Shown here piece after piece: positions 1 to 64,000 of a DNA stretch of 64,000 nt. This stretch comes from Candidatus Altimarinota bacterium (lineage in GTDB: Bacteria; Patescibacteriota; Gracilibacteria; JAHISY01), in assembly GCA_028690585.1 (NCBI GenBank), contig JAQVAZ010000001.1:1-64000 (forward strand), given 5' to 3'. The stretch's first letter is position 1. Each line of letters begins with the position of its first letter. Under the pieces are notes generated by a model. That model was not told where the DNA came from. It made no database searches and worked only from the letters and a program-made list of their open reading frames with translations. The translations under genes and the position numbers were made by a program.

Positions 1-959
1 TGCTCGCTTTTCGCGACCCAGAGGGTTTGCGCCCACTGTGTCTCGGTAAACGCAAAGGCAAAACTCAAGATGAATACACTGTAGCGAGTGAGAATGTTGC
101 GCTTGCAGTGCTTGGTTACGAGATGCTGGGAGATATCCAAGCAGGGGAGGCAGTGTGGATTACGCAAACTGGGAAAATCTCTCGTAAGCAATGCGCGCAT
201 CCAAATTGGGCACCCTGTATTTTTGAATACGTTTATCTCGCGCGGCCAGATGCTACGATTGATAATGTTTCTGTCTACAAAGCACGGTTGCGCTCTGGCG
301 AATTCCTCGCAGCGCAAATCCGCAAAGCCAATCTGCCGATCGATGTGGTGATTCCTGTGCCAGATACTTCACGCGCTGCTGCGCTGACGGTGGCTTCTTC
401 TCTCGGTGTGAGATTCCGCGAGGGCTTAATTAAAAATCGCTACATCGGCAGAACCTTCATCATGCCAACTCAGGCAAAGCGTAATAAATCTATTCGCCAC
501 AAACTGATTCCGATCGAGCTAGAGCTTCGCAAGAAAAATGTTTTGCTTGTGGATGATTCCATTGTGAGAGGAAATACTTCTCGCCAGCTCGTGGAGATGG
601 TGCGTGCTGCTGGTGCAAAAAAAGTTTATCTTGCAGCAGCTTCACCAGCTCTCAAATTTCCATGTGTGTATGGAGTGGATATGCCAAGCAAAAAAGAGTT
701 CATCGCGAACGGTTTGGATACTGATGAGATTTGTAAGCAGCTCAAAGCCGATGCGCTATTTTATCTTCCACTGCCAGATTTGATCGAATCCTGCCAGTAT
801 GCGAAATCCAAGCACCGCAAGAAATTCTGCACTGCTTGCTTCGATGGAAAATATCCAACTCGCGAAGTAACTCCGAAGTATCTCGCGGAAGTAGAAAAAG
901 CGCGCGAGGAATCTTCTCGCAACACTGGAGAAGATCCAACGCAACTAACCTTGCTGTAG
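1..959 (+). CDS. purF: Amidophosphoribosyltransferase (PurF), 5'-truncated by window edge
   Basis: C-terminal part of glutamine-PRPP amidotransferase, the first committed step of purine synthesis (PRPP + Gln to phosphoribosylamine). The reading frame is open from base 3 and begins AFRDPEGLRPLCLG, a typical PurF core segment, so the real start lies outside the window. The PRPP-binding loop VLLVDDSIVRGNTSRQ is intact, followed by GAKKVYLAAASP. The N-terminal Ntn-hydrolase glutaminase cannot be seen. It is followed, after a 660-base gap, by purD on the same strand, so purine genes are loosely grouped here. Confidence 0.95.
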   Translation, partial: LAFRDPEGLRPLCLGKRKGKTQDEYTVASENVALAVLGYEMLGDIQAGEAVWITQTGKISRKQCAHPNWAPCIFEYVYLARPDATIDNVSVYKARLRSGEFLAAQIRKANLPIDVVIPVPDTSRAAALTVASSLGVRFREGLIKNRYIGRTFIMPTQAKRNKSIRHKLIPIELELRKKNVLLVDDSIVRGNTSRQLVEMVRAAGAKKVYLAAASPALKFPCVYGVDMPSKKEFIANGLDTDEICKQLKADALFYLPLPDLIESCQYAKSKHRKKFCTACFDGKYPTREVTPKYLAEVEKAREESSRNTGEDPTQLTLL

Positions 960-1012
960 CGGGAATAAAGAATAACGGAATATGGAATAAAGAATAAGGC
1001 TTAAAAATAGTG

Positions 1013-1038
1013 TAGAGACGCCCCGTCGGGGCGTCTTT
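1013..1038 (+). terminator. Palindrome copy A1, probable purF terminator
   Basis: AGACGCCCC (1016-1024) pairs with GGGGCGTCT (1028-1036) across a 3-base loop, followed by a short T run. It lies 56 bases after the purF stop. The same palindrome recurs at 6117, 38856 and 38944, so it may be a mobile-type repeat serving as terminator. Confidence 0.55.
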
Positions 1039-1315
1039 GACTTTATAAGAATTTATTTTTAGGTTTACCCCTCGCTTTTTTCTTCAAGTGAAGCGAATCA
1101 CCGACTTTAGTCGGTGGATGTTTCAAAAATTAAAAATCTACCATCTAAAAACTACCAGCTTCAAGCTAGTGGGTGGGGGAGTTGAAGTTATCGCCTCCCC
1201 TGGATTTTCATTCTCCTTGATTTAGGATTTCTCCGAATTTTAATGGAGTGATGTGATTCCAGCGATTATCTACCTCTGACCAGAGGAAGTATAGTGTTTT
1301 CACTCAACCATCTTC

Positions 1316-1444
1316 CTAACCTATAAATTTTCCATCCCGAAGCTTATAAGCGAAATCGGGATTTCTGTGTGAGGAGGGAAAACTATCATCGAAGGGAATA
1401 AATCCTTCTGGTGGTTTTACTTCATCTCCGAATACGCAAACCAT
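1316..1444 (-). CDS. Candidate 42-residue protein of unknown function
   Basis: Short ORF in the gap between purF and purD, minus strand, ATG at 1444, TAG stop at 1316-1318. It begins MVCVFGDEVKPPEGFIPFDD and is rich in Pro, Asp and Phe; no family is recognised. Unlike nearly all other genes here it has an AAAAGGA Shine-Dalgarno-like sequence about 8 bases before the ATG. The coding region contains a stem-loop, ATCCCGA (1334-1340) with TCGGGAT (1356-1362), enclosing the palindrome GCTTATAAGC, so the stretch could instead be a repeat or RNA element. Low certainty. Confidence 0.35.
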   Translation of the reverse strand: MVCVFGDEVKPPEGFIPFDDSFPSSHRNPDFAYKLRDGKFIG

Positions 1445-1485
1445 TTTTTTATCCTTTTGTAAGAGAGAATGTGTAATTGCGAGTG

Positions 1486-1508
1486 GTGGAAGCTTCCACG
1501 ATGGAAGC
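1486..1508. repeat. Competing palindromes upstream of the 42-aa ORF
   Basis: GTGGAAGCTTCCAC (1486-1499) is a perfect 14-base palindrome. It overlaps a second hairpin, GCTTCCA (1492-1498) with TGGAAGC (1502-1508). Both lie 42-64 bases upstream (minus strand) of the 42-residue ORF and could be an operator or leader structure. The rest of 960-1618 holds repeat-like AT-rich sequence (960-1005), one more hairpin CACCGAC/GTCGGTG (1099-1116), and nothing else I can assign. Confidence 0.4.
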
Positions 1509-1618
1509 GGTAGCCAATCTCACTATCACACTCCTTTCCTCAAATTTGGTTTGTTATTTTAAAGCTTTTTTCGCTTTTGGCAAATTGAGTTAGAATGCAA
1601 TCCCATAATTCACTTCAA

Positions 1619-2968
1619 ATGAAAGTTTTGGTAGTTGGCAACGGTGCGAGAGAAAATGCCATCGTAGAAGCGTTTTCCCGTAGTAAGCATAATCTGGAGA
1701 TTGTAGTTTTCGCTGACAAAGTGAACCCTGGCATAAAGAAGTTTGCTTCTGCGTATGAGGTAGCTTCTTCACTTTTGGATTTCGAGAAGCTGCGTGAATT
1801 TGCTGCGAAAGAGAAACCAGAGTTTGCGGTGGTTGGGCCAGAAGCTCCGATTGTGGCGGGTGCTGCGGATGAGTTGGAGAAGTTGGGAATTCCTTGCGTT
1901 GCACCAAAAAAATTAGGTGGGCAGCTGGAAGGCAGCAAAGCTTTTACACGTAAGTTGATGCAGAAGTATGAGATTGTTGGCAATCCAGCTTTTGCTGTTT
2001 TCAAAAAATGGAGTGGAGACATTTCCGAAGCTGATGTGATGGAAGCAATGCGTAAATTTGTGGAAGCTTTAAACGGAGAATTCGTGGTGAAGGCGGATGG
2101 ATTGCAAGGCGGCAAAGGTGTGAAAGTTGTTGGAGATCACCTCGCGGGAATCGCTGATGGTTTGCATTACGCGAAGCGCTGCATCGAAGAAGATGGTTAT
2201 GTGGTGATTGAAGAAAAATTAATCGGTGAAGAATTTAGCCTCATGTATCTCACCGATGGAGAAACTCTCGCAGCGATGCCAGCGGTGCAAGATCACAAGC
2301 GCGCTTACGAAGATGATAAAGGTCCAAATACAGGCGGAATGGGCACTTACTCAGATTCCAATCATTCGCTACCATTTCTTACGGCAGAAGATTTAGTGCA
2401 AGCGCGTGAGATTACTCAGGCAATGCTTGAGGCAGTGAATGAAGAAACGGGTGAGAAATTTCGCGGTGTGATGTATGGAGGATTCATGGCAACGAAAGCG
2501 GGAGTGAGGTTGATCGAATACAATGCGCGCTTCGGAGATCCTGAAGCAGAAAATGTTTTTCCGATTATGGAGAGTGATTTTGTAGATGTTTGCCGCGCGG
2601 TTATCTCTGGGAATCTCAAAAACACTCCACTCGAATTCGCGAAAAAAGCAACGGTTTGTAAGTATGTGGTGCCAAACGGTTACCCAGATGCTCCAATCAA
2701 AGGTGAAGAAATCAAAGTGTTTGGGTTACCAGAAAACTGCAAAGCTTATTATGCTTCCGTGGATTTGGATTCAGAGGGGAGGCTTCGCCTCGGTGGTAGC
2801 CGCGCGATTGCTTTGGTTGGCATCGCGGATTCACTTTCTAAAGCTGAGCGCATTGCAGAAGAAGGAGTGAAAAGTATCGAAGGCCCAGTGTTTCACCGCA
2901 GAGATATTGGCACAGAAGCGCTGATTAACCGCCGAGTGATTCATATGCAAAACATTCGTAAACAATAA
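1619..2968 (+). CDS. purD: Phosphoribosylamine-glycine ligase (PurD)
   Basis: GAR synthetase, second step of purine synthesis: phosphoribosylamine + glycine + ATP to GAR. About 449 aa, near the usual 420-430. N-terminal MKVLVVGNGAREN is the classic PurD start, so I take ATG 1619 rather than the upstream in-frame ATG at 1595. ATP-grasp elements are visible: FVVKADGLQGGKGVKV, the acidic EEKLIGEEFSLM, GPNTGGMGTYS, and EYNARFGDPEAENVFP. Candidate -10 boxes are TAGAAT (1591-1596) and CATAAT (1604-1609), the latter only 9 bases before the ATG. There is no Shine-Dalgarno. Confidence 0.96.
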   Translation: MKVLVVGNGARENAIVEAFSRSKHNLEIVVFADKVNPGIKKFASAYEVASSLLDFEKLREFAAKEKPEFAVVGPEAPIVAGAADELEKLGIPCVAPKKLGGQLEGSKAFTRKLMQKYEIVGNPAFAVFKKWSGDISEADVMEAMRKFVEALNGEFVVKADGLQGGKGVKVVGDHLAGIADGLHYAKRCIEEDGYVVIEEKLIGEEFSLMYLTDGETLAAMPAVQDHKRAYEDDKGPNTGGMGTYSDSNHSLPFLTAEDLVQAREITQAMLEAVNEETGEKFRGVMYGGFMATKAGVRLIEYNARFGDPEAENVFPIMESDFVDVCRAVISGNLKNTPLEFAKKATVCKYVVPNGYPDAPIKGEEIKVFGLPENCKAYYASVDLDSEGRLRLGGSRAIALVGIADSLSKAERIAEEGVKSIEGPVFHRRDIGTEALINRRVIHMQNIRKQ

Positions 2969-2974
2969 TTCAAT

Positions 2975-3379
2975 ATGGAAACTGCAATTAGCATTATCGT
3001 TATCTTCGCAATTCTCGGTTTGGGAGTAATGGTTTTGATGTTTATCAAAAAGCATAAACGCAGGCTAAGCGCGGGGGAGATGAGTTTTGTGCGGAATCAG
3101 TGGCGGATGCTAAGTAGTGGGAAAAACATGCGCAACAGTATTCTCGAAGCAGATAAGCTGATTGATTATGTTTTAGGCAAGTATGGTTACACTGGCAGCA
3201 TGGGGGAGAAGCTCAAGAAAGCACAAAGAATATTTACTGACATCAATGCAGTTTGGGCTGCGCATAAGATTCGCAATCGCCTCGCGCATGAGTTGGAATT
3301 TCACCCTACCAAAAACGATGTAGATTTCGTTTTAGCTAGCTTCGGAAAAGCTCTCAGGGACTTGGAAATTGAGCTTTAA
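2975..3379 (+). CDS. Membrane-anchored small protein with a HEPN-like RNRLAH motif
   Basis: 134 aa, 6 bases after purD. Residues 4-24 are a single hydrophobic helix followed by KKHKRR, giving an N-terminal membrane anchor with a cytoplasmic soluble domain. The soluble part is helical and contains AHKIRNRLAHE near residues 96-106; this fits the R-x4-H pattern of HEPN domains, but the resemblance is motif-level only. Likely co-transcribed with purD and the following gene. Function unknown. Confidence 0.75.
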   Translation: METAISIIVIFAILGLGVMVLMFIKKHKRRLSAGEMSFVRNQWRMLSSGKNMRNSILEADKLIDYVLGKYGYTGSMGEKLKKAQRIFTDINAVWAAHKIRNRLAHELEFHPTKNDVDFVLASFGKALRDLEIEL

Positions 3380-3413
3380 TATGCTAAAATATCTCGATAA
3401 TAAAAATTAAAAA

Positions 3414-4673
3414 ATGACAACATTTTACTATGTTGCAGTTTCGACCTCCGCTCGACGCAAGATGGCTGGGCAAATAGAATCAGCTTCTGAGAGAGATGCG
3501 CGAATGGAATTAAACAAGATGGGTTTGGCAATTTTGACTTTGAATACAGAGAAGCCAGCTGATTTCAAAGAAACTAAAATAGCTACCGATACTACTGCTT
3601 TTGAGTTTGTAGCGAAGGATAAATTTGCTAAAGAAGTGAATGGCACGATTGATGCAGCTGATCGTGAAGCTGCTTACGATAGATTGATTTCAGAGTTTCA
3701 TTTTGAAGTTAGTGCAATTTATCCCTCTACTGCTTCTGCTGAGGAAAAAACTAAAGCTGTGCAAGAAGGTATTCAACCTATTCTTGATCTCAAAGCTAAG
3801 CGTAAAGCAGAAGAAGATAATACCAAAAAACGCACTTTGCGTGGTGGTTTGGAATCACTTGTGAGGTTGGCAGGAGGTAAACACGAAGAAGATGTAGATA
3901 AGGATAATCATGAAGCTGAGGTTGTGGAAGCTGCTGCGAAAGTGCAGAAAACCAAAGAGAATGTTACTGAGAAGAAAGAAGAGAATTCATTTAAGGAATC
4001 GGATTCAGATAATGAGAATTTGGTTGTGAAAGAACAATCCTCTCTTTTTGATCAAAAAAGTCTGGAAGATAAGATTCTCCAGTCAAAACAGTTTTTCGGG
4101 AAGTTTTACTTTCGCTTAACTGAGTTGGTGATTCCACGTGAAGGTAAAACTCGCGCAGAAGCCTGGAAAGATATTCTTCAGCTTTTTATCAAAGAAGATA
4201 AGGCTACAGAAGATTCGAAGAATCCAGATTCGCCTGAGTTGCAGCCATCAATTCAGTCTCAGCAGCAACCACAAGCTAAAATTTCAGCAAAATCTCAATC
4301 TCCAGATCCAGCAGAATCTCAGTCTTCTGATCATAAGTTCTCTCTATTTGATCCAATGGATCGAAAAGCTTTTTTACAAAGAGGTTGGATGATAGGGGAG
4401 AATCTTACTGGTATTTTGGCTTTCATCTATTTTGTTTACTTCATCTTCGGAAATTTTGCGCTGCGTTATCAGTGGGGAATTTTCACTGATTTAGCTACCA
4501 ATACAATCCAAGGGAATACAGTGATTCCTTTCTTTGCTTTTGCTTTTATCTTCATTCGTCTCCTCATGTGGTTACGCGAAAAATTCACTAGTTGGAGCCC
4601 AATTCGAACTGCGCTACTTTTTCTTTCTGGAGCCATTTTCTTGATTTTTATGGGGTTGAACCTAATGCATTAA
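3414..4673 (+). CDS. Membrane protein with GspF/PilC-like N-terminus, unknown function
   Basis: 419 aa. Residues 3-42 (FYYVAVSTSARRKMAGQIES, then ERDARMELNKMGLAILTL) resemble the N-terminal domain of type II secretion/type IV pilus GspF/PilC proteins (pattern FxYxA...G.I.A.s...A...L...G). The middle (about 110-310) is charged, Glu/Lys/Gln/Ser-rich and probably disordered. The C-terminus has three predicted membrane helices (about 335-350, 368-385, 397-415). It lacks the repeated GspF helical domains, so it is not a true PilC. A TAAAAT box sits at 3385-3390. Confidence 0.75.
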   Translation: MTTFYYVAVSTSARRKMAGQIESASERDARMELNKMGLAILTLNTEKPADFKETKIATDTTAFEFVAKDKFAKEVNGTIDAADREAAYDRLISEFHFEVSAIYPSTASAEEKTKAVQEGIQPILDLKAKRKAEEDNTKKRTLRGGLESLVRLAGGKHEEDVDKDNHEAEVVEAAAKVQKTKENVTEKKEENSFKESDSDNENLVVKEQSSLFDQKSLEDKILQSKQFFGKFYFRLTELVIPREGKTRAEAWKDILQLFIKEDKATEDSKNPDSPELQPSIQSQQQPQAKISAKSQSPDPAESQSSDHKFSLFDPMDRKAFLQRGWMIGENLTGILAFIYFVYFIFGNFALRYQWGIFTDLATNTIQGNTVIPFFAFAFIFIRLLMWLREKFTSWSPIRTALLFLSGAIFLIFMGLNLMH

Positions 4674-4717
4674 AAGTTTGCTGAAAGGGTTACATTTCTC
4701 TAAAATCTCTTCTCGAA

Positions 4718-5491
4718 ATGTGGCCTATTTTAGAAATCGCGGGGATGCGTTTCCCTACTTACAATCTTGCGCTGGTGATTGGTGTAATCGCGGGTCTTGC
4801 GGTGCTTTTTCTCGCGGCTAGGCGCAAGCGGGTAGCGCTGCAATTTCTTGCAGATAATTTGATTACTCTCGTAGCGATTACTTTTCTTTTCTCTCGCTTA
4901 GTAGAGGTTTGGATAAATAAATATCCGCTGATGTCGATCCCTTTCTTCTGGCAGGAGAATGGTGGTTTCAGTTTTTATGGGGGATTAGTAGGGTTCTTTT
5001 TCGCTTTATTTATCCTTTGCCGCAAATATGGTGAGAATTTCTTCGTGTGGCTGGATTTGATTTCTCTTTCTGCCACGATTGCGATAGTTTTTCATCACCT
5101 TGGCACTTTTCTCTCAGGAGTAGCTTATGGCACTCCTACGGTTTTGTTTTGGGGAGTTACTTTCACCAATCCAGATTCTGCGGTGCTTACCACGCTTCCG
5201 ATTCATCCAGTGCAACTTTATGCAGCTTTACTCGCTTTGATTTTCTTCGGAGTAGCAGTTTTTATCTCCAAGCATACTTACACAGCTGGCAAAGCTGGAA
5301 TCTTCTTACTTCTCACACTTTCACTTTCCGATTTCCTACTAGATTTCCTCCGGGGAGATTCTGCTCCGATGTTTGGTTTTCTTCGCGCTAGCCAGTATTT
5401 TGCGCTAGCCTTTGCTGCTATCGCAGCTGCTTTGATTTTCAAAATGAAACACGAAAAAATTTCTGCTAGCTCAAATGAGTTAAATATCTAA
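4718..5491 (+). CDS. lgt: Divergent prolipoprotein diacylglyceryl transferase (Lgt family)
   Basis: 257 aa polytopic membrane protein with Lgt architecture: N-terminal FPTYNLALVIGVIAGL, central GGFSFYGGLVGFF (the usual HGGL region), and C-terminal LDFLRGD. Lgt transfers diacylglycerol from phosphatidylglycerol to the lipobox Cys of prolipoproteins. The signature G-R-x-x-N-F-x-N-G-E is replaced by HHLGTFLSGV, losing the family's conserved Arg and Asn, so activity or substrate may differ. TAAAAT (4701-4706) lies 11 bases before the ATG. No lipoprotein signal peptidase is nearby. Confidence 0.75.
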   Translation: MWPILEIAGMRFPTYNLALVIGVIAGLAVLFLAARRKRVALQFLADNLITLVAITFLFSRLVEVWINKYPLMSIPFFWQENGGFSFYGGLVGFFFALFILCRKYGENFFVWLDLISLSATIAIVFHHLGTFLSGVAYGTPTVLFWGVTFTNPDSAVLTTLPIHPVQLYAALLALIFFGVAVFISKHTYTAGKAGIFLLLTLSLSDFLLDFLRGDSAPMFGFLRASQYFALAFAAIAAALIFKMKHEKISASSNELNI

Positions 5492-5503
5492 AACCCATAT
5501 CAC

Positions 5504-5974
5504 ATGCAAACACTCTTGGATTTTTTTACTAATTTTGAGCCTGGAAGCTGGTTGGGTATAACTCTCCGTGGAGTGTTTGTTTACCTTTTTATTCTTTGGG
5601 TAGCGATTGTGATTTGGGTGGCGCGAGATAGCGTAGCGCGCAGCAAGAATCTAATTTTCCAAGTTGGTGCAATTGCTTTGGCTATCGCGCTGAATATTTT
5701 TGGTTTGCTGATTTATCTTATTATCCGCCCACAAAAAACTCTCACAGAATCTTTTCAGCAAGAGTTAGAGCAAAAGATTCTCTCCGAGAGGGAAGATGAT
5801 TGCCAAAAATGCGGAAGGCCACTGCCGCTTGAATTCCAGTTTTGCCCAGGCTGCGGAGAAGAAGCGCGCCACCACTGCCGCAAATGCCACAAACTTATCA
5901 CCAAAACTTGGGAGGTTTGCCCATACTGTGGAATCAAAAAACTTGAAATCAAAAAAGAAGAAGTGAAGAAGTGA
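5504..5974 (+). CDS. Membrane protein with C-terminal double zinc ribbon
   Basis: 156 aa, 12 bases after lgt. Two membrane helices (about 20-42 and 56-74) are followed by CQKCGRPLPLEFQFCPGCG and CRKCHKLITKTWEVCPYCG, two treble-clef type zinc ribbons of the DZANK/zinc-ribbon class, facing the cytoplasm by the positive-inside rule. The stop is TGA, which helps show that the standard bacterial code is in use. Partner or substrate is unknown; ribbons of this type usually mediate protein or nucleic-acid contacts. Confidence 0.8.
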   Translation: MQTLLDFFTNFEPGSWLGITLRGVFVYLFILWVAIVIWVARDSVARSKNLIFQVGAIALAIALNIFGLLIYLIIRPQKTLTESFQQELEQKILSEREDDCQKCGRPLPLEFQFCPGCGEEARHHCRKCHKLITKTWEVCPYCGIKKLEIKKEEVKK

Positions 5975-6025
5975 AGAGGGAGGAAGATGGTTTTTAATTT
6001 TGGTGAAATGTTTTTGTCTTTCCAG

Positions 6026-6085
6026 CGAAAGCGGGAATCCAGAAATTCCCCTCTTTCGTAAAGAGGGGTTGGGGGAGATTTAGAA
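6026..6085. repeat. Intergenic repeat copies (families B and C)
   Basis: Contains AGCGAAAGCGGGAATCCAGA, a decayed copy of the TTCCCGCTTTCGCGGGAA element, then a CCCCTCTTTCGTAAAGAGGGG hairpin element. Relatives occur at 18118-18181, 52923-53090, 55887-55920 and 62022-62052. Noncoding. Confidence 0.6.
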
Positions 6086-6116
6086 AAAAATTGTAGGAAA
6101 TTTCGTTTCAAAAAAA

Positions 6117-6142
6117 AGACGCCCCGCTGGGGCGTCTCTACA
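6117..6142. terminator. Palindrome copy A2 between convergent genes
   Basis: AGACGCCCC (6117-6125) pairs with GGGGCGTCT (6129-6137), loop GCT, then CTACA. It lies between two convergent genes (zinc-ribbon protein and the 184-aa protein), a position expected of a bidirectional terminator. Confidence 0.55.
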
Positions 6143-6183
6143 ATAATTCTGTTTCCCTGCCTTACTGGCAGGCTTAATAACTT

Positions 6184-6738
6184 CTATCCTAATCCGAGTT
6201 TTTTGCGTAGCGCAGCAGCTTCATCATCATCTTGTTTCTTCTTATCTGCTTGCTTCGCTTGCATCTCGAGGTCATTCCAATCATTCTTGTGTTTTTCTTC
6301 TAGCACTTTTAGTTGATCTGCGTGTTTGCTATTTAGCTCCGCAAACTTCTTTTGCTCTTCTTCGAAGATGCGAATCAATTCATCAATCTGATATTGGCTG
6401 AGTTTTGGAATACTAGTGATGATTCTCTGTTTCTCAGTTTTTGTCAGTGAAATCGAAGCCGCGAGTAGTTGGAGGAATTTTTGCTCCTCAAACTTTGTAT
6501 TGGGATGCGCTGGCACTGGAATCGTAGTGATGAAGCTGTGATCATCACCACCCGTGACAAATTGATCTTCACTCAATTCCTCATCACTCTGCAGCGGAGA
6601 AACGATTTTCCCCATATCTCCAGCATCACCTGTAGCAGCAGGAGGATTCACGGCAGGATCAGTGGCTTGTGGCTGCGGATTCGCAGGGGAGCCACCCTTA
6701 TCATCACTAGCTGGCGGTTGTGTATTGTTATCATTCAT
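6184..6738 (-). CDS. Charged 184-aa protein of unknown function
   Basis: Starts MNDNNTQPPASDDKGG. Residues 1-60 are Pro/Asp/Gly-rich and probably disordered; 75-184 are strongly helical with many Lys, Glu and Gln (QYQIDELIRIFEEEQKKFAE and onward), likely a coiled coil. No signal peptide or membrane segment. A perfect TAAAAT -10 box (6746-6751) ends 7 bases before the ATG, so the mRNA would be nearly leaderless. It is divergent from dxr, whose promoter shares this 56-base gap. Confidence 0.75.
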   Translation of the reverse strand: MNDNNTQPPASDDKGGSPANPQPQATDPAVNPPAATGDAGDMGKIVSPLQSDEELSEDQFVTGGDDHSFITTIPVPAHPNTKFEEQKFLQLLAASISLTKTEKQRIITSIPKLSQYQIDELIRIFEEEQKKFAELNSKHADQLKVLEEKHKNDWNDLEMQAKQADKKKQDDDEAAALRKKLGLG

Positions 6739-6794
6739 CCCGATTATTTTAACTATAAAACCACTAGAAGGGCAAATCCGCTAAAATACACACC

Positions 6795-7871
6795 ATGCAA
6801 AAGTTAATCATTCTCGGCTCCACTGGCTCGATTGGGCAGCAAACTCTCGAGGTGATTCGCAGATTCCCGCGCGAATTCAAAGTGGTTGGTTTAGCTAGTG
6901 GTGAAAACTTCGAATTACTCGAAGCGCAGATTGCAGAATTCCAGCCACGCCTCATCGCCACCAATCATCCCAATAAGTTTCGCAATCAAAAAATTCTGCC
7001 ACTTGAAGAGTTGGCTGCGCAGAAATGTGATTTAGTAGTCTCTGCTGTGAGTGGGGTAGCGGGTTTGCTTCCGACTCTCGCTGCGCTGCGGGTTGGCAAC
7101 GATGTAGCATTAGCGAATAAAGAGTGTTTGGTTTTGGCAGGTGGCATCGTGATGCAAACTGCGCGCAAAAATAATGCGCAGATTTTTCCAGTAGATTCTG
7201 AGCATTCGGGTGTGTGGCAACTATTGGAGAAAGTTGATAAGAAAAAAATCCGCAAAGTGATTCTCACTGCGAGTGGAGGCAGCCTCCGCAATCTTCCGCT
7301 TTATCGCCTCCATGCGATTACTCCGCGCGAAGTTTTGAATCATCCTACTTGGCAGATGGGAAAAAAAGTTACGGTGGATTCAGCCACGCTTGCGAATAAA
7401 GCTTTCGAAGTGATTGAAGCGCATCATCTTTTTGATTTACCTTACGAAAAAATCGAAATTGTGATTCATCCGCAATCATTGATTCACGCGATGGTAGAAA
7501 CTATCGATGGAGGAATCTTCGCGCAACTCGCGAATCCAGATATGCGACTACCGATTCAACACGCTTTATTCCGCGGGATTCGCAATCCTTCACCGCTGGA
7601 GTTTCTCTCGCTGGCAGATAAGAAACTCGAATTTATCAAACCAGATTTCACTCGTTATCCACTTTTTCAGACGATTCTATCTGCAGCGCAGCAGGGAGGT
7701 TTGGCGCCAGCGGTGGCTGCTATCGCAGATGAAGTCGCAGTGAATAAATTTCTCGCAGGAGAAATCTCTTTTCCCGAGATGGAGATTTTTGTGAAAACGG
7801 CTTTAGTGCAAACTCCGCGCAAACCCGCTACTCTCAAAAATATTTTAGAATTAGTAAACGCTTCCAAATGA
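6795..7871 (+). CDS. dxr: 1-deoxy-D-xylulose 5-phosphate reductoisomerase (Dxr/IspC)
   Basis: Second MEP-pathway enzyme: DXP + NADPH to 2-C-methyl-D-erythritol 4-phosphate. 358 aa, slightly short of the usual 390. The NADPH loop GSTGSIGQQTLEV, metal/substrate motif PVDSEHSG, ASGGSLRNLP loop, HPTWQMGKKVTVDSATLANK and NPDMRLPIQHAL are all present. TAAAAT (6782-6787) is 7 bases before the ATG. The TGA stop overlaps the next ATG (ATGA at 7868-7871), so it is translationally coupled to ispDF. This is the standard route to IPP/DMAPP in bacteria. Confidence 0.96.
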   Translation: MQKLIILGSTGSIGQQTLEVIRRFPREFKVVGLASGENFELLEAQIAEFQPRLIATNHPNKFRNQKILPLEELAAQKCDLVVSAVSGVAGLLPTLAALRVGNDVALANKECLVLAGGIVMQTARKNNAQIFPVDSEHSGVWQLLEKVDKKKIRKVILTASGGSLRNLPLYRLHAITPREVLNHPTWQMGKKVTVDSATLANKAFEVIEAHHLFDLPYEKIEIVIHPQSLIHAMVETIDGGIFAQLANPDMRLPIQHALFRGIRNPSPLEFLSLADKKLEFIKPDFTRYPLFQTILSAAQQGGLAPAVAAIADEVAVNKFLAGEISFPEMEIFVKTALVQTPRKPATLKNILELVNASK

Positions 7872-16357: not shown

Positions 16358-17611
16358 ATGCCTCAAACTCTTGTAGAAAAAATCATCGCGAAGAATTTAG
16401 TTAGCGGCAAACCGCTGCCAGGTGAATTTGTGAAGATTCGTTTAGATAGACTACTTTGTCATGATGTCACCACACCGCCAGCCATCGAGATGCTGGAGAA
16501 GCGGGGTATTCGCAAGGTGTGGGATAAAGAAAAGATTGTAGTTACTCCGGATCACTTCATCCCAGCGAAAGATGTGAAGTCGGCGGAGCTGGCCAAGAAG
16601 CTGGATGATTGGGTGCGCGAGATGCAGATTCCAAACTATTATCCAGTCGGCAGGCACGGAGTTTGCCACACGATTTTTCTCGAAAAAGGCCACATTGGCC
16701 CAGGCATGGTGGCGATTGCAGGAGATTCACACACTTGCACACACGGAGTAGTCGGCGCTTTATCTTTCGGAGTTGGCACCACAGATGTAGCGGCAGCGAT
16801 TGCTACCGGAGAAGTTTGGCTCGAAGTGCCAAAAACTATTCGCGTAATTATTTCCGGCAAACTGCAACCAGGAGTTACCAGCAAAGATGTGATGCTTGAA
16901 GTGATTCACACTCTCGGAGTAGATGGCGCTACGAATCGGATTATTGAATTTAGTGGAGAGGTGATTGATTCTCTGGGATTGGAAGAAAGAATTCCACTCA
17001 GCAATATGGCGGTAGAAGCCGGCGCCACTTGTGGCATCATCCCGGCAGATGCGAAAACGATTCAATATGTGGAAGCGCGTGGTTTGAAAGATTACGCAGT
17101 TTTGCAGAGTGATGCGGATGCGGAGTTTGAAAAAACTATCACAATCGATGTGAGTAAGCTTGAACCGCAGGTGGCTTATCCACATTTACCAAGCAATACG
17201 AAACCGATTAGCGCAGCGAAGAAAGATAAAATCAAAATTCATCAAGCTTATCTCGGAAGTTGCACCAACGGAAGAATCGGAGATTTACGCGAAGCCGCGG
17301 AAGTTTTGCGTGGAAAGAAAATTGCCGATGGTGTAAGAATGATTGTGGTGCCAGCCACCACGGATATTTGGAATCAAGCGGAAGCGGAAGGTTTATTCAA
17401 AATTTTTACTGCCGCTGGCGCAACTATCTCCACTCCAACTTGCGGCGCTTGTCTCGGTGGCCACATGGGTTGCCTCGCAGCAGGTGAAGTAGCGATCGCT
17501 TCTACCAATCGTAACTTCATAGGCAGGATGGGAAGCAAAGAAAGTAAAGTGTATCTGGCTTCACCACGCATCGTAGCTACCTCAGCGGTGGCGGGATTCA
17601 TTAGTGATTAG
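16358..17611 (+). CDS. leuC: 3-isopropylmalate dehydratase large subunit family (LeuC/HACN type)
   Basis: 417 aa, the size of the archaeal-type aconitase-family large subunits. The 4Fe-4S cysteines are in GSCTNGRIGDL and in TPTCGACLGGH; GDSHTCTHG and FGVGTTDVA are also present. It would isomerise 2- to 3-isopropylmalate or a related substrate such as homoaconitate. The small subunit (LeuD) and the rest of leucine synthesis are absent from the window, so the true substrate is uncertain. TAAAAT (16343-16348) is 9 bases before the ATG. Confidence 0.85.
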   Translation: MPQTLVEKIIAKNLVSGKPLPGEFVKIRLDRLLCHDVTTPPAIEMLEKRGIRKVWDKEKIVVTPDHFIPAKDVKSAELAKKLDDWVREMQIPNYYPVGRHGVCHTIFLEKGHIGPGMVAIAGDSHTCTHGVVGALSFGVGTTDVAAAIATGEVWLEVPKTIRVIISGKLQPGVTSKDVMLEVIHTLGVDGATNRIIEFSGEVIDSLGLEERIPLSNMAVEAGATCGIIPADAKTIQYVEARGLKDYAVLQSDADAEFEKTITIDVSKLEPQVAYPHLPSNTKPISAAKKDKIKIHQAYLGSCTNGRIGDLREAAEVLRGKKIADGVRMIVVPATTDIWNQAEAEGLFKIFTAAGATISTPTCGACLGGHMGCLAAGEVAIASTNRNFIGRMGSKESKVYLASPRIVATSAVAGFISD

Positions 17612-17630
17612 TGTTTTAATTTCATAAATT

Positions 17631-17816
17631 ATGAGTGAGACATTTTCACCAAAACGAGAAAACACAACTCCTGGTGTTATTGAAAAACTTCACGAAGATT
17701 TAAAAAAATGGCAAAAATCAAACACGATTGTTTCCATAGCTATGATTCTACTAACAGTGATGATGATAGCTTTAGTTGTATTTCAAATTTATATGGCTGA
17801 AAAATTGTGCGTATAG
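17631..17816 (+). CDS. 61-aa single-pass membrane protein
   Basis: MSETFSPKRENTTPGVIEKL, then a charged helix and one strong membrane helix (about 32-54, IVSIAMILLTVMMIALVVFQ). 19 bases after leuC on the same strand. No family recognised. Confidence 0.55.
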   Translation: MSETFSPKRENTTPGVIEKLHEDLKKWQKSNTIVSIAMILLTVMMIALVVFQIYMAEKLCV

Positions 17817-17862
17817 GTGTGATTACTTTTTTATTTTTACCTAATTAATATAAAATTTAGAC

Positions 17863-18087
17863 ATGAGCCCATATTCGGAAGAATTCGATTTCTGGGATTA
17901 TATTTTATCTTGCTTCGTGATTTTCGGAATACCAACTTTATTGTATTTATTCATTGTGTGGAATCCTTACATTGGTAGAAACAGCGATGGAGAAATTATC
18001 GATTTAAGGATTTTTGTTTTAGCTTTCGTTTATTGGATTATGCTTTTTTTGATTTATAAATATAAGCATCCTGAAAAATTTAATTAA
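17863..18087 (+). CDS. 74-aa two-helix membrane protein
   Basis: Acidic N-terminus (MSPYSEEFDFWDY), membrane helix about 13-34, a short polar loop (NPYIGRNSDGEIID), second helix about 48-66, basic end KYKHPEKFN. Follows the 61-aa membrane protein by 46 bases. Function unknown. Confidence 0.6.
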   Translation: MSPYSEEFDFWDYILSCFVIFGIPTLLYLFIVWNPYIGRNSDGEIIDLRIFVLAFVYWIMLFLIYKYKHPEKFN

Positions 18088-18117
18088 TAAGGAAGCCTCC
18101 AATCTAGTTTTTAAATC

Positions 18118-18181
18118 TCCCCTAACCCCTCTTTTACAAAGAGGGGGATTTCTGGATCCCCGCTTTCGCGGGGATGACAAC
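18118..18181. repeat. Intergenic repeats (families C and B in tandem)
   Basis: A CCCCTCTTTTACAAAGAGGGGG hairpin element directly abuts GGATCCCCGCTTTCGCGGGG followed by ATGACA. The same pair in the opposite order and strand lies at 6026-6085 and near 52923-53090. The strong hairpins may also end the upstream transcript. Confidence 0.6.
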
Positions 18182-18278
18182 GGATTTGTTATTTAAAAGG
18201 AATCTACCAACTATTTTCTAGCTTGGGGTTTCCTTATACTTTTACTTTTGTTACAATTGATAAAACCCCAAGAAAAAA

Positions 18279-19292
18279 ATGCTTCATCTCCCAAAACGTA
18301 TCGCAACGATTGGCAGCCACTCCGCTCTGCAGATTCTCAAGGGTGCGAAAGATGAGGGTTTTGAAACTATCTGTATTTGTGAAAAGAAAAGAGTGAAGCC
18401 TTACAAAATGTTTCCAGTGGCTGATGAGATTATCGAAGTAGATTCTTTCAAAGATTTTCTGAAGATTGAAAAAGAATTAATTAAGCGCGATGCGATTGTG
18501 ATTCCACATGGAAGTTTTGTGGAATATCTCGGAGTGGAGAAAATCAAAAAACTGAAGGTGGATCATTACGGCACCAAAAAAATTCTCGACTGGGAAAGTG
18601 ATAGAGGGAAACAGCAGAAGTGGTTAACCTCTGCGAAAATCAAAATGCCTCAGATTTTCAAGAGGCCAGAAGAAATTACCAAACCAGTGATTGTGAAATT
18701 TCACGGCGCGAGAGGTGGTAGAGGTTACTTCCTCGCGAATTCTCCTGAGGAGTTTTACAAGAAGATTGCGCAGCATCCTTGCGAGAGAGATTATGTGATT
18801 CAAGAGTATGTGGTGGGAGTGCCGATTTATGTGCATTATTTCTATTCCCGCCTGAATGATGAATTGGAAATCATGGGATTTGATAAGCGCTATGAATCCA
18901 ACGCGGATTCTATCGGGAGAGTTGCTGCTGCCGACCAAATCACTGCCAACATTCAAACTAGCTATACAATTGTCGGTAACATTCCACTCGTAGTGAGAGA
19001 AAGTATGCTACCTTACTTTATCAAGATTGGGGAAAGAGTGGTGGCAGAATCACAACGCATGGAGGCGCCAGGCTTATTTGGGCCTTTCTGCCTCGAGGGA
19101 ATCGTAACGCAAGATTTGATTCTCACAGTTTTCGAAATCTCTGCGCGCATCGTTGCTGGCACAAATCCATATACCAATGGCAGCCCTTATACTTGCTTAC
19201 GCTACAACGAGCCGATGTCGACAGGCAGGAGAATTGCGCGCGATATTAAACAAGCGATTGAGAGGAATCAGCTGGAGAAGGTTTTAGGGTAG
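18279..19292 (+). CDS. purP: Formate-dependent AICAR ligase (PurP), catalytically intact copy
   Basis: 337-aa archaeal-type ATP-grasp enzyme: AICAR + formate + ATP to FAICAR, the penultimate purine step without folate. N-terminal IATIGSHSALQILKGAKDEGF and the ATP-grasp Lys/Gly-rich segment VIVKFHGARGGRGYFLA (about residues 141-157) are intact, followed by FYSRLNDELEIMGFDKRYES and the C-terminal FEISARIVAGTNPY. PurP is typical of Archaea and rare in bacteria. A complete bacterial PurH lies at 55952-57469, so two routes for this step coexist. Confidence 0.92.
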   Translation: MLHLPKRIATIGSHSALQILKGAKDEGFETICICEKKRVKPYKMFPVADEIIEVDSFKDFLKIEKELIKRDAIVIPHGSFVEYLGVEKIKKLKVDHYGTKKILDWESDRGKQQKWLTSAKIKMPQIFKRPEEITKPVIVKFHGARGGRGYFLANSPEEFYKKIAQHPCERDYVIQEYVVGVPIYVHYFYSRLNDELEIMGFDKRYESNADSIGRVAAADQITANIQTSYTIVGNIPLVVRESMLPYFIKIGERVVAESQRMEAPGLFGPFCLEGIVTQDLILTVFEISARIVAGTNPYTNGSPYTCLRYNEPMSTGRRIARDIKQAIERNQLEKVLG

Positions 19293-19297
19293 ATTTA

Positions 19298-19726
19298 TTA
19301 TTCTAATCTTTCTAAAACCCTTGCTTCGGCTTTTCTCGAATCTCCTACCAAAGCATCCAATTTAGCTTTTATGATTTCTGCCTCAGCTTTCTTTAGTTTG
19401 ATGTAGAAAAACTCTGCTACATCCAGAGTGAATCCACACTTTTCGCTTGTTAGGTAATTATTTGCCAGTTTTCCAGCCTTACTTGCAATGATAATTTCTT
19501 TTATTTGCTTATAAAGCTCCTTCTTTTCTTCCTGGTTTAAAACTTCTTGATAGAAACAAAACATTGCTGTTTCTATATCTAAATCTCTCAGAAATAAATC
19601 TAGAGTTTTTTTGTAACACCCATTCCCGATGAATTTCTGGAAACACTCCAAAGCTTTTGGTAGCGTTTCTGCTTCCCAGGCTTCGAGTGTTTCTTTTTCG
19701 GTAGTGGTTAATTCTCCGTTTTCCAT
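19298..19726 (-). CDS. 142-aa helical protein of unknown function
   Basis: MENGELTTTEKETLEAWEAE; helical, acidic, cytoplasmic, with a few aromatics (AEFFYIKLKKAEAEIIKAKL). It is wedged between the two purP genes in the opposite direction, 5 bases after the end of the first. No motif recognised. Confidence 0.65.
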   Translation of the reverse strand: MENGELTTTEKETLEAWEAETLPKALECFQKFIGNGCYKKTLDLFLRDLDIETAMFCFYQEVLNQEEKKELYKQIKEIIIASKAGKLANNYLTSEKCGFTLDVAEFFYIKLKKAEAEIIKAKLDALVGDSRKAEARVLERLE

Positions 19727-19788
19727 CAGAGTGGTAGCCAGTTAGTGTTAAAATTGCTAAAATTCGGTTTCCTATCATACCAAACCAC

Positions 19789-21066
19789 ATGGATACCTCC
19801 AAACTTTTGCAAAACTACGATAAAGAAAAGCCAGCTAGGCTTCTCAAAGGTTATGATAAAACCAAGCTAACTATAGTTGCGCTGGGTGGCCACAGCGCTT
19901 TGGAAGTTTGTATTGGTGCGAAGAAGCAGGGTTTGAAAACCTGTGTAGTTGCGAAAGCTGGCAGAGAAAAAACTTACACCAAGTTTCTCAAAACCAATGA
20001 AAATACTTCCACGGGTTGTGTGGATGATGTGATTGTGGTGGAAGAATTTAGTGACATTCTCAAACCAGAGATTCAGCAGAAGTTGCGTGAGATGAATGCG
20101 CTGTTTGTGCATTCTCGTTATTTCTGGGTTTACTTCAAAGATTTCTCACAAGTAGAAACTAAATTCGAAGTTCCGATTCTTGGCACTCGCGAATTACTCC
20201 GCCTGGAAGAAAGAGATGAGAAACCAAATCAATATGATGTTTTGCGCAAAGCGGGGATTAGACTGCCGAAGATTTTTGAAATTCCAAAAGAGTTAGAGTT
20301 AGTTAATAAAGAATTTCAAATTTTAATTCCATTAGCATCCTCAGTTAAAAGCAGCGAATTGAAGCAGGCTGCAAATTCAATCTTGAATGGTTTTGAAAAA
20401 TTAAAGATAGATTGTTTAACTCTTACGAAAGTTAACAATGCAACTCGTAGATACGAAAGAGAAAATTTTGTAGCTGGCAGCAAGGAAGAGTGGGTAGCAG
20501 TTGCTTCACAAAAAATCCAAAAAGGAGAAATCACTTTTGAAGATTTACAGAAAGCAACGATTGAGGAATTTGTTTTAGGCGCGCAGGTGAATTTCAATTT
20601 CTTCTACTCACCACTCAGCAAGCGCTTGGAGTTACTCGGCACAGATACTCGCAGGCAAACTAATCTCGATGGTTGGTTGAGACTCCCAGCTGCGGAGCAA
20701 TTGAAATTATCCGCTGCGGGAATCCAGCCGCTGCATATCGAAACCGGCCACATCGCAGTTACGGTGAAGGAATCGCTTCTCGAGAAAGCTTACGAAGCTG
20801 GTGAAAAATTCGTAGCTACTTGCAAAGAATACAATCCAAAAGGAATCGTGGGGCCGTTTGCGCTGCAAGGCGCCATCGAAACTGATGGGAAACGCGAAGA
20901 GTTGGTAGTATTCGATGTGAGTTTCCGGATGCCAGGTAGCCCGGGAATCGCTGCAACTCCATACTCCAATTATTTATTCGGAAGAAGCGTAAGCCTCGGC
21001 GAAAGAATCGCGATGGAAGTAAACGCAGCGGTGATGGTTGGGAAACTCGAAGAGATTATTAGTTAA
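19789..21066 (+). CDS. purP2: PurP paralogue with altered ATP-grasp loop
   Basis: 425 aa, about 90 longer than the first copy. The N-terminal domain (IVALGGHSALEVCIGAKKQG) and C-terminal domain (GIVGPFALQGAIET, FDVSFRMPGSPGIAATPYSN) match PurP. The central VIVKxHGAxGGRGYF segment, which contacts ATP in PurP, is replaced by an unrelated stretch ending ATRRYERENFVAGSKEEW. It may be an inactive or regulatory partner, or act on another substrate; divergent second PurP copies are also known in archaea. Convergent with ymdB, overlapping it by 8 bases. Confidence 0.85.
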   Translation: MDTSKLLQNYDKEKPARLLKGYDKTKLTIVALGGHSALEVCIGAKKQGLKTCVVAKAGREKTYTKFLKTNENTSTGCVDDVIVVEEFSDILKPEIQQKLREMNALFVHSRYFWVYFKDFSQVETKFEVPILGTRELLRLEERDEKPNQYDVLRKAGIRLPKIFEIPKELELVNKEFQILIPLASSVKSSELKQAANSILNGFEKLKIDCLTLTKVNNATRRYERENFVAGSKEEWVAVASQKIQKGEITFEDLQKATIEEFVLGAQVNFNFFYSPLSKRLELLGTDTRRQTNLDGWLRLPAAEQLKLSAAGIQPLHIETGHIAVTVKESLLEKAYEAGEKFVATCKEYNPKGIVGPFALQGAIETDGKREELVVFDVSFRMPGSPGIAATPYSNYLFGRSVSLGERIAMEVNAAVMVGKLEEIIS

Positions 21067-21847
21067 TCACTTCGTAAATTCTCTCGATACTTTTCGCTTT
21101 ACCATCGGGTTTCAATTCCACACTCACACCACTCACTACGAGTGGATAATTTTCCGCTACTTCTAGTTTGGTTGGGAGATTGGTGAGGAAGCGTTTTAGC
21201 GCGCATTCAGTTTTCGCGCCAATCACACTATTGAGACTTCCACAGAATCCTGCATCGGAAATATAAGCGCTGCCACGCGGGAGGATTCTCTCATCGGCAG
21301 TTTGGATGTGGGTGTGAGTGCCAACGATTGCGCTGATTTTCCCATCGCAGCAAAAACCAAACGCATTTTTTTCACTGGTGGCTTCCGCGTGGAAATCGAT
21401 GAAGGTGTGTTTGATTTTGAGTTTCTTCGCAGCAGCGAGAATTTCCTCTACTGCGATAAAAGGAGAATCAAGTGGATCTCCCATAAAAATTCTTCCCAAA
21501 GCATTACTCACTAGTAGCTTCAGTTTTCCTTTTTTCAAAACGATATAAGGATTCCCAACTGTATTCTTCGGATAATTTGCTGGGCGGGCGAGAGGAAATT
21601 TAGTTTTCTGTAGCATAGCGATTCCTTCACTACTATCGAAGATGTGATTCCCACTCGTGAAACCATCTACACCCAGCGCAGCTAATTCCGCGAGTTGTTT
21701 TTCGCCTGGGCCTCTACCATGTGAGAGATTCTCTGCATTCGCAATCACAAAATCAGGTTGATGTTGCTTGCGTAGTTTTGGTAAAACCGCGGTTAGCGCG
21801 ATTCTTCCTGGTTTTCCGTAAACATCTCCAAAAAATAAGATTTTCAT
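21059..21847 (-). CDS. ymdB: YmdB-family metallophosphoesterase
   Basis: 262 aa. The N-terminal MKILFFGDVYGKPGR, ANAENLSHGRG, GNHIFD, IDFHAEATSEK and GTHTHIQTAD supply the two-metal phosphoesterase ligands. Bacillus YmdB hydrolyses 2',3'- and 3',5'-cyclic nucleotides and affects biofilm behaviour. In many Firmicutes ymdB directly follows rny; here rny lies 38 kb away. The start at 21847 is divergent from yraN with a 16-base gap. Confidence 0.92.
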   Translation of the reverse strand: MKILFFGDVYGKPGRIALTAVLPKLRKQHQPDFVIANAENLSHGRGPGEKQLAELAALGVDGFTSGNHIFDSSEGIAMLQKTKFPLARPANYPKNTVGNPYIVLKKGKLKLLVSNALGRIFMGDPLDSPFIAVEEILAAAKKLKIKHTFIDFHAEATSEKNAFGFCCDGKISAIVGTHTHIQTADERILPRGSAYISDAGFCGSLNSVIGAKTECALKRFLTNLPTKLEVAENYPLVVSGVSVELKPDGKAKSIERIYEVIN

Positions 21848-21863
21848 GCGAGAATTCTACCAG

Positions 21864-22202
21864 ATGAATTTCAGAAAAAATTTCGGCAACACTGGTGAGA
21901 TTCTCGCGGAGAAGTTTTTGACTGCGAAAGGTTTCGAAATTCTCGCGCGGAATTTTCACACACGGGAAGGGGAGGTGGATTTGATTGCGCAGGATTCCAC
22001 GCAGATTATTTTCGTAGAGGTAAAAGCGCGGAGAAGCGCGAAGTTTGGAGAAGCTATTGAATCTGTGAGTGAAGATAAATTGCGCAAAGTGGTGGAAGCA
22101 GGGGAGAAATGGTTGCAACAAAATAATCTCAGCAATGCTTCCTATCGTGTGGATGTGATTGCGATAGACAATGGAAAGATTCAGCATTTCGAAGGAGTTT
22201 AG
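21864..22202 (+). CDS. YraN/UPF0102 family endonuclease-like protein
   Basis: 112 aa from ATG 21864 (MNFRKNFGNTGEILAEKFL), the usual UPF0102 start; the in-frame ATG at 21846 overlaps the divergent ymdB start. Nuclease-fold residues are visible: EGEVDLIAQD and IFVEVKARR (the E-x-K of the restriction-endonuclease-like fold). Proposed Holliday-junction resolvase-like role is unproven for the family. Confidence 0.9.
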   Translation: MNFRKNFGNTGEILAEKFLTAKGFEILARNFHTREGEVDLIAQDSTQIIFVEVKARRSAKFGEAIESVSEDKLRKVVEAGEKWLQQNNLSNASYRVDVIAIDNGKIQHFEGV

Positions 22203-22274
22203 GAAAGCTTCGCTTTGTTTTAAATGTTTAAATTGTTGTAGCTGTTCTAATTGTTTTTAATTTAATAAAATTTC

Positions 22275-22346
22275 CCTTTTGTCACCCCGAGCCTGCCGAG
22301 GGGTTTTATTTTTCTTGCTGTGGTTCGGCAAGCTCACCACGACAAA
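22275..22346. repeat. Dispersed repeat remnants (family D)
   Basis: GTCACCCCGAGCCTGCCGAG then GGTTCGGCAAGCTCACCACG and ACA, a pair of inverted-repeat type intergenic elements. Part of the 568-base gene-free stretch 22203-22770. Confidence 0.5.
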
Positions 22347-22382
22347 AAATCTATCTTTTAATATCTACTAACTACCTTCTAC

Positions 22383-22515
22383 TATAAAACTCCCCAAAGG
22401 GGTTTAAGCCTCTGGGGAGTAAGCGTGAGAGGCCAATCCCGTCTCTCGCGTTTCCTACTTACTTCAGTGTGGTGGGTATAAGCGCCACCGCGCTGTTTTT
22501 GTTGTTTTGGTTTTT
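22383..22515 (+). ncRNA. Candidate structured RNA with terminator, upstream of gmk
   Basis: Three hairpins in a row: ACTCCCC (22389-22395) with GGGGAGT (22414-22420); CGTGAGAG (22424-22431) with CTCTCGCG (22443-22450); CAGTGTGGTGG (22465-22475) with CCACCGCGCTG (22485-22495), then TTTTTGTTGTTTT. The second stem has one and the third two T-G pairs that are wobble pairs in plus-strand RNA but A-C mismatches in minus-strand RNA, so the plus strand is the one that folds. TATAAA at 22383-22388 is a possible -10, but it is very close to hairpin 1. No match to tmRNA, RNase P, SRP or 6S RNA is recognised. Confidence 0.5.
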
Positions 22516-22770
22516 GGTGAAGCTGAGCTTCAGTATTTTGGTCAATTTGATTTTTGTTTTTTGCCTTTCGGCAGTTGGGATATGATTGGTATCCGCTAAC
22601 GAAAAGTAGGAAGGGAAACCAGTAATTTTGCCAGTCTCTCTTCCGACCCGAAAGGGTATGATTTCAAGGATTTTTCTGAGAGTTTTTTCTCGAAAAAAAT
22701 CTGGTTAGTTTAGCATTCTCTCTTTCCTAAGTCAAGATGCTTACCCTCAGTTTTGTTTTAAAATACTGTT
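22516..22770 (+). other. Gene-free leader region before gmk with further hairpins
   Basis: Small hairpins: TGCC/GGCA (about 22560-22571), GGATA/TATCC, and ACCC-GAAA-GGGT with a GNRA-type tetraloop. A TAAAAT box (22759-22764) ends 6 bases before the gmk ATG, so gmk probably starts its own near-leaderless mRNA and this region is not needed in its leader. Confidence 0.35.
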
Positions 22771-23349
22771 ATGCATCAGGGAAAATTATTTCTTATCGTT
22801 GGGCCAAGTGGAGTCGGCAAAGGCACTCTCGTGAATGCTTTGCGCGCAAAACACCCAGAGTTTTACTTCCCGCCATCGGCAACTACTCGCCATCCACGCG
22901 AAGGCGAAGCAGCGGGGAAACAGTATTTATTTTTCTCGGAAGCGGAATTCGAAAAACTTGAGAAAGAAAACGGTTTCCTTGAAACCGCGTTGATTCACCA
23001 GAAAGAAAAGTATGGCACTTTGCGCAAACCAATTCTCGAAGCGATTGCAGCTGGGAAAATTGTGATTCGTGAGGTAGATATTCAGGGTTTGATTTCTATT
23101 CAAAAATGCTTAGAAAAAGCTTTATTCTCAGCGATTTTCATCTCTCCTCCAGATAAAGAAACTTTGCGAAAAAGAATTCTTCAGCGCCAGCCAGAGATGG
23201 ATGCAGAAGAATTAAACCGCAGGTTGCAGTCAGCTGATAAAGAAATATCGCAAAAAAATCTCGCCGACTTCGAAGTGATTAGCGAAGATAACGAAATCGC
23301 TGCGATGGTGGCGCAAGTGGAGGGGATTATTGATGGAATCAGTAAATAG
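22771..23349 (+). CDS. gmk: Guanylate kinase
   Basis: 192 aa. ATP-dependent GMP to GDP. P-loop LIVGPSGVGKGTL at residues 7-19 (usual last residues GKST/GKGT), GMP-binding SATTRHPREGE and EVDIQGLISIQ, and lid RKRILQRQPEMDAEELNRRL. Completes guanine nucleotide supply with the purine genes in this window. No Shine-Dalgarno; TAAAAT is 6 bases before the ATG. Confidence 0.96.
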   Translation: MHQGKLFLIVGPSGVGKGTLVNALRAKHPEFYFPPSATTRHPREGEAAGKQYLFFSEAEFEKLEKENGFLETALIHQKEKYGTLRKPILEAIAAGKIVIREVDIQGLISIQKCLEKALFSAIFISPPDKETLRKRILQRQPEMDAEELNRRLQSADKEISQKNLADFEVISEDNEIAAMVAQVEGIIDGISK

Positions 23350-23401
23350 AGTTGCCTTTAGGTAAATTTTGTTATAAAGTTAGAAACTTTAATTTTTACT
23401 T

Positions 23402-23821
23402 ATGGCTATAAGCTCATTAGGAAGACTTTTAGAATCAGATGATTCTGATGATATTCTCACTCCTGAGAAAGCTAGAGAGTTATCGCAGCAAAATCGTTTT
23501 CCGCTTCAACATCCTGGAACTGTTGAATTTAGTAGTAGACGCGGAAAATTAGTGCAATTCTCTATTCCGCCAGAAGGAGTAGGTCTTGATTCCACTTATA
23601 AAGCTGGTTTTTATGGTGATTGTCAGTTTTTCGACCCACAAGGTAAAAGTTTAGGTCCCGCAAATTTAGCTTATGTGCCTCTTACAGAAGAAACCGTAAG
23701 AATAGCAGAAAACTGCACTGTTGCTCCACTATTCCAAGTGCGGGCTGCCATACTAGAAGTTTTGGCTGGAAAAGGATTTGAAAATATTCCTTACAAGCCT
23801 TGTAGGGGTGAGGAAGCTTAG
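23402..23821 (+). CDS. 139-aa protein of unknown function
   Basis: MAISSLGRLLESDDSDDILT; no signal peptide or membrane segment, mixed alpha/beta composition. An extended -10 (TGTTATAAA) and a small hairpin AAAGT/ACTTT lie in the 52 bases before the ATG. Convergent with ftsX (1 base between stops). No motif recognised. Confidence 0.65.
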   Translation: MAISSLGRLLESDDSDDILTPEKARELSQQNRFPLQHPGTVEFSSRRGKLVQFSIPPEGVGLDSTYKAGFYGDCQFFDPQGKSLGPANLAYVPLTEETVRIAENCTVAPLFQVRAAILEVLAGKGFENIPYKPCRGEEA

Positions 23822-23822
23822 T

Positions 23823-24776
23823 CTAGAAAACCAAATCTCTTCTCAGATATCTCCGTGTAGCCACGAGACTAGCAACTACTCCAATTGCTGCGGAGGCGAG
23901 GATTTGCCAACCGAGAATCAAAACGAATTCTGCGAGGTAATTGGTAGTGGCGAGTTTCAATAATTCTCCGAAACCTCCGTAAATCCCACCAGCCAAAGCG
24001 CTGGTATCTAGGCGAGTGATGAGAAGTAAAAAGGTGAAAGTGCTGAGGAGGCTAGCAGTGATTCCGAAAATTACTCCTTCCAAAATAAAAGGCATTTGCA
24101 CAAATTGTCGAGTAGCGCCAACCAACCGCATGATAGTTACTTCTGTATAGCGCGAGAGAATCGTAAGCCTCACGATTGCCATAATAATCAAAACTGCGAG
24201 TAATCCGAAGATGGCGGTAGAGATGAGAGTAATCTCGGAAACGGTGGCATCGAGAGAAATCACTTTATCTGCTGCTTCACTTGCAAGCGCGCCAGTCTCT
24301 GAAGTGTGGATATCGAGTAGATTCGCAAAGCGGCTGGCAGTGAGGAATTTCAAAATCTCGCTGTGATATTTTGCATCTGCGGAAATTACGAGAGTAGCAG
24401 GGAGAGGAGATTCTTCTGTATTCGCTTGCAACCATTTCGCTAGCGCTTCATTCGATTCCCCAAAATTTTTCAGAAAGCGGGTGAAAGCGTCTTCACTTGA
24501 AATAAATTTCACGCTGCGGATTTCTGGAAAAGTAGCTTTCAACTCTTCTGTGAGAGATTCCACCTGAAAGGAATCTACTTTTTGCTGGAAACTCAAAGCT
24601 AAATCCAATCTTTCATTCACCACATTTAGCGCAGCTGTCTGGAAATAACCTGCAAACAACAAAACATTAAACAAGAAAAAAAGCAGGGTGGTAACCGAGA
24701 TTGCTACCAAACTTGTTAGCCCGTGGCGGTAGATATTTTGCCAAGTTGTGCGCAGCAAGCGAATGAGAATATTCAT
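23823..24776 (-). CDS. ftsX: Cell-division ABC permease FtsX
   Basis: 317 aa with FtsX layout: cytoplasmic N-terminus (LLRTTWQNIYRHGLTSLVAI), membrane helix 1 (21-45), extracellular domain about 50-175 (VESLTEELKATFPEIRSVKF, SSEDAFTRFLKNFG), then three helices with the cytoplasmic EVTIMRLVGATRQFVQMPFI loop that contacts FtsE. FtsEX transmits ATP hydrolysis to periplasmic peptidoglycan hydrolases at division. The ATPase partner ftsE is not in the window, although the pair is normally adjacent. It overlaps the RibL-like gene by 4 bases (ATGA-type). Confidence 0.9.
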   Translation of the reverse strand: MNILIRLLRTTWQNIYRHGLTSLVAISVTTLLFFLFNVLLFAGYFQTAALNVVNERLDLALSFQQKVDSFQVESLTEELKATFPEIRSVKFISSEDAFTRFLKNFGESNEALAKWLQANTEESPLPATLVISADAKYHSEILKFLTASRFANLLDIHTSETGALASEAADKVISLDATVSEITLISTAIFGLLAVLIIMAIVRLTILSRYTEVTIMRLVGATRQFVQMPFILEGVIFGITASLLSTFTFLLLITRLDTSALAGGIYGGFGELLKLATTNYLAEFVLILGWQILASAAIGVVASLVATRRYLRRDLVF

Positions 24777-25177
24777 TTGTTTCGGAGAATTGAAGATTTG
24801 AATTTTTTTGGCTGGAAGGATTTTAGCCGAATTATACGCGGAGTGAGAAATCTTTTCTTGAGTTGCTGTTTCAATTCCTCAATCGTAAAAGTGGTTTGAT
24901 CGAAACCTAGCGCGATGATATCGGGTTGGATTTTTTCTAATGGTTTCAAAAAATCTCGCTTATCACCCAGTTGCGCTTGGTAAATATTTTTTGCTTTCGC
25001 AACGCGTTGCAATCTACTTCTTTCGCTTTGAAGCGGTTTACGCTTTTTCAATTTCCTCACAGAAGTATCGCGCGCAACGATAGCGATTACTTTTCCGTAT
25101 TTACTCGCTTGCTGAAAAAAATCCTGATGGCCAGGGTGTAGCGCATCAAAAGTGCCGCAAACTAAAACGGTTTTCAT
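24773..25177 (-). CDS. Cytidylyltransferase-fold enzyme, RibL/TagD-like
   Basis: 134 aa. The nucleotidyltransferase signature GTFDALHPGHQDFFQQA is at residues 8-24 (HxGH), and PDIIALGFDQ matches archaeal FAD synthase RibL. Such enzymes transfer AMP or CMP to FMN, glycerol 3-phosphate or similar. The second signature of TagD-type enzymes (RTEGISTT) is not present, leaving LKSFQPKKFKSSIL, so the substrate is open. It sits in an overlapping minus-strand trio with ftsX and the 101-aa membrane protein. Confidence 0.85.
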   Translation of the reverse strand: MKTVLVCGTFDALHPGHQDFFQQASKYGKVIAIVARDTSVRKLKKRKPLQSERSRLQRVAKAKNIYQAQLGDKRDFLKPLEKIQPDIIALGFDQTTFTIEELKQQLKKRFLTPRIIRLKSFQPKKFKSSILRNK

Positions 25178-25479
25178 ACCCTGCCAAGCAAATCAAGCAA
25201 AACAAAAACTGCCATCACTCCAAAAGCGAGAATCCAAATCGCGAGAGTTACAAAGTGGTGGCCGGTTTCTTCCAAATCAACTTTCTTCAAAACTCCGCTG
25301 GTGATAAAGAGGATTGCAGTGAGGATTGCTGGTAAATCTAGATAAATTGCGAGAGGCGCGGTGATGCTTTCCATGATTCCATTAGCTGCGAGGAGATAAG
25401 TAATGAGGTAACCAAGCGTGAATACAAAGAAAAACGCGCGAGAGGTTTTGCGAAGATTGTAGATGGTAGCAAATTGCAT
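25174..25479 (-). CDS. 101-aa membrane protein of unknown function
   Basis: From ATG 25479 (MQFATIYNLRKTSRAFFFVF); the longer reading frame to 25722 is rejected because it would run through gatC. Three hydrophobic helices (about 14-34, 45-62, 76-97). Its stop overlaps the RibL-like gene by 4 bases and ftsX follows, implying one transcript. Divergent from gatC. No family recognised. Confidence 0.65.
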   Translation of the reverse strand: MQFATIYNLRKTSRAFFFVFTLGYLITYLLAANGIMESITAPLAIYLDLPAILTAILFITSGVLKKVDLEETGHHFVTLAIWILAFGVMAVFVLLDLLGRV

Positions 25480-25545
25480 TAGCGCAATTCTCGAGGAAAA
25501 CGGAGAGTTTTTCAAGTTTTCTTTTTTTGCTAAGCTACTGGGGTT

Positions 25546-25833
25546 ATGAAACTCACCAAAGAGCAAGTCGCCCATATCGCGAAACTCGCTAGAATCAACC
25601 TCACAGAGGCTGAAGTAGAGAAATTCACCAGCCAGCTCGGAAACATTATCGGTTTCATCGAGAAGCTGAATGAGGTGGATACCGAGGGAATTCCAGAAAC
25701 CAATCAGGTGACTGGTTTGCAAAATGCTTCCCGAGAAGATGAAGTGAAGCCTTTTGGTTTTGAAGAAGATTTAATTGCTTGTAGCCAAAATCCGATTGTA
25801 GATAATCAGATTAAAGTAAAAAAGAGTATTTAG
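25546..25833 (+). CDS. gatC: Asp/Glu-tRNA(Asn/Gln) amidotransferase subunit C
   Basis: 95 aa, typical length. MKLTKEQVAHIAKLARINLT is the characteristic GatC N-terminus; LGNIIGFIEKLNEVDTEGIP is the linker that wraps GatA. With GatA and GatB it converts Glu-tRNA(Gln) (and Asp-tRNA(Asn)) to the correct amide. gatA follows after 124 bases containing AT-rich repeat sequence; gatB is not in the window. Confidence 0.95.
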   Translation: MKLTKEQVAHIAKLARINLTEAEVEKFTSQLGNIIGFIEKLNEVDTEGIPETNQVTGLQNASREDEVKPFGFEEDLIACSQNPIVDNQIKVKKSI

Positions 25834-25865
25834 TAGGAATATGGAATAAAGAATATGGAATAAAG
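25834..25865. repeat. GGAATAAAGAATA-type AT-rich repeat
   Basis: Tandem GGAATATGGAATAAAGAATA units between gatC and gatA. Similar tracts lie at 960-1000, 40513-40600 and 52883-52910. Noncoding. Confidence 0.5.
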
Positions 25866-25957
25866 TTTCTTAACTTCTCGATTACGCTTCGCAACTAGGT
25901 TGCCACTTCGTGGCTTCACTCGAAGAAAAAATTTATAACTATCAGCTGGAAACCTCT

Positions 25958-27391
25958 ATGGAGATAACATCACTTACTATCACGCAAACGCTGCAACTTC
26001 TGAAAGAGAAGAAAACTTCTCCAGCGGAAGTTACTCAGGCTTACCTCGATCGAATTAAAAAGTTGGACTCCAAAACAGAAGCGTATCTATATATAAATGA
26101 AAATGCTGCGAATGATTTTTTTGTAGCAACGGGAGAATTAGCGGGAATTCCGATTGCTTACAAAGATGTTTTCAATACGAAGGGAATGCCAACCACCGCT
26201 GCGAGTAAAATCCTCGAAGGTTACATTTCTCCGTATGATGCTACTTCTGTAGAGAAATTAAAAAATGCTGGAGTAATCAATCTCGGAAAGCTCAACACAG
26301 ATGAATTCACAATGGGAAGTAGTTGTGAAACTTCCGCTTATCAGATTACAAAAAATCCGTGGGATCTCGCGCGAGTGCCTGGAGGAAGCAGTGGAGGAAG
26401 CGCAGCTGCGGTGGCTGCGGATCTTTGCTGCGCAGCTACTGGCTCGGATACAGGAGGCAGCATTCGCCAACCAAGTAGCTTCTGCAATACCACTGGCTTA
26501 AAGGTTACCTACGGAAGAGTTTCGCGCTATGGTGTGATGCCGATGGCTAGCAGCCTTGATACGATTGGTGTGATTACCAAAAGTGTAGAAGATGCAGCGC
26601 TACTGCTGAAAGTGATGGCAGGTAAAGATTCACGCGATGCAACTACGAGTGATGCGAAGGTGGAAGATTATCCAGCGCTTCTCACGCGCAAAGATCTCAA
26701 AGGTTTGCGCATCGGAATTCCCAAAGAGTATTTCGTAGAAGGTTTAGATAAAGGTGTAGAGAAGGTGATTCGTGAAGCAATTGAAACAATGCGTAAACTT
26801 GGAGCAGAAATCAAAGAAATATCTCTTCCACATACAGAGGTTGCTTTAGCTGCTTACTATATCATCGCACCGAGTGAGATTTCTGCGAATCTTGCGCGCT
26901 TCGATGGAATTCGCTTCGGGCCAACTGTGAGTGATTCCAAAGATTTGATCGATATGTATTTCCAGAATCGCACCAAAGGTTTTGGTGATGAAGTGAAGCG
27001 CCGAATCATGCTGGGAACTTTCGCACTCTCGGCTGGTTACGCAGATAAGTTCTATAAAAAAGCTTTGCAGGTGCGCACTCTCGTGAAACGTGATTTTGAT
27101 AATGCTTTCGCAGAAGTGGATTTCATTGCTACTCCGGTATCGCCAACTCCAGCTTTCAAAATCGGAGAGAAGGTAAATGATCCACTCCAGATGTATCTCG
27201 AAGATGCTTTCACGATTCCAGCTTCACTCGCAGGGATTTGTGGAGTTTCGATTCCAGCGGGATTCACAGAAGGTTTACCAGTGGGATTACAGTTATTCGC
27301 AAACCAATTTGAAGAAGCGAAGTTGCTTGCGGCTGCGCAAGTTTTCCAAACTTCCACTGATTATCATCTCCAGAAACCTAAAATCAGCTAA
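25958..27391 (+). CDS. gatA: Glutamyl-tRNA(Gln) amidotransferase subunit A
   Basis: About 477 aa from ATG 25958 (MEITSLTITQTLQLLKEKKT), the usual GatA start; the in-frame GTG at 25910 would add 16 atypical residues. Amidase signature: catalytic Lys in PIAYKDVFNTKG, the Gly/Ser-rich VPGGSSGGSAAAVAADL, and DTGGSIRQPSSFC give the Ser-cisSer-Lys triad. It releases ammonia from Gln for GatB. The TAA stop overlaps the next ATG (TAATG). Confidence 0.96.
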   Translation: MEITSLTITQTLQLLKEKKTSPAEVTQAYLDRIKKLDSKTEAYLYINENAANDFFVATGELAGIPIAYKDVFNTKGMPTTAASKILEGYISPYDATSVEKLKNAGVINLGKLNTDEFTMGSSCETSAYQITKNPWDLARVPGGSSGGSAAAVAADLCCAATGSDTGGSIRQPSSFCNTTGLKVTYGRVSRYGVMPMASSLDTIGVITKSVEDAALLLKVMAGKDSRDATTSDAKVEDYPALLTRKDLKGLRIGIPKEYFVEGLDKGVEKVIREAIETMRKLGAEIKEISLPHTEVALAAYYIIAPSEISANLARFDGIRFGPTVSDSKDLIDMYFQNRTKGFGDEVKRRIMLGTFALSAGYADKFYKKALQVRTLVKRDFDNAFAEVDFIATPVSPTPAFKIGEKVNDPLQMYLEDAFTIPASLAGICGVSIPAGFTEGLPVGLQLFANQFEEAKLLAAAQVFQTSTDYHLQKPKIS

Positions 27392-28128
27392 TGGCTTCCA
27401 CTCCTTTCACCGCGAAACTTCTAGTAAGAAGAAATCTCGCGAAGGATATTTACGAAGTTACTTTTGAATTGGTGAATCCAGCGGAGTTGATTTACGATGC
27501 GGGGAATTTCCTCACGGTAAAAGTGCAGGATGGAATCACTTCACCTGTGATGCGCGCTTATACTTTTGCTTGCAGTGGTTGCGATAAAACTATTTTCAAG
27601 CTTTGCTTCAAGGTGTTTCGTGATGAGTCTGGAAAAGCGGGGAGAGGTAGCGGTTATCTTTCCACTTTACCGCTGGGAGAAATCGCAGAATTTTTTGGGC
27701 CAGCAGGGGAAGGAGATTTCGCTGTGAATCTTCAAGTGGAAAATCCGCTGTGGTTACTCGCAACTGGCACCGGAGTAGCACCACTCAAAGCGGTGGCAGA
27801 AAAACTTACTCACGCAAAATCACCACGCAAGATTCATCTGATGCTAGGGGTGAGTTTGCCAGAAGATAAATTTTACGAAGAAGATTTCACAAAGCTTCAA
27901 GAAGCGAATCCAAACTTCACTTATCAGATTTGTGTTTCTCGGCCAGGGGATGATTACACTGGTTGTAGCGGGAGAATCCCTGCGGTTTTGGAAAAATCAG
28001 AAATTCCAGCTGATGCAGAATTTAAAATCTGTGGCAGCGTGGAAAGTGTAAACGGAATCAAAACCAAACTCCTCGAGTTAGGATTCCTCGAGGAGAAGAT
28101 TGATTCTAGTGGTTTTGGTGCAGCTTAG
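27391..28128 (+). CDS. FAD/NAD(P)-binding oxidoreductase (ferredoxin reductase-like)
   Basis: 245 aa. FAD domain 1-115 with MRAYTFA (the R-x-Y-S/T flavin motif) and FGPAGEGDF; NAD(P) domain from 120 with LLATGTGVAPLKAVAEKL and C-terminal CGSVESVNGIKTKLLELGF. Matches the FNR superfamily (flavodoxin/ferredoxin or PyrK-like reductases), but lacks the Cys cluster of PyrK. Coupled to gatA through a one-base stop/start overlap, which probably reflects compact packing and not shared function. Convergent with the 1308-aa surface-protein gene. Confidence 0.85.
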   Translation: MASTPFTAKLLVRRNLAKDIYEVTFELVNPAELIYDAGNFLTVKVQDGITSPVMRAYTFACSGCDKTIFKLCFKVFRDESGKAGRGSGYLSTLPLGEIAEFFGPAGEGDFAVNLQVENPLWLLATGTGVAPLKAVAEKLTHAKSPRKIHLMLGVSLPEDKFYEEDFTKLQEANPNFTYQICVSRPGDDYTGCSGRIPAVLEKSEIPADAEFKICGSVESVNGIKTKLLELGFLEEKIDSSGFGAA

Positions 28129-31100
28129 ACTCGCACTTTTCTCCTGCGAGAAAGGAAGAAGAAAGCTCCGAAGATTCCAACGATTACGATTCCTCCGATT
28201 ACTGTATCTTCAGTAGATGGTAGATGGAGGAAGGTTTTTTCTGTAGTTTGTTTACCTTTGATTTCGAAACTAATTACTCGCGCTGGGCTACGTAATCCTT
28301 CTGGTAATTCTGTGTAAACAATGAGAGTGTGTTTTCCAACTCCGAGATTTTCCGGTGGGCGAATCACGAAATCACCCGCAGCATTATCGGCGATTACCGC
28401 AGTGGAAGAAATCTCACTTTGGAAAGTTGCTACGATAGTATTTCCATAGAAAGTATTTCCATAAAATTCTGGTTGAGTATCAGTGAAGCTGAGTGAATCG
28501 CTATCTACATACAGCTGTGGAGGAAGCATAATGAAATCTAAATTGATTTCCACTGCTACTGCCGAGAGGATTTTCCCGCTGGTGGTATCGCTGAGGCGGA
28601 AAGTATATTTCCCACCAGAGAGAGATATCTCTGGAATCAACAACCACTTGCCTGAAGCATCTGCAGTGGTGTTTCCAAGAGTGATAGTTTCTTTACTTGT
28701 ATTTATCGCAGTGAGAGTGAGTTTTTCGTTTGGCATCGCGCCACCATGGAGAATTGGGCGAGGGTCAGTAATTAAACTGCCAGCTTTCAGATTACTAAAC
28801 CCAGCAAGCATCTGCTTATCTGCGCTGAGAGGATTGCTACCGAAATCCAAAACTTCTGCTCCATCACTCCAACCATCTAAATCACTATCCGCGGAATAAG
28901 GATTGGTGCCGAGCAGTAATTCAGTTTTATCACTCAATCCATCACCATCACTATCGCGTAAACCGAGTGATTGGCGGCTGATATTGAATTTCCCTGCTGT
29001 ATTTTTCTGAAGCGTAGTGGTATTCAAATCAATATATTTTCTTACTTCTGCTAATTCTGTAACACTAAGATCGGTGAAGAGTTGGTTGATTTCCTCAGGT
29101 GTGAAGAAGTCGGTGAGTTTGCAACCTAAGCTATTCAAGCGACTCAAAGCATCGGTTAGCAGTGTGATTTCTATATCCTTTGCCGCGATGATTTCTTTGA
29201 TTTCAGTTACAATTTTTAGCGCAGTATTGAGATTCTCGATACTTACTTTTTGGAGAATACTTGGATTGAAGTTGGGATTATTCTCAGCTAAATCACGGTA
29301 ATCTTCTGATAAACCTTGTGTAATCAACTCTTCCAATCCCACATTGGTTTGGTTGCGCATGATTTTTGCTAAACCTTCCCAAACTTTTTCCGAAGCGGCT
29401 AATTCTGCACTATTGGCTGGTAGGCGAGTGATAATCACACCAGCGCTGTGGTTGCTGCTATTTGGATTGCGGAAATCCATCGTAATCTTTTTGGCACCCA
29501 ATCCTGAAGCAAGTTGCAAATCCAACTCTTTTTGAGAATAGGGAATCCATTCATCGAATTTCACAGCTGCTGTTGTTACGAGATTTTCCGAGCGAATCCA
29601 CATCTCAGTGGAACCTTCAGCAGTAGGAATCACTTGGATTGCATCTTCTGTGGTGAAATATTTACCACCAGTAGAAGCTGATGGCTTCTTCATAATTAAT
29701 CTGGGGTTGTAAATACCACCATCACTTAATTTCACTCCATCTCCTACTGGAACTGGATTGATTGCAGTGAGGCCAGCTCGATCTACTAGCATGCCTACAG
29801 CAGTAACTAAAGCCTCTTTGAGGTTTTCATTAGAGTTTTTCAAAACAAAATTTCCACTTACAAAATCTACAGGAGTGGTGAGTTTTGGGATTTCTACTAC
29901 ACCTCCGAAAGAGAAATAAACCGTGAGAATATCGGGAGTGGTGATTGGCTCAGAAAAATGCAGCGTGAAATCTACGGTGTCTCCAATTTTGATTCCAGCT
30001 TCTGGAATCTCTATCTCTGCGCTGAGAAGCGCAGGAGGAGTTTTATCATAATTCAGTGTGAAAACTTTTTCACTGCTGCGTTTTCCAGCTGCATCAATGC
30101 TTTGGAAATGGAAGTAGTTGCTACCTTCTTCCAGCTTAAAATTATCTACAGCATTCTCTGTAGTAGTGGGGGAATCTTCTGTGATGGAATCTGGTTTGGA
30201 ATTGAAATCCAATTCATAAGCGAAACTTTCTCCCGCCGCATTCCAAACAAAGGAAACGGTATCATCATTTCCTACATCAGCAGGAGAAACCCATTTCCCA
30301 GAATACCAACTGTTGCGTTGTGTAAAATCTGGGCCAGCCGTGAGGAAAGTGATTTGGGTGCTTGGTTGAGTTTCAATTCCTTCACTATCGATAAATTTTT
30401 TCAAGAAAACTAAAAAGCTTTCTTCACTCACATCTACTACACTAAAAATTGTCATGTGATCTACAGCGATCGAAATCGTTTTTTTATCATCAGCCATTTT
30501 TCCACCCAACTCTTTGGTAACCGTATCTTCTGCTAAAACCCAATCTCCCAAAATTTCATTATAATAGAAAATCTTTGGATTAATGGGGTTTTCTCCAGCT
30601 GGGAGAGTCAACTCCACTGGTTTATCAAAACTTAAATTTGTGCTGGAAGATCCGATAAAGAAAGCGTTGGTGATGGTTGTGTCACCGCTTCCTGTAGGAG
30701 GATTCGTAACAGTTTCTGCAGGATAGATAATACGGTTATAAATCTCACCAGTAGCTTGATTGGTAATCGTGGTAGCTGTAGGAATCAGCGCAGTTGCTCC
30801 GATTTCTGGTGAATTCATTTCAACCGCTACGGATGTTTTACCAGATTCATTTACGAGGATTGGTTGATTAGTATTCAGCGGTTGAGTAGAAGTGTAATTA
30901 TCTAGAATCTTAGCGTTAATTACTCTGGTTTCGAGAGTAGTATTTGTAGGCGCAGTGGCAGTAACGGTTTTTTTGACTGTATCGACTACAGCATCGGAAA
31001 TACTCTTCCAAAGTTTATTCGTGTTTGTATAACCCACCTCAATTAAGCGGGTATTCGTAGTAGTGATTGTTGCTGCTAAAGGAATGCTTTGGGTTGTTAA

Positions 31101-32051
31101 TTCCTCTGGAGTAGCAATTGGAGTTTCTGTTGTTTTACTTGGAGCTGTCTCTGTAGTTGTGGTTTCGTTTTCAAAAATCGTTGAATCACTTACCCAGACA
31201 GATTCATAACCTGAGTTGTTTTTCAGTTTTGCCATGATAGTTTTCAAACCATTTTCCGTATTGCAACCGTTGCTAGTGGTGATGTCGAAATCTTTATCAT
31301 TACTGGTATTCAGCTCATCATCGCTTGGATAACTTATCCAGCTGCTCCAATTTGCACCTGCGTTGCAACTCAGCGCAATAAAATTTGGGGAAAACCCTGC
31401 GCTGATTTTGATAGGCGGGGTAGTATCGCTTGTTATTCCTGCAGTATCTACGATTGTGATGCTATTCAGGGTAGGTGGGGTATCTGAGTCACTAGATCCT
31501 CCTCCTGTTGGTGTTTCAGATTCTTCTGAATTTACAGTTGTCTTGATATCGAGAGCATTAGCTACTCCAACCGTCGCGATTCCACTATCTAATACTGCGT
31601 AGTTGTTACTCGCATCACGAGTAAGAATACTCACAGAGTATTCACCTTCCGTAGAGGGATTGGTGATTTTATCTGCTGCGATTTCCACTACTACATTCCC
31701 TGCAGTGAAATCTTCATCAAGGGTGAGAGTATTTTTTTTATTAGTGTTGCTGTATGTAGCGGTAGCAGCTGGGCCGGTAGTAACGCTGATATCTGCGCTA
31801 CTAGTGAGATTCATTACAAAATCTGGGAAATATAACTCAATCCTATCCCCTGTGTAGAGATTAGTTTCTGTAGTGAAAGCAATGGAATGAGTGCTAAGCG
31901 CTGTAATTGCACTATCCCCGAGTGTATCCACTCCAATCCCAAGATTTGCAGCTATCGCTTGCATTGGTGAATTCAGCGCTAAAAGCGCCAAAATCAAGCC
32001 AGAAGCTGAGACCTTGCGGAGGAGCCCTAAGAGTTTTTTTGTTTGTTGCAT
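28125..32051 (-). CDS. 1308-aa secreted surface protein with sortase-like C-terminal anchor
   Basis: Signal peptide at residues 1-34 (KKLLGLLRKVSASGLILALL, cleavage near QAIAA). The extracellular part is Thr/Ser/Asn-rich with several Ig-like/bacterial adhesion-type modules, and a thrombospondin type 3-like calcium segment near 1025-1075 (RDSDGDGLSDKTELLLGTNP, then DSDLDGWSDGAEVLDFGSNP). The C-terminus is LPSTEDT followed by a hydrophobic helix and RRRKVRV, the layout of a sortase sorting signal (LPxTG-type). No sortase gene is in the window. Probably a cell-surface stalk or adhesin, which would suit a host-attached CPR cell, but that is inference. Confidence 0.85.
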   Translation of the reverse strand: MQQTKKLLGLLRKVSASGLILALLALNSPMQAIAANLGIGVDTLGDSAITALSTHSIAFTTETNLYTGDRIELYFPDFVMNLTSSADISVTTGPAATATYSNTNKKNTLTLDEDFTAGNVVVEIAADKITNPSTEGEYSVSILTRDASNNYAVLDSGIATVGVANALDIKTTVNSEESETPTGGGSSDSDTPPTLNSITIVDTAGITSDTTPPIKISAGFSPNFIALSCNAGANWSSWISYPSDDELNTSNDKDFDITTSNGCNTENGLKTIMAKLKNNSGYESVWVSDSTIFENETTTTETAPSKTTETPIATPEELTTQSIPLAATITTTNTRLIEVGYTNTNKLWKSISDAVVDTVKKTVTATAPTNTTLETRVINAKILDNYTSTQPLNTNQPILVNESGKTSVAVEMNSPEIGATALIPTATTITNQATGEIYNRIIYPAETVTNPPTGSGDTTITNAFFIGSSSTNLSFDKPVELTLPAGENPINPKIFYYNEILGDWVLAEDTVTKELGGKMADDKKTISIAVDHMTIFSVVDVSEESFLVFLKKFIDSEGIETQPSTQITFLTAGPDFTQRNSWYSGKWVSPADVGNDDTVSFVWNAAGESFAYELDFNSKPDSITEDSPTTTENAVDNFKLEEGSNYFHFQSIDAAGKRSSEKVFTLNYDKTPPALLSAEIEIPEAGIKIGDTVDFTLHFSEPITTPDILTVYFSFGGVVEIPKLTTPVDFVSGNFVLKNSNENLKEALVTAVGMLVDRAGLTAINPVPVGDGVKLSDGGIYNPRLIMKKPSASTGGKYFTTEDAIQVIPTAEGSTEMWIRSENLVTTAAVKFDEWIPYSQKELDLQLASGLGAKKITMDFRNPNSSNHSAGVIITRLPANSAELAASEKVWEGLAKIMRNQTNVGLEELITQGLSEDYRDLAENNPNFNPSILQKVSIENLNTALKIVTEIKEIIAAKDIEITLLTDALSRLNSLGCKLTDFFTPEEINQLFTDLSVTELAEVRKYIDLNTTTLQKNTAGKFNISRQSLGLRDSDGDGLSDKTELLLGTNPYSADSDLDGWSDGAEVLDFGSNPLSADKQMLAGFSNLKAGSLITDPRPILHGGAMPNEKLTLTAINTSKETITLGNTTADASGKWLLIPEISLSGGKYTFRLSDTTSGKILSAVAVEINLDFIMLPPQLYVDSDSLSFTDTQPEFYGNTFYGNTIVATFQSEISSTAVIADNAAGDFVIRPPENLGVGKHTLIVYTELPEGLRSPARVISFEIKGKQTTEKTFLHLPSTEDTVIGGIVIVGIFGAFFFLSRRRKVRV

Positions 32052-32461
32052 TTTTATTTAAATTAAATCGGGTTATTCTAGCATCTTTTCTCTTTTAAAA
32101 CAAGGATAAGAAGTATAAAACCAAGATGGTGTAGCTTCAAAAAAAGATACCCAAGTGAAGGGGAGGGGGTTTACCAAAATCTCTCTAACTAAAATTTAGA
32201 AATAAAATTTTCCAAACAAAAAACGCGCAGTAATCATTTTTTTAGCATATTTAAGCTTTTTAGTGATTAAAGCGCATTTCTGTAAAGTATCTCATACAAG
32301 ATACATTGTGTGTGATTAAGCTTTACCCACCTTCGCGGGGTGATTGAGTATAAATTTTAAATTGTAGTTTGCTTCGGCGGGTTTCGCCTCAGTGCGTTTA
32401 AAGCTTTCTTCTAAAATTTAGAAATAGATAATTGTAAACCTGTGTGACTCAACTCCCTTTC
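32052..32461. other. 410-base intergenic region, no gene seen
   Basis: AT-rich gap between gdhA and the surface-protein gene (both minus strand). It holds an exact 16-base repeat, CTAAAATTTAGAAATA, at 32189-32204 and 32411-32426, and a hairpin GTATCT (32287-32292) with AGATAC (32299-32304). It must contain the promoter of the surface-protein gene, but I see no convincing -35/-10 pair. Confidence 0.4.
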
Positions 32462-33733
32462 TTATACTTTTCCAAATCCGTGAGCGGCGGCTGAGTGTTT
32501 CTCATTGAAGGCTTGCTCGATTCTGCGTAATGCCAAAATGTAACAAGCATTGCGATAATCAGTTTTGAATTCATTCGCTACTTTATCCATATCAGCAAAA
32601 GCTTGTTTCTGAGATTTCACTAACTTCTCTGCTACTTTTTCTTTAGTCCATTTCTCGTGAGCGAGATTTTGCTCCCATTCGTAAAAACTCACAGTTACTC
32701 CCCCAGAGTTAAATAGTACATCTGGGAAGATGATTACCCCGTTTGCTACTAGTTTTTCGTGTGCTTCTGGTGTGGTTGGTCCATTAGCTAATTCACAGAT
32801 CAATTTTGCTTTTACAGTTCCAACATTATCTTCTCGCACTTGGTTTTCTAGCGCGGCCAATAGGAGAATATCGCAATCCAAAGCCAAAATATCATCATTT
32901 GTAATTACTTCACCACCAAGATCTGCAGCAGCTTTAGCTAATCCTCCTTTCGCTTCTTTCAGTTCTAAAGCTTTCACTGCATCAAAACCAGCGAGATTCT
33001 TCACTCCACCCTTGCTGTCAGTTGCTGCGATAAGTTTGCAACCTTTGCTTTGGAGGATACGTACTGCGTGATTGCCTGCGTTTCCGAAACCTTGCACTGC
33101 TATAGTTTTACCTTCGAAACTTTCTCCGATTTTCTCGAAGTAAGCTTCGAGCACATGCACTCCTCCATCAGCTGTTGCGCTATCTCGGCCGAGACTACCT
33201 CCGTTGTCAAGTGTCTTGCCAGTCACAACTGCGAGATAATCATCAGATGGATAATGTTTACGATATTCATCTGCCACCCAATTCATAATTTTGCCATTGG
33301 TGTAAACATCGGGTGCTGGTACATCTTTGCGTGGTCCGATGATTGGTGCAATTGTTGCGATGTATTCTCGAGTAAGTTGTTCGAGCTCCCCTTCACTTAG
33401 TTCGCGTGGATCGATCTCTACTCCCCCTTTGGCTCCACCGTAAGGAATATCAACTACCGCGCACTTGATTGTCATCCAACCAGCGAGTGCTTTTACTTCT
33501 CCCATATCAACCTGAGGATGGTAACGGATACCACCTTTGCCTGGACCACGGAGTGTATTGTGTTGGATGCGGAATCCTCTCACCATCTGGATTTCTCCAC
33601 TGTCGCGGTGAATATGGAAATTCACTTCGAGAATTCTTTCTGGCTCATCCATGATTTGGCGAATTTCCTTGCTGAGTTTCATCGTATCAGCAGCCTTTTT
33701 AATGGTTTTTTGGGTGTTTTCGTAGAGAGACAT
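32462..33733 (-). CDS. gdhA: Glutamate dehydrogenase (Glu/Leu/Phe/Val family)
   Basis: 423 aa. GPGKGGIRYHP and GGAKGGVEIDP (substrate Lys), PAPDVYTN (catalytic Asp) and the NAD(P) motif VQGFGNAGNHAV are intact. It interconverts glutamate and 2-oxoglutarate + ammonia. Length and sequence style match the hexameric archaeal/Gram-positive class. On the minus strand a TATAAT box (about 33776-33781) lies roughly 43 bases before the ATG. It neighbours the polyamine and aspartate-decarboxylase genes, forming an amino-nitrogen block. Confidence 0.95.
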   Translation of the reverse strand: MSLYENTQKTIKKAADTMKLSKEIRQIMDEPERILEVNFHIHRDSGEIQMVRGFRIQHNTLRGPGKGGIRYHPQVDMGEVKALAGWMTIKCAVVDIPYGGAKGGVEIDPRELSEGELEQLTREYIATIAPIIGPRKDVPAPDVYTNGKIMNWVADEYRKHYPSDDYLAVVTGKTLDNGGSLGRDSATADGGVHVLEAYFEKIGESFEGKTIAVQGFGNAGNHAVRILQSKGCKLIAATDSKGGVKNLAGFDAVKALELKEAKGGLAKAAADLGGEVITNDDILALDCDILLLAALENQVREDNVGTVKAKLICELANGPTTPEAHEKLVANGVIIFPDVLFNSGGVTVSFYEWEQNLAHEKWTKEKVAEKLVKSQKQAFADMDKVANEFKTDYRNACYILALRRIEQAFNEKHSAAAHGFGKV

Positions 33734-33850
33734 TTTTTAAATAGGGGTTAAAAAATACGAAGGTGCGTGCAGAATTATACTCCCCTGTTTTGGCTGCTGC
33801 TATCTCCCCTGCTGCGGTTTTGTATACCAAAAATCCTCAGGACTTTTTTC

Positions 33851-33879
33851 TGGTTGTTTGCTTTCAAAAATACTATAAT
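33851..33879 (+). promoter_or_regulatory. Promoter for the arginine decarboxylase gene
   Basis: TATAAT at 33874-33879 with TGGTTG (33851-33856) 17 bases upstream. The predicted leader of about 60 bases contains a perfect hairpin, GTTTCAG (33908-33914) with CTGAAAC (33919-33925), loop GCTC, ending 23 bases before the ATG. Confidence 0.5.
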
Positions 33880-33948
33880 TTACAAAATTTTTAATTTCCT
33901 TGAGTGGGTTTCAGGCTCCTGAAACAGCTCAAATAATTATTTCCTCCG

Positions 33949-35385
33949 ATGGTCCAAAAACCAGTAGCCAAGGTGGTAAAAACACCAGTGGCTAAGAAGA
34001 AAAAAAAGCCGGCAATTAAGAAGAAAAAAAACGGTTTCAAAAAGTTTTGGAAGCTTGGTATAGAAGAATACAACACTCAAGATTTTGATGTTGGGCCAGA
34101 TGCAGAGCTCATCGTTAAAGAAGGAAACTTCCAATACAATATTTTTGATATTGTGAAGAAATACGGCACTTCCACTGAAATCATGTTTCCGACCGTGATT
34201 GAAAACCGCGTGAGAGATTTAATCGAAACTTTCAATGCGTATATCAAAGTGCTTGGTTACAAAGGAAAATTTTTCTATCACTACGCGATGAAGGTAAATC
34301 AAAACAAGGAGTTTGTTTTGCCAGCTGTCGCGGAAGGTGCGAATCTCGAAGTTTCCAGCGCAAATGAGCTTTACCTCGTGAAGCGCATGATTGAGAAAGA
34401 TAAATTCAATGCGAAGATTCGCGTGATTTGCAATGGTCCTAAAACGGAAAAATATATTAGTTTGATAGAAGAGCTGAAAAGTAAGGGTTTAATCGTGATT
34501 CCAATTATCGAAGATGAAACAGAATTAGAAAGATTAACTAAATTCAAGGGTGAAGTTGGTATCCGCGTGAATCTCGATATCAAAGTGCAATCACACTGGG
34601 ATAAGAAATTTAATCGCTACGGTTTCACAGAAGAAGAATTACTACGCATTGGTAAGATTAAAAATCTCTCGGTGTTGCATTATCACATCAGCAAGCAAAT
34701 CGAAAATGTGCAAGGAATTATTAAACCACTGAAACGCGCTTTGAGTCTCTATAACCAGTTGCGTGAAAAGAATCCAGGCTTGGATACTCTCGATATCGGT
34801 GGAGGCGCAGGAGTGCCTTTTGAGAAGAAAAAACATTTTTACACTGGTAAGAGTTTAATCGCGCAGATTGTGAAAACTGCGAAAAGAGAATGCGATAAGC
34901 TCGGAACGAAGCATCCAAATCTCATCGTGGAATGGGGTAGCTATGTAGCAGCGCCTGCGCAAATCACTATTTATAAGATTATTGCGGAGAAAACAGTTGG
35001 CAACAAGGGTAATATGAAGTGGTATGTGATCGATGGTAGCTTTATGAATGATTTGATTGATACTTGGGCGATTCATCAAAAGTGGCATGTGATTCCAGTG
35101 AATCATATGAATTCGCGCAAGCTGGAAAAAGTTTGGTTGGCGGGAGCTTCTTGTGATAGCGATGATAAATACACTGCTGGTGGCACTTACATCATGCTGC
35201 CACGCTTATCGGAAACGGATGAATTGTATATCGCGGTGATGGATACTGGTGCTTACCAAGATTCTCTCGCTTCGCATCACTGCCTACTCTCCTCCCCTGC
35301 GAAACTCATCGCACAAAACGGAGAAATCAAAATCGCCCGCCGCAGAGAATTACCAGAGGATGTGGGGAAATTATTCGGTTGGTAA
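33949..35385 (+). CDS. speA: Arginine decarboxylase (alanine-racemase fold, SpeA-like)
   Basis: 478 aa. PLP enzyme, arginine to agmatine. The first 30 residues are a Lys-rich tail (KKKKKPAIKKKK). PLP Lys in YAMKVNQNKEFV (the SpeA PIKVNQ motif), HYHISKQIENV, the phosphate-binding DIGGGAGVPF, and the active-site CDSDDKY are visible. It is shorter than E. coli SpeA (about 630-660), lacking part of its inserted domain. Convergent with agmatinase (speB, 3 bases between stops), consistent with arginine to agmatine to putrescine. Confidence 0.88.
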   Translation: MVQKPVAKVVKTPVAKKKKKPAIKKKKNGFKKFWKLGIEEYNTQDFDVGPDAELIVKEGNFQYNIFDIVKKYGTSTEIMFPTVIENRVRDLIETFNAYIKVLGYKGKFFYHYAMKVNQNKEFVLPAVAEGANLEVSSANELYLVKRMIEKDKFNAKIRVICNGPKTEKYISLIEELKSKGLIVIPIIEDETELERLTKFKGEVGIRVNLDIKVQSHWDKKFNRYGFTEEELLRIGKIKNLSVLHYHISKQIENVQGIIKPLKRALSLYNQLREKNPGLDTLDIGGGAGVPFEKKKHFYTGKSLIAQIVKTAKRECDKLGTKHPNLIVEWGSYVAAPAQITIYKIIAEKTVGNKGNMKWYVIDGSFMNDLIDTWAIHQKWHVIPVNHMNSRKLEKVWLAGASCDSDDKYTAGGTYIMLPRLSETDELYIAVMDTGAYQDSLASHHCLLSSPAKLIAQNGEIKIARRRELPEDVGKLFGW

Positions 35386-35388
35386 TCT

Positions 35389-36273
35389 CTACACAAAAAT
35401 ATAGCTGATGATTTTGTAAGCTAGTTTTGCTGCGAGGAAATCACAAGCTTCGAGATTTTTTTTCGGTGCAAGCTCCACGATATCAGCGCCGATGATTTTC
35501 TTTTTCTTGCTTACTGCGCGGAGGATTGCGAGAGTCTCGTGCCAAAATAATCCGCCTGGCTCAGGTGTGCCGGTAGCTGGCATGAGGCTGCTATCGAAAG
35601 CATCGAGATCGAAAGAAATATATACAGGGTGTTTCCCGAGTGCATGTACGATTTCCTTAGTTTTCCAGTCTTTTTTCTCATGCGCCCAGAAAATTTTCAA
35701 GCGATGTTTTTGGGTTGGAATAAATTTCGCTTCAGCTTCTGAGAGATTGCGAATCCCAACAGAAACAAGTTTTTTTACTTTTGGATTATCGAGGCAGCGC
35801 TGCATCGCAGCTGCGTGAGAAAATTTTTCACCGAGATAACCATCGCGCAGATCCGCATGCGCATCGAAATGGAGGATGGAAATTTCTCCGAACTTTTTTG
35901 TAATCGCATTTACCACTCCTGGAGTTAGTGAGTGCTCACCACCAAAAATTAATGGGAATTGATTTTGCTCCAATACCTCCCCTACTATTTTTTCCAACTG
36001 AGTAATCGCGGCGCTGAGTTTTTTTTCAATCGGAAATTTCTTCAGTGTAGTTAAGCGAAATTTGCGGAAAGGTTCTTCCCAAAGTTCTTCATCAAACAGC
36101 TCAACTTCATGCGAAGCGCTAATCATCGCTTCCGGCCCAGCTGCAGTGCCACCACCATAGCTTACGGATTTCTCCACACCAAAAGGAATAACCACCACTT
36201 TAGGCTTGGATTTGTCATCGGTAGGCTTCTCGGTGATTCCGAGGAAGCCTTTACTCGCAGGTAGAGTTTGCAT
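35389..36273 (-). CDS. speB: Agmatinase / ureohydrolase (SpeB)
   Basis: 294 aa. Binuclear manganese enzyme of the arginase family; here agmatine to putrescine + urea is the best fit. Ligands: FGGEHSLTPGV (His), HFDAHADLRDGY (Asp, His, Asp) and SFDLDAFDSSLMPATGTPEPGG (Asp x2). Arginase activity cannot be excluded from sequence alone, but the tail-to-tail arginine decarboxylase and the following deoxyhypusine-synthase-like gene favour agmatinase. 20 bases downstream of the DHS-like gene on the same strand. Confidence 0.88.
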   Translation of the reverse strand: MQTLPASKGFLGITEKPTDDKSKPKVVVIPFGVEKSVSYGGGTAAGPEAMISASHEVELFDEELWEEPFRKFRLTTLKKFPIEKKLSAAITQLEKIVGEVLEQNQFPLIFGGEHSLTPGVVNAITKKFGEISILHFDAHADLRDGYLGEKFSHAAAMQRCLDNPKVKKLVSVGIRNLSEAEAKFIPTQKHRLKIFWAHEKKDWKTKEIVHALGKHPVYISFDLDAFDSSLMPATGTPEPGGLFWHETLAILRAVSKKKKIIGADIVELAPKKNLEACDFLAAKLAYKIISYIFV

Positions 36274-36293
36274 CTAGTTGAATTATTATTTAT

Positions 36294-37403
36294 CTATAAT
36301 CCCAATAAAATCGCAGCAATCCAAGGGAATACCACAGTTACATCACTCTGGATGATTTGGAAATAACTCTTGGTGGAGAGTTTATCCCAGGTGATTTTTT
36401 CTTTGCCGCCAGCGCCAGAGTAAGAACCGTAAGACATCGGAGAGGAACCGATCTCGATGAAGCCAGCCCAATCCCTCACACCTTTATGGATTTGCAAATC
36501 ATGCTTGAGCGAAGGCACTACGCAGATCGGGAAATCCGCAGAGATACCGCCACCGAGCTGGAGGAAAGCAATCGGAGCATCTTTCGAATTTTCCATATAC
36601 CAATCGTAGAGTGAAGTGAAATAATCCAAACCACTCTTCATGATATTTTGATTCAGTACCACACTCTTATCTTTGCGATATTTACCGCTGTAAGTGTAGC
36701 TAGCGAAAATATTTCCCATTGTAGAATCTTCGAAGCCTGGAATCACAATCGGAATATTTTTCTGGTAAGCCGCGTAAGCCCAGCAATCTTCTGGATTCGC
36801 CGCTGGATCTGGCTTGATTAGTTTCTCCGCAAAAAGTCGGCGGAAGTATTCGTGTGGGAAATAGCGCTCCCCCTTTTTTTCAGCCTCTTTCCACATCTTC
36901 AGGAGGTGTGGTTCCATGATTCTCACACTCTCATCTTCTGGCAAAAAAGTATCAGTGATGCGGCGCAGCCCTGCATCGCGCAACTCTGCTTCTTGCTCAG
37001 GAGTGAGCTCTGTATAGCGAGGAATGTAAGCGTAATGAGAATGTGCTACATAGCGATAATAAGATTCTTCGTGATTTGCGCCTGTTGCGGAGATGAGGTG
37101 CACTTTTCCCTGCCGAATCAAATCAGCCAACATCACTCCCACCTGAAAAGAGCTTAATGCGCCAGCGAGAGTTATCACCAACTTTCCACCGTTATTTAGA
37201 TGCTGCTTCAACCACAACGCTGCTTGTAATGTCGCGCCTCCGTTGCAGTGATTCAAAGTATTCTCGGCAAAAGCGGAAACAGGATACTTACTCTTTTTAA
37301 TATTGGTGCTTAGCGCTCCTTTCTGAGTTTTGCCTGCGCCACTTTCTAAGATGATGTGTTTGCGCAACCCAGCAGATAATTTACTGATTTTTGACTTTGA
37401 CAT
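36294..37403 (-). CDS. Deoxyhypusine synthase-like enzyme
   Basis: 369 aa. NAD-dependent aminobutyl-transferase family. Seen: LVITLAGALSSFQVGVMLADLI, SATGANHEESYY, IVIPGFEDSTMGN, LQLGGGISADFPI and EKITWDKLS. The WDKL Lys aligns with the catalytic Lys of eukaryotic DHS (SWGKI), so the aminobutyl-imine chemistry could be kept. Bacteria lack eIF5A, the DHS substrate; bacterial relatives are thought to make homospermidine or other polyamines from putrescine. It lies with agmatinase, which would supply putrescine. Confidence 0.9.
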   Translation of the reverse strand: MSKSKISKLSAGLRKHIILESGAGKTQKGALSTNIKKSKYPVSAFAENTLNHCNGGATLQAALWLKQHLNNGGKLVITLAGALSSFQVGVMLADLIRQGKVHLISATGANHEESYYRYVAHSHYAYIPRYTELTPEQEAELRDAGLRRITDTFLPEDESVRIMEPHLLKMWKEAEKKGERYFPHEYFRRLFAEKLIKPDPAANPEDCWAYAAYQKNIPIVIPGFEDSTMGNIFASYTYSGKYRKDKSVVLNQNIMKSGLDYFTSLYDWYMENSKDAPIAFLQLGGGISADFPICVVPSLKHDLQIHKGVRDWAGFIEIGSSPMSYGSYSGAGGKEKITWDKLSTKSYFQIIQSDVTVVFPWIAAILLGL

Positions 37404-37490
37404 AGCGTTGGAAATTTATGGAATTTGCTAACGAATTTTATACCAAATCAAACCCAGCGGATAGTAATTTTCCTGATTGATTAGATTCGC

Positions 37491-38768
37491 TTACAGCAAA
37501 ATTATCGCAGCTAAACCACCTGCGATGATGATACCAAAAGCCACCACTGCTTTGCGGAAAAAATCCCTACTGCCAAATAATCGGATAATCGCGAGTTTCA
37601 CAAAAGTATTTACAATCACCGCAAGTGTGATTCCTTTAGTAGCTACCTCCGCGGTTATTTCTGAGTTATGCGCTAGGCGTGAAAGCGAGATGGTGATTGC
37701 ATCTACATCAGCGAGGCCTGAAAAAGCAGAAGCGATATAGATACCAGATTTACCGAGGTAGAGATTCGCGAGGTAAGTAACTACCAAGATGAAAACATAG
37801 AAAGCTCCGAATTTCATTGCAGGGATAAGCTTAAACGGGCTGCTAAGTTTCAAATCTTTAGCTTTTTGATTGTGAGCTTTTTCATTTCCAGCTTTCCACA
37901 GCCACAGCATTACTCCCCCACTTACCACTAGCAAGGCACTTAAAGAGATGAATAATTTACTGAGAAGTAACTCGCGATTCAACACAAAAACTTCCAAACC
38001 AACTCGCGCAAACATCATCGTAGAAGCAATTACCACGGCAAAAGTAAAAGCGTTACTCAGCTTCGCATTACTCTTGCTTTGCTCAGCCATACTATTTGTC
38101 ACCGCAGTAGAGGAAGCCAATCCACCAACTAAACCAGTTAAGCCCAAACCTTTTCTGCTGCCCAAAGCTTTCGTGAGAATATAGCCAACGAAACCAATCG
38201 CGGAGATGAAAACCACAATCAACCAAATTTTGTAAGGATTAAAAAATCCCCACGGATCAACTATTCGATTTGGCAGGAGTGGTAAAACTACAAAAGCGAT
38301 GATTACGAATTTCACCGTATCAAAAAATTCTTCTGGCTTCATCTTCTCTATAAATCCACGCAGCGTATTTTTCATAGAAAGAATCATTACTACTGCAACT
38401 CCGAGAATCGTAGCGAGAAGTGAAGAAACGGAAGCGATTGCTCCAATGAAAAAAGTGAGAAAAGCTGCCAACTCTGAGGTAATTCCAAAAAGCCTCAACA
38501 TAGAAGATTCCTGTTTGTAAGAAATCAGTGTGAGGCTGCTGGTAACAATCATTGTTGCTACAAAAATCCATTCTCCCCAAACACTCGCGCTATAAGCTGC
38601 TACGAATCCTAGCAAGCTTATCAGTGTGTAGCTACGTAATCCTGAAAAATCCGAAATCAAACCATTCTTCATGCCACGCAACTTCACCATTTCTCTCTCG
38701 ATACCAATCAATAAACCTAGCGCTAGCGCTACTCCCAAGCTGATGAGTAAATCGTAGGTTGGTGTCAT
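37491..38768 (-). CDS. MgtC/SapB-DUF4010 family membrane protein
   Basis: 425 aa with about a dozen hydrophobic helices. N-terminus ALALGLLIGIEREMVK is the MgtC signature (G-L-x-x-G-x-E-R); the C-terminal two-thirds matches the DUF4010 architecture (GLGLTGLVGGLASSTAVTNSM and YIASAFSGLADVDAITISLS). Function is unknown; proposed roles include Mg2+ homeostasis or transport. Stands alone between the DHS-like gene and the repeat-rich gap 38769-38989. Confidence 0.85.
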   Translation of the reverse strand: MTPTYDLLISLGVALALGLLIGIEREMVKLRGMKNGLISDFSGLRSYTLISLLGFVAAYSASVWGEWIFVATMIVTSSLTLISYKQESSMLRLFGITSELAAFLTFFIGAIASVSSLLATILGVAVVMILSMKNTLRGFIEKMKPEEFFDTVKFVIIAFVVLPLLPNRIVDPWGFFNPYKIWLIVVFISAIGFVGYILTKALGSRKGLGLTGLVGGLASSTAVTNSMAEQSKSNAKLSNAFTFAVVIASTMMFARVGLEVFVLNRELLLSKLFISLSALLVVSGGVMLWLWKAGNEKAHNQKAKDLKLSSPFKLIPAMKFGAFYVFILVVTYLANLYLGKSGIYIASAFSGLADVDAITISLSRLAHNSEITAEVATKGITLAVIVNTFVKLAIIRLFGSRDFFRKAVVAFGIIIAGGLAAIILL

Positions 38769-38855
38769 TTGAGTTTTTGAATTTGGAGAAATTTTACAGT
38801 AAAAAATCGCTATTGGCGAAATTAAAAGATATAAAAAATTAGGGTTTTAAACAGA

Positions 38856-38884
38856 GTAGAGACACCCCGACGGGGTGTCTCTAC
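38856..38884. repeat. Palindrome copy A3
   Basis: GTAGAGACACCCC (38856-38868) pairs over 13 bases with GGGGTGTCTCTAC (38872-38884), loop GAC. Relative to copies A1/A2 one G-C pair is A-T on both arms, a compensated change. Confidence 0.7.
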
Positions 38885-38943
38885 ATACTCAAATAAGATA
38901 TTTTTTTTAATTCGTTTCATTTAATCAAAAAATTTAAAAGCAA

Positions 38944-38968
38944 AAACGCCCCAGCGGGGCGTTTCTAC
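38944..38968. repeat. Palindrome copy A4
   Basis: AAACGCCCC (38944-38952) pairs with GGGGCGTTT (38956-38964), loop AGC, then CTAC. Here another stem pair has changed on both arms. Sits 25 bases past the end of aspD and may terminate it. Confidence 0.65.
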
Positions 38969-38989
38969 ATTTATAAAAATATTTATTTC

Positions 38990-40516
38990 CTAGCTTTGTA
39001 AATACTCGCGGATAATCTTCGCAGCTTCTGCTACTTGAGAGTTGGTGAGATTTGGCAAACTGCCTCTCACATAATTTCTCCTATCCGCTGCTTCTCTATC
39101 CTCCACTGAGAAGAAAAGATTCGCGGGAATCAATACTACGCCCCTCTCTGCAAGATCCAAAAGTTTTCTTTCAGCTGGGATTTTTTTCTTCGCATCAGTT
39201 GAGATTGCATTCATATCAAACTGTGAGTAGTAGAAATTTCCTCCCCACTTCAAACCTAGGCCTGCATACCAAGTCTCCATATTCTGCTTTAGCAAATCTA
39301 CATATTTCGCTCTTTCCTTCTCTCCGAGGATGATGTGGCAGAGTGAAAGAATCTGGCCTGGGCCTGGCACGAAAGTAGTGTGTTGGAATTCTCCGAAGGC
39401 GCTGCCTGGGCCTTTGGCTATATAAAGATAATGCTTGATGTCTTCTGCGCTAGCTGGAATAAATCCCTTCAGCATTTTTGTGAGGTAAGTATTCGCTTCA
39501 TCCACCACGATGAATTCTCCGAAGCGGCAACCAGTCGCCCTTTCGATTTTACTTCTTGCATCGATACGAATTGTGCGATTGCGCGCGAAATTCAAAATGG
39601 ATTTCTTGCCTGGATGGAAAGAATGGTAAACCTCATCACTCAGAATCATCGCATCGACTTTTTCTGCGTAAGCAGCGAGAAGTTTCAAGCTTGCTTCATT
39701 CTTAGTGAAACCAGTTGGATTATCTGGATCAACTAACACAATCAATTTTGGTTTCGCATCACCGAGTTTCTCAAATGTATCTTCATCAAATTGCCCATTC
39801 TCTGGATTCACAGAAACCGTGAGGATATTCAATCCGCGTGATTTCAAGATATTCATGTATGGGAAATACACGGGAGATGTAATCAATACTGAATCACCTT
39901 TCACCAACCACTTGCTTCCCTCTTCGCCAAACGCTTTGAAGAAAGTGCCGATTGCATCACTCGCACCATGAGTCAAAACCAAATCAGAATACTTCACAGA
40001 AGTGAGTAAGTTTTGGCTGTGGTAATCCGCAACCACAACGCGCGAAATTAATTCTCCGTAAGGATCGTGGTAGCAACCACCACTTACTGTGGCGTATTTA
40101 AACAAGTGGAATAAAACATCGAAGTGATTCCATTCCAATTCTTGGCGATGCGCTGCCTCTATCACACCTGCGCAAAACTCAGTGAAATCCTTCATCAGCT
40201 CATTCGCAACTTCTGGTTTATAGGTTTCGTTTGCAAACGCATCTATTTGTCTCAGCAGCTCCGCTTCTTCTCCCACTACTCTATCTTTGAAATGTGTATC
40301 GAAATTATTGAAATGTGTATCGAGTGCAACAAGGAAACTATAAAACTTCCGACTGCGAGAATTCGGCGCGAAACCGTAGCCTGGATCTCCACGCGATAAA
40401 TCCAAAACCTTATCCACTCCTACTTTTTCCTGCGCGACTTTTGCCAATACGCGGAAGATTAGGAAAGGATTATCTACTTTGAGATCGAATCCGTATTCAT
40501 TTTGGGTGAGAGCCAT
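38990..40516 (-). CDS. Aspartate 4-decarboxylase/aminotransferase-like PLP enzyme (AspD family)
   Basis: 508 aa, fold-type I PLP enzyme. VLTHGASDAIGTFFKAF (phosphate/cofactor loop), DPDNPTGFTKNEASLK, AMILSDEVYHSF and the PLP Lys in ARSKIERATGCRFGEF are present. Length and the long N-terminal extension match bifunctional aspartate aminotransferase/L-aspartate beta-decarboxylase, which makes alanine + CO2, more than ordinary 390-aa aminotransferases; substrate is not proven. With gdhA nearby, glutamate, aspartate and alanine may be interconverted here. Confidence 0.75.
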   Translation of the reverse strand: MALTQNEYGFDLKVDNPFLIFRVLAKVAQEKVGVDKVLDLSRGDPGYGFAPNSRSRKFYSFLVALDTHFNNFDTHFKDRVVGEEAELLRQIDAFANETYKPEVANELMKDFTEFCAGVIEAAHRQELEWNHFDVLFHLFKYATVSGGCYHDPYGELISRVVVADYHSQNLLTSVKYSDLVLTHGASDAIGTFFKAFGEEGSKWLVKGDSVLITSPVYFPYMNILKSRGLNILTVSVNPENGQFDEDTFEKLGDAKPKLIVLVDPDNPTGFTKNEASLKLLAAYAEKVDAMILSDEVYHSFHPGKKSILNFARNRTIRIDARSKIERATGCRFGEFIVVDEANTYLTKMLKGFIPASAEDIKHYLYIAKGPGSAFGEFQHTTFVPGPGQILSLCHIILGEKERAKYVDLLKQNMETWYAGLGLKWGGNFYYSQFDMNAISTDAKKKIPAERKLLDLAERGVVLIPANLFFSVEDREAADRRNYVRGSLPNLTNSQVAEAAKIIREYLQS

Positions 40517-40600
40517 GAGGAAGGATTAAGGAAACAGGATTAAGAATTAAGATGGAATAAGGGATATAGAATAAAAAATAAAGAATAATGGAATTTACGA
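40513..40600. repeat. AT-rich GGAATAAAG-type repeat tract
   Basis: Imperfect tandem units of GGATTAAGAATTAAG and GGAATAAAGAATA upstream of the AspD-family gene (minus strand). Same family as 25834-25865. No gene in 40517-40685. Confidence 0.45.
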
Positions 40601-40685
40601 TTTAATATTTAGGATTTCAGCTTAATTAAAAAGCTTCTAGAGGTTAATTCTTCAGCGCTGGTTTGTAAAGATAAAGATTCTGATT

Positions 40686-41324
40686 TTATTCATCTTTGCT
40701 TTTATCTCTCCACGCTTCCTTATATTCCGCTTTTTGCGCAGCAGACATTTGAGAGCTTGGCATAAATAATTCTTTGCTTTCTATGTGTTTTCCATCTGGG
40801 CTTAAGCGGATTATCCATTCGCTGCCTTTTCTGGCTTTATCCTTTGGGGAATATTGAATGTGTGTTTGAGGATGTAATAAATCAAACATCTTAGCTGATA
40901 TAGGGGTTCGTTCTTTCTCTCTAGCTAACTTAGGTTGGACTTCCGCGATTATATTTTCTTTTGGAACTAGAGGTGGATTAGTTTGTTTTTTTATTTTATT
41001 AGGTTTTTCAGCTGGTTTAGATTTGGCTGGAGGCTGAATACTAATCGGTTGAGTTATTCCAAACGCTTCTCCTAATCCCAATCTAAATACAACCATGAAA
41101 GCAATTCTTTCGTAAAAATAATCCCCTTTTCCTTCAAAAATCATTTTGAAGTAGTTTCTCAAATCTTCTCTGCCAGAAATCTCTAACTCTATAATTAGCG
41201 CCTGAGAATCGAATGCGTTTTCGAGCGAATCCCTAATAGATTGTTTTTCTTTAGGATTAAGCACTCCATCAGCTTTAGCTACTTTCCATACTTCTTCGAG
41301 AAATTTTTCTACAGTTACTGACAC
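40686..41324 (-). CDS. 212-aa protein with TerB-like helical N-terminus
   Basis: GTG start at 41324 (MSVTVEKFLEEVWKVAKADG). Residues 1-95 are helical with ADGVLNPKEKQSIRDSLENA, reminiscent of TerB/DjlA-type domains (weak). Pro/Lys-rich middle (PPAKSKPAEKPNKIKKQTNP), then a C-terminal part with SEWIIRLSPDGKHIESKELF. No membrane segment. Divergent from the glycosyltransferase at 41391. Confidence 0.6.
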   Translation of the reverse strand: MSVTVEKFLEEVWKVAKADGVLNPKEKQSIRDSLENAFDSQALIIELEISGREDLRNYFKMIFEGKGDYFYERIAFMVVFRLGLGEAFGITQPISIQPPAKSKPAEKPNKIKKQTNPPLVPKENIIAEVQPKLAREKERTPISAKMFDLLHPQTHIQYSPKDKARKGSEWIIRLSPDGKHIESKELFMPSSQMSAAQKAEYKEAWRDKSKDE

Positions 41325-41390
41325 AAAACAAAATTAAGTTAGCAAGTTTAGCTTAGTTACTTATTCCAGCAAACTGCTAGAATCCCCAGC

Positions 41391-42557
41391 GTGAATATTG
41401 GAATTGATTTGCGCGCTTTGGCTGGAAACAAAACTTCTGGAGTGAAGGTGTATCTTCGTAGTATTCTCGAGGAGTTATTTGCTTGGGATAAAAAAAATAC
41501 TTATCTTCTCTGGTGGAATAGCGCTACGGAAGATTGCCCGATTGAGATTCCACGCAGCCCACGCTTCAAGCTAATCCACACTCGCTACTCTAATCGCTAT
41601 CTCAATCTGCGGTTACAGTTGCAGCAGCAACCTTTTCTCGACGAGTTACTTTTAAAAGAGGCGCAGCGTGAAAATCAGAAATTAGATATTTTTTGGTTAC
41701 CAGACTTGCGGCCAGTAGCAGTTTCCGATAATTGCAAACTGGTTGTGACGATTCACGATTTATCTCCTACGCTTTATCCAGAATTTTTCTCACTCAAAAC
41801 TCGTGTGTGGTTGCAGTTTCTCAATCCTCCAAAACTTGCTGCGCAGGCGGATAGAATTATTTCAGTTTCGGATTCCACCACACAGGATTTACGCAGAGTG
41901 TGGAAGCTGCCAGCCTCTCGCGTCTCTACTACTCCGCTGGGAGTTTCTCCATTTATCAAACCAGTGAGAAGCAAAGAAACTCTCAAAAAGATTCGGCGCA
42001 AACATCAGCTGCCAGAAAAATTTGTGCTTTCACTCTCTACATTAGAGCCGCGCAAAAATTTACCGACACTGATTCGCGCTTTTGCGAAACTCAAAGAAGA
42101 AACGAATTTTCCACATGAATTAGTTTTGGCTGGGAATTTCGATCAGAAGATTTTTGCTGATCCGAAGTTGAAAAAATTTCGTGAAGTAAAGTGGTTGCAC
42201 TTCCCCGGCGAAATCGCTGAGAATAATAAAGCTGCGTTGATTTCCGCTGCGGAGATTTTTTGTTTCCCGAGCGTATATGAAGGTTTCGGTTTGCCCGCGT
42301 TAGAAGCGCTGGCTTGTGGCACTCCCCTCCTCGCTTCTAATATTCCCGTATTGCATGAAATTTGTGGCGAAGCTGCGCGTTTCATCCAATCAAATAACAG
42401 TGATGCCTGGAAACTTGCTTTGGAAAAATTACTTCCCGATAAAGCTTCTCAAGAATTTTTGCGGAAGAAAGGATTAATCCAAGCGCAGAAATTTACTTGG
42501 CAAAATACTGCGAAAGCCACACTGGCAGCTTTCGCAGCAGCGAAACTTGGTAACTAA
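41391..42557 (+). CDS. Family 4-type glycosyltransferase (GT-B)
   Basis: 388 aa, GTG start preceded at 7 bases by TGCTAGAAT (41375-41383). N-terminal MNIGIDLRALAGNKTSGVKV is the acceptor-binding Rossmann domain; C-terminal GT4 signatures VLSLSTLEPRKNLPTLIRAF and PSVYEGFGLPALEALACGTP (E-x7-E motif). Probably adds sugars to lipid-linked or surface glycans. A second gene of the same family lies at 57925-59064. Confidence 0.9.
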   Translation: MNIGIDLRALAGNKTSGVKVYLRSILEELFAWDKKNTYLLWWNSATEDCPIEIPRSPRFKLIHTRYSNRYLNLRLQLQQQPFLDELLLKEAQRENQKLDIFWLPDLRPVAVSDNCKLVVTIHDLSPTLYPEFFSLKTRVWLQFLNPPKLAAQADRIISVSDSTTQDLRRVWKLPASRVSTTPLGVSPFIKPVRSKETLKKIRRKHQLPEKFVLSLSTLEPRKNLPTLIRAFAKLKEETNFPHELVLAGNFDQKIFADPKLKKFREVKWLHFPGEIAENNKAALISAAEIFCFPSVYEGFGLPALEALACGTPLLASNIPVLHEICGEAARFIQSNNSDAWKLALEKLLPDKASQEFLRKKGLIQAQKFTWQNTAKATLAAFAAAKLGN

Positions 42558-42808
42558 TCGCGAGTTTGCAATTCTACTGTTATTGGCAAATCTTCGATAG
42601 ATTTTTCTTCCACGACTTTGAGATTGGAATCGATATTCATTTCTGAATAAAAATCTTTGGATTGGAGTTTCGCTTCTACTGACTGAGATGCGCTAGGTGG
42701 TATAAAAATTGATATTAAAATTAAGACAAAGCAAACAGCTGCGAGGTGTATCTTGAAGTGGTCTGGGTGGCTTGAAGAGTTTTGGTTTCGGATTTTTTGA
42801 GAAAGCAT
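42554..42808 (-). CDS. 84-aa signal-anchor protein of unknown function
   Basis: MLSQKIRNQNSSSHPDHFKI, then a hydrophobic helix (about 22-40, LAAVCFVLILISIFIPPSAS) and an acidic extracytoplasmic tail. Convergent with the glycosyltransferase, overlapping by 4 bases. No homology recognised. Confidence 0.5.
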   Translation of the reverse strand: MLSQKIRNQNSSSHPDHFKIHLAAVCFVLILISIFIPPSASQSVEAKLQSKDFYSEMNIDSNLKVVEEKSIEDLPITVELQTRD

Positions 42809-42930
42809 GTTTGTTTTGGGTTAAATTTTGATGAAATTTTGTTTTTTTGGACGCGCGAGATTCTAATGTAAGAAAGCATCGTTGTCAATAGCTAGAGTTT
42901 CATTCTCTGAAAAACATCTATTCCTTGTAT

Positions 42931-42960
42931 TTGTAGTGTTTTCCTTGTTTAGGCTAAAAT
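42931..42960 (+). promoter_or_regulatory. Promoter candidate of the ribosomal operon (rpsJ)
   Basis: TTGTAG (42931-42936) and TAAAAT (42955-42960) separated by 18 bases; the -10 belongs to the same GGCTAAAAT type seen before tRNA-Arg and dxr. It implies a leader of about 110 bases before rpsJ. Confidence 0.5.
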
Positions 42961-43075
42961 TTTTGCTTTTCAAAATAATTTAAATAAATTGCAATTCGTA
43001 ACTCCTGATTTTTCTTCGCATTGAATTTGCTTTATTTAAAAGCTTTGGTAAACTTCCTCGGCTTAATTTTTCCTT

Positions 43076-43453
43076 ATGGCTGCAGAAGCTAAAAAAACAA
43101 CCGCTAAGAAAGCAAGTAAAGAAACTAGTAAATCGCTTTCTTCTGGCAAACCCATGATTCGCATCGTGGTGCGCGCTTTCGATCATCGCATCGTCGATGA
43201 GGCTACTAAAACGATTATTGATACAGCTGAGCGCAGTGGTGCAATCATCGCTGGCCCAATTCCGATGCCAACTAGAATCGAAAAATTTACAGTGAATCGC
43301 TCAACCTTCAAACATAAAGCGGCGCGTGACCAATTCGAAATGCGCACTCACAAACGTTTGATCGACATCAAAGAATCTACTCCAAACACAGTTACCTCTC
43401 TCCAATCCCTCACTCTCCCAAGTGGTGTGGATGTAGAAATTAAGATGGCTTAA
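43076..43453 (+). CDS. rpsJ: Ribosomal protein S10 (uS10)
   Basis: 125 aa, with a Lys/Ala/Ser-rich N-terminal extension of about 26 residues ([20 protein letters not shown]) absent from standard 102-aa S10. The core [34 protein letters not shown] and [12 protein letters not shown] is normal. First gene of the S10-spc operon; 193 bases then separate it from rplC. No Shine-Dalgarno before the ATG. Confidence 0.96.
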
Positions 43454-43482
43454 AACACTGCGCGCGAGTCAGATAAAAATGT

Positions 43483-43511
43483 TTGACTTTTCTGGTTTCC
43501 TTACTTAAACT
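43483..43511 (+). promoter_or_regulatory. Internal promoter before rplC
   Basis: TTGACT (43483-43488) and TAAACT (43506-43511) with 17-base spacing, the best consensus-like promoter in the window. Predicted start near 43518, at the beginning of the structured leader. Confidence 0.6.
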
Positions 43512-43517
43512 CTCGCG

Positions 43518-43646
43518 GCTAAAAAAATTTTGTTAGCTGTGCTGCCGAGGCTCCTCAGAAAAAATCAGAGGACTGGAGAATTATCTCCACTCGATAAGAT
43601 CAAAGCAGCCTCTTCCGCCCAAGCGGATTGAATAACCTCTACCAAC
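43518..43646 (+). promoter_or_regulatory. Structured rplC leader RNA
   Basis: Hairpins: GCTAA (43518-43522)/TTAGC (43533-43537); CCTC (43553-43556)/GAGG (43568-43571); GGAGA (43575-43579)/TCTCC (43584-43588); CCGC (43615-43618)/GCGG (43623-43626). Two closing stems compete: GCTGC (43541-43545) with GCAGC (43605-43609), or GAGGCT (43547-43552) with AGCCTC (43607-43612). They share bases 43607-43609, so only one can form. This suggests an autoregulatory r-protein leader; no match to a named leader class is claimed. Confidence 0.5.
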
Positions 43647-44231
43647 ATGATTGGCATTCTAGGAAAAAAGATCGGTATGACTCGCGTAGTCGCGGACGAC
43701 GGTAGTGTGATCCCCGTCTCAGTAATTGAGTGCTCACCAAATGAGATTACTCAAATCAAGACAACTGAGAAAGATGGATATCCTGCGTTAATCCTCGGAT
43801 TTGATGCGTTGAAGAAACCGACTAAGACTAAACACTTTCGTCACATCGCTGAATTCCGTCTCGAAAAAGAAGCAGAAAAAGCGAAAGGCGACAAAGTCAC
43901 AGTTGAATCTTTCCAAGAAGTGAAGACAGTGAAGATCACAGGCACTAGCCGCGGTAAAGGTTTCGCTGGTGTAATCAAAAGATGGAATTTCTCTCGCGGT
44001 CCAGAATCTCACGGATCGCATCATCACCGCCAACCAGGTTCCGGTGCTGGTCCACGCGCTGGAGGAGGAGGTGTCCCAAAAGGTAAGAAATTTCCAGGCC
44101 GCATGGGTGGCGATCAAGTTACTAAGACTTCCACTCCACTCGTAGGAGTTGATATCGAAAAAAATCTTCTCATCGTCAAAGGCGCAATCCCAGGTGCACC
44201 AGGTGGTCTCATCCGCATTACAGCGAATTAA
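43647..44231 (+). CDS. rplC: Ribosomal protein L3 (uL3)
   Basis: 194 aa, slightly shorter than the usual 205-210. MIGILGKKIGMTRVVADDGS at the N-terminus; the extended loop SHGSHHHRQPGSGAGPRAGG reaching the peptidyl-transferase centre (HRxPGSxG motif) is present. Starts the second segment of the operon behind its own promoter and structured leader. Confidence 0.96.
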   Translation: MIGILGKKIGMTRVVADDGSVIPVSVIECSPNEITQIKTTEKDGYPALILGFDALKKPTKTKHFRHIAEFRLEKEAEKAKGDKVTVESFQEVKTVKITGTSRGKGFAGVIKRWNFSRGPESHGSHHHRQPGSGAGPRAGGGGVPKGKKFPGRMGGDQVTKTSTPLVGVDIEKNLLIVKGAIPGAPGGLIRITAN

Positions 44232-44236
44232 TCCCA

Positions 44237-44944
44237 ATGAAAGCTCCCCTCTATACACAAGCCGGCAAACAAAACGGAGACATCACTCTTCCAGAGGGTC
44301 TCTTTGGTGCCGAGATCAAACCAGATTTGATGCATCTCGCGTTGGTTCGCCAACATGCGAATGCGCGTATCTCCCCTGCTCATGTGCTTCGCCGTGGTGA
44401 AGTAGCAGGTTCTACTCGCAAAATGTATCGCCAAAAAGGCACTGGTAACGCTCGTAAGGGTGATCGTCGTGCTTCCATCCTCCGTGGTGGTGGTGCTTCT
44501 TGGGGACCTCGCAATGATAGAAACTGGGAGAAACTCATGCCAAAGAAACAACGCCGCGCAGCGCTCGCTTCTGCGCTTTCACTCAAAGCAAAAGATGGCA
44601 AGATTCTTGGCCTAGAAAGTTTTGAATTACCAAAGCCAAAGACAAAAGAATTCACTGTAGTGGCGAAAGCACTTCCAACTCACCGCAGTCTCCTCGTAAT
44701 CCACAACCGCAACGAAGCGCTGGTGAAATCTGCGCGCAACATGGAGCACACCAAAACTCTGCTTGTAGATCTTCTCAATATTCACGATCTTACAAAGTTC
44801 GATTACGTGCTTTTCGAGAAATCCGCAATCGAAGCAGCTGAGAAGATTTTCAAAGTTACCAAAAGAGCTGAAAGTACTGCTGCTAAACCTAAGAAAACAA
44901 CCGCGAAAAAAGCTACTACCAAGAAAACTGCGGGCGTCGTATAA
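44237..44944 (+). CDS. rplD: Ribosomal protein L4 (uL4), 3' end shared with tRNA-Gly
   Basis: 235 aa. Core motifs [20 protein letters not shown] and [21 protein letters not shown] (exit-tunnel loop) are normal. A Lys/Thr/Ala-rich tail of about 25 residues follows the usual end. The final codons (Ala-Gly-Val-Val-stop) are read from the same bases that form the 5' acceptor arm and adjacent bases of tRNA-Gly(TCC), 44930-44944. RNase P cleavage at the tRNA 5' end would remove the stop codon from the mRNA. Confidence 0.95.
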
Positions 44945-45005
44945 CGGTTTATTATGCTAGCCTTCCAAGCTGGAGACGGCGGTTCGATTCCGCTCGCCCG
45001 CTCCA
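44930..45005 (+). tRNA. tRNA-Gly (anticodon TCC), CCA encoded
   Basis: Acceptor GCGGGCG (44930-44936) pairs perfectly with CGCCCGC (44995-45001); discriminator T, then CCA at 45003-45005. Anticodon arm CTAGC-CTTCCAA-GCTGG, T arm GGCGG-TTCGATT-CCGCT, D loop contains GG. The D stem is weak (G-T, T-A, A-T, T-T), a form seen in some tRNA-Gly(TCC). It overlaps the last 15 bases of rplD and ends 15 bases before the rplW ATG. No separate promoter is obvious, so it is probably cut out of the ribosomal mRNA. Confidence 0.93.
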
Positions 45006-45020
45006 TCAATTAACTCCCCA

Positions 45021-45317
45021 ATGAATAACATTCACACTGTAATCGTCAAACCAATCGATACTGAGAAATCTTATCTCGGTAACGCTACTGGTTGCTACAC
45101 CTTCGCGGTGAGAGACAACGCAACCAAAACTCAGATCAAAGCAGCGATCGAAAAGTATTACGGAGTGAAAGTGAAGAGTGTAAAAACACTTTGCTGCCAA
45201 TCAAAAGCTCGCAGCGTTGGTCAGAATAAATTACTCGTAAAACGCCCAGCTTACAAAAAAGCTGTAGTCACCACGGTTGGTGCTAAATCTATCGATGTAA
45301 ATAAGATCAAAGCCTAA
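45021..45317 (+). CDS. rplW: Ribosomal protein L23 (uL23)
   Basis: 98 aa, normal length. Begins VIVKPIDTEKSYLGNATGCY (the IxxPxxTEKS motif) and has IKAAIEKYYGVKVKSVKTL. Sits at the tunnel exit, docking trigger factor and SRP. Starts 15 bases after the tRNA-Gly CCA end, so tRNA removal would leave a very short leader. The stop overlaps the rplB ATG (TAATG). Confidence 0.96.
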   Translation: MNNIHTVIVKPIDTEKSYLGNATGCYTFAVRDNATKTQIKAAIEKYYGVKVKSVKTLCCQSKARSVGQNKLLVKRPAYKKAVVTTVGAKSIDVNKIKA

Positions 45318-46177
45318 TGCCTATCAAAGTCTATAAAAAGAACGATGCTGGTCGCCGCGGTATGAGTACCGTAGATCGCTCCGCGCTTACCAAAGATCGC
45401 CCAGAATCCCGCCTCACTACTAGCCTCAATAAACAAGCTGGTAGAAATAATCGTGGCATCGTAACTTGCCGCCACCGTGGTGGAGGTGAGAAGCGCCGTT
45501 ACCGCATTATCGATTTCAAACAAATCGAAAAGGCTGGTATCCCAGGCCGCATCGAATCTCTCCAATACGATCCAAATCGTAGCGCGTGGATTGCGCTTGT
45601 TACTTATGTAGATGGTGACAAACGCTATCATCTCGCTGCTCACGGTCTCGCTGTCGGTGACAAAATTATTACTGGTGAAAAAACTAAGATCAAACCAGGT
45701 AATCGTTGCCAGATCCAACACATTCCAGCTTCTTTCGAAATTTTCAATGTAGAGCTTAAGCCAGGTAAAGGTGGTCAGATGGCTCGTAGTGCTGGCTCTC
45801 GCGCCAAAGTGGTTTCCACTGATGGAGATACTTACGCTCAGATCCAACTCCCTTCTTCAGAAATCCGTTTGGTTCCAAAAACTTGCTACGCCACGATCGG
45901 AGTAGCTGCCAATATCGATCACTCCAACATCTCTCTCGGCAAAGCTGGTAGAGTGCGCCGAATGGGTCGCCGTCCACAAGTGAGAGGTAAAGTGATGAAT
46001 CCTTGCGACCATCCACACGGAGGAGGTGAAGCGCGCAACTCGATTGGTATGAAAGCACCGAAAACTCCCTGGGGAGCACTCGCTCTCGGTGTGAAAACTC
46101 GCAACAAAAAGAAGTATTCCAAAGAGCTTATCCTTAAACGCCGCAAGCCGGGTAGATTCTCCCGCCGCACTAAGTAA
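45317..46177 (+). CDS. rplB: Ribosomal protein L2 (uL2)
   Basis: 286 aa. GRNNRGIVTCRHRGGGEKRR at the N-terminus, RIESLQYDPNRSAWIALV, and the C-terminal peptidyl-transferase segment VRGKVMNPCDHPHGGGEARN including the conserved His. Full length without extra tails. Needed for subunit association and peptide-bond formation. Confidence 0.97.
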   Translation: MPIKVYKKNDAGRRGMSTVDRSALTKDRPESRLTTSLNKQAGRNNRGIVTCRHRGGGEKRRYRIIDFKQIEKAGIPGRIESLQYDPNRSAWIALVTYVDGDKRYHLAAHGLAVGDKIITGEKTKIKPGNRCQIQHIPASFEIFNVELKPGKGGQMARSAGSRAKVVSTDGDTYAQIQLPSSEIRLVPKTCYATIGVAANIDHSNISLGKAGRVRRMGRRPQVRGKVMNPCDHPHGGGEARNSIGMKAPKTPWGALALGVKTRNKKKYSKELILKRRKPGRFSRRTK

Positions 46178-46188
46178 TTTAATTATTC

Positions 46189-46509
46189 ATGACAAGATCA
46201 GCTTCCAAAGGACCGTTTGTAGACCCACGCGTAACGAAGAAAGTTGCAGCGCTAGATGCTGCTGGTCAAAAGAAACCAATCAAGACTTGGAGTCGCAGCT
46301 GTGTGATTTCCCCAGATTTCGTTGGCCACACCTTCGGAGTCCACAACGGCCGCCAACACACTCCAGTATTTGTGACTGAGCAAATGATTGGCCACCGCCT
46401 CGGTGAATTCGCACCTACTCGCACTTGGCGCAAACATGGTGGTAAGAAAGCGAAAGAAGATGCAGCAGTGGCTGCTTCCTCAGCGCCAGCTGCCCCAAAA
46501 TCTAAATAA
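46189..46509 (+). CDS. rpsS: Ribosomal protein S19 (uS19)
   Basis: 106 aa. [36 protein letters not shown] and [20 protein letters not shown] are the S19 core; a short Ala/Lys-rich C-terminal tail ([15 protein letters not shown]) is extra. Preceded by TAATTTAATTATTC, almost identical to the leader of rpsQ (TAATTTAATTACTC). Confidence 0.96.
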
Positions 46510-46523
46510 TTTATTTTCTCCCT

Positions 46524-47018
46524 GTGAAAGCTTACCTCCATCAAGTTCGAATCTCTTCCAAGAAAGTGAATGTAGTTGCTTCACTCGTCAGAGGAAAATC
46601 TGTGAAAGAAGCACTCGTAATGCTGAAATTCACACCAAAGCGCAGCGCGCCGATTCTAGCTTCCTTGATTGCTTCCGCTGCTGCGAATGCTGAAAACAAT
46701 TTCAAACAAGATGCTGACAAATTATTCATCAGCAAACTCGTAGTCAATGAAGGTCAGACTTTGAAACGCGGTTTACCAGTTTCAAGAGGTAGATGGCACC
46801 CAATTCTCAAGCGCAGCTCGAGAATCACGGTGGAGTTATCCCCTCTCGAAGCTAAGCCTGAGAAAAAGAAATCCAAGAAAGCTGCTAAAGCAGAGAAAGC
46901 GGAAATAGCTTCCACAGAGAAGAAAGCTCCAAAAGTAAAGAAAGCAAAGAAAGTTGTAGAAGCAGTTGAAACTCCAGCAGCTGAGGCTGCAACAGAATCA
47001 GAAAAATCCGAATCTTAA
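46524..47018 (+). CDS. rplV: Ribosomal protein L22 (uL22) with long charged tail
   Basis: 164 aa, GTG start. Residues 1-112 are L22 (YLHQVRISSKKVNVVASLVR, and the tunnel hairpin RGLPVSRGRWHPILKRSSRI). Residues about 113-164 are a Lys/Ala/Glu/Pro-rich tail (KPEKKKSKKAAKAEKAEIAS and onward) not found in ordinary L22 of about 110 aa. Confidence 0.96.
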   Translation: MKAYLHQVRISSKKVNVVASLVRGKSVKEALVMLKFTPKRSAPILASLIASAAANAENNFKQDADKLFISKLVVNEGQTLKRGLPVSRGRWHPILKRSSRITVELSPLEAKPEKKKSKKAAKAEKAEIASTEKKAPKVKKAKKVVEAVETPAAEAATESEKSES

Positions 47019-47043
47019 TCCTTACTAATTTAATCCTCCAATC

Positions 47044-47784
47044 GTGGGTCAAAAAATCCATCCAAAATCGTTTCGCCTCGGAGTAATCAAGAGTTGGTCT
47101 AGCCGTTGGTTCTCCAAGAAGAATTATGCCAACCTTCTCCACCGCGATATCACTCTCCGCAAAGCTATCAAAGAGAGATTGAAAGATTCCGGTGTAGGAG
47201 AAATCGAAATCGAGAGAAGCAGTGGCAGTGTGAAGGTAAATGTTTTCACCAGCAAACCAGGTATGGTGATTGGCCGCCAAGGTGTTGCCCTCGAAGAATT
47301 ACGTAGCGATATCAGCAAACAATTCGGAGATAAGGTAGAAATCAACATTGTAGAAGTAAAGAAACCAGAAGCGAATGCGCAACTCATCGCAGAATCTATC
47401 GCTGATCAGATTGCCCGCCGTATGCCTTACCGCCGCATTGCGAAGATGGCTGTAAAAAAAGGTATGGAAGCAGGTTTACTCGGAGTCAAAGTGAGAGTTG
47501 CAGGCAGACTCAACGGCGCTGATATCTCTCGTGAAGAAACTTTCAAAGAAGGCAACATTCCACTTCATACGATTCGCGCTGATGTGGATTACGGAGAAGT
47601 GCCAGCAGCTACGACTTTCGGACAAATCGGTGTGAAAGTCTGGACTTACAAAGGTGAAGTCTTCGACAATGATGAGAGTGATGAGAAAAAAGAAAGAGAT
47701 CGTGAGTGGCTGGCAGAAAACCGCCGCGCACCAAAAGAAGAAAAAGGCCGCCTCGAAGCAGAGCTTGAAGCGGCTAATAAATAA
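47044..47784 (+). CDS. rpsC: Ribosomal protein S3 (uS3)
   Basis: 246 aa, GTG start, [22 protein letters not shown] domain ([20 protein letters not shown]) and C-terminal [20 protein letters not shown] are standard; residues about 210-246 form an acidic/basic tail ([19 protein letters not shown]). A 21-base upstream element (47018-47038) recurs with one mismatch before rplF. Confidence 0.96.
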
Positions 47785-47792
47785 TTTCCAAC

Positions 47793-48212
47793 ATGCTTTT
47801 CCCAAAAAGAACTAAATATCGAAAGTGGCAACGCAACCGCGGCAGCTTAAAAGGTGTAGCTGTCAGAGGTAGCCGAGTAGCGTTTGGCTCTTATGGGCTG
47901 AAGCTAATGGAAAAAGCCGAGCTGACTTCCCGTCAAATCGAAGCTGCCCGCCGCGCCACTCAACGCTTCCTCAAGCGTGGTGGCAAACTCTGGATTCGCG
48001 TATTCCCCCACAAACCTATCACCAAGAAAGCTGCAGAAGTCCCGATGGGAAGTGGAAAAGGAAGTGTGGAATACTATGTAGCTGCTGTGAAACCAGGCAC
48101 AATCATCTTCGAACTCGAAGGTGTAGATGATGCGCAAGCGCGCGAGGCTTTCAAACTCGCTGGCCACAAACTCCCTGTAAAAACGAAATTTGTAACTGCT
48201 CACCACGAATAA
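47793..48212 (+). CDS. rplP: Ribosomal protein L16 (uL16)
   Basis: 139 aa, normal length. [40 protein letters not shown] and [20 protein letters not shown]. Followed directly by rpmC (ATG one base after the TAA). Confidence 0.97.
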
Positions 48213-48213
48213 A

Positions 48214-48624
48214 ATGCTTACCTTTTCTGAAGTTCGCCAACTCTCCGATAGAGATCTCAGCGATGAGTTGAAATCCGCACGCGATTCTCTTTTCCGCCAG
48301 AAGATGGGTGTCAAAACCGGCCATCTCAAGGATAACCACATGGTGGCAATCCTCAAGAAATATGTAGCTCAACTTCTGACTGAAAATACTCGCCGCAGCG
48401 CGAAAGGTGAAAAAGTTGCGAAGACTGCTGCTGAAATTTCCAAGAAAGTTGCAGATTCCAAAGCGGAAGTCAGCAAAGCGCAAGAAGGTGAGAAGAAAAA
48501 AGCGAAGAAAGTAAAAGCAGAAGAATCCGAAGCAGAAACTACTACAGCCGAAAAAGATACAGCTGATGTGAAAGTAAAGAAAGTTGCTAAGAAAGGTTTA
48601 TTCAAATCTAAAGACGAAAAATAA
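48214..48624 (+). CDS. rpmC: Ribosomal protein L29 (uL29) with long tail
   Basis: 136 aa, about twice the normal 65-70. The L29 core is residues 1-66 (SEVRQLSDRDLSDELKSARD, LFRQKMGVKTGHLKDNHMVA); the remaining half is Lys/Ala/Glu-rich (EVSKAQEGEKKKAKKVKAEE) and probably disordered. Confidence 0.93.
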   Translation: MLTFSEVRQLSDRDLSDELKSARDSLFRQKMGVKTGHLKDNHMVAILKKYVAQLLTENTRRSAKGEKVAKTAAEISKKVADSKAEVSKAQEGEKKKAKKVKAEESEAETTTAEKDTADVKVKKVAKKGLFKSKDEK

Positions 48625-48635
48625 TTTAATTACTC

Positions 48636-49016
48636 ATGAGAATCAAATCAGGCATCGTAATCTCGGATATCAATGATCGCACTATCGTGGTGAAAGTAGA
48701 TCGTTATGAGATTCATCCGATCTATAAGAAACGCTACCGCGTCAGCAAGAAATTCCACGCGCATGATGAGAAGAATGAAGCAAAGATCGGTGATATCGTA
48801 GAAATCTCCGAGTGTCGCCCACTCTCCAAACTCAAGTGTTGGAAGCTCGATAAGATTGTAGCGAAATCAGCGCAAGCAATCGTTAGCACTCCTGCTGCAG
48901 TAGAATCCGATGAAGAAGCAGAATTGAGAGCAATCGTGCAGAAAGAAAAGAAAGTTGCTGAGGCAAAAGCAGAAGATCCAGCAGCAAAAACTCCTAAGAA
49001 ACCTACTAAGAAATAA
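48636..49016 (+). CDS. rpsQ: Ribosomal protein S17 (uS17) with C-terminal tail
   Basis: 126 aa versus the usual 80-90. Core RIKSGIVISDINDRTIVVKV and VSKKFHAHDEKNEAKIGDIV, with ECRPLSKLKCWKLDKIV; the tail (about 90-126) is Glu/Ala/Lys/Pro-rich. Confidence 0.94.
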   Translation: MRIKSGIVISDINDRTIVVKVDRYEIHPIYKKRYRVSKKFHAHDEKNEAKIGDIVEISECRPLSKLKCWKLDKIVAKSAQAIVSTPAAVESDEEAELRAIVQKEKKVAEAKAEDPAAKTPKKPTKK

Positions 49017-49034
49017 TCTCCCAATCCAAAGCAA

Positions 49035-49403
49035 ATGATTCAACTTCGTTCCAATCTCGCAGTCGCTGACAACACAGGAGCTAAACTCGTTTCCTGCATC
49101 AAAGTGCTCGGTGGTAGCCACAGACGCTACGCTGGTATCGGTGATGTGATTGCTGTCTCAGTCAAAGCAGCTACTCCAAAAGCAGTAGCGAAAAAGAAGA
49201 GTGTGCAAAAAGCTGTAATCGTAAGATGCGTGAATGCGATTCATCGCAAAGATGGCACCACGATTCGCTTCGATGAAAATGCAGTTGTGATTATCGATGA
49301 AAAAGGTGAACCAAAAGGCACTCGTGTTTTTGGCCCGATCGCGCGTGAATTGCGTGAAAAAGGTTATCAAAAAATTATTTCTCAAGCTCCTGACGTTGTA
49401 TAA
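49035..49403 (+). CDS. rplN: Ribosomal protein L14 (uL14)
   Basis: 122 aa, exactly the standard size. [40 protein letters not shown], and C-terminal [20 protein letters not shown]. It contacts S6 side partners and the h14 bridge. Confidence 0.97.
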
Positions 49404-49406
49404 ATT

Positions 49407-49742
49407 ATGAAAATCCAAACTTCTGATACCGTTCTCATCATCGCTGGTAAAGATAAAGGTAAAACCGGCAAAGTGATGAAAGTTGATGCGAAAGCTGCCC
49501 GCGTAGTGGTGGAGAAAATCAACGTAGCTACCAAATTCATCAAGAAGCGCGCAGATGGCACTCCTGGTCAAATCATCAAATTTGAGAAATCAGTTGATGC
49601 TAGCAACGTGAAACTCGTTTGCCCAAACTGCAAGAAACCTACTCGCGTGGGTTACACCAAACTCGCGAATGGTAAGAAAGCGCGCATCTGCAAGAAATGC
49701 AAAGAAGGTATCATCAATCCCCGCCTAAAGTCTAAAAAATAA
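49407..49742 (+). CDS. rplX: Ribosomal protein L24 (uL24)
   Basis: 111 aa. KOW motif VLIIAGKDKGKTGKVMKVDA at the N-terminus; C-terminal four-Cys zinc-binding element CPNCKKPTRVGYTKLANGKK then CKKC, as in the C+ form of L24. Starts 3 bases after the rplN stop. Confidence 0.96.
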   Translation: MKIQTSDTVLIIAGKDKGKTGKVMKVDAKAARVVVEKINVATKFIKKRADGTPGQIIKFEKSVDASNVKLVCPNCKKPTRVGYTKLANGKKARICKKCKEGIINPRLKSKK

Positions 49743-49763
49743 TTCTAACTTCCTGTTATCAAA

Positions 49764-50489
49764 GTGAGTAAACTTACCCTCCAAGACGAATTTAACCAGA
49801 AGCTTCTCCCAGAACTTCAAAAGAAGTTGGGTGTGAAAAACTTCATGGCTGTGCCTCGCGTTACCAAAGTAAAGGTTGCGGTTGGTATCGGCAAGATTGC
49901 GCGCAAAGGTGGCTCCAGCAATTCCATGGATGAAGTGCGCCTCAAGCAAATCATCGAAAACATCACTCGCATCTCTGGTCAAAAACCAACCCAACATCTT
50001 TCTCGCAAAGCGATTTCCAATTTCAAACTTCGCGCGGGTATGGTTATCGGTATTTCTGTCACTCTCCGTGGCAAACGCGCTTACGATTTTATCAACCGCT
50101 TGGTGAATATTGCTTTACCTCGCGTGAGAGATTTCCGTGGTATTTCTGCTAAGGGTTTCGATGGCCAAGGCAATTACTCTATGGGAATGAAAGATTTCAC
50201 AGTTTTCCCAGAGGTGCGCCCAGAAGATGCTGATTTTGTGCATGGTATCGAAATCACTGTAGTTACTTCTGCTAAGGATGATAAAGCTGGTTTAGCTCTC
50301 CTCACTGCGCTTGGTTTCCCTTTTCAAAAAGATGATTCCAAGAAACGCGCAGAAGAAGCAGCGAAGCAACACGCAGCAGAAGCAGCCAAACTCGCAGCAG
50401 AAGAAGCAGCAGTCGCTGCAGGCTTCGCGCCAAAAGTAGAAGCTGAAGTTGCTTCTCCTACTCCAACTGAAACTCCTAAATCCAAGTAA
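49764..50489 (+). CDS. rplE: Ribosomal protein L5 (uL5) with C-terminal tail
   Basis: 241 aa, GTG start; core about 1-180 ([60 protein letters not shown]). Residues about 187-241 are an Ala/Glu/Lys/Pro-rich tail. It binds 5S rRNA at the central protuberance. Confidence 0.95.
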
Positions 50490-50500
50490 TTAATTTTCCT

Positions 50501-50725
50501 ATGGCAAAAACATCTAGCATCGTAAAAGCCGAAAGATTCAAACGCCACGTATTAAACGCTTTGGCTGCTGGAGTAAAACCAAAGAAAGCTACTCGCACTA
50601 TCAATCGTTGCCGAGTTTGCGGAAGAAATCGTGGTTATATGCGCAAGTTTGAAATGTGCAGAATCTGCTTCCGAGAATTAGCTTCCAAAGGAGAAATCGT
50701 CGGCATCAAGAAATCTAGCTGGTAA
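50501..50725 (+). CDS. rpsN: Ribosomal protein S14, zinc-binding type (uS14)
   Basis: 74 aa including about 13 extra N-terminal residues over the 61-aa zinc form. [20 protein letters not shown] gives the four zinc ligands; [17 protein letters not shown] is the standard end. Confidence 0.95.
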
Positions 50726-50773
50726 AAATCTCCTCAAATTTATTTCAATCCTAAATCTTAAATTCTCAATTAA

Positions 50774-51154
50774 ATGTCAACAGACCCAATTGCCGATATG
50801 CTAACCCGCATCCGCAATGCTATGAGTGCGCGAAAAACGGAAGTGCGATTACCTCATAGCAAGCAGAAGCTGGCGATTCTCCAACTGATGGAAAAGAATG
50901 GTTTCGTTGCGAAAATCGAAGAAGATAAAACTGGCCCTTTCCCAGAATTGGTAGTGGAGTTGCCAGCTGATAAGAAATTCACTTTTACTCGCATCAGCAA
51001 ACCTGGCCGCCGGATTTATTCCAAATCCACTGATCTGAAGCCTGTGCTTTCTGGTCTCGGTATTGCAGTGCTTTCCACTAGCGAAGGCCTTATGACAAAT
51101 TCTGAAGCGCATAAAAAAGGCATCGGTGGAGAAATTATCTGTGAAATTTACTAA
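50774..51154 (+). CDS. rpsH: Ribosomal protein S8 (uS8)
   Basis: 126 aa. TDPIADMLTRIRNAMSARKT and the C-terminal VLSTSEGLMTNSEAHKKGIG with EIICEIY. Standard size. Binds 16S helix 21; in E. coli S8 is the spc operon repressor, which cannot be judged here. Confidence 0.96.
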   Translation: MSTDPIADMLTRIRNAMSARKTEVRLPHSKQKLAILQLMEKNGFVAKIEEDKTGPFPELVVELPADKKFTFTRISKPGRRIYSKSTDLKPVLSGLGIAVLSTSEGLMTNSEAHKKGIGGEIICEIY

Positions 51155-51211
51155 TCCGTAAGGAACAAAATTTTTTGTTTCCTATCCTTACTAACTTAAT
51201 CCTCAAATATC

Positions 51212-51766
51212 TTGTCTAGAATTGGAAAAAATCCCGTAGAAATTCCAGCCGGAGTAACTGTTACAGTTACTGGCCAAACTGTAAAAGCCAAAGGCGCGAA
51301 AGGAGAATTGACTCAAGTGATTCATCCGAAAGTAAAAGTCGAGGTGAAGGAAAACAAAGTAGTTTTCTCCCCTGTTGATGATTCCGCTGAGGCTGGCGCA
51401 CTTTGGGGTTTATCTCGCACTTTGGTTTCCAACATTATCGAAGGTGTTTCCAAAGGATTCTCTAAGATGCTTATCGTAAAAGGTGTAGGTTACAAATTTG
51501 CGATGAAAGGAAAAGATTTAGAATTACAGCTTGGTTTTAGTCATCCAGTTTTGATTAAGACTCCCGCTGGTATCGAATTCGAGCTTGATGCGAAGAAAAA
51601 TACTATCGTAGTGAAAGGTTTCGATAAACAACTCGTAGGTGAAGTTGCTGCCAATATCCGCAAGTGGCGCAAACCAGAGCCTTACAAGGGAAAAGGCATC
51701 GCTTACGAAGGTGAACACATCCAACGCAAAGCCGGTAAATCTGCGGGTGGTGGCGCCAAAGCTTAA
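51212..51766 (+). CDS. rplF: Ribosomal protein L6 (uL6)
   Basis: 184 aa, TTG start: [20 protein letters not shown]. Two L6 repeats, with [20 protein letters not shown] and [20 protein letters not shown]. The element at 51184-51204 just upstream matches the one before rpsC in 20 of 21 bases, so both non-ATG starts share an initiation region. Confidence 0.95.
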
Positions 51767-51777
51767 TTAATCAATCC

Positions 51778-52125
51778 ATGAAAACTTCTACTAAACTTTC
51801 TTCCCGTCAGGCTCGCCAACGCCGGATTCGCGCGAAGGTTATCGGCAGCGCAACCAAGCCACGCCTCGCTGTTTACAAATCTTTGACTACGATTTACGCG
51901 CAACTCATCGATGATGCGAGTGGTAAAACTCTCGCTGCCGCCAATGATTTGAAAATCAAGAAAGGCAAGAAATCTGAGAAAGCAGCTGAAGTCGGTAAAG
52001 CAATCGCCGAAGCAGCGAAGGCTGTGAAGATTGAAAAAGTTGTTTTCGATCGTGGTGGTTTCCCTTACCATGGAAGAGTAAAAATCCTCGCAGATGCAGC
52101 GCGTGAAGCTGGTCTGAAATTCTAA
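51778..52125 (+). CDS. rplR: Ribosomal protein L18 (uL18)
   Basis: 115 aa. [40 protein letters not shown] and [20 protein letters not shown] with AREAGLKF; 5S rRNA binding. Starts 11 bases after rplF. Confidence 0.96.
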
Positions 52126-52149
52126 TTCTAATAATCTTTTATTCCAAAG

Positions 52150-52881
52150 ATGCCTGCAAAAACTGATGACAAAAAACGTGGTGGTAATAGTGGTGGTAGA
52201 AACCGCAAACCTCGCGAAGCCCGCGAAGAGAAAGAGTTTGAGGAATACATGCTGCAACTCGATAGAGTTACTCGTGTGGTAAAAGGAGGCAGGAGAATGC
52301 GTTTTCGCGCTACTGTGATTATCGGTGATAGAGCTGGCAGAGTTGGTTTGGGACTTGGCAAAGGAGGTGATGTGCAAGTTGCTGCGCGCAAAGCTGCTGC
52401 TGATGCAAAGAAAAATTTGATGACTGTGCCAATCGTAAATGATACGATTCCACATCCAGTGAAACTGAAATACAAAGCTGCGCGTATTATGATTATGCCA
52501 GCTGCGCCTGGAACTGGTTTGATTGCTGGCTCTTCCATCCGCAAGGTTTTGGAATTAGCTGGTGTGAAGAATGTATTGAGTAAGAACATCGGCACTTCCA
52601 ATCGTGTGGTTGTCGGTCAAGCGATGCTTCGCGTTTTAGCGAAACTTCAGATGACTCCAGCCGCTTTGAATTTTGCTGAGAAACTTCGCAAAGAAGCAGA
52701 AGAAGCGAAGAAGAAACGCGCTGCTGGCCGCAAGGAATCTGAGAAAGTTGGTAAAAAATCTTCTCGCCCTCGCAGAGGCAGTGACAAAAACTACACTCCA
52801 AAATCCGATTTCAAACACGCTGTGGATAAAGCAGTAGCTGAAAAAGGCAGATTGGAAAAAGAGATAGAGGAAAGTAAATAG
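52150..52881 (+). CDS. rpsE: Ribosomal protein S5 (uS5), last gene of the operon
   Basis: 243 aa versus about 166. N-terminal basic extension (about 1-30), core DRVTRVVKGGRRMRFRATVI, GLGKGGDVQVAARKAAADAK and NVLSKNIGTSNRVVVGQAML, then a charged tail of about 65 residues (KKRAAGRKESEKVGKKSSRP). In most bacteria rpmD, rplO and secY follow; here the operon ends and a repeat-rich gap begins. Confidence 0.95.
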   Translation: MPAKTDDKKRGGNSGGRNRKPREAREEKEFEEYMLQLDRVTRVVKGGRRMRFRATVIIGDRAGRVGLGLGKGGDVQVAARKAAADAKKNLMTVPIVNDTIPHPVKLKYKAARIMIMPAAPGTGLIAGSSIRKVLELAGVKNVLSKNIGTSNRVVVGQAMLRVLAKLQMTPAALNFAEKLRKEAEEAKKKRAAGRKESEKVGKKSSRPRRGSDKNYTPKSDFKHAVDKAVAEKGRLEKEIEESK

Positions 52882-52882
52882 A

Positions 52883-53092
52883 GAAGAATAACGGAATAAG
52901 GAATAAAGCAGGGATTTTCCTAACTGTCTTTCCCGCGAAAGCGGGAATCCAGAAAATAAAAGAGAATTCTTATTCCTCCTTTGACAAAGGGGGAGAATTC
53001 CGCGAAGCGGAATTAGGGGGGATTTAGTGTATCTGAATTTTTCTACAATCTTTACCTAAATCTCCCCAACCTCTCTTTACGAAATAGGGGCT
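52883..53092. repeat. Repeat-rich gap after the ribosomal operon
   Basis: In order: a GGAATAAGGAATAAAG tract (family E); CTTTCCCGCGAAAGCGGGAA and TCCAGAAA (family B, 52923-52953); CCTCCTTTGACAAAGGGGGA then TTAGGGGGGATTTA (family C, 52976-53027) with an internal TTCCGCGAAGCGGAA palindrome; and AATCTCCCCAACCTCTCTTT (53058-53077). These strong hairpins probably also terminate the ribosomal transcript. Confidence 0.6.
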
Positions 53093-53122
53093 TTAGTTTT
53101 GCTATTAGGATTACGAATTATC

Positions 53123-54418
53123 TCAAACCAACTTCCCTGCTTTCACCACAATCTTCCCACCTACGATTACATCCGTAGCTTTGCCGAAAACTTTTTTACC
53201 ATTCCATGGTGTGTTTCTACCTTTGCTAGCGAATTTAGTTTTATCGATTTTGTAAGCAGTTTCGATATCCCAGATTGTGATATCCGCTTCCTTCCCTACT
53301 TTGATTTCACCAGCTTTGAGTTTCAGAATCTTCGCAGGCGCGGTTGTGAGTTTTTCGATGAGTTGTGGAAGTGTGAGAAGTTTCCGCTTCACCAAATCTG
53401 TGTAAAGCACCGCAAATGCAGTTTCCAATCCCACCAAACCTACCGCTGCTTTCGTGAATTCGCAGTTTTTTTCTTCCGCGAGATGAGGCGCGTGGTCTGT
53501 CGCAATCGCATCAATCACTCCACTTTTTACTCCTGCAATCAAAGCTTTGCGATGCGCTTCGCTGCGAAGTGGTGGATTTACTTTTGCAAGAGTGCCAGAG
53601 TCAAGAATCGCTTTCTCCGTGAGAGTGAGATGATGCGGTGTGGTATCAGCGGTGATTGGTAATCCACGCTTCTTCGCTACGCGAATCAAATCCACGCTGC
53701 CAGCCGCGGAGAGATGCGTGAAGTGATATGGAGTGGGATTCTTCCTCAGCAACTCCAAAACTCTCTCAATCATCACAGTTTCGCATTCTGCGCTACTACC
53801 TCGGATTCCGAGTTTCTTTGCTACTACTCCTGCGTGGAGATGTGTGTTGCATTTCATTTCACTATCTTCTGCATGCATCATTACTGGCAGCTTCACTTTC
53901 TTCGCGGCGGCGATTAACTTTTTCTCTACTTCCAGATCTTGCGGATGCGAATCTCCGCAGCCATCATCAGTGAGAATTTTTACTCCGGCTTTTTTTAGCG
54001 CTGCGAAATTCGTAAGCAACTTCCCTTCTCCATTCTGAGTGAGATTTCCTGTGGTGAGAATATTCACAACTCCTTCACTCTTTGCTCTTGCGAGAAAACT
54101 TTTAATTTTCTCTGCAGTATCCATGCGTGGTTGCGTATTTGGCATTGCCACGATGGTGGTGAATCCACCCAATGCAGCTGCAGCGCTGCCACTCGCAATC
54201 GTTTCTTTACTCGTGAAACCAGGATCTCGCAGATGTGTGTGTAAATCAATCAAGCCTGCGGTAATGATTCTACCTTTCGCGTTGATGAGTTGCGCTTTTG
54301 TAGCGGTGAGATTTTTTCCTATCTTCACAATCTTTTTACCACTCACCAAAATATCTACCTGCTGGAGAGGATTTTTACTGCCAGTATTTACGAGGATTCC
54401 ATTCTTGATAAGTAACAT
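53123..54418 (-). CDS. pyrC: Dihydroorotase (PyrC)
   Basis: 431 aa from ATG 54418 (MLLIKNGILVNTGSKNPLQQ); the longer frame to 54511 runs into repeat sequence. Binuclear zinc amidohydrolase: DLHTHLRDPGF (His-x-His), MHAEDSEM, HFTHLSA and TDHAPHLAEEK. It cyclises carbamoyl aspartate to dihydroorotate. Same strand as pyrB, 125 bases downstream of it, separated by repeat sequence. Other pyrimidine genes are not in the window. Confidence 0.95.
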   Translation of the reverse strand: MLLIKNGILVNTGSKNPLQQVDILVSGKKIVKIGKNLTATKAQLINAKGRIITAGLIDLHTHLRDPGFTSKETIASGSAAAALGGFTTIVAMPNTQPRMDTAEKIKSFLARAKSEGVVNILTTGNLTQNGEGKLLTNFAALKKAGVKILTDDGCGDSHPQDLEVEKKLIAAAKKVKLPVMMHAEDSEMKCNTHLHAGVVAKKLGIRGSSAECETVMIERVLELLRKNPTPYHFTHLSAAGSVDLIRVAKKRGLPITADTTPHHLTLTEKAILDSGTLAKVNPPLRSEAHRKALIAGVKSGVIDAIATDHAPHLAEEKNCEFTKAAVGLVGLETAFAVLYTDLVKRKLLTLPQLIEKLTTAPAKILKLKAGEIKVGKEADITIWDIETAYKIDKTKFASKGRNTPWNGKKVFGKATDVIVGGKIVVKAGKLV

Positions 54419-54460
54419 TTTAGGATTAAGAATTAAGTAAGAAGAATGCTGTCTCTGCGA

Positions 54461-54537
54461 ATCCCGCCTTGGCGGGATGAAGCAGTCTCGTAATAATCGG
54501 GATTGCTTCATTCATTGCATTCACTCGCAATGACAAT
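54461..54537. repeat. Family B/D repeat copies between pyrB and pyrC
   Basis: CGAATCCCGCCTTGGCGGGA plus ATCGGGATTGCTTCATTC ... ACTCGCAATGACAA, the commonly dispersed GTCATTGCGA...GAAGCAATC type of intergenic element. Confidence 0.55.
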
Positions 54538-54543
54538 ACAGAA

Positions 54544-55506
54544 TTATTTTTTCTTCTGTGCTAGCAACCATAGCAAACTCATCCGAATCACTAAGCCATT
54601 GCGAATCATCGGTAAAACCAAACTTCTCGGATTCTCCAAAACTTCACTACTAATATCGCTGTCGCGCATCACTGGCCCAGCATGCATCACTACTCCACCT
54701 TTATTCATTTTCTCTAGGCGTTTCTCTGTGAGGCAATAATCTCTCTCATAATCGCCGAGGCTTTTTACGAAGCCTGCTTCCACCCTTTCTTTCTGTAAGC
54801 GAATCACATGAATCGCATCCATGTCGACTAATGCTGTATCGAGATTGGTGGTGGATTTCACTCCAGTGATTGCTGGGCGAAAAAGTTTCGCTGGCGCAGC
54901 AAGATGAAGTTTATAACCGAGTTTTTTATATAACTGCGTTTGCGAGTTAAACACACGCGAATGCAAAGCATCTCCGATAAAGAGATAATTCAGCGGCTTC
55001 TTCCCAAACTTTTCGCGCAGCGTGAAAGCTTCAAGTAATGCTTGAGTCGGATGCTCATTTACTCCATCACCAGCATTAATTACTGGAATTTTTACAATCT
55101 TTGCGAGTTTTTCTTGCAAATGATTTTCGCTATCTCTCACAATCAGGAAATCAGCGCTAAGCGCTGCAAGAGTTTGCGCAGTATCTCTCCAGCTTTCACC
55201 TTTTTTCCTACTACTATCTCCTCCGATTACATTCACTGCTTGCATGCCGAGATACTTCGCAGCCAACTCGAAACTTACGCGAGTGCGAGTAGAAGCTTCG
55301 CTAAAAAAATTAATCGTAGTTTTATCGCGCAGCAATCCTAAATCTTTTTTCCCAGCGTTTACTGCTTTCTTTATTACTTTCGCTACCGCAAAAACCAGTT
55401 CCACATCTCCTTCAGTGAGTTGGGAAATCGAATATAAATCCGTAATAGAGATTTTGCGCTTTCCCTGCGCCTTTTTTACTTCGGTGAGAATTTGATTACT
55501 TCGCAT
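54544..55506 (-). CDS. pyrB: Aspartate carbamoyltransferase catalytic subunit (PyrB)
   Basis: 320 aa. Carbamoyl phosphate + Asp to carbamoyl aspartate. FFSEASTRTRVSFELAAKYL (carbamoyl-phosphate loop S-T-R-T-R), GDGVNEHPTQALLEAFTLRE, and VMHAGPVMRDSDIS. No regulatory subunit PyrI nearby. First gene of a pyrB-pyrC pair on the minus strand. Confidence 0.95.
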   Translation of the reverse strand: MRSNQILTEVKKAQGKRKISITDLYSISQLTEGDVELVFAVAKVIKKAVNAGKKDLGLLRDKTTINFFSEASTRTRVSFELAAKYLGMQAVNVIGGDSSRKKGESWRDTAQTLAALSADFLIVRDSENHLQEKLAKIVKIPVINAGDGVNEHPTQALLEAFTLREKFGKKPLNYLFIGDALHSRVFNSQTQLYKKLGYKLHLAAPAKLFRPAITGVKSTTNLDTALVDMDAIHVIRLQKERVEAGFVKSLGDYERDYCLTEKRLEKMNKGGVVMHAGPVMRDSDISSEVLENPRSLVLPMIRNGLVIRMSLLWLLAQKKK

Positions 55507-55589
55507 CCGAGGAGGCAGTGTAGAGAGAGGTTAAGTGGTTGTCAAATTTGCATCTGCTATACTGAAATCAAATCAATAATTTTTCTTCT

Positions 55590-55799
55590 ATGAAATTCAA
55601 TTTACTTGGCTGGATAGCATTCTCACTCATCGTTATCGGTGGAATCAACTGGGGCTTAGTAGGGTTGATTCAGTTTGATATAGTGAGTTGGCTTTTTGGA
55701 AAAGTTTTTCCACTACCGATTTTGGCAGTTGCGATTTATGTTTTGATTGGTTTGAGTGCTTTGTATCTCGGTGTAAAAGCTTTAGCTAATCAGAATTAA
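55590..55799 (+). CDS. DUF378 small membrane protein
   Basis: 69 aa, two membrane helices: LGWIAFSLIVIGGINWGLVG (the DUF378 signature) and LPILAVAIYVLIGLSALYLG. Function unknown. An extended -10 box TGCTATACT lies about 29 bases upstream. Divergent from pyrB. Confidence 0.85.
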   Translation: MKFNLLGWIAFSLIVIGGINWGLVGLIQFDIVSWLFGKVFPLPILAVAIYVLIGLSALYLGVKALANQN

Positions 55800-55818
55800 G
55801 AATTAAAAAAAAGTTTCC

Positions 55819-55925
55819 AGTTTGTCATTGCGAAGGCGCAGCCTGAAGCAATCTCGCAATTTTTGTGCTGAAAATTATGGGGCTGCTTCCTCCCGCTTTC
55901 GCGGGAGTCGCAGTGACAGATTTTA
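55819..55925. repeat. Family D and B repeats between DUF378 and purH
   Basis: GTCATTGCGAAGGCGCAGCC then TGAAGCAATCTCGCAA (55819-55854), followed by CTCCCGCTTTCGCGGGAG (about 55889-55906) and AGTGACA. Convergent-gene gap; the hairpins may act as bidirectional terminators. Confidence 0.6.
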
Positions 55926-55951
55926 TTTTTCGCGGGGATGATAGCTATCTT

Positions 55952-57469
55952 CTAATGTCGGAAAGCCCTCACGCCTGAGAAAACCATTGCGACATTCAGC
56001 TTATTTGCTGCCTCGATTACTTCCTTATCGCGGATGCTTCCACCTGACTGGATAATCGCGCTGATACCAGCTTTGGCCGCGATTTCCACACTATCTGGAA
56101 ACGGGAAGAAAGCATCACTCGCTAAGACACTACCACTCGCAGCGGTGCCAGCTTTGCGTAGCGCGATTTCCACTGCATCTACTCGCGCAGTTTGCCCAGC
56201 GCCAATCCCAATCGCTACTTCATTTCTTGCAATCACAATCGCGTTGGATTTCGCGTGTTTGCAAGCATTCGCTGCAAAAATTAAATCTTTGATTTGTTGC
56301 TTCGTTGGAATTTTATGAGTGACCACTTTGAGATCTTTCTCAGTGACTACGCGGTTATCGATATCCTGAATCAATAATCCCCCACCAATTTTTTTGATAT
56401 TGATGCCTTTCGGATTCACCGAGATTTTCTCGGTAGCGATGAGGCGGAGATTTTTCTTTTCACTCAGGATTTTGAGAGCTTTCTTCTCAAAGCTTGGCGC
56501 AATCAATACCTCCATGAAAAGCGGTTGAATAATCTTCGCGCAAGCTTCATTTACTTCACGGTTAAACGCGATGATACCACCAAACGGAGAAATCTTATCC
56601 GCATCTAGCGCGAGTTGGAGTGCTGTTTCAATCTTTTCATGCGAAGCGATTCCGCAAGGATTAGCATGTTTAATCACTGCCACAGTCGGTTTCACGAAAT
56701 CTGCCACGATATGCAAAGCATAATCTCCATCCATCAGATTATTGAAACTCAATTCTTTCCCTTGTAGCACTTTTGCATTCGTAATATTGGAATGGTGATT
56801 CTCTACTTCGCGGTAAAGAATCGCGGATTGATGTGGATTTTCGCCATAGCGCAGCTTGTTGATTTTCTCGTAAATCGGAGTGAAATAATTTTCGCCTCCG
56901 AGATAACCTGTAATCATTCCATCGTATTTCGTAGTTTGCGCAAACGCCGCCGCCGCTAGCAATCTTCTCTTACTCTCATCCATTTTCTTTTCCCGCAAAG
57001 CTTCAATCACTTCAGCGTATTGAGAAAGCTTACTTACTACCACCACTCTCTCGAAATTTTTCGCAGCAGCGCGAAGCAAACTCACTCCGCCGATGTCGAT
57101 TTCTTCTACGGCTTCCGCGAGTTTCACTTTGGGATTTTTGATAGTTTCCGCAAACGGATAAAGATTCACACACACCAAATCGATTTTCTTGATTCCATGC
57201 TTCTCTAAGTCTTTTGTGTGGGATTTTTCATTCTTCGCGAGGATTCCTCCGAAAACTTTTGGATGCAGAGTCTTCACTCTCCCACCCAGAATCTCTGGGA
57301 AACCAGTGAGATTCTCTACTTCAGTTACGGCGATTTTTTCTTTGCGCAACAAAGCTGCGGTGCCTCCAGTAGAGATAATTTCGTATCCGAGTTTCGAGAG
57401 GTTGCGGGAGAATTCCGCAATCCCGGTTTTATCTGAAACGGAGATGAGGGCAACTAAGCTGTTTTTCAC
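55952..57469 (-). CDS. purH: Bifunctional AICAR transformylase / IMP cyclohydrolase (PurH)
   Basis: 505 aa, full length. N-terminal cyclohydrolase domain 1-190 (ALISVSDKTGIAEFSRNLSK, GRVKTLHPKVFGGILA, NLYPFAETI). C-terminal transformylase domain with RYGENPHQSAILYRE, the catalytic Lys-His in VIKHANPCGIA, and SDAFFPFPDSVEIAAKAGIS. It uses 10-formyl-THF to convert AICAR to FAICAR and closes it to IMP. Because PurP (18279-19292) does the same formylation with formate + ATP, the pathway appears doubly equipped at this step. Confidence 0.96.
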   Translation of the reverse strand: MKNSLVALISVSDKTGIAEFSRNLSKLGYEIISTGGTAALLRKEKIAVTEVENLTGFPEILGGRVKTLHPKVFGGILAKNEKSHTKDLEKHGIKKIDLVCVNLYPFAETIKNPKVKLAEAVEEIDIGGVSLLRAAAKNFERVVVVSKLSQYAEVIEALREKKMDESKRRLLAAAAFAQTTKYDGMITGYLGGENYFTPIYEKINKLRYGENPHQSAILYREVENHHSNITNAKVLQGKELSFNNLMDGDYALHIVADFVKPTVAVIKHANPCGIASHEKIETALQLALDADKISPFGGIIAFNREVNEACAKIIQPLFMEVLIAPSFEKKALKILSEKKNLRLIATEKISVNPKGINIKKIGGGLLIQDIDNRVVTEKDLKVVTHKIPTKQQIKDLIFAANACKHAKSNAIVIARNEVAIGIGAGQTARVDAVEIALRKAGTAASGSVLASDAFFPFPDSVEIAAKAGISAIIQSGGSIRDKEVIEAANKLNVAMVFSGVRAFRH

Positions 57470-57511
57470 GCGGGAGGAAGTTTAGCGCAAAAGGAATCGG
57501 GAAGAAAGGAA

Positions 57512-57543
57512 AAGGAAACCACCGCAGATGCAATGGTTTCCTT
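57512..57543 (-). terminator. Terminator of the 73-aa mini-gene
   Basis: A perfect 10-base stem, AAGGAAACCA (57512-57521) with TGGTTTCCTT (57534-57543), 12-base loop; on the minus strand it is followed by TTTTCCTTTCTT. It begins 20 bases past the stop of the gene at 57564. Confidence 0.7.
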
Positions 57544-57563
57544 GGGTAAATCAGGCGGTGAAC

Positions 57564-57785
57564 CTACTCGGGAACGAACTTCCAGTTGATGGTGATTCTT
57601 CGGACTCCTTTCGGTTTGCGTTCAACTTTAATCTTGCGTTCGAGCGTGTGAAACGCGAGATATTTTTTGTTGGTAGCTAGGAGAAGTGTTTCGATTTTCT
57701 GTTGAACACTACTCTTGAGCACAGTTGCCGTTTCTCTGCCGCGCATCTTGGTCGGACGCCTGTCACCTATCTTTCTCTTTCCCAT
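57564..57785 (-). CDS. 73-aa basic protein of unknown function with a true Shine-Dalgarno
   Basis: MGKRKIGDRRPTKMRGRETA, then a helical and a beta-rich part ending ITINWKFVPE; strongly basic, so nucleic-acid binding is possible (inference). AGAAAGGA, an 8-base match to the extended Shine-Dalgarno, lies 8 bases before the ATG; this is almost unique in the window. It has a folded leader (57807-57863) and a strong terminator (57512-57543), so it is an isolated transcription unit, perhaps recently acquired. Confidence 0.65.
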   Translation of the reverse strand: MGKRKIGDRRPTKMRGRETATVLKSSVQQKIETLLLATNKKYLAFHTLERKIKVERKPKGVRRITINWKFVPE

Positions 57786-57806
57786 GGAGCCATCCTTTCT
57801 GTTATA

Positions 57807-57863
57807 GGTTTTACCTGATTCTCTTACCTAGCTTAGCCGCCTAGTAAGAGGTAGCCTAAAACC
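57807..57863 (-). promoter_or_regulatory. Structured leader of the 73-aa gene
   Basis: Outer stem GGTTTTA (57807-57813) with TAAAACC (57857-57863) and inner stem CTCTTAcCTAG (57821-57831) with CTAGTAAGAG (57841-57850), separated by an asymmetric internal loop. The element ends about 20 bases before the start codon, placed like a riboswitch or protein-binding leader; no known class matched. Confidence 0.45.
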
Positions 57864-57924
57864 AAAAATAAGAGGCTGGTATTTTAGACTCTAATTAGAT
57901 TTTCGTAAAGAGATAGATTTTTTC

Positions 57925-59064
57925 CTATCCTTTCACCAACCCCAAGGCTTCCTGATATACCGTGAGAGTTTCTTCACTCATTTTCTTCCAGCTGAATTCA
58001 GCAACTCTCTGTAAGCCTTTTTCTTTGAGTTTGGCGCGAAGCGCTTCATCATCCCACACTTCCCAAATCTTCTCAGCCATCTCAATCACATCATCAGGAT
58101 TGAAGAAGTTGGCATTTTCGCTGCCAAGAATCTCGGGAATACTACTGCTATCGCTGGCAGCTACTGGGATTCCGCAACTCATCGCTTCTAGTGGCGGTAA
58201 GCCGAAACCTTCATAGAAACTTGGGAAAACAAACACACGCGCATTTTGATAAAGGAAAAGTAAATCCTTATCACTGACGAGGCCTGTGAAAACTACGGAT
58301 TTTTCTAAACCTAAATCTTTCACTGTGGCGAAAATTTCTGGCGCATAAATAGAATCTTCTTTACCAGTAATCACGAGTTGCCCAGTGAAATTTTTCTTCA
58401 CCCGCATCTCATGCAAGGCTGCGAGTAAACCGAGGAGATTCTTGTGATTGCGCCACACACCTGTGTAAAGCAGATAACCACCTTCCACTCCATATCGGAT
58501 AGCGATTTGTCTCTTGGTAATATCGTTGGGAGTTGCTGGTAAAAATTCTTTACCTACTCCGTTGTAAATCACTTCAATCTTCTCATTCTTCACTCCAAGG
58601 AGTTTCATCAAATCGTGTTTCGTGTGGCGGGAAGGTGTAATGATTCTTGTTGCGTGGCTGATACTTCTTTTTAAAACTAGATTGTAAGCTAAGCGATGCA
58701 GCCAGCTATTCATCTTTTGCCCTGGGTATTTTGAAAGCGTTAAGTCGTGAATCGTTACCACAGATTTGCCACTATAAAGAATCGGCGCATTGAAATGTGT
58801 GAAATGCATCAAATCCAACTCTGCAGCATTCAGCGCTTTGCGGAAATCAGTTTGCTCGGCGCGAGAGTAATGTTTTGCGTTGACTTTTAGCGCATGAAAA
58901 TTTTCCGCTGGCGCTTCAAACTCTTCAAATTCAGGTGAATTCAGAAACACGATGTATTCGTTTTCCTTGTCGATTTGCGCGAGATTGCGAATTAATTCTG
59001 CAGTGTATCTACCAATTCCAGTGAATCCACTCGAATACATTCGGGCATCAATTCCAATTCTCAT
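57925..59064 (-). CDS. Family 4-type glycosyltransferase (GT-B)
   Basis: 379 aa from ATG 59064 (MRIGIDARMYSSGFTGIGRY); the longer frame to 59178 would overlap the upstream ZIP gene. C-terminal domain has LLYTGVWRNHKNLLGLLAAL and PSFYEGFGLPPLEAMSCGIP (E-x7-E). Close in type to the gene at 41391. Likely mannosyl/rhamnosyl-type transfer to surface glycans, substrate unknown. 10 bases after the ZIP transporter stop. Confidence 0.9.
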   Translation of the reverse strand: MRIGIDARMYSSGFTGIGRYTAELIRNLAQIDKENEYIVFLNSPEFEEFEAPAENFHALKVNAKHYSRAEQTDFRKALNAAELDLMHFTHFNAPILYSGKSVVTIHDLTLSKYPGQKMNSWLHRLAYNLVLKRSISHATRIITPSRHTKHDLMKLLGVKNEKIEVIYNGVGKEFLPATPNDITKRQIAIRYGVEGGYLLYTGVWRNHKNLLGLLAALHEMRVKKNFTGQLVITGKEDSIYAPEIFATVKDLGLEKSVVFTGLVSDKDLLFLYQNARVFVFPSFYEGFGLPPLEAMSCGIPVAASDSSSIPEILGSENANFFNPDDVIEMAEKIWEVWDDEALRAKLKEKGLQRVAEFSWKKMSEETLTVYQEALGLVKG

Positions 59065-59074
59065 GCGCAAGAGT

Positions 59075-59887
59075 TTACTCGTTTTGGGTTTCTGAAGGAA
59101 GAGTCGGCAAGGCGTTTTCAGCGTGTGGTAAATCTTCAGAATGGTTATGCGCTTCTCCGAAATAAGTGTTGATTCCAAAAATTAGTGCGATACCGAGGAG
59201 GAGATAAACGAGATTGAATTTACTCTTGCTGCGATGGGTTTCTGGCAGCATATCACTGAGAGTGATATAGAGGAGACTTCCAGCGGAAAACGCTAAACCG
59301 ATTCCCACATAAACTTGGGGAAGTTTTTCGGCGAAAGGAATCAAAACTAAAGCTAGTGGAGTAGCTAAAGCTACCACGAGGATATACCAGAGATTTCCCT
59401 TCTTGCGTTTGTAACAAATGAGAGAATGCAAAATCGCACCAGCAGGTAATTTGTGTAAGAAAATTCCCAGTGTAGTCAGCCAGCCAATCACAGGATTTGC
59501 GAGGAAAGAAAACACGATGATTACTCCATCGAAGAAGCTATGGATTCCGAGGCCCAAAGCTGCCATCGGGCCAAGCGCGTGGTTTTCGCATTCATGCTCG
59601 TTACTTCCATCGGGGCAGCTGTGAATATAGAGAAAGTGCTCCAAGGTAAAAAAGAAAAGCACACCACTCAAAACCGCTAACCAAGCATTTTCACCAGCTA
59701 GCTCGGTAGCTTCTGGTAAAACATGGTTGAAGGTAATCGCAAGCATCGCACCACTTCCAAACGCGATTACTTTGCTTGCATGCTTCGCGAGGAAATGCGC
59801 AATCTTGTGAGAGATGAATCCTCCAATCAGGAAAGCGATTGCTGCAAGGCTGGTAGCGAAGAATACTGGAAGTAAACTTTGAAACAT
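59075..59887 (-). CDS. ZIP-family metal transporter
   Basis: 270 aa, eight predicted helices. Metal-site helices: GLGIHSFFDGVIIVFSF (H-x-x-x-D) and IFLHKLPAGAILHSL (H-K-x-P). A His/Cys/Glu-rich loop (HSCPDGSNEHECENHALG) and His-containing tail (EAHNHSEDLPHAENALP) could bind zinc. Probably imports zinc or iron. Starts 14 bases after rny on the same strand. Confidence 0.9.
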   Translation of the reverse strand: MFQSLLPVFFATSLAAIAFLIGGFISHKIAHFLAKHASKVIAFGSGAMLAITFNHVLPEATELAGENAWLAVLSGVLFFFTLEHFLYIHSCPDGSNEHECENHALGPMAALGLGIHSFFDGVIIVFSFLANPVIGWLTTLGIFLHKLPAGAILHSLICYKRKKGNLWYILVVALATPLALVLIPFAEKLPQVYVGIGLAFSAGSLLYITLSDMLPETHRSKSKFNLVYLLLGIALIFGINTYFGEAHNHSEDLPHAENALPTLPSETQNE

Positions 59888-59901
59888 ATTGATGTTGAGA
59901 A

Positions 59902-61488
59902 TTACTTAGCGAGGGATTCGGCGCGGGTTTCACGGATTACATTTACTTTGATTTGCCCTGGATAAGTCATCTCTTTTTCAATTCTATCGGAGATAGATTT
60001 TGCGAGTTTATGCGCAGCCAAATCATCCATCTCTGCTGGATTCACAATCACCCTCACTTCCCTACCAGCTTGTATAGCGTAGCTATTCTCTACACCCTTG
60101 AAGGATTTTGCGATATTTTCCAATTCCTCCAAGCGTTTGATGTAAGCATCGAGAGATTCTCTTCTTGCGCCTGGGCGACTACCGCTGATGGCATCCGCAG
60201 TTTGCACGATGATATCAGTGAGAGACTCGATGGCGACGTCTTCGTGATGCGCTTCCACTGCGTGGATGATTTCCTCAGGGAGTTTGAATTTACGCAGAAT
60301 GTTAGCGCCAATCACAGCATGCGGGCCTTCGATTTCATGGTCGACAGCTTTGCCAATATCGTGGAGTAGGCAGGCTTTCTTCACGAGTTTCTCGTCAGCG
60401 CCTAATTCCGCTGCTAAAGCACCTCCGATGAAGCAAGCTTCCAGCGAGTGTTTCAAAATATTTTGGCCGTAACTAGTGCGGAAACGCAGTCTGCCAATCA
60501 GCTTTACTACACTTGGATGCAAACCAACCACTCCAGCTTCGATTACTGCTTTTTCTCCCCACTCTTGAATCATCTTCTCTACATCCGCTTGCGCTTTCTT
60601 TACAGTTTCTTCAATTCTCGCTGGATGGATTCTTCCGTCTGCAACTAGTTTTTCCAAAGCAATCTTCGCTACATATCTTCTGACTAAATCAAAACCAGAA
60701 ATAAGCACTGCGCCTGGAGTATCGTCTACGATTACATCTACGCCAGTTGCCATTTCAAACGCAGTAATGTTTCTCCCTTCCCTACCGATAATTCTTCCTT
60801 TGAGATCATCTGAGGCAAGTGGCACAAGAGTTACGGTGGATTCCGCAGTGGTTTCCTGAGAAAGCCTTTGCACTGCGAGGGCGATGATATTATTCGCTTT
60901 TTTATCAGCTTCTTCTTTGGCTTTGTATTCTGCCGCTTTTACTTTGGTGAGAATCTCCTCGGCTGCATCTTTCTCCACTTCATTGAACAACTCCTGCTTC
61001 GCTTCCTCACGGGAAAGCTTCGCGACTTCCTCGAGTTTGGTTTTCTCTTCATCGCGGATTTTGGCAGTTTCCTCTTTGAGTTTTTCGATAGCCAACTCTT
61101 CCGTCTCTAATACGAGTTTTTGTTTCTCGATATGCTCCGATTTATTTTCTAGATGTTTCTCTTTATCGAGAATGCGCGCTTCGGCTGCATCGAGTTTGGC
61201 GCGGATTTCCTTTTGCTCGGTTTTGGCTTCCTCAAGAATTTTCTCCGCTTTGGTTTGAGTTCTCTCTGCTTCCTTCCTAGCAGCTTCGGTTTCCGCATGC
61301 GCTTTTTCCGTGAGACTTAGCGCGCGTTTTTCCGTTTCTCTTGCATGCGCTTCTGCATCCGCGAGGATCTTATGCGCTTTTTTCTCAGCGTCTTCTGAGT
61401 CTTTTTTAAACTTAGCGGCAGCATAAAAAAAGCCACCAGCACCTCCAGCCGTGAGGGCTAGGATGATAAAGAGGAATGTGAAATCCAT
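59902..61488 (-). CDS. rny: Ribonuclease Y
   Basis: 528 aa. N-terminal membrane anchor (LFIILALTAGGAGGFFYAAA), long coiled coil about 30-200, KH domain GRIIGREGRNITAFEMATGV, and HD phosphohydrolase domain with LLHDIGKAVDHE (metal His-Asp). Membrane endoribonuclease that starts mRNA decay. Upstream gap 61489-61744 holds a perfect hairpin AAGCTAAAA (61677-61685)/TTTTAGCTT (61694-61702) shared with the divergent tRNA-Arg promoter region. Confidence 0.96.
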   Translation of the reverse strand: MDFTFLFIILALTAGGAGGFFYAAAKFKKDSEDAEKKAHKILADAEAHARETEKRALSLTEKAHAETEAARKEAERTQTKAEKILEEAKTEQKEIRAKLDAAEARILDKEKHLENKSEHIEKQKLVLETEELAIEKLKEETAKIRDEEKTKLEEVAKLSREEAKQELFNEVEKDAAEEILTKVKAAEYKAKEEADKKANNIIALAVQRLSQETTAESTVTLVPLASDDLKGRIIGREGRNITAFEMATGVDVIVDDTPGAVLISGFDLVRRYVAKIALEKLVADGRIHPARIEETVKKAQADVEKMIQEWGEKAVIEAGVVGLHPSVVKLIGRLRFRTSYGQNILKHSLEACFIGGALAAELGADEKLVKKACLLHDIGKAVDHEIEGPHAVIGANILRKFKLPEEIIHAVEAHHEDVAIESLTDIIVQTADAISGSRPGARRESLDAYIKRLEELENIAKSFKGVENSYAIQAGREVRVIVNPAEMDDLAAHKLAKSISDRIEKEMTYPGQIKVNVIRETRAESLAK

Positions 61489-61729
61489 GATTCAAGGGGG
61501 TTAAAAAACACCCCCCAAGATTTTCTAGTAGAAGTTTTTAGGTTGGCAAAAAGCTATCCTTGGAAGATAATTTCCGCGGAATTTTTTTAAGCGTAGCAAC
61601 CTGTGTCAGAGTCATTACTTGAGTATCAAAATAAACTTCGTTCCAGACCTTCTCGGGAGATATATTTGGCTTAAAGAAGCTAAAACATAGGGATTTTAGC
61701 TTACACGGGTGCATAAGTCAAAATTACGC

Positions 61730-61735
61730 TAAAAT
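61730..61735 (+). promoter_or_regulatory. -10 box of tRNA-Arg
   Basis: TAAAAT, in GCTAAAAT, 9 bases before the first tRNA base. As tRNA transcripts must begin near here, it supports reading the same GCTAAAAT/TAAAAT boxes next to start codons as promoters. No clear -35. Confidence 0.55.
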
Positions 61736-61744
61736 GCTGCCCAT

Positions 61745-61821
61745 GCGCCCGTAGCTCAGTTGGATAGAGCAGAGCCCTTCTAAGGCTAAGGTCGTAGGTT
61801 CAATTCCTGCCGGGCGCACCA
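61745..61821 (+). tRNA. tRNA-Arg (anticodon TCT), CCA encoded
   Basis: Acceptor GCGCCCG/CGGGCGC is perfect, with discriminator A and CCA at 61819-61821. D arm GCTC...GAGC, anticodon loop CTTCTAA (TCT), T arm GTAGG-TTCAATT-CCTGC. The top of the anticodon stem has a G-A mismatch. Reads AGA (and AGG by wobble). Confidence 0.95.
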
Positions 61822-61831
61822 ACAAAGTTCT

Positions 61832-61856
61832 ACTCACCGAAGGTGAGTGGGTTTTT
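61832..61856 (+). terminator. Terminator of tRNA-Arg
   Basis: ACTCACC (61832-61838) with GGTGAGT (61842-61848), loop GAA, then GGGTTTTT. An outer stem, ACCAACAAA (61818-61826) with TTTGTTGGT (61854-61862), would pair the tRNA 3' ACCA in the unprocessed transcript. Confidence 0.75.
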
Positions 61857-61862
61857 GTTGGT

Positions 61863-62079
61863 TGGCTAGTGTGGTGAGAATCTACCCCGTAGAGGAAAAT
61901 ATTTTACTTTTCGTATAAGATTCCCAGGCGGCTGGTGAAGGAATGTGGTTTTAAATCATGTGTGAGCTAACCTTCAATTCCCTGCCATCTAAGAGTTAAG
62001 GATTAAGTTAGCAAATATTAAATTTCTGGATTCCCGCTTTCGTGGGAATGACAAAAAGGAGCTACCAGCTGCCAACTAT
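61863..62079. other. Gap before ruvB with one repeat copy
   Basis: Contains AGTTAAGGATTAAGTTAG (AT-rich family) and TGGATTCCCGCTTTCGTGGG AATGACA (family B, 62029-62053). No gene seen. The ruvB start codon is only about 27 bases beyond the repeat. Confidence 0.45.
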
Positions 62080-63135
62080 ATGATTGAGAGGCAAGATTCC
62101 AAGTCGAAAGCCAAGAATCCTCGCATCGTGGAGAAGGAAGCGGATAGCGACGATTTGGCGAAGTTTGATTCTGCGTTGCGGCCGGGAAGCTTCACTGAGT
62201 ATGTAGGTCAGCAGGAGTTAAAAAAGAATCTCCAAGTCTTCCTCACTGCCGCGAAGCAGCGCAATGAAGCGCTGGAGCATACTCTCTTTTACGGGCCGCC
62301 AGGTCTCGGCAAAACTACACTCGCGCATGTGTTATCGAATGAGTTGGGAGTGAATCTACGCATTACTTCTGGGCCAGCGCTGGATCGCCCAGGAGATCTC
62401 GCGGCGATTCTCACCAATCTCCAACCGCGCGATATTCTTTTTATTGATGAGATTCACCGGCTGAAGACTGTGGTGGAGGAAGTGCTCTATACCGCGATGG
62501 AAGATTTCGCGATTGATCTCGTGCTCGGCAAAGGTGCGGGTGCCAAAACTATGCGGCTCGATATCCCCCGCTTCACCTTGGTTGGCGCTACTACGAGATT
62601 TTCTGGGCTCAGTGCTCCACTGCGTGATAGATTTGGTAGTGTATTTCGTTTGGATTTTTACAATGAGAAAGAAATCGAAAAGATTCTCCATCGCAGCGCG
62701 AAACTTCTCAATGTGAAACTCGATGAAGCTGCGTGTGAATGCCTCGCAAAATCTACTCGCGCCACTCCCCGCATCGCGAATCGCTTACTCCGTCGAATGC
62801 GCGATTTCGCGGAAGTGAATCACGCGGGAGTGATTACTTGTGATGTAGTGAATCAAAGTTTGAAAGCTTTGGGTGTGGATGAGTTGGGTTTGGATGCGCA
62901 TGATCGGAGGATTCTCGAAATCCTGATTAAAAAATTCGGTGGTGGCCCAGTGGGATTATCTACACTTGCAGCGGCTTCCTCGGAAGAAGCAGAAACAATC
63001 GAAACAGTAGTGGAGCCTTTCCTGCTGCAACTTGGTTTTCTCTCTCGCACTCCACGTGGAAGAATCGCAACCGAAGCGGCTTACCAACATCTCGGGATTA
63101 CTCCACCTCCAAGCAACGCAAAATTAAAGCTCTAA
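62080..63135 (+). CDS. ruvB: Holliday junction branch-migration ATPase RuvB
   Basis: 351 aa. Walker [15 protein letters not shown], Walker [13 protein letters not shown], sensor 1 [12 protein letters not shown], arginine finger [11 protein letters not shown], and the C-terminal winged helix [20 protein letters not shown]. Hexameric motor for branch migration with RuvA; ruvA and ruvC are not in the window. Confidence 0.97.
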
Positions 63136-63140
63136 ATCCA

Positions 63141-63152
63141 CTCAAGCTTGAG
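63141..63152. repeat. 12-base palindrome between ruvB and nrdR
   Basis: CTCAAGCTTGAG is perfectly self-complementary; possible operator or weak terminator. Confidence 0.4.
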
Positions 63153-63168
63153 GAGTTGCTTGCTATAC

Positions 63169-63184
63169 CACCAAGATATAGTGT
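63169..63184 (+). promoter_or_regulatory. Possible NrdR box upstream of nrdR
   Basis: CACCAAGATATAGTGT fits the NrdR box (consensus ACACWATATMTWGTGT-like) at about 12 of 16 positions, with the right half complete. It overlaps the end of a TATACC -10-like box (63164-63169) and ends 12 bases before the nrdR ATG, suggesting autoregulation. Confidence 0.35.
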
Positions 63185-63196
63185 ATTTTGTGCGCA

Positions 63197-63640
63197 ATGC
63201 ATTGCGCAAAATGTGGAGCTATCGATACAAGTGTGATTGATTCTCGCGAAACCGAGAATGGTGCAGCTATTCGTCGAAGAAGAAGTTGTGATAAATGTGG
63301 TTATCGTTTCACAACCTACGAGAGGATTGATGCTGCGAGTTTTGTTGTGGTAAAGAAGAATGGCACTCGTGAATCTTTCGCTCGCGAGAAACTAGAAAAA
63401 TCTCTTTGGGTGGCTTGCCAGAAGCGGCCGATTCGCCGAGATCAGATTGATACGATTCTTACCAAGATAGAAGAAGAGTTGCGCGGTGAGAAAGAAGTAG
63501 ATTCTCGCAAGATTGGGCAGCTGGTGATGAAGTATCTCAAGATGCTGGATGATGTAGCTTACATTCGCTACGCTTCCGTTTATCGTGAATTCAAAGATGT
63601 AGCGAGTTTCCAGAAAGAAGTTCGGATGCTTCGTAAATAA
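63197..63640 (+). CDS. nrdR: Transcriptional repressor NrdR
   Basis: 147 aa from ATG 63197 (MHCAKCGAIDTSVIDSRETE); an upstream TTG at 63188 would add three residues. Zinc ribbon CAKC...CDKC (residues 3-6 and about 31-34), then the ATP-cone domain (VVVKKNGTRESFAREKLEKS). Senses ATP/dATP and represses ribonucleotide reductase genes, which are not in the window. Confidence 0.96.
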   Translation: MHCAKCGAIDTSVIDSRETENGAAIRRRRSCDKCGYRFTTYERIDAASFVVVKKNGTRESFAREKLEKSLWVACQKRPIRRDQIDTILTKIEEELRGEKEVDSRKIGQLVMKYLKMLDDVAYIRYASVYREFKDVASFQKEVRMLRK

Positions 63641-63646
63641 TTTTTT

Positions 63647-64000
63647 ATGCGCAATTGGCTCAAAATTACACTAGCAACTTCAGTGTTGCTGCTTGGATTT
63701 ACCAGCGCTTTTGCTGAGGAATCTTCCTTGGATGCCAAAACAGAATTTGCGGTTGGGAAAATTATCACTACTGATACAGCGGAAACACAGATTCAGATTT
63801 TTTCAGAAGCGCATCAAGGAGAAATAGTTACTACTCAAACGAATCCAGATTTCACTCTCACGGAAAATCAAAAGCCAGTCAGTGGTGAAGAAGTGGTGAT
63901 GGGAAAATTCCAAACAAGTGATGGTGAGAGTTGGCAGATTTACGATAGATACCGTTTGCCAGCTTTGGCTCTGCTTACATTATTCGCTTTTGCTTTAGTC
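63647..64000 (+). CDS. YibE/F-family membrane protein, 3'-truncated by window edge
   Basis: Open frame from ATG 63647 to the last base, about 118 residues seen. Signal peptide MRNWLKITLATSVLLLGFTS (cleavage near AFA-EE), a beta-rich outer domain with VVMGKFQTSDGESWQIYDRY, then RLPALALLTLFAFALV, the first membrane helix in the YibE/F pattern. Family function unknown. 6 bases after nrdR. Confidence 0.8.
   Translation, partial: MRNWLKITLATSVLLLGFTSAFAEESSLDAKTEFAVGKIITTDTAETQIQIFSEAHQGEIVTTQTNPDFTLTENQKPVSGEEVVMGKFQTSDGESWQIYDRYRLPALALLTLFAFALV

Follow-up and report, generated by a model that had tools for sequence, protein, structure and literature searches.

A tRNA-Gly(UCC) gene sharing nucleotides and stop codon with rplD in the S10 operon of a family of Gracilibacteria

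What happens to the message of a ribosomal protein gene when its stop codon lies within a tRNA, and is such an overlap a regulatory link or passively inherited? This question is raised by a 64,000-nt stretch of DNA from a Candidatus Altimarinota bacterium of the Gracilibacteria (assembly GCA_028690585.1, contig JAQVAZ010000001.1, positions 1 to 64,000, the window in the following), in which a tRNA-Gly(UCC) gene resides in sense orientation between rplD and rplW of the S10 operon (Table 1). An initial annotation, made from the letters alone, had claimed a tRNA-Gly(TCC) that lies over the rplD stop codon, shares five codons with the gene and ends 15 bases before rplW, and all of this was confirmed. 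ARAGORN identified a tRNA-Gly(tcc), and the covariance model RF00005 of Rfam matched the same positions with 57.9 bits, above the gathering score of 29. The tRNA has a complete cloverleaf with the UCC anticodon and an encoded CCA end. Its nucleotides 1-15 are the final five codons of rplD, GCG GGC GTC GTA TAA, so that the protein stop (44942-44944) is located inside the tRNA as U13-A14-A15. The rplD product matches Pfam Ribosomal_L4 with 183.6 bits, the domain covering residues 16-203 and the C-terminal remainder being a lineage-specific, lysine-rich tail with the last residues TAGVV. The S10 operon is tightly packed, neighbouring genes between rplB and rpsE being -1 to 57 nt apart, and no Shine-Dalgarno sequence was found before any of its genes, the short rplW spacer included. 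In general, nearly all tRNAs have A at position 14 and a purine at position 15; thus, any tRNA with U13 offers a UAA or UAG to a gene entering in that frame, and the frame coincides by chance in one of three cases.

Table 1. Positions of the features around the rplD/tRNA junction, in coordinates of the window.
Feature	Position	Strand	Basis or remark
Promoter-like TAAACT-TC-CTCGGC before rpsJ	43049..43062	+	Motif scan, consensus match only
Promoter-like TTGACT-17-TAAACT upstream of rplC	43483..43511	+	Consensus match only
rplC (ribosomal protein L3)	43647..44231	+	ORF, Pfam PF00297
rplD (ribosomal protein L4, 235 aa)	44237..44944	+	ORF, Pfam
Shared 15 nt, Ala-Gly-Val-Val-stop = tRNA nt 1-15	44930..44944	+	
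tRNA-Gly(UCC), CCA encoded	44930..45005	+	Anticodon 44964-44966
15-nt spacer, whole rplW mRNA leader if cut behind CCA	45006..45020	+	
rplW (ribosomal protein L23)	45021..45317	+	ORF, Pfam PF00276
rplB (ribosomal protein L2), next gene of the operon	45317..46177	+	ORF, Pfam PF03947/PF00181

The family to which the window belongs makes up its entire order and is represented by six genomes, which fall into two genera. Five of them share the identical 15-nt overlap, namely the genome of the window (G000) and four genomes of the second genus (G001, G002, G003 and G005), in which the same slot is occupied and L4 ends with TAGVV or SAGVV. In these relatives the tRNA is 96-97% identical to that of the window, compared to only 60-65% for L4. 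In the alignment, DNA identity between relatives sets in sharply at nucleotide 1 of the tRNA and ends at the CCA, while both the rplD tail in front of it and the spacer towards rplW (14, 15, 22, 53 or 130 nt) have diverged. The overlap is real and inherited, and the five cases represent one inherited event, not five. An assembly error at 44930-45005, which had been considered at the outset, is excluded since the same overlap occurs in independent assemblies of relatives. Conservation across genera, which had been named as possible support for a functional role, was found in two genera and five genomes, but within a single family and not in its sixth member, G004. None of 79 S10 loci that represent 25 other families of the class carries a tRNA in the interval from rplD to rplW, and the tRNA-Gly(UCC) genes of other families reside in ordinary places.

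The genome of the window (1.05 Mb, 48 contigs, 98.7% complete) encodes 42 tRNAs, as compiled from individual tRNA loci, and the glycine tRNAs among them have the anticodons GCC, CCC and UCC, the latter encoded solely by the gene within the S10 operon. Similarly, no other close copy of tRNA-Gly(UCC) was found outside the rplD-rplW slot in any of the six family genomes (drafts, 71-98.7% complete). The gene for the CCC glycine tRNA is 86% identical to the UCC gene and lacks a close match in all five relatives; it thus looks like a genus-specific duplicate. A reading of UGA as glycine, as known in other Gracilibacteria, was rejected for this genome, as the 42 tRNAs include none with a UCA anticodon and rplD and rplW read normally.

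We consider it probable that the overlap has been inherited, that the tRNA is made only on the S10 transcript and excised from it, and that the arrangement is tolerated rather than a tuned switch. In the family's common ancestor, a tRNA-Gly(UCC) gene would have come to lie behind rplD, and rplD would have lost its own stop, the D-arm nucleotides U13-A14-A15 taking over. The tRNA would be produced solely within the S10 operon transcript and then be released by an RNase P cut at 44929/44930 and by a 3' activity that cuts or trims behind the CCA. Each excision would take the last four codons and the stop off rplD and leave a non-stop rplC-rplD message as well as a message from rplW onward with a leader of about 15 nt. 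We infer co-transcription, excision and the non-stop product from the anatomy: if the tRNA originates only from operon mRNA, its maturation by RNase P must remove the rplD stop, as the initial annotation had argued. As the L4 domain ends at residue 203 and is followed by a variable tail, the loss of four residues is unlikely to matter; the missing stop would. In the alignment, the leader base at -1 (U) cannot pair with U73, nor that at -2 (C) with C74, and hence the stem is not extended in the way that is reported to hinder RNase P (PMC9433436). A ribosome completing L4 would melt the acceptor stem and the D-arm, so that translation and tRNA folding would be mutually exclusive on one molecule at a given time, and on a single transcript L4 would be translated first and the tRNA formed afterwards. 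This exclusion is a matter of geometry and not evidence of regulation.

It had been proposed that tRNA maturation and L4 synthesis compete, as a possible link between tRNA supply and ribosome production. According to this explanation, the overlap is kept because the two processes exclude each other, with ribosome traffic on rplD setting the yield of tRNA-Gly(UCC) and tRNA maturation limiting the output of L4. That 5' maturation severs the stop holds; that the cell makes use of the resulting competition is, in our view, unlikely. Although the tail changes freely, both genera have retained the overlap, in five genomes altogether, and within this Lys/Glu-rich tail 13-19 one-base routes per 30 codons lead to an earlier stop, which leaves room for selection. 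G004 kept a tRNA-Gly(UCC) in the slot after the original had been destroyed, and an equivalent hypothesis has been published for selB and tRNA-Sec (PMC8124441). However, the overlap is confined to one family, G004 has lost it although the tRNA did not move elsewhere, conservation does not extend beyond the tRNA itself, and the spacing to rplW varies freely between 14 and 130 nt. Furthermore, GGA is not favoured in the ribosomal protein genes (46 of 242 glycine codons, compared to 67 of 171 in six other genes) and is scarce in the window's rplD (two of 16). We know of no specific relation between L4 and tRNA-Gly. Feedback through GGA codons of rplD was rejected as well, since five genomes have one to three of them without enrichment; rplD of G005 has five GGA and two GGG, and GGA positions are only partly shared across the genomes.

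A further point against a coupling comes from ribosome rescue in two carriers of the overlap, G001 and G003. tmRNA (by model match) and SmpB are present in G000, G002, G004 and G005, whereas neither was detected in G001 and G003, which are 96-97% complete. ArfB was rejected as a back-up rescue factor: a protein of its size was found in none of the family genomes, the matches being RF1/RF2-sized only. The genes may fall into gaps of these two drafts, the cells may use a different rescue route, or non-stop rplD messages may just be broken down; a joint loss of trans-translation in the two genomes is possible.

The loss of the overlap in G004 also bears on this question. There, the original tRNA is reduced to nucleotides 1-8 and 54-76, and an insert of 206 nt holds another, intact tRNA-Gly(UCC) that is 76% identical to that of the window. 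rplD reads on from AGV to PPSSA and now stops 63 nt upstream of the inserted tRNA. Thus, the overlap can be lost, yet the operon slot still supplies the UCC tRNA, in an apparently nested arrangement seen in one draft genome of 85% completeness. The refutation named at the outset, a second intact copy elsewhere in the genome with this one decaying in relatives, gave a mixed result: the original has decayed in G004 but was replaced in the same place, and none of the six genomes has a second copy elsewhere. The G004 insert (L073:6907-7143) starts with TCCACCTTCG and ends with CGTAGGTGGA, a near-perfect inverted repeat. A repeat family behind this insertion could not be traced in the window, from which the palindrome GTCCGCC..GGCGGAC is absent.

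In a genome of another family (G024, L056:1216-1515), an ORF resembling GIY-YIG endonucleases ends inside a tRNA-Gly(UCC), likewise at nucleotides 13-15, with AGIV-UAG and in the same frame as rplD in the window. Here a tRNA supplies the stop of a protein gene independently of the rplD case, which suggests that genes may acquire a stop from tRNA-Gly(UCC) passively. Overall, a passively inherited overlap is likelier than a regulatory link, and regulation in any form appears unlikely. This includes a homeostatic switch, itself rather doubtful, in which the S10 transcript would yield L4 as long as ribosomes pass and then one tRNA-Gly(UCC) and a non-stop message. If it were true, the supply of an essential tRNA would be tied to ribosomal-protein translation through a shared stop codon.

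A promoter of the tRNA's own within rplD, from which it would be made mostly independently of the operon mRNA, had been raised as the alternative to excision and is disfavoured as well. Of the 42 tRNAs of the window's genome, 26 have the motif TAAA[AC]T in the 75 nt preceding them (3.1 in shuffled sequences). It is absent upstream of tRNA-Gly(UCC) and its five counterparts in the family, and from the final 500 nt of rplD in all six genomes, and the scan thus gave no support for a hidden promoter; 15 other tRNAs of the window's genome likewise lack an exact match. The -10 score of tRNA-Gly(UCC), 3 of 6, falls into the lowest class among the 42, no sigma-70-like site was found on the forward strand from 43511 to the tRNA, and the sequence upstream of the tRNA is not conserved. 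Promoters of the phylum are poorly known, and a near-match inside rplD, GCTAAAcc at 44882-44889, might act as a weak promoter; nevertheless, we regard independent production as improbable. The S10 operon itself has two elements resembling tRNA promoters, before rpsJ (43049) and rplC (43506). Both carry the CGGC block that follows the motif in several tRNA genes, and the one before rplC has a -35-like hexamer in addition; TTGACT-17-TAAACT is the likely source of a transcript running from rplC through rplD and the tRNA to rplW. As the tRNA lacks the usual motif and the operon has two, tRNA-Gly(UCC) most likely comes only from operon mRNA, as far as motifs can indicate. The extended signature TAAA[ACG]T-N-C[GA]GC is present in the window at 43049-43062 and 43506-43519 (rpsJ and rplC) and upstream of several tRNA genes (eight of 42, compared to 0.14 in shuffles); genes for translation perhaps have a promoter class of their own, marked by a G+C-rich discriminator.

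That the sequence is not used as a tRNA, being a pseudogene or a structural mRNA element, is hardly credible: the score of 57.9 bits is among the lower ones for tRNAs of this genome and folding of the mRNA context is unremarkable (z 0.27, which renders the junction folding energy uninformative as evidence), but this is the only UCC copy in the genome, it forms a complete cloverleaf with CCA, and it has been preserved in relatives to a far higher degree than L4.

The closest precedent for this overlap is tRNA-Sec, whose gene selC is nested in or overlaps the 3' end of selB, and for which the logic of RNase P cleavage and non-stop messages has been proposed (Mukai 2021, PMC8124441). In both systems a bacterial tRNA in sense orientation has sequence in common with the 3' end of a gene related to translation, the stop codon of that gene is located within the tRNA (in Dyella and Luteibacter for selB), a non-stop message and a downstream message with a short leader are proposed, and the arrangement is lineage-restricted, with losses and remnants (PMC8124441). 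The case described here differs from the selB/selC kind in tRNA, gene and geometry: a special tRNA that the cell can dispense with is joined there to the elongation factor dedicated to it, an essential elongator tRNA here to L4 of the S10 operon, which has no known direct functional relation to the tRNA; and the stop is at nucleotides 13-15 in a 15-nt overlap, compared to nucleotides 46-48 or a fully nested tRNA. A mixed operon of tRNA and mRNA is also formed by thrU-tyrU-glyT-thrT-tufB of Escherichia coli, in which glyT likewise encodes tRNA-Gly(UCC). Similarly, the tRNA described here would be transcribed together with a highly expressed translation gene and be released by RNase P and 3' processing. 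It lies on the same strand inside the operon, and the consensus scan showed no promoter motif of its own. In contrast, the E. coli tRNAs are located between genes and share no coding sequence, so that their excision spares the reading frames. Mitochondria have genome-length polycistronic transcripts, with stop codons completed by polyadenylation. There, too, the ends of mRNAs are set by the excision of tRNAs, which can take away the end of a coding sequence or compete with it, but the present overlap is on a bacterial chromosome and is a single case among 42 tRNAs. Armadillidium offers an example of a mitochondrial overlap of tRNA and protein gene, with tRNA-Lys in cox1 (cited in PMC8124441). 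The literature searched yielded no description of a tRNA within the S10 operon. A sole essential elongator tRNA that would be freed only by severing the stop of a core ribosomal protein lets nature itself test how one RNA is shared between RNase P and the ribosome, and would show how a cell handles the unavoidable non-stop messages of its most important operon, a question sharpened by the relatives without detectable tmRNA and SmpB.

Two minor observations concern tRNAs of this group. tRNA-Gln(UUG), tRNA-Lys(UUU) and tRNA-Ser(UGA) were not found among the 42 tRNAs of the window's genome, which has Gln(CUG), Lys(CUU) and Ser(CGA, GGA and GCU); the three are likely missing due to contig gaps, as the set would otherwise be odd. 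In one of the 79 S10 loci, from a genome of a further family (G026, L164:702-777), a tRNA-Lys(UUU) lies on the same strand directly behind rpsC, without overlap, and is followed by a terminator-like hairpin; the S10 operon of that family seems to end behind this tRNA.
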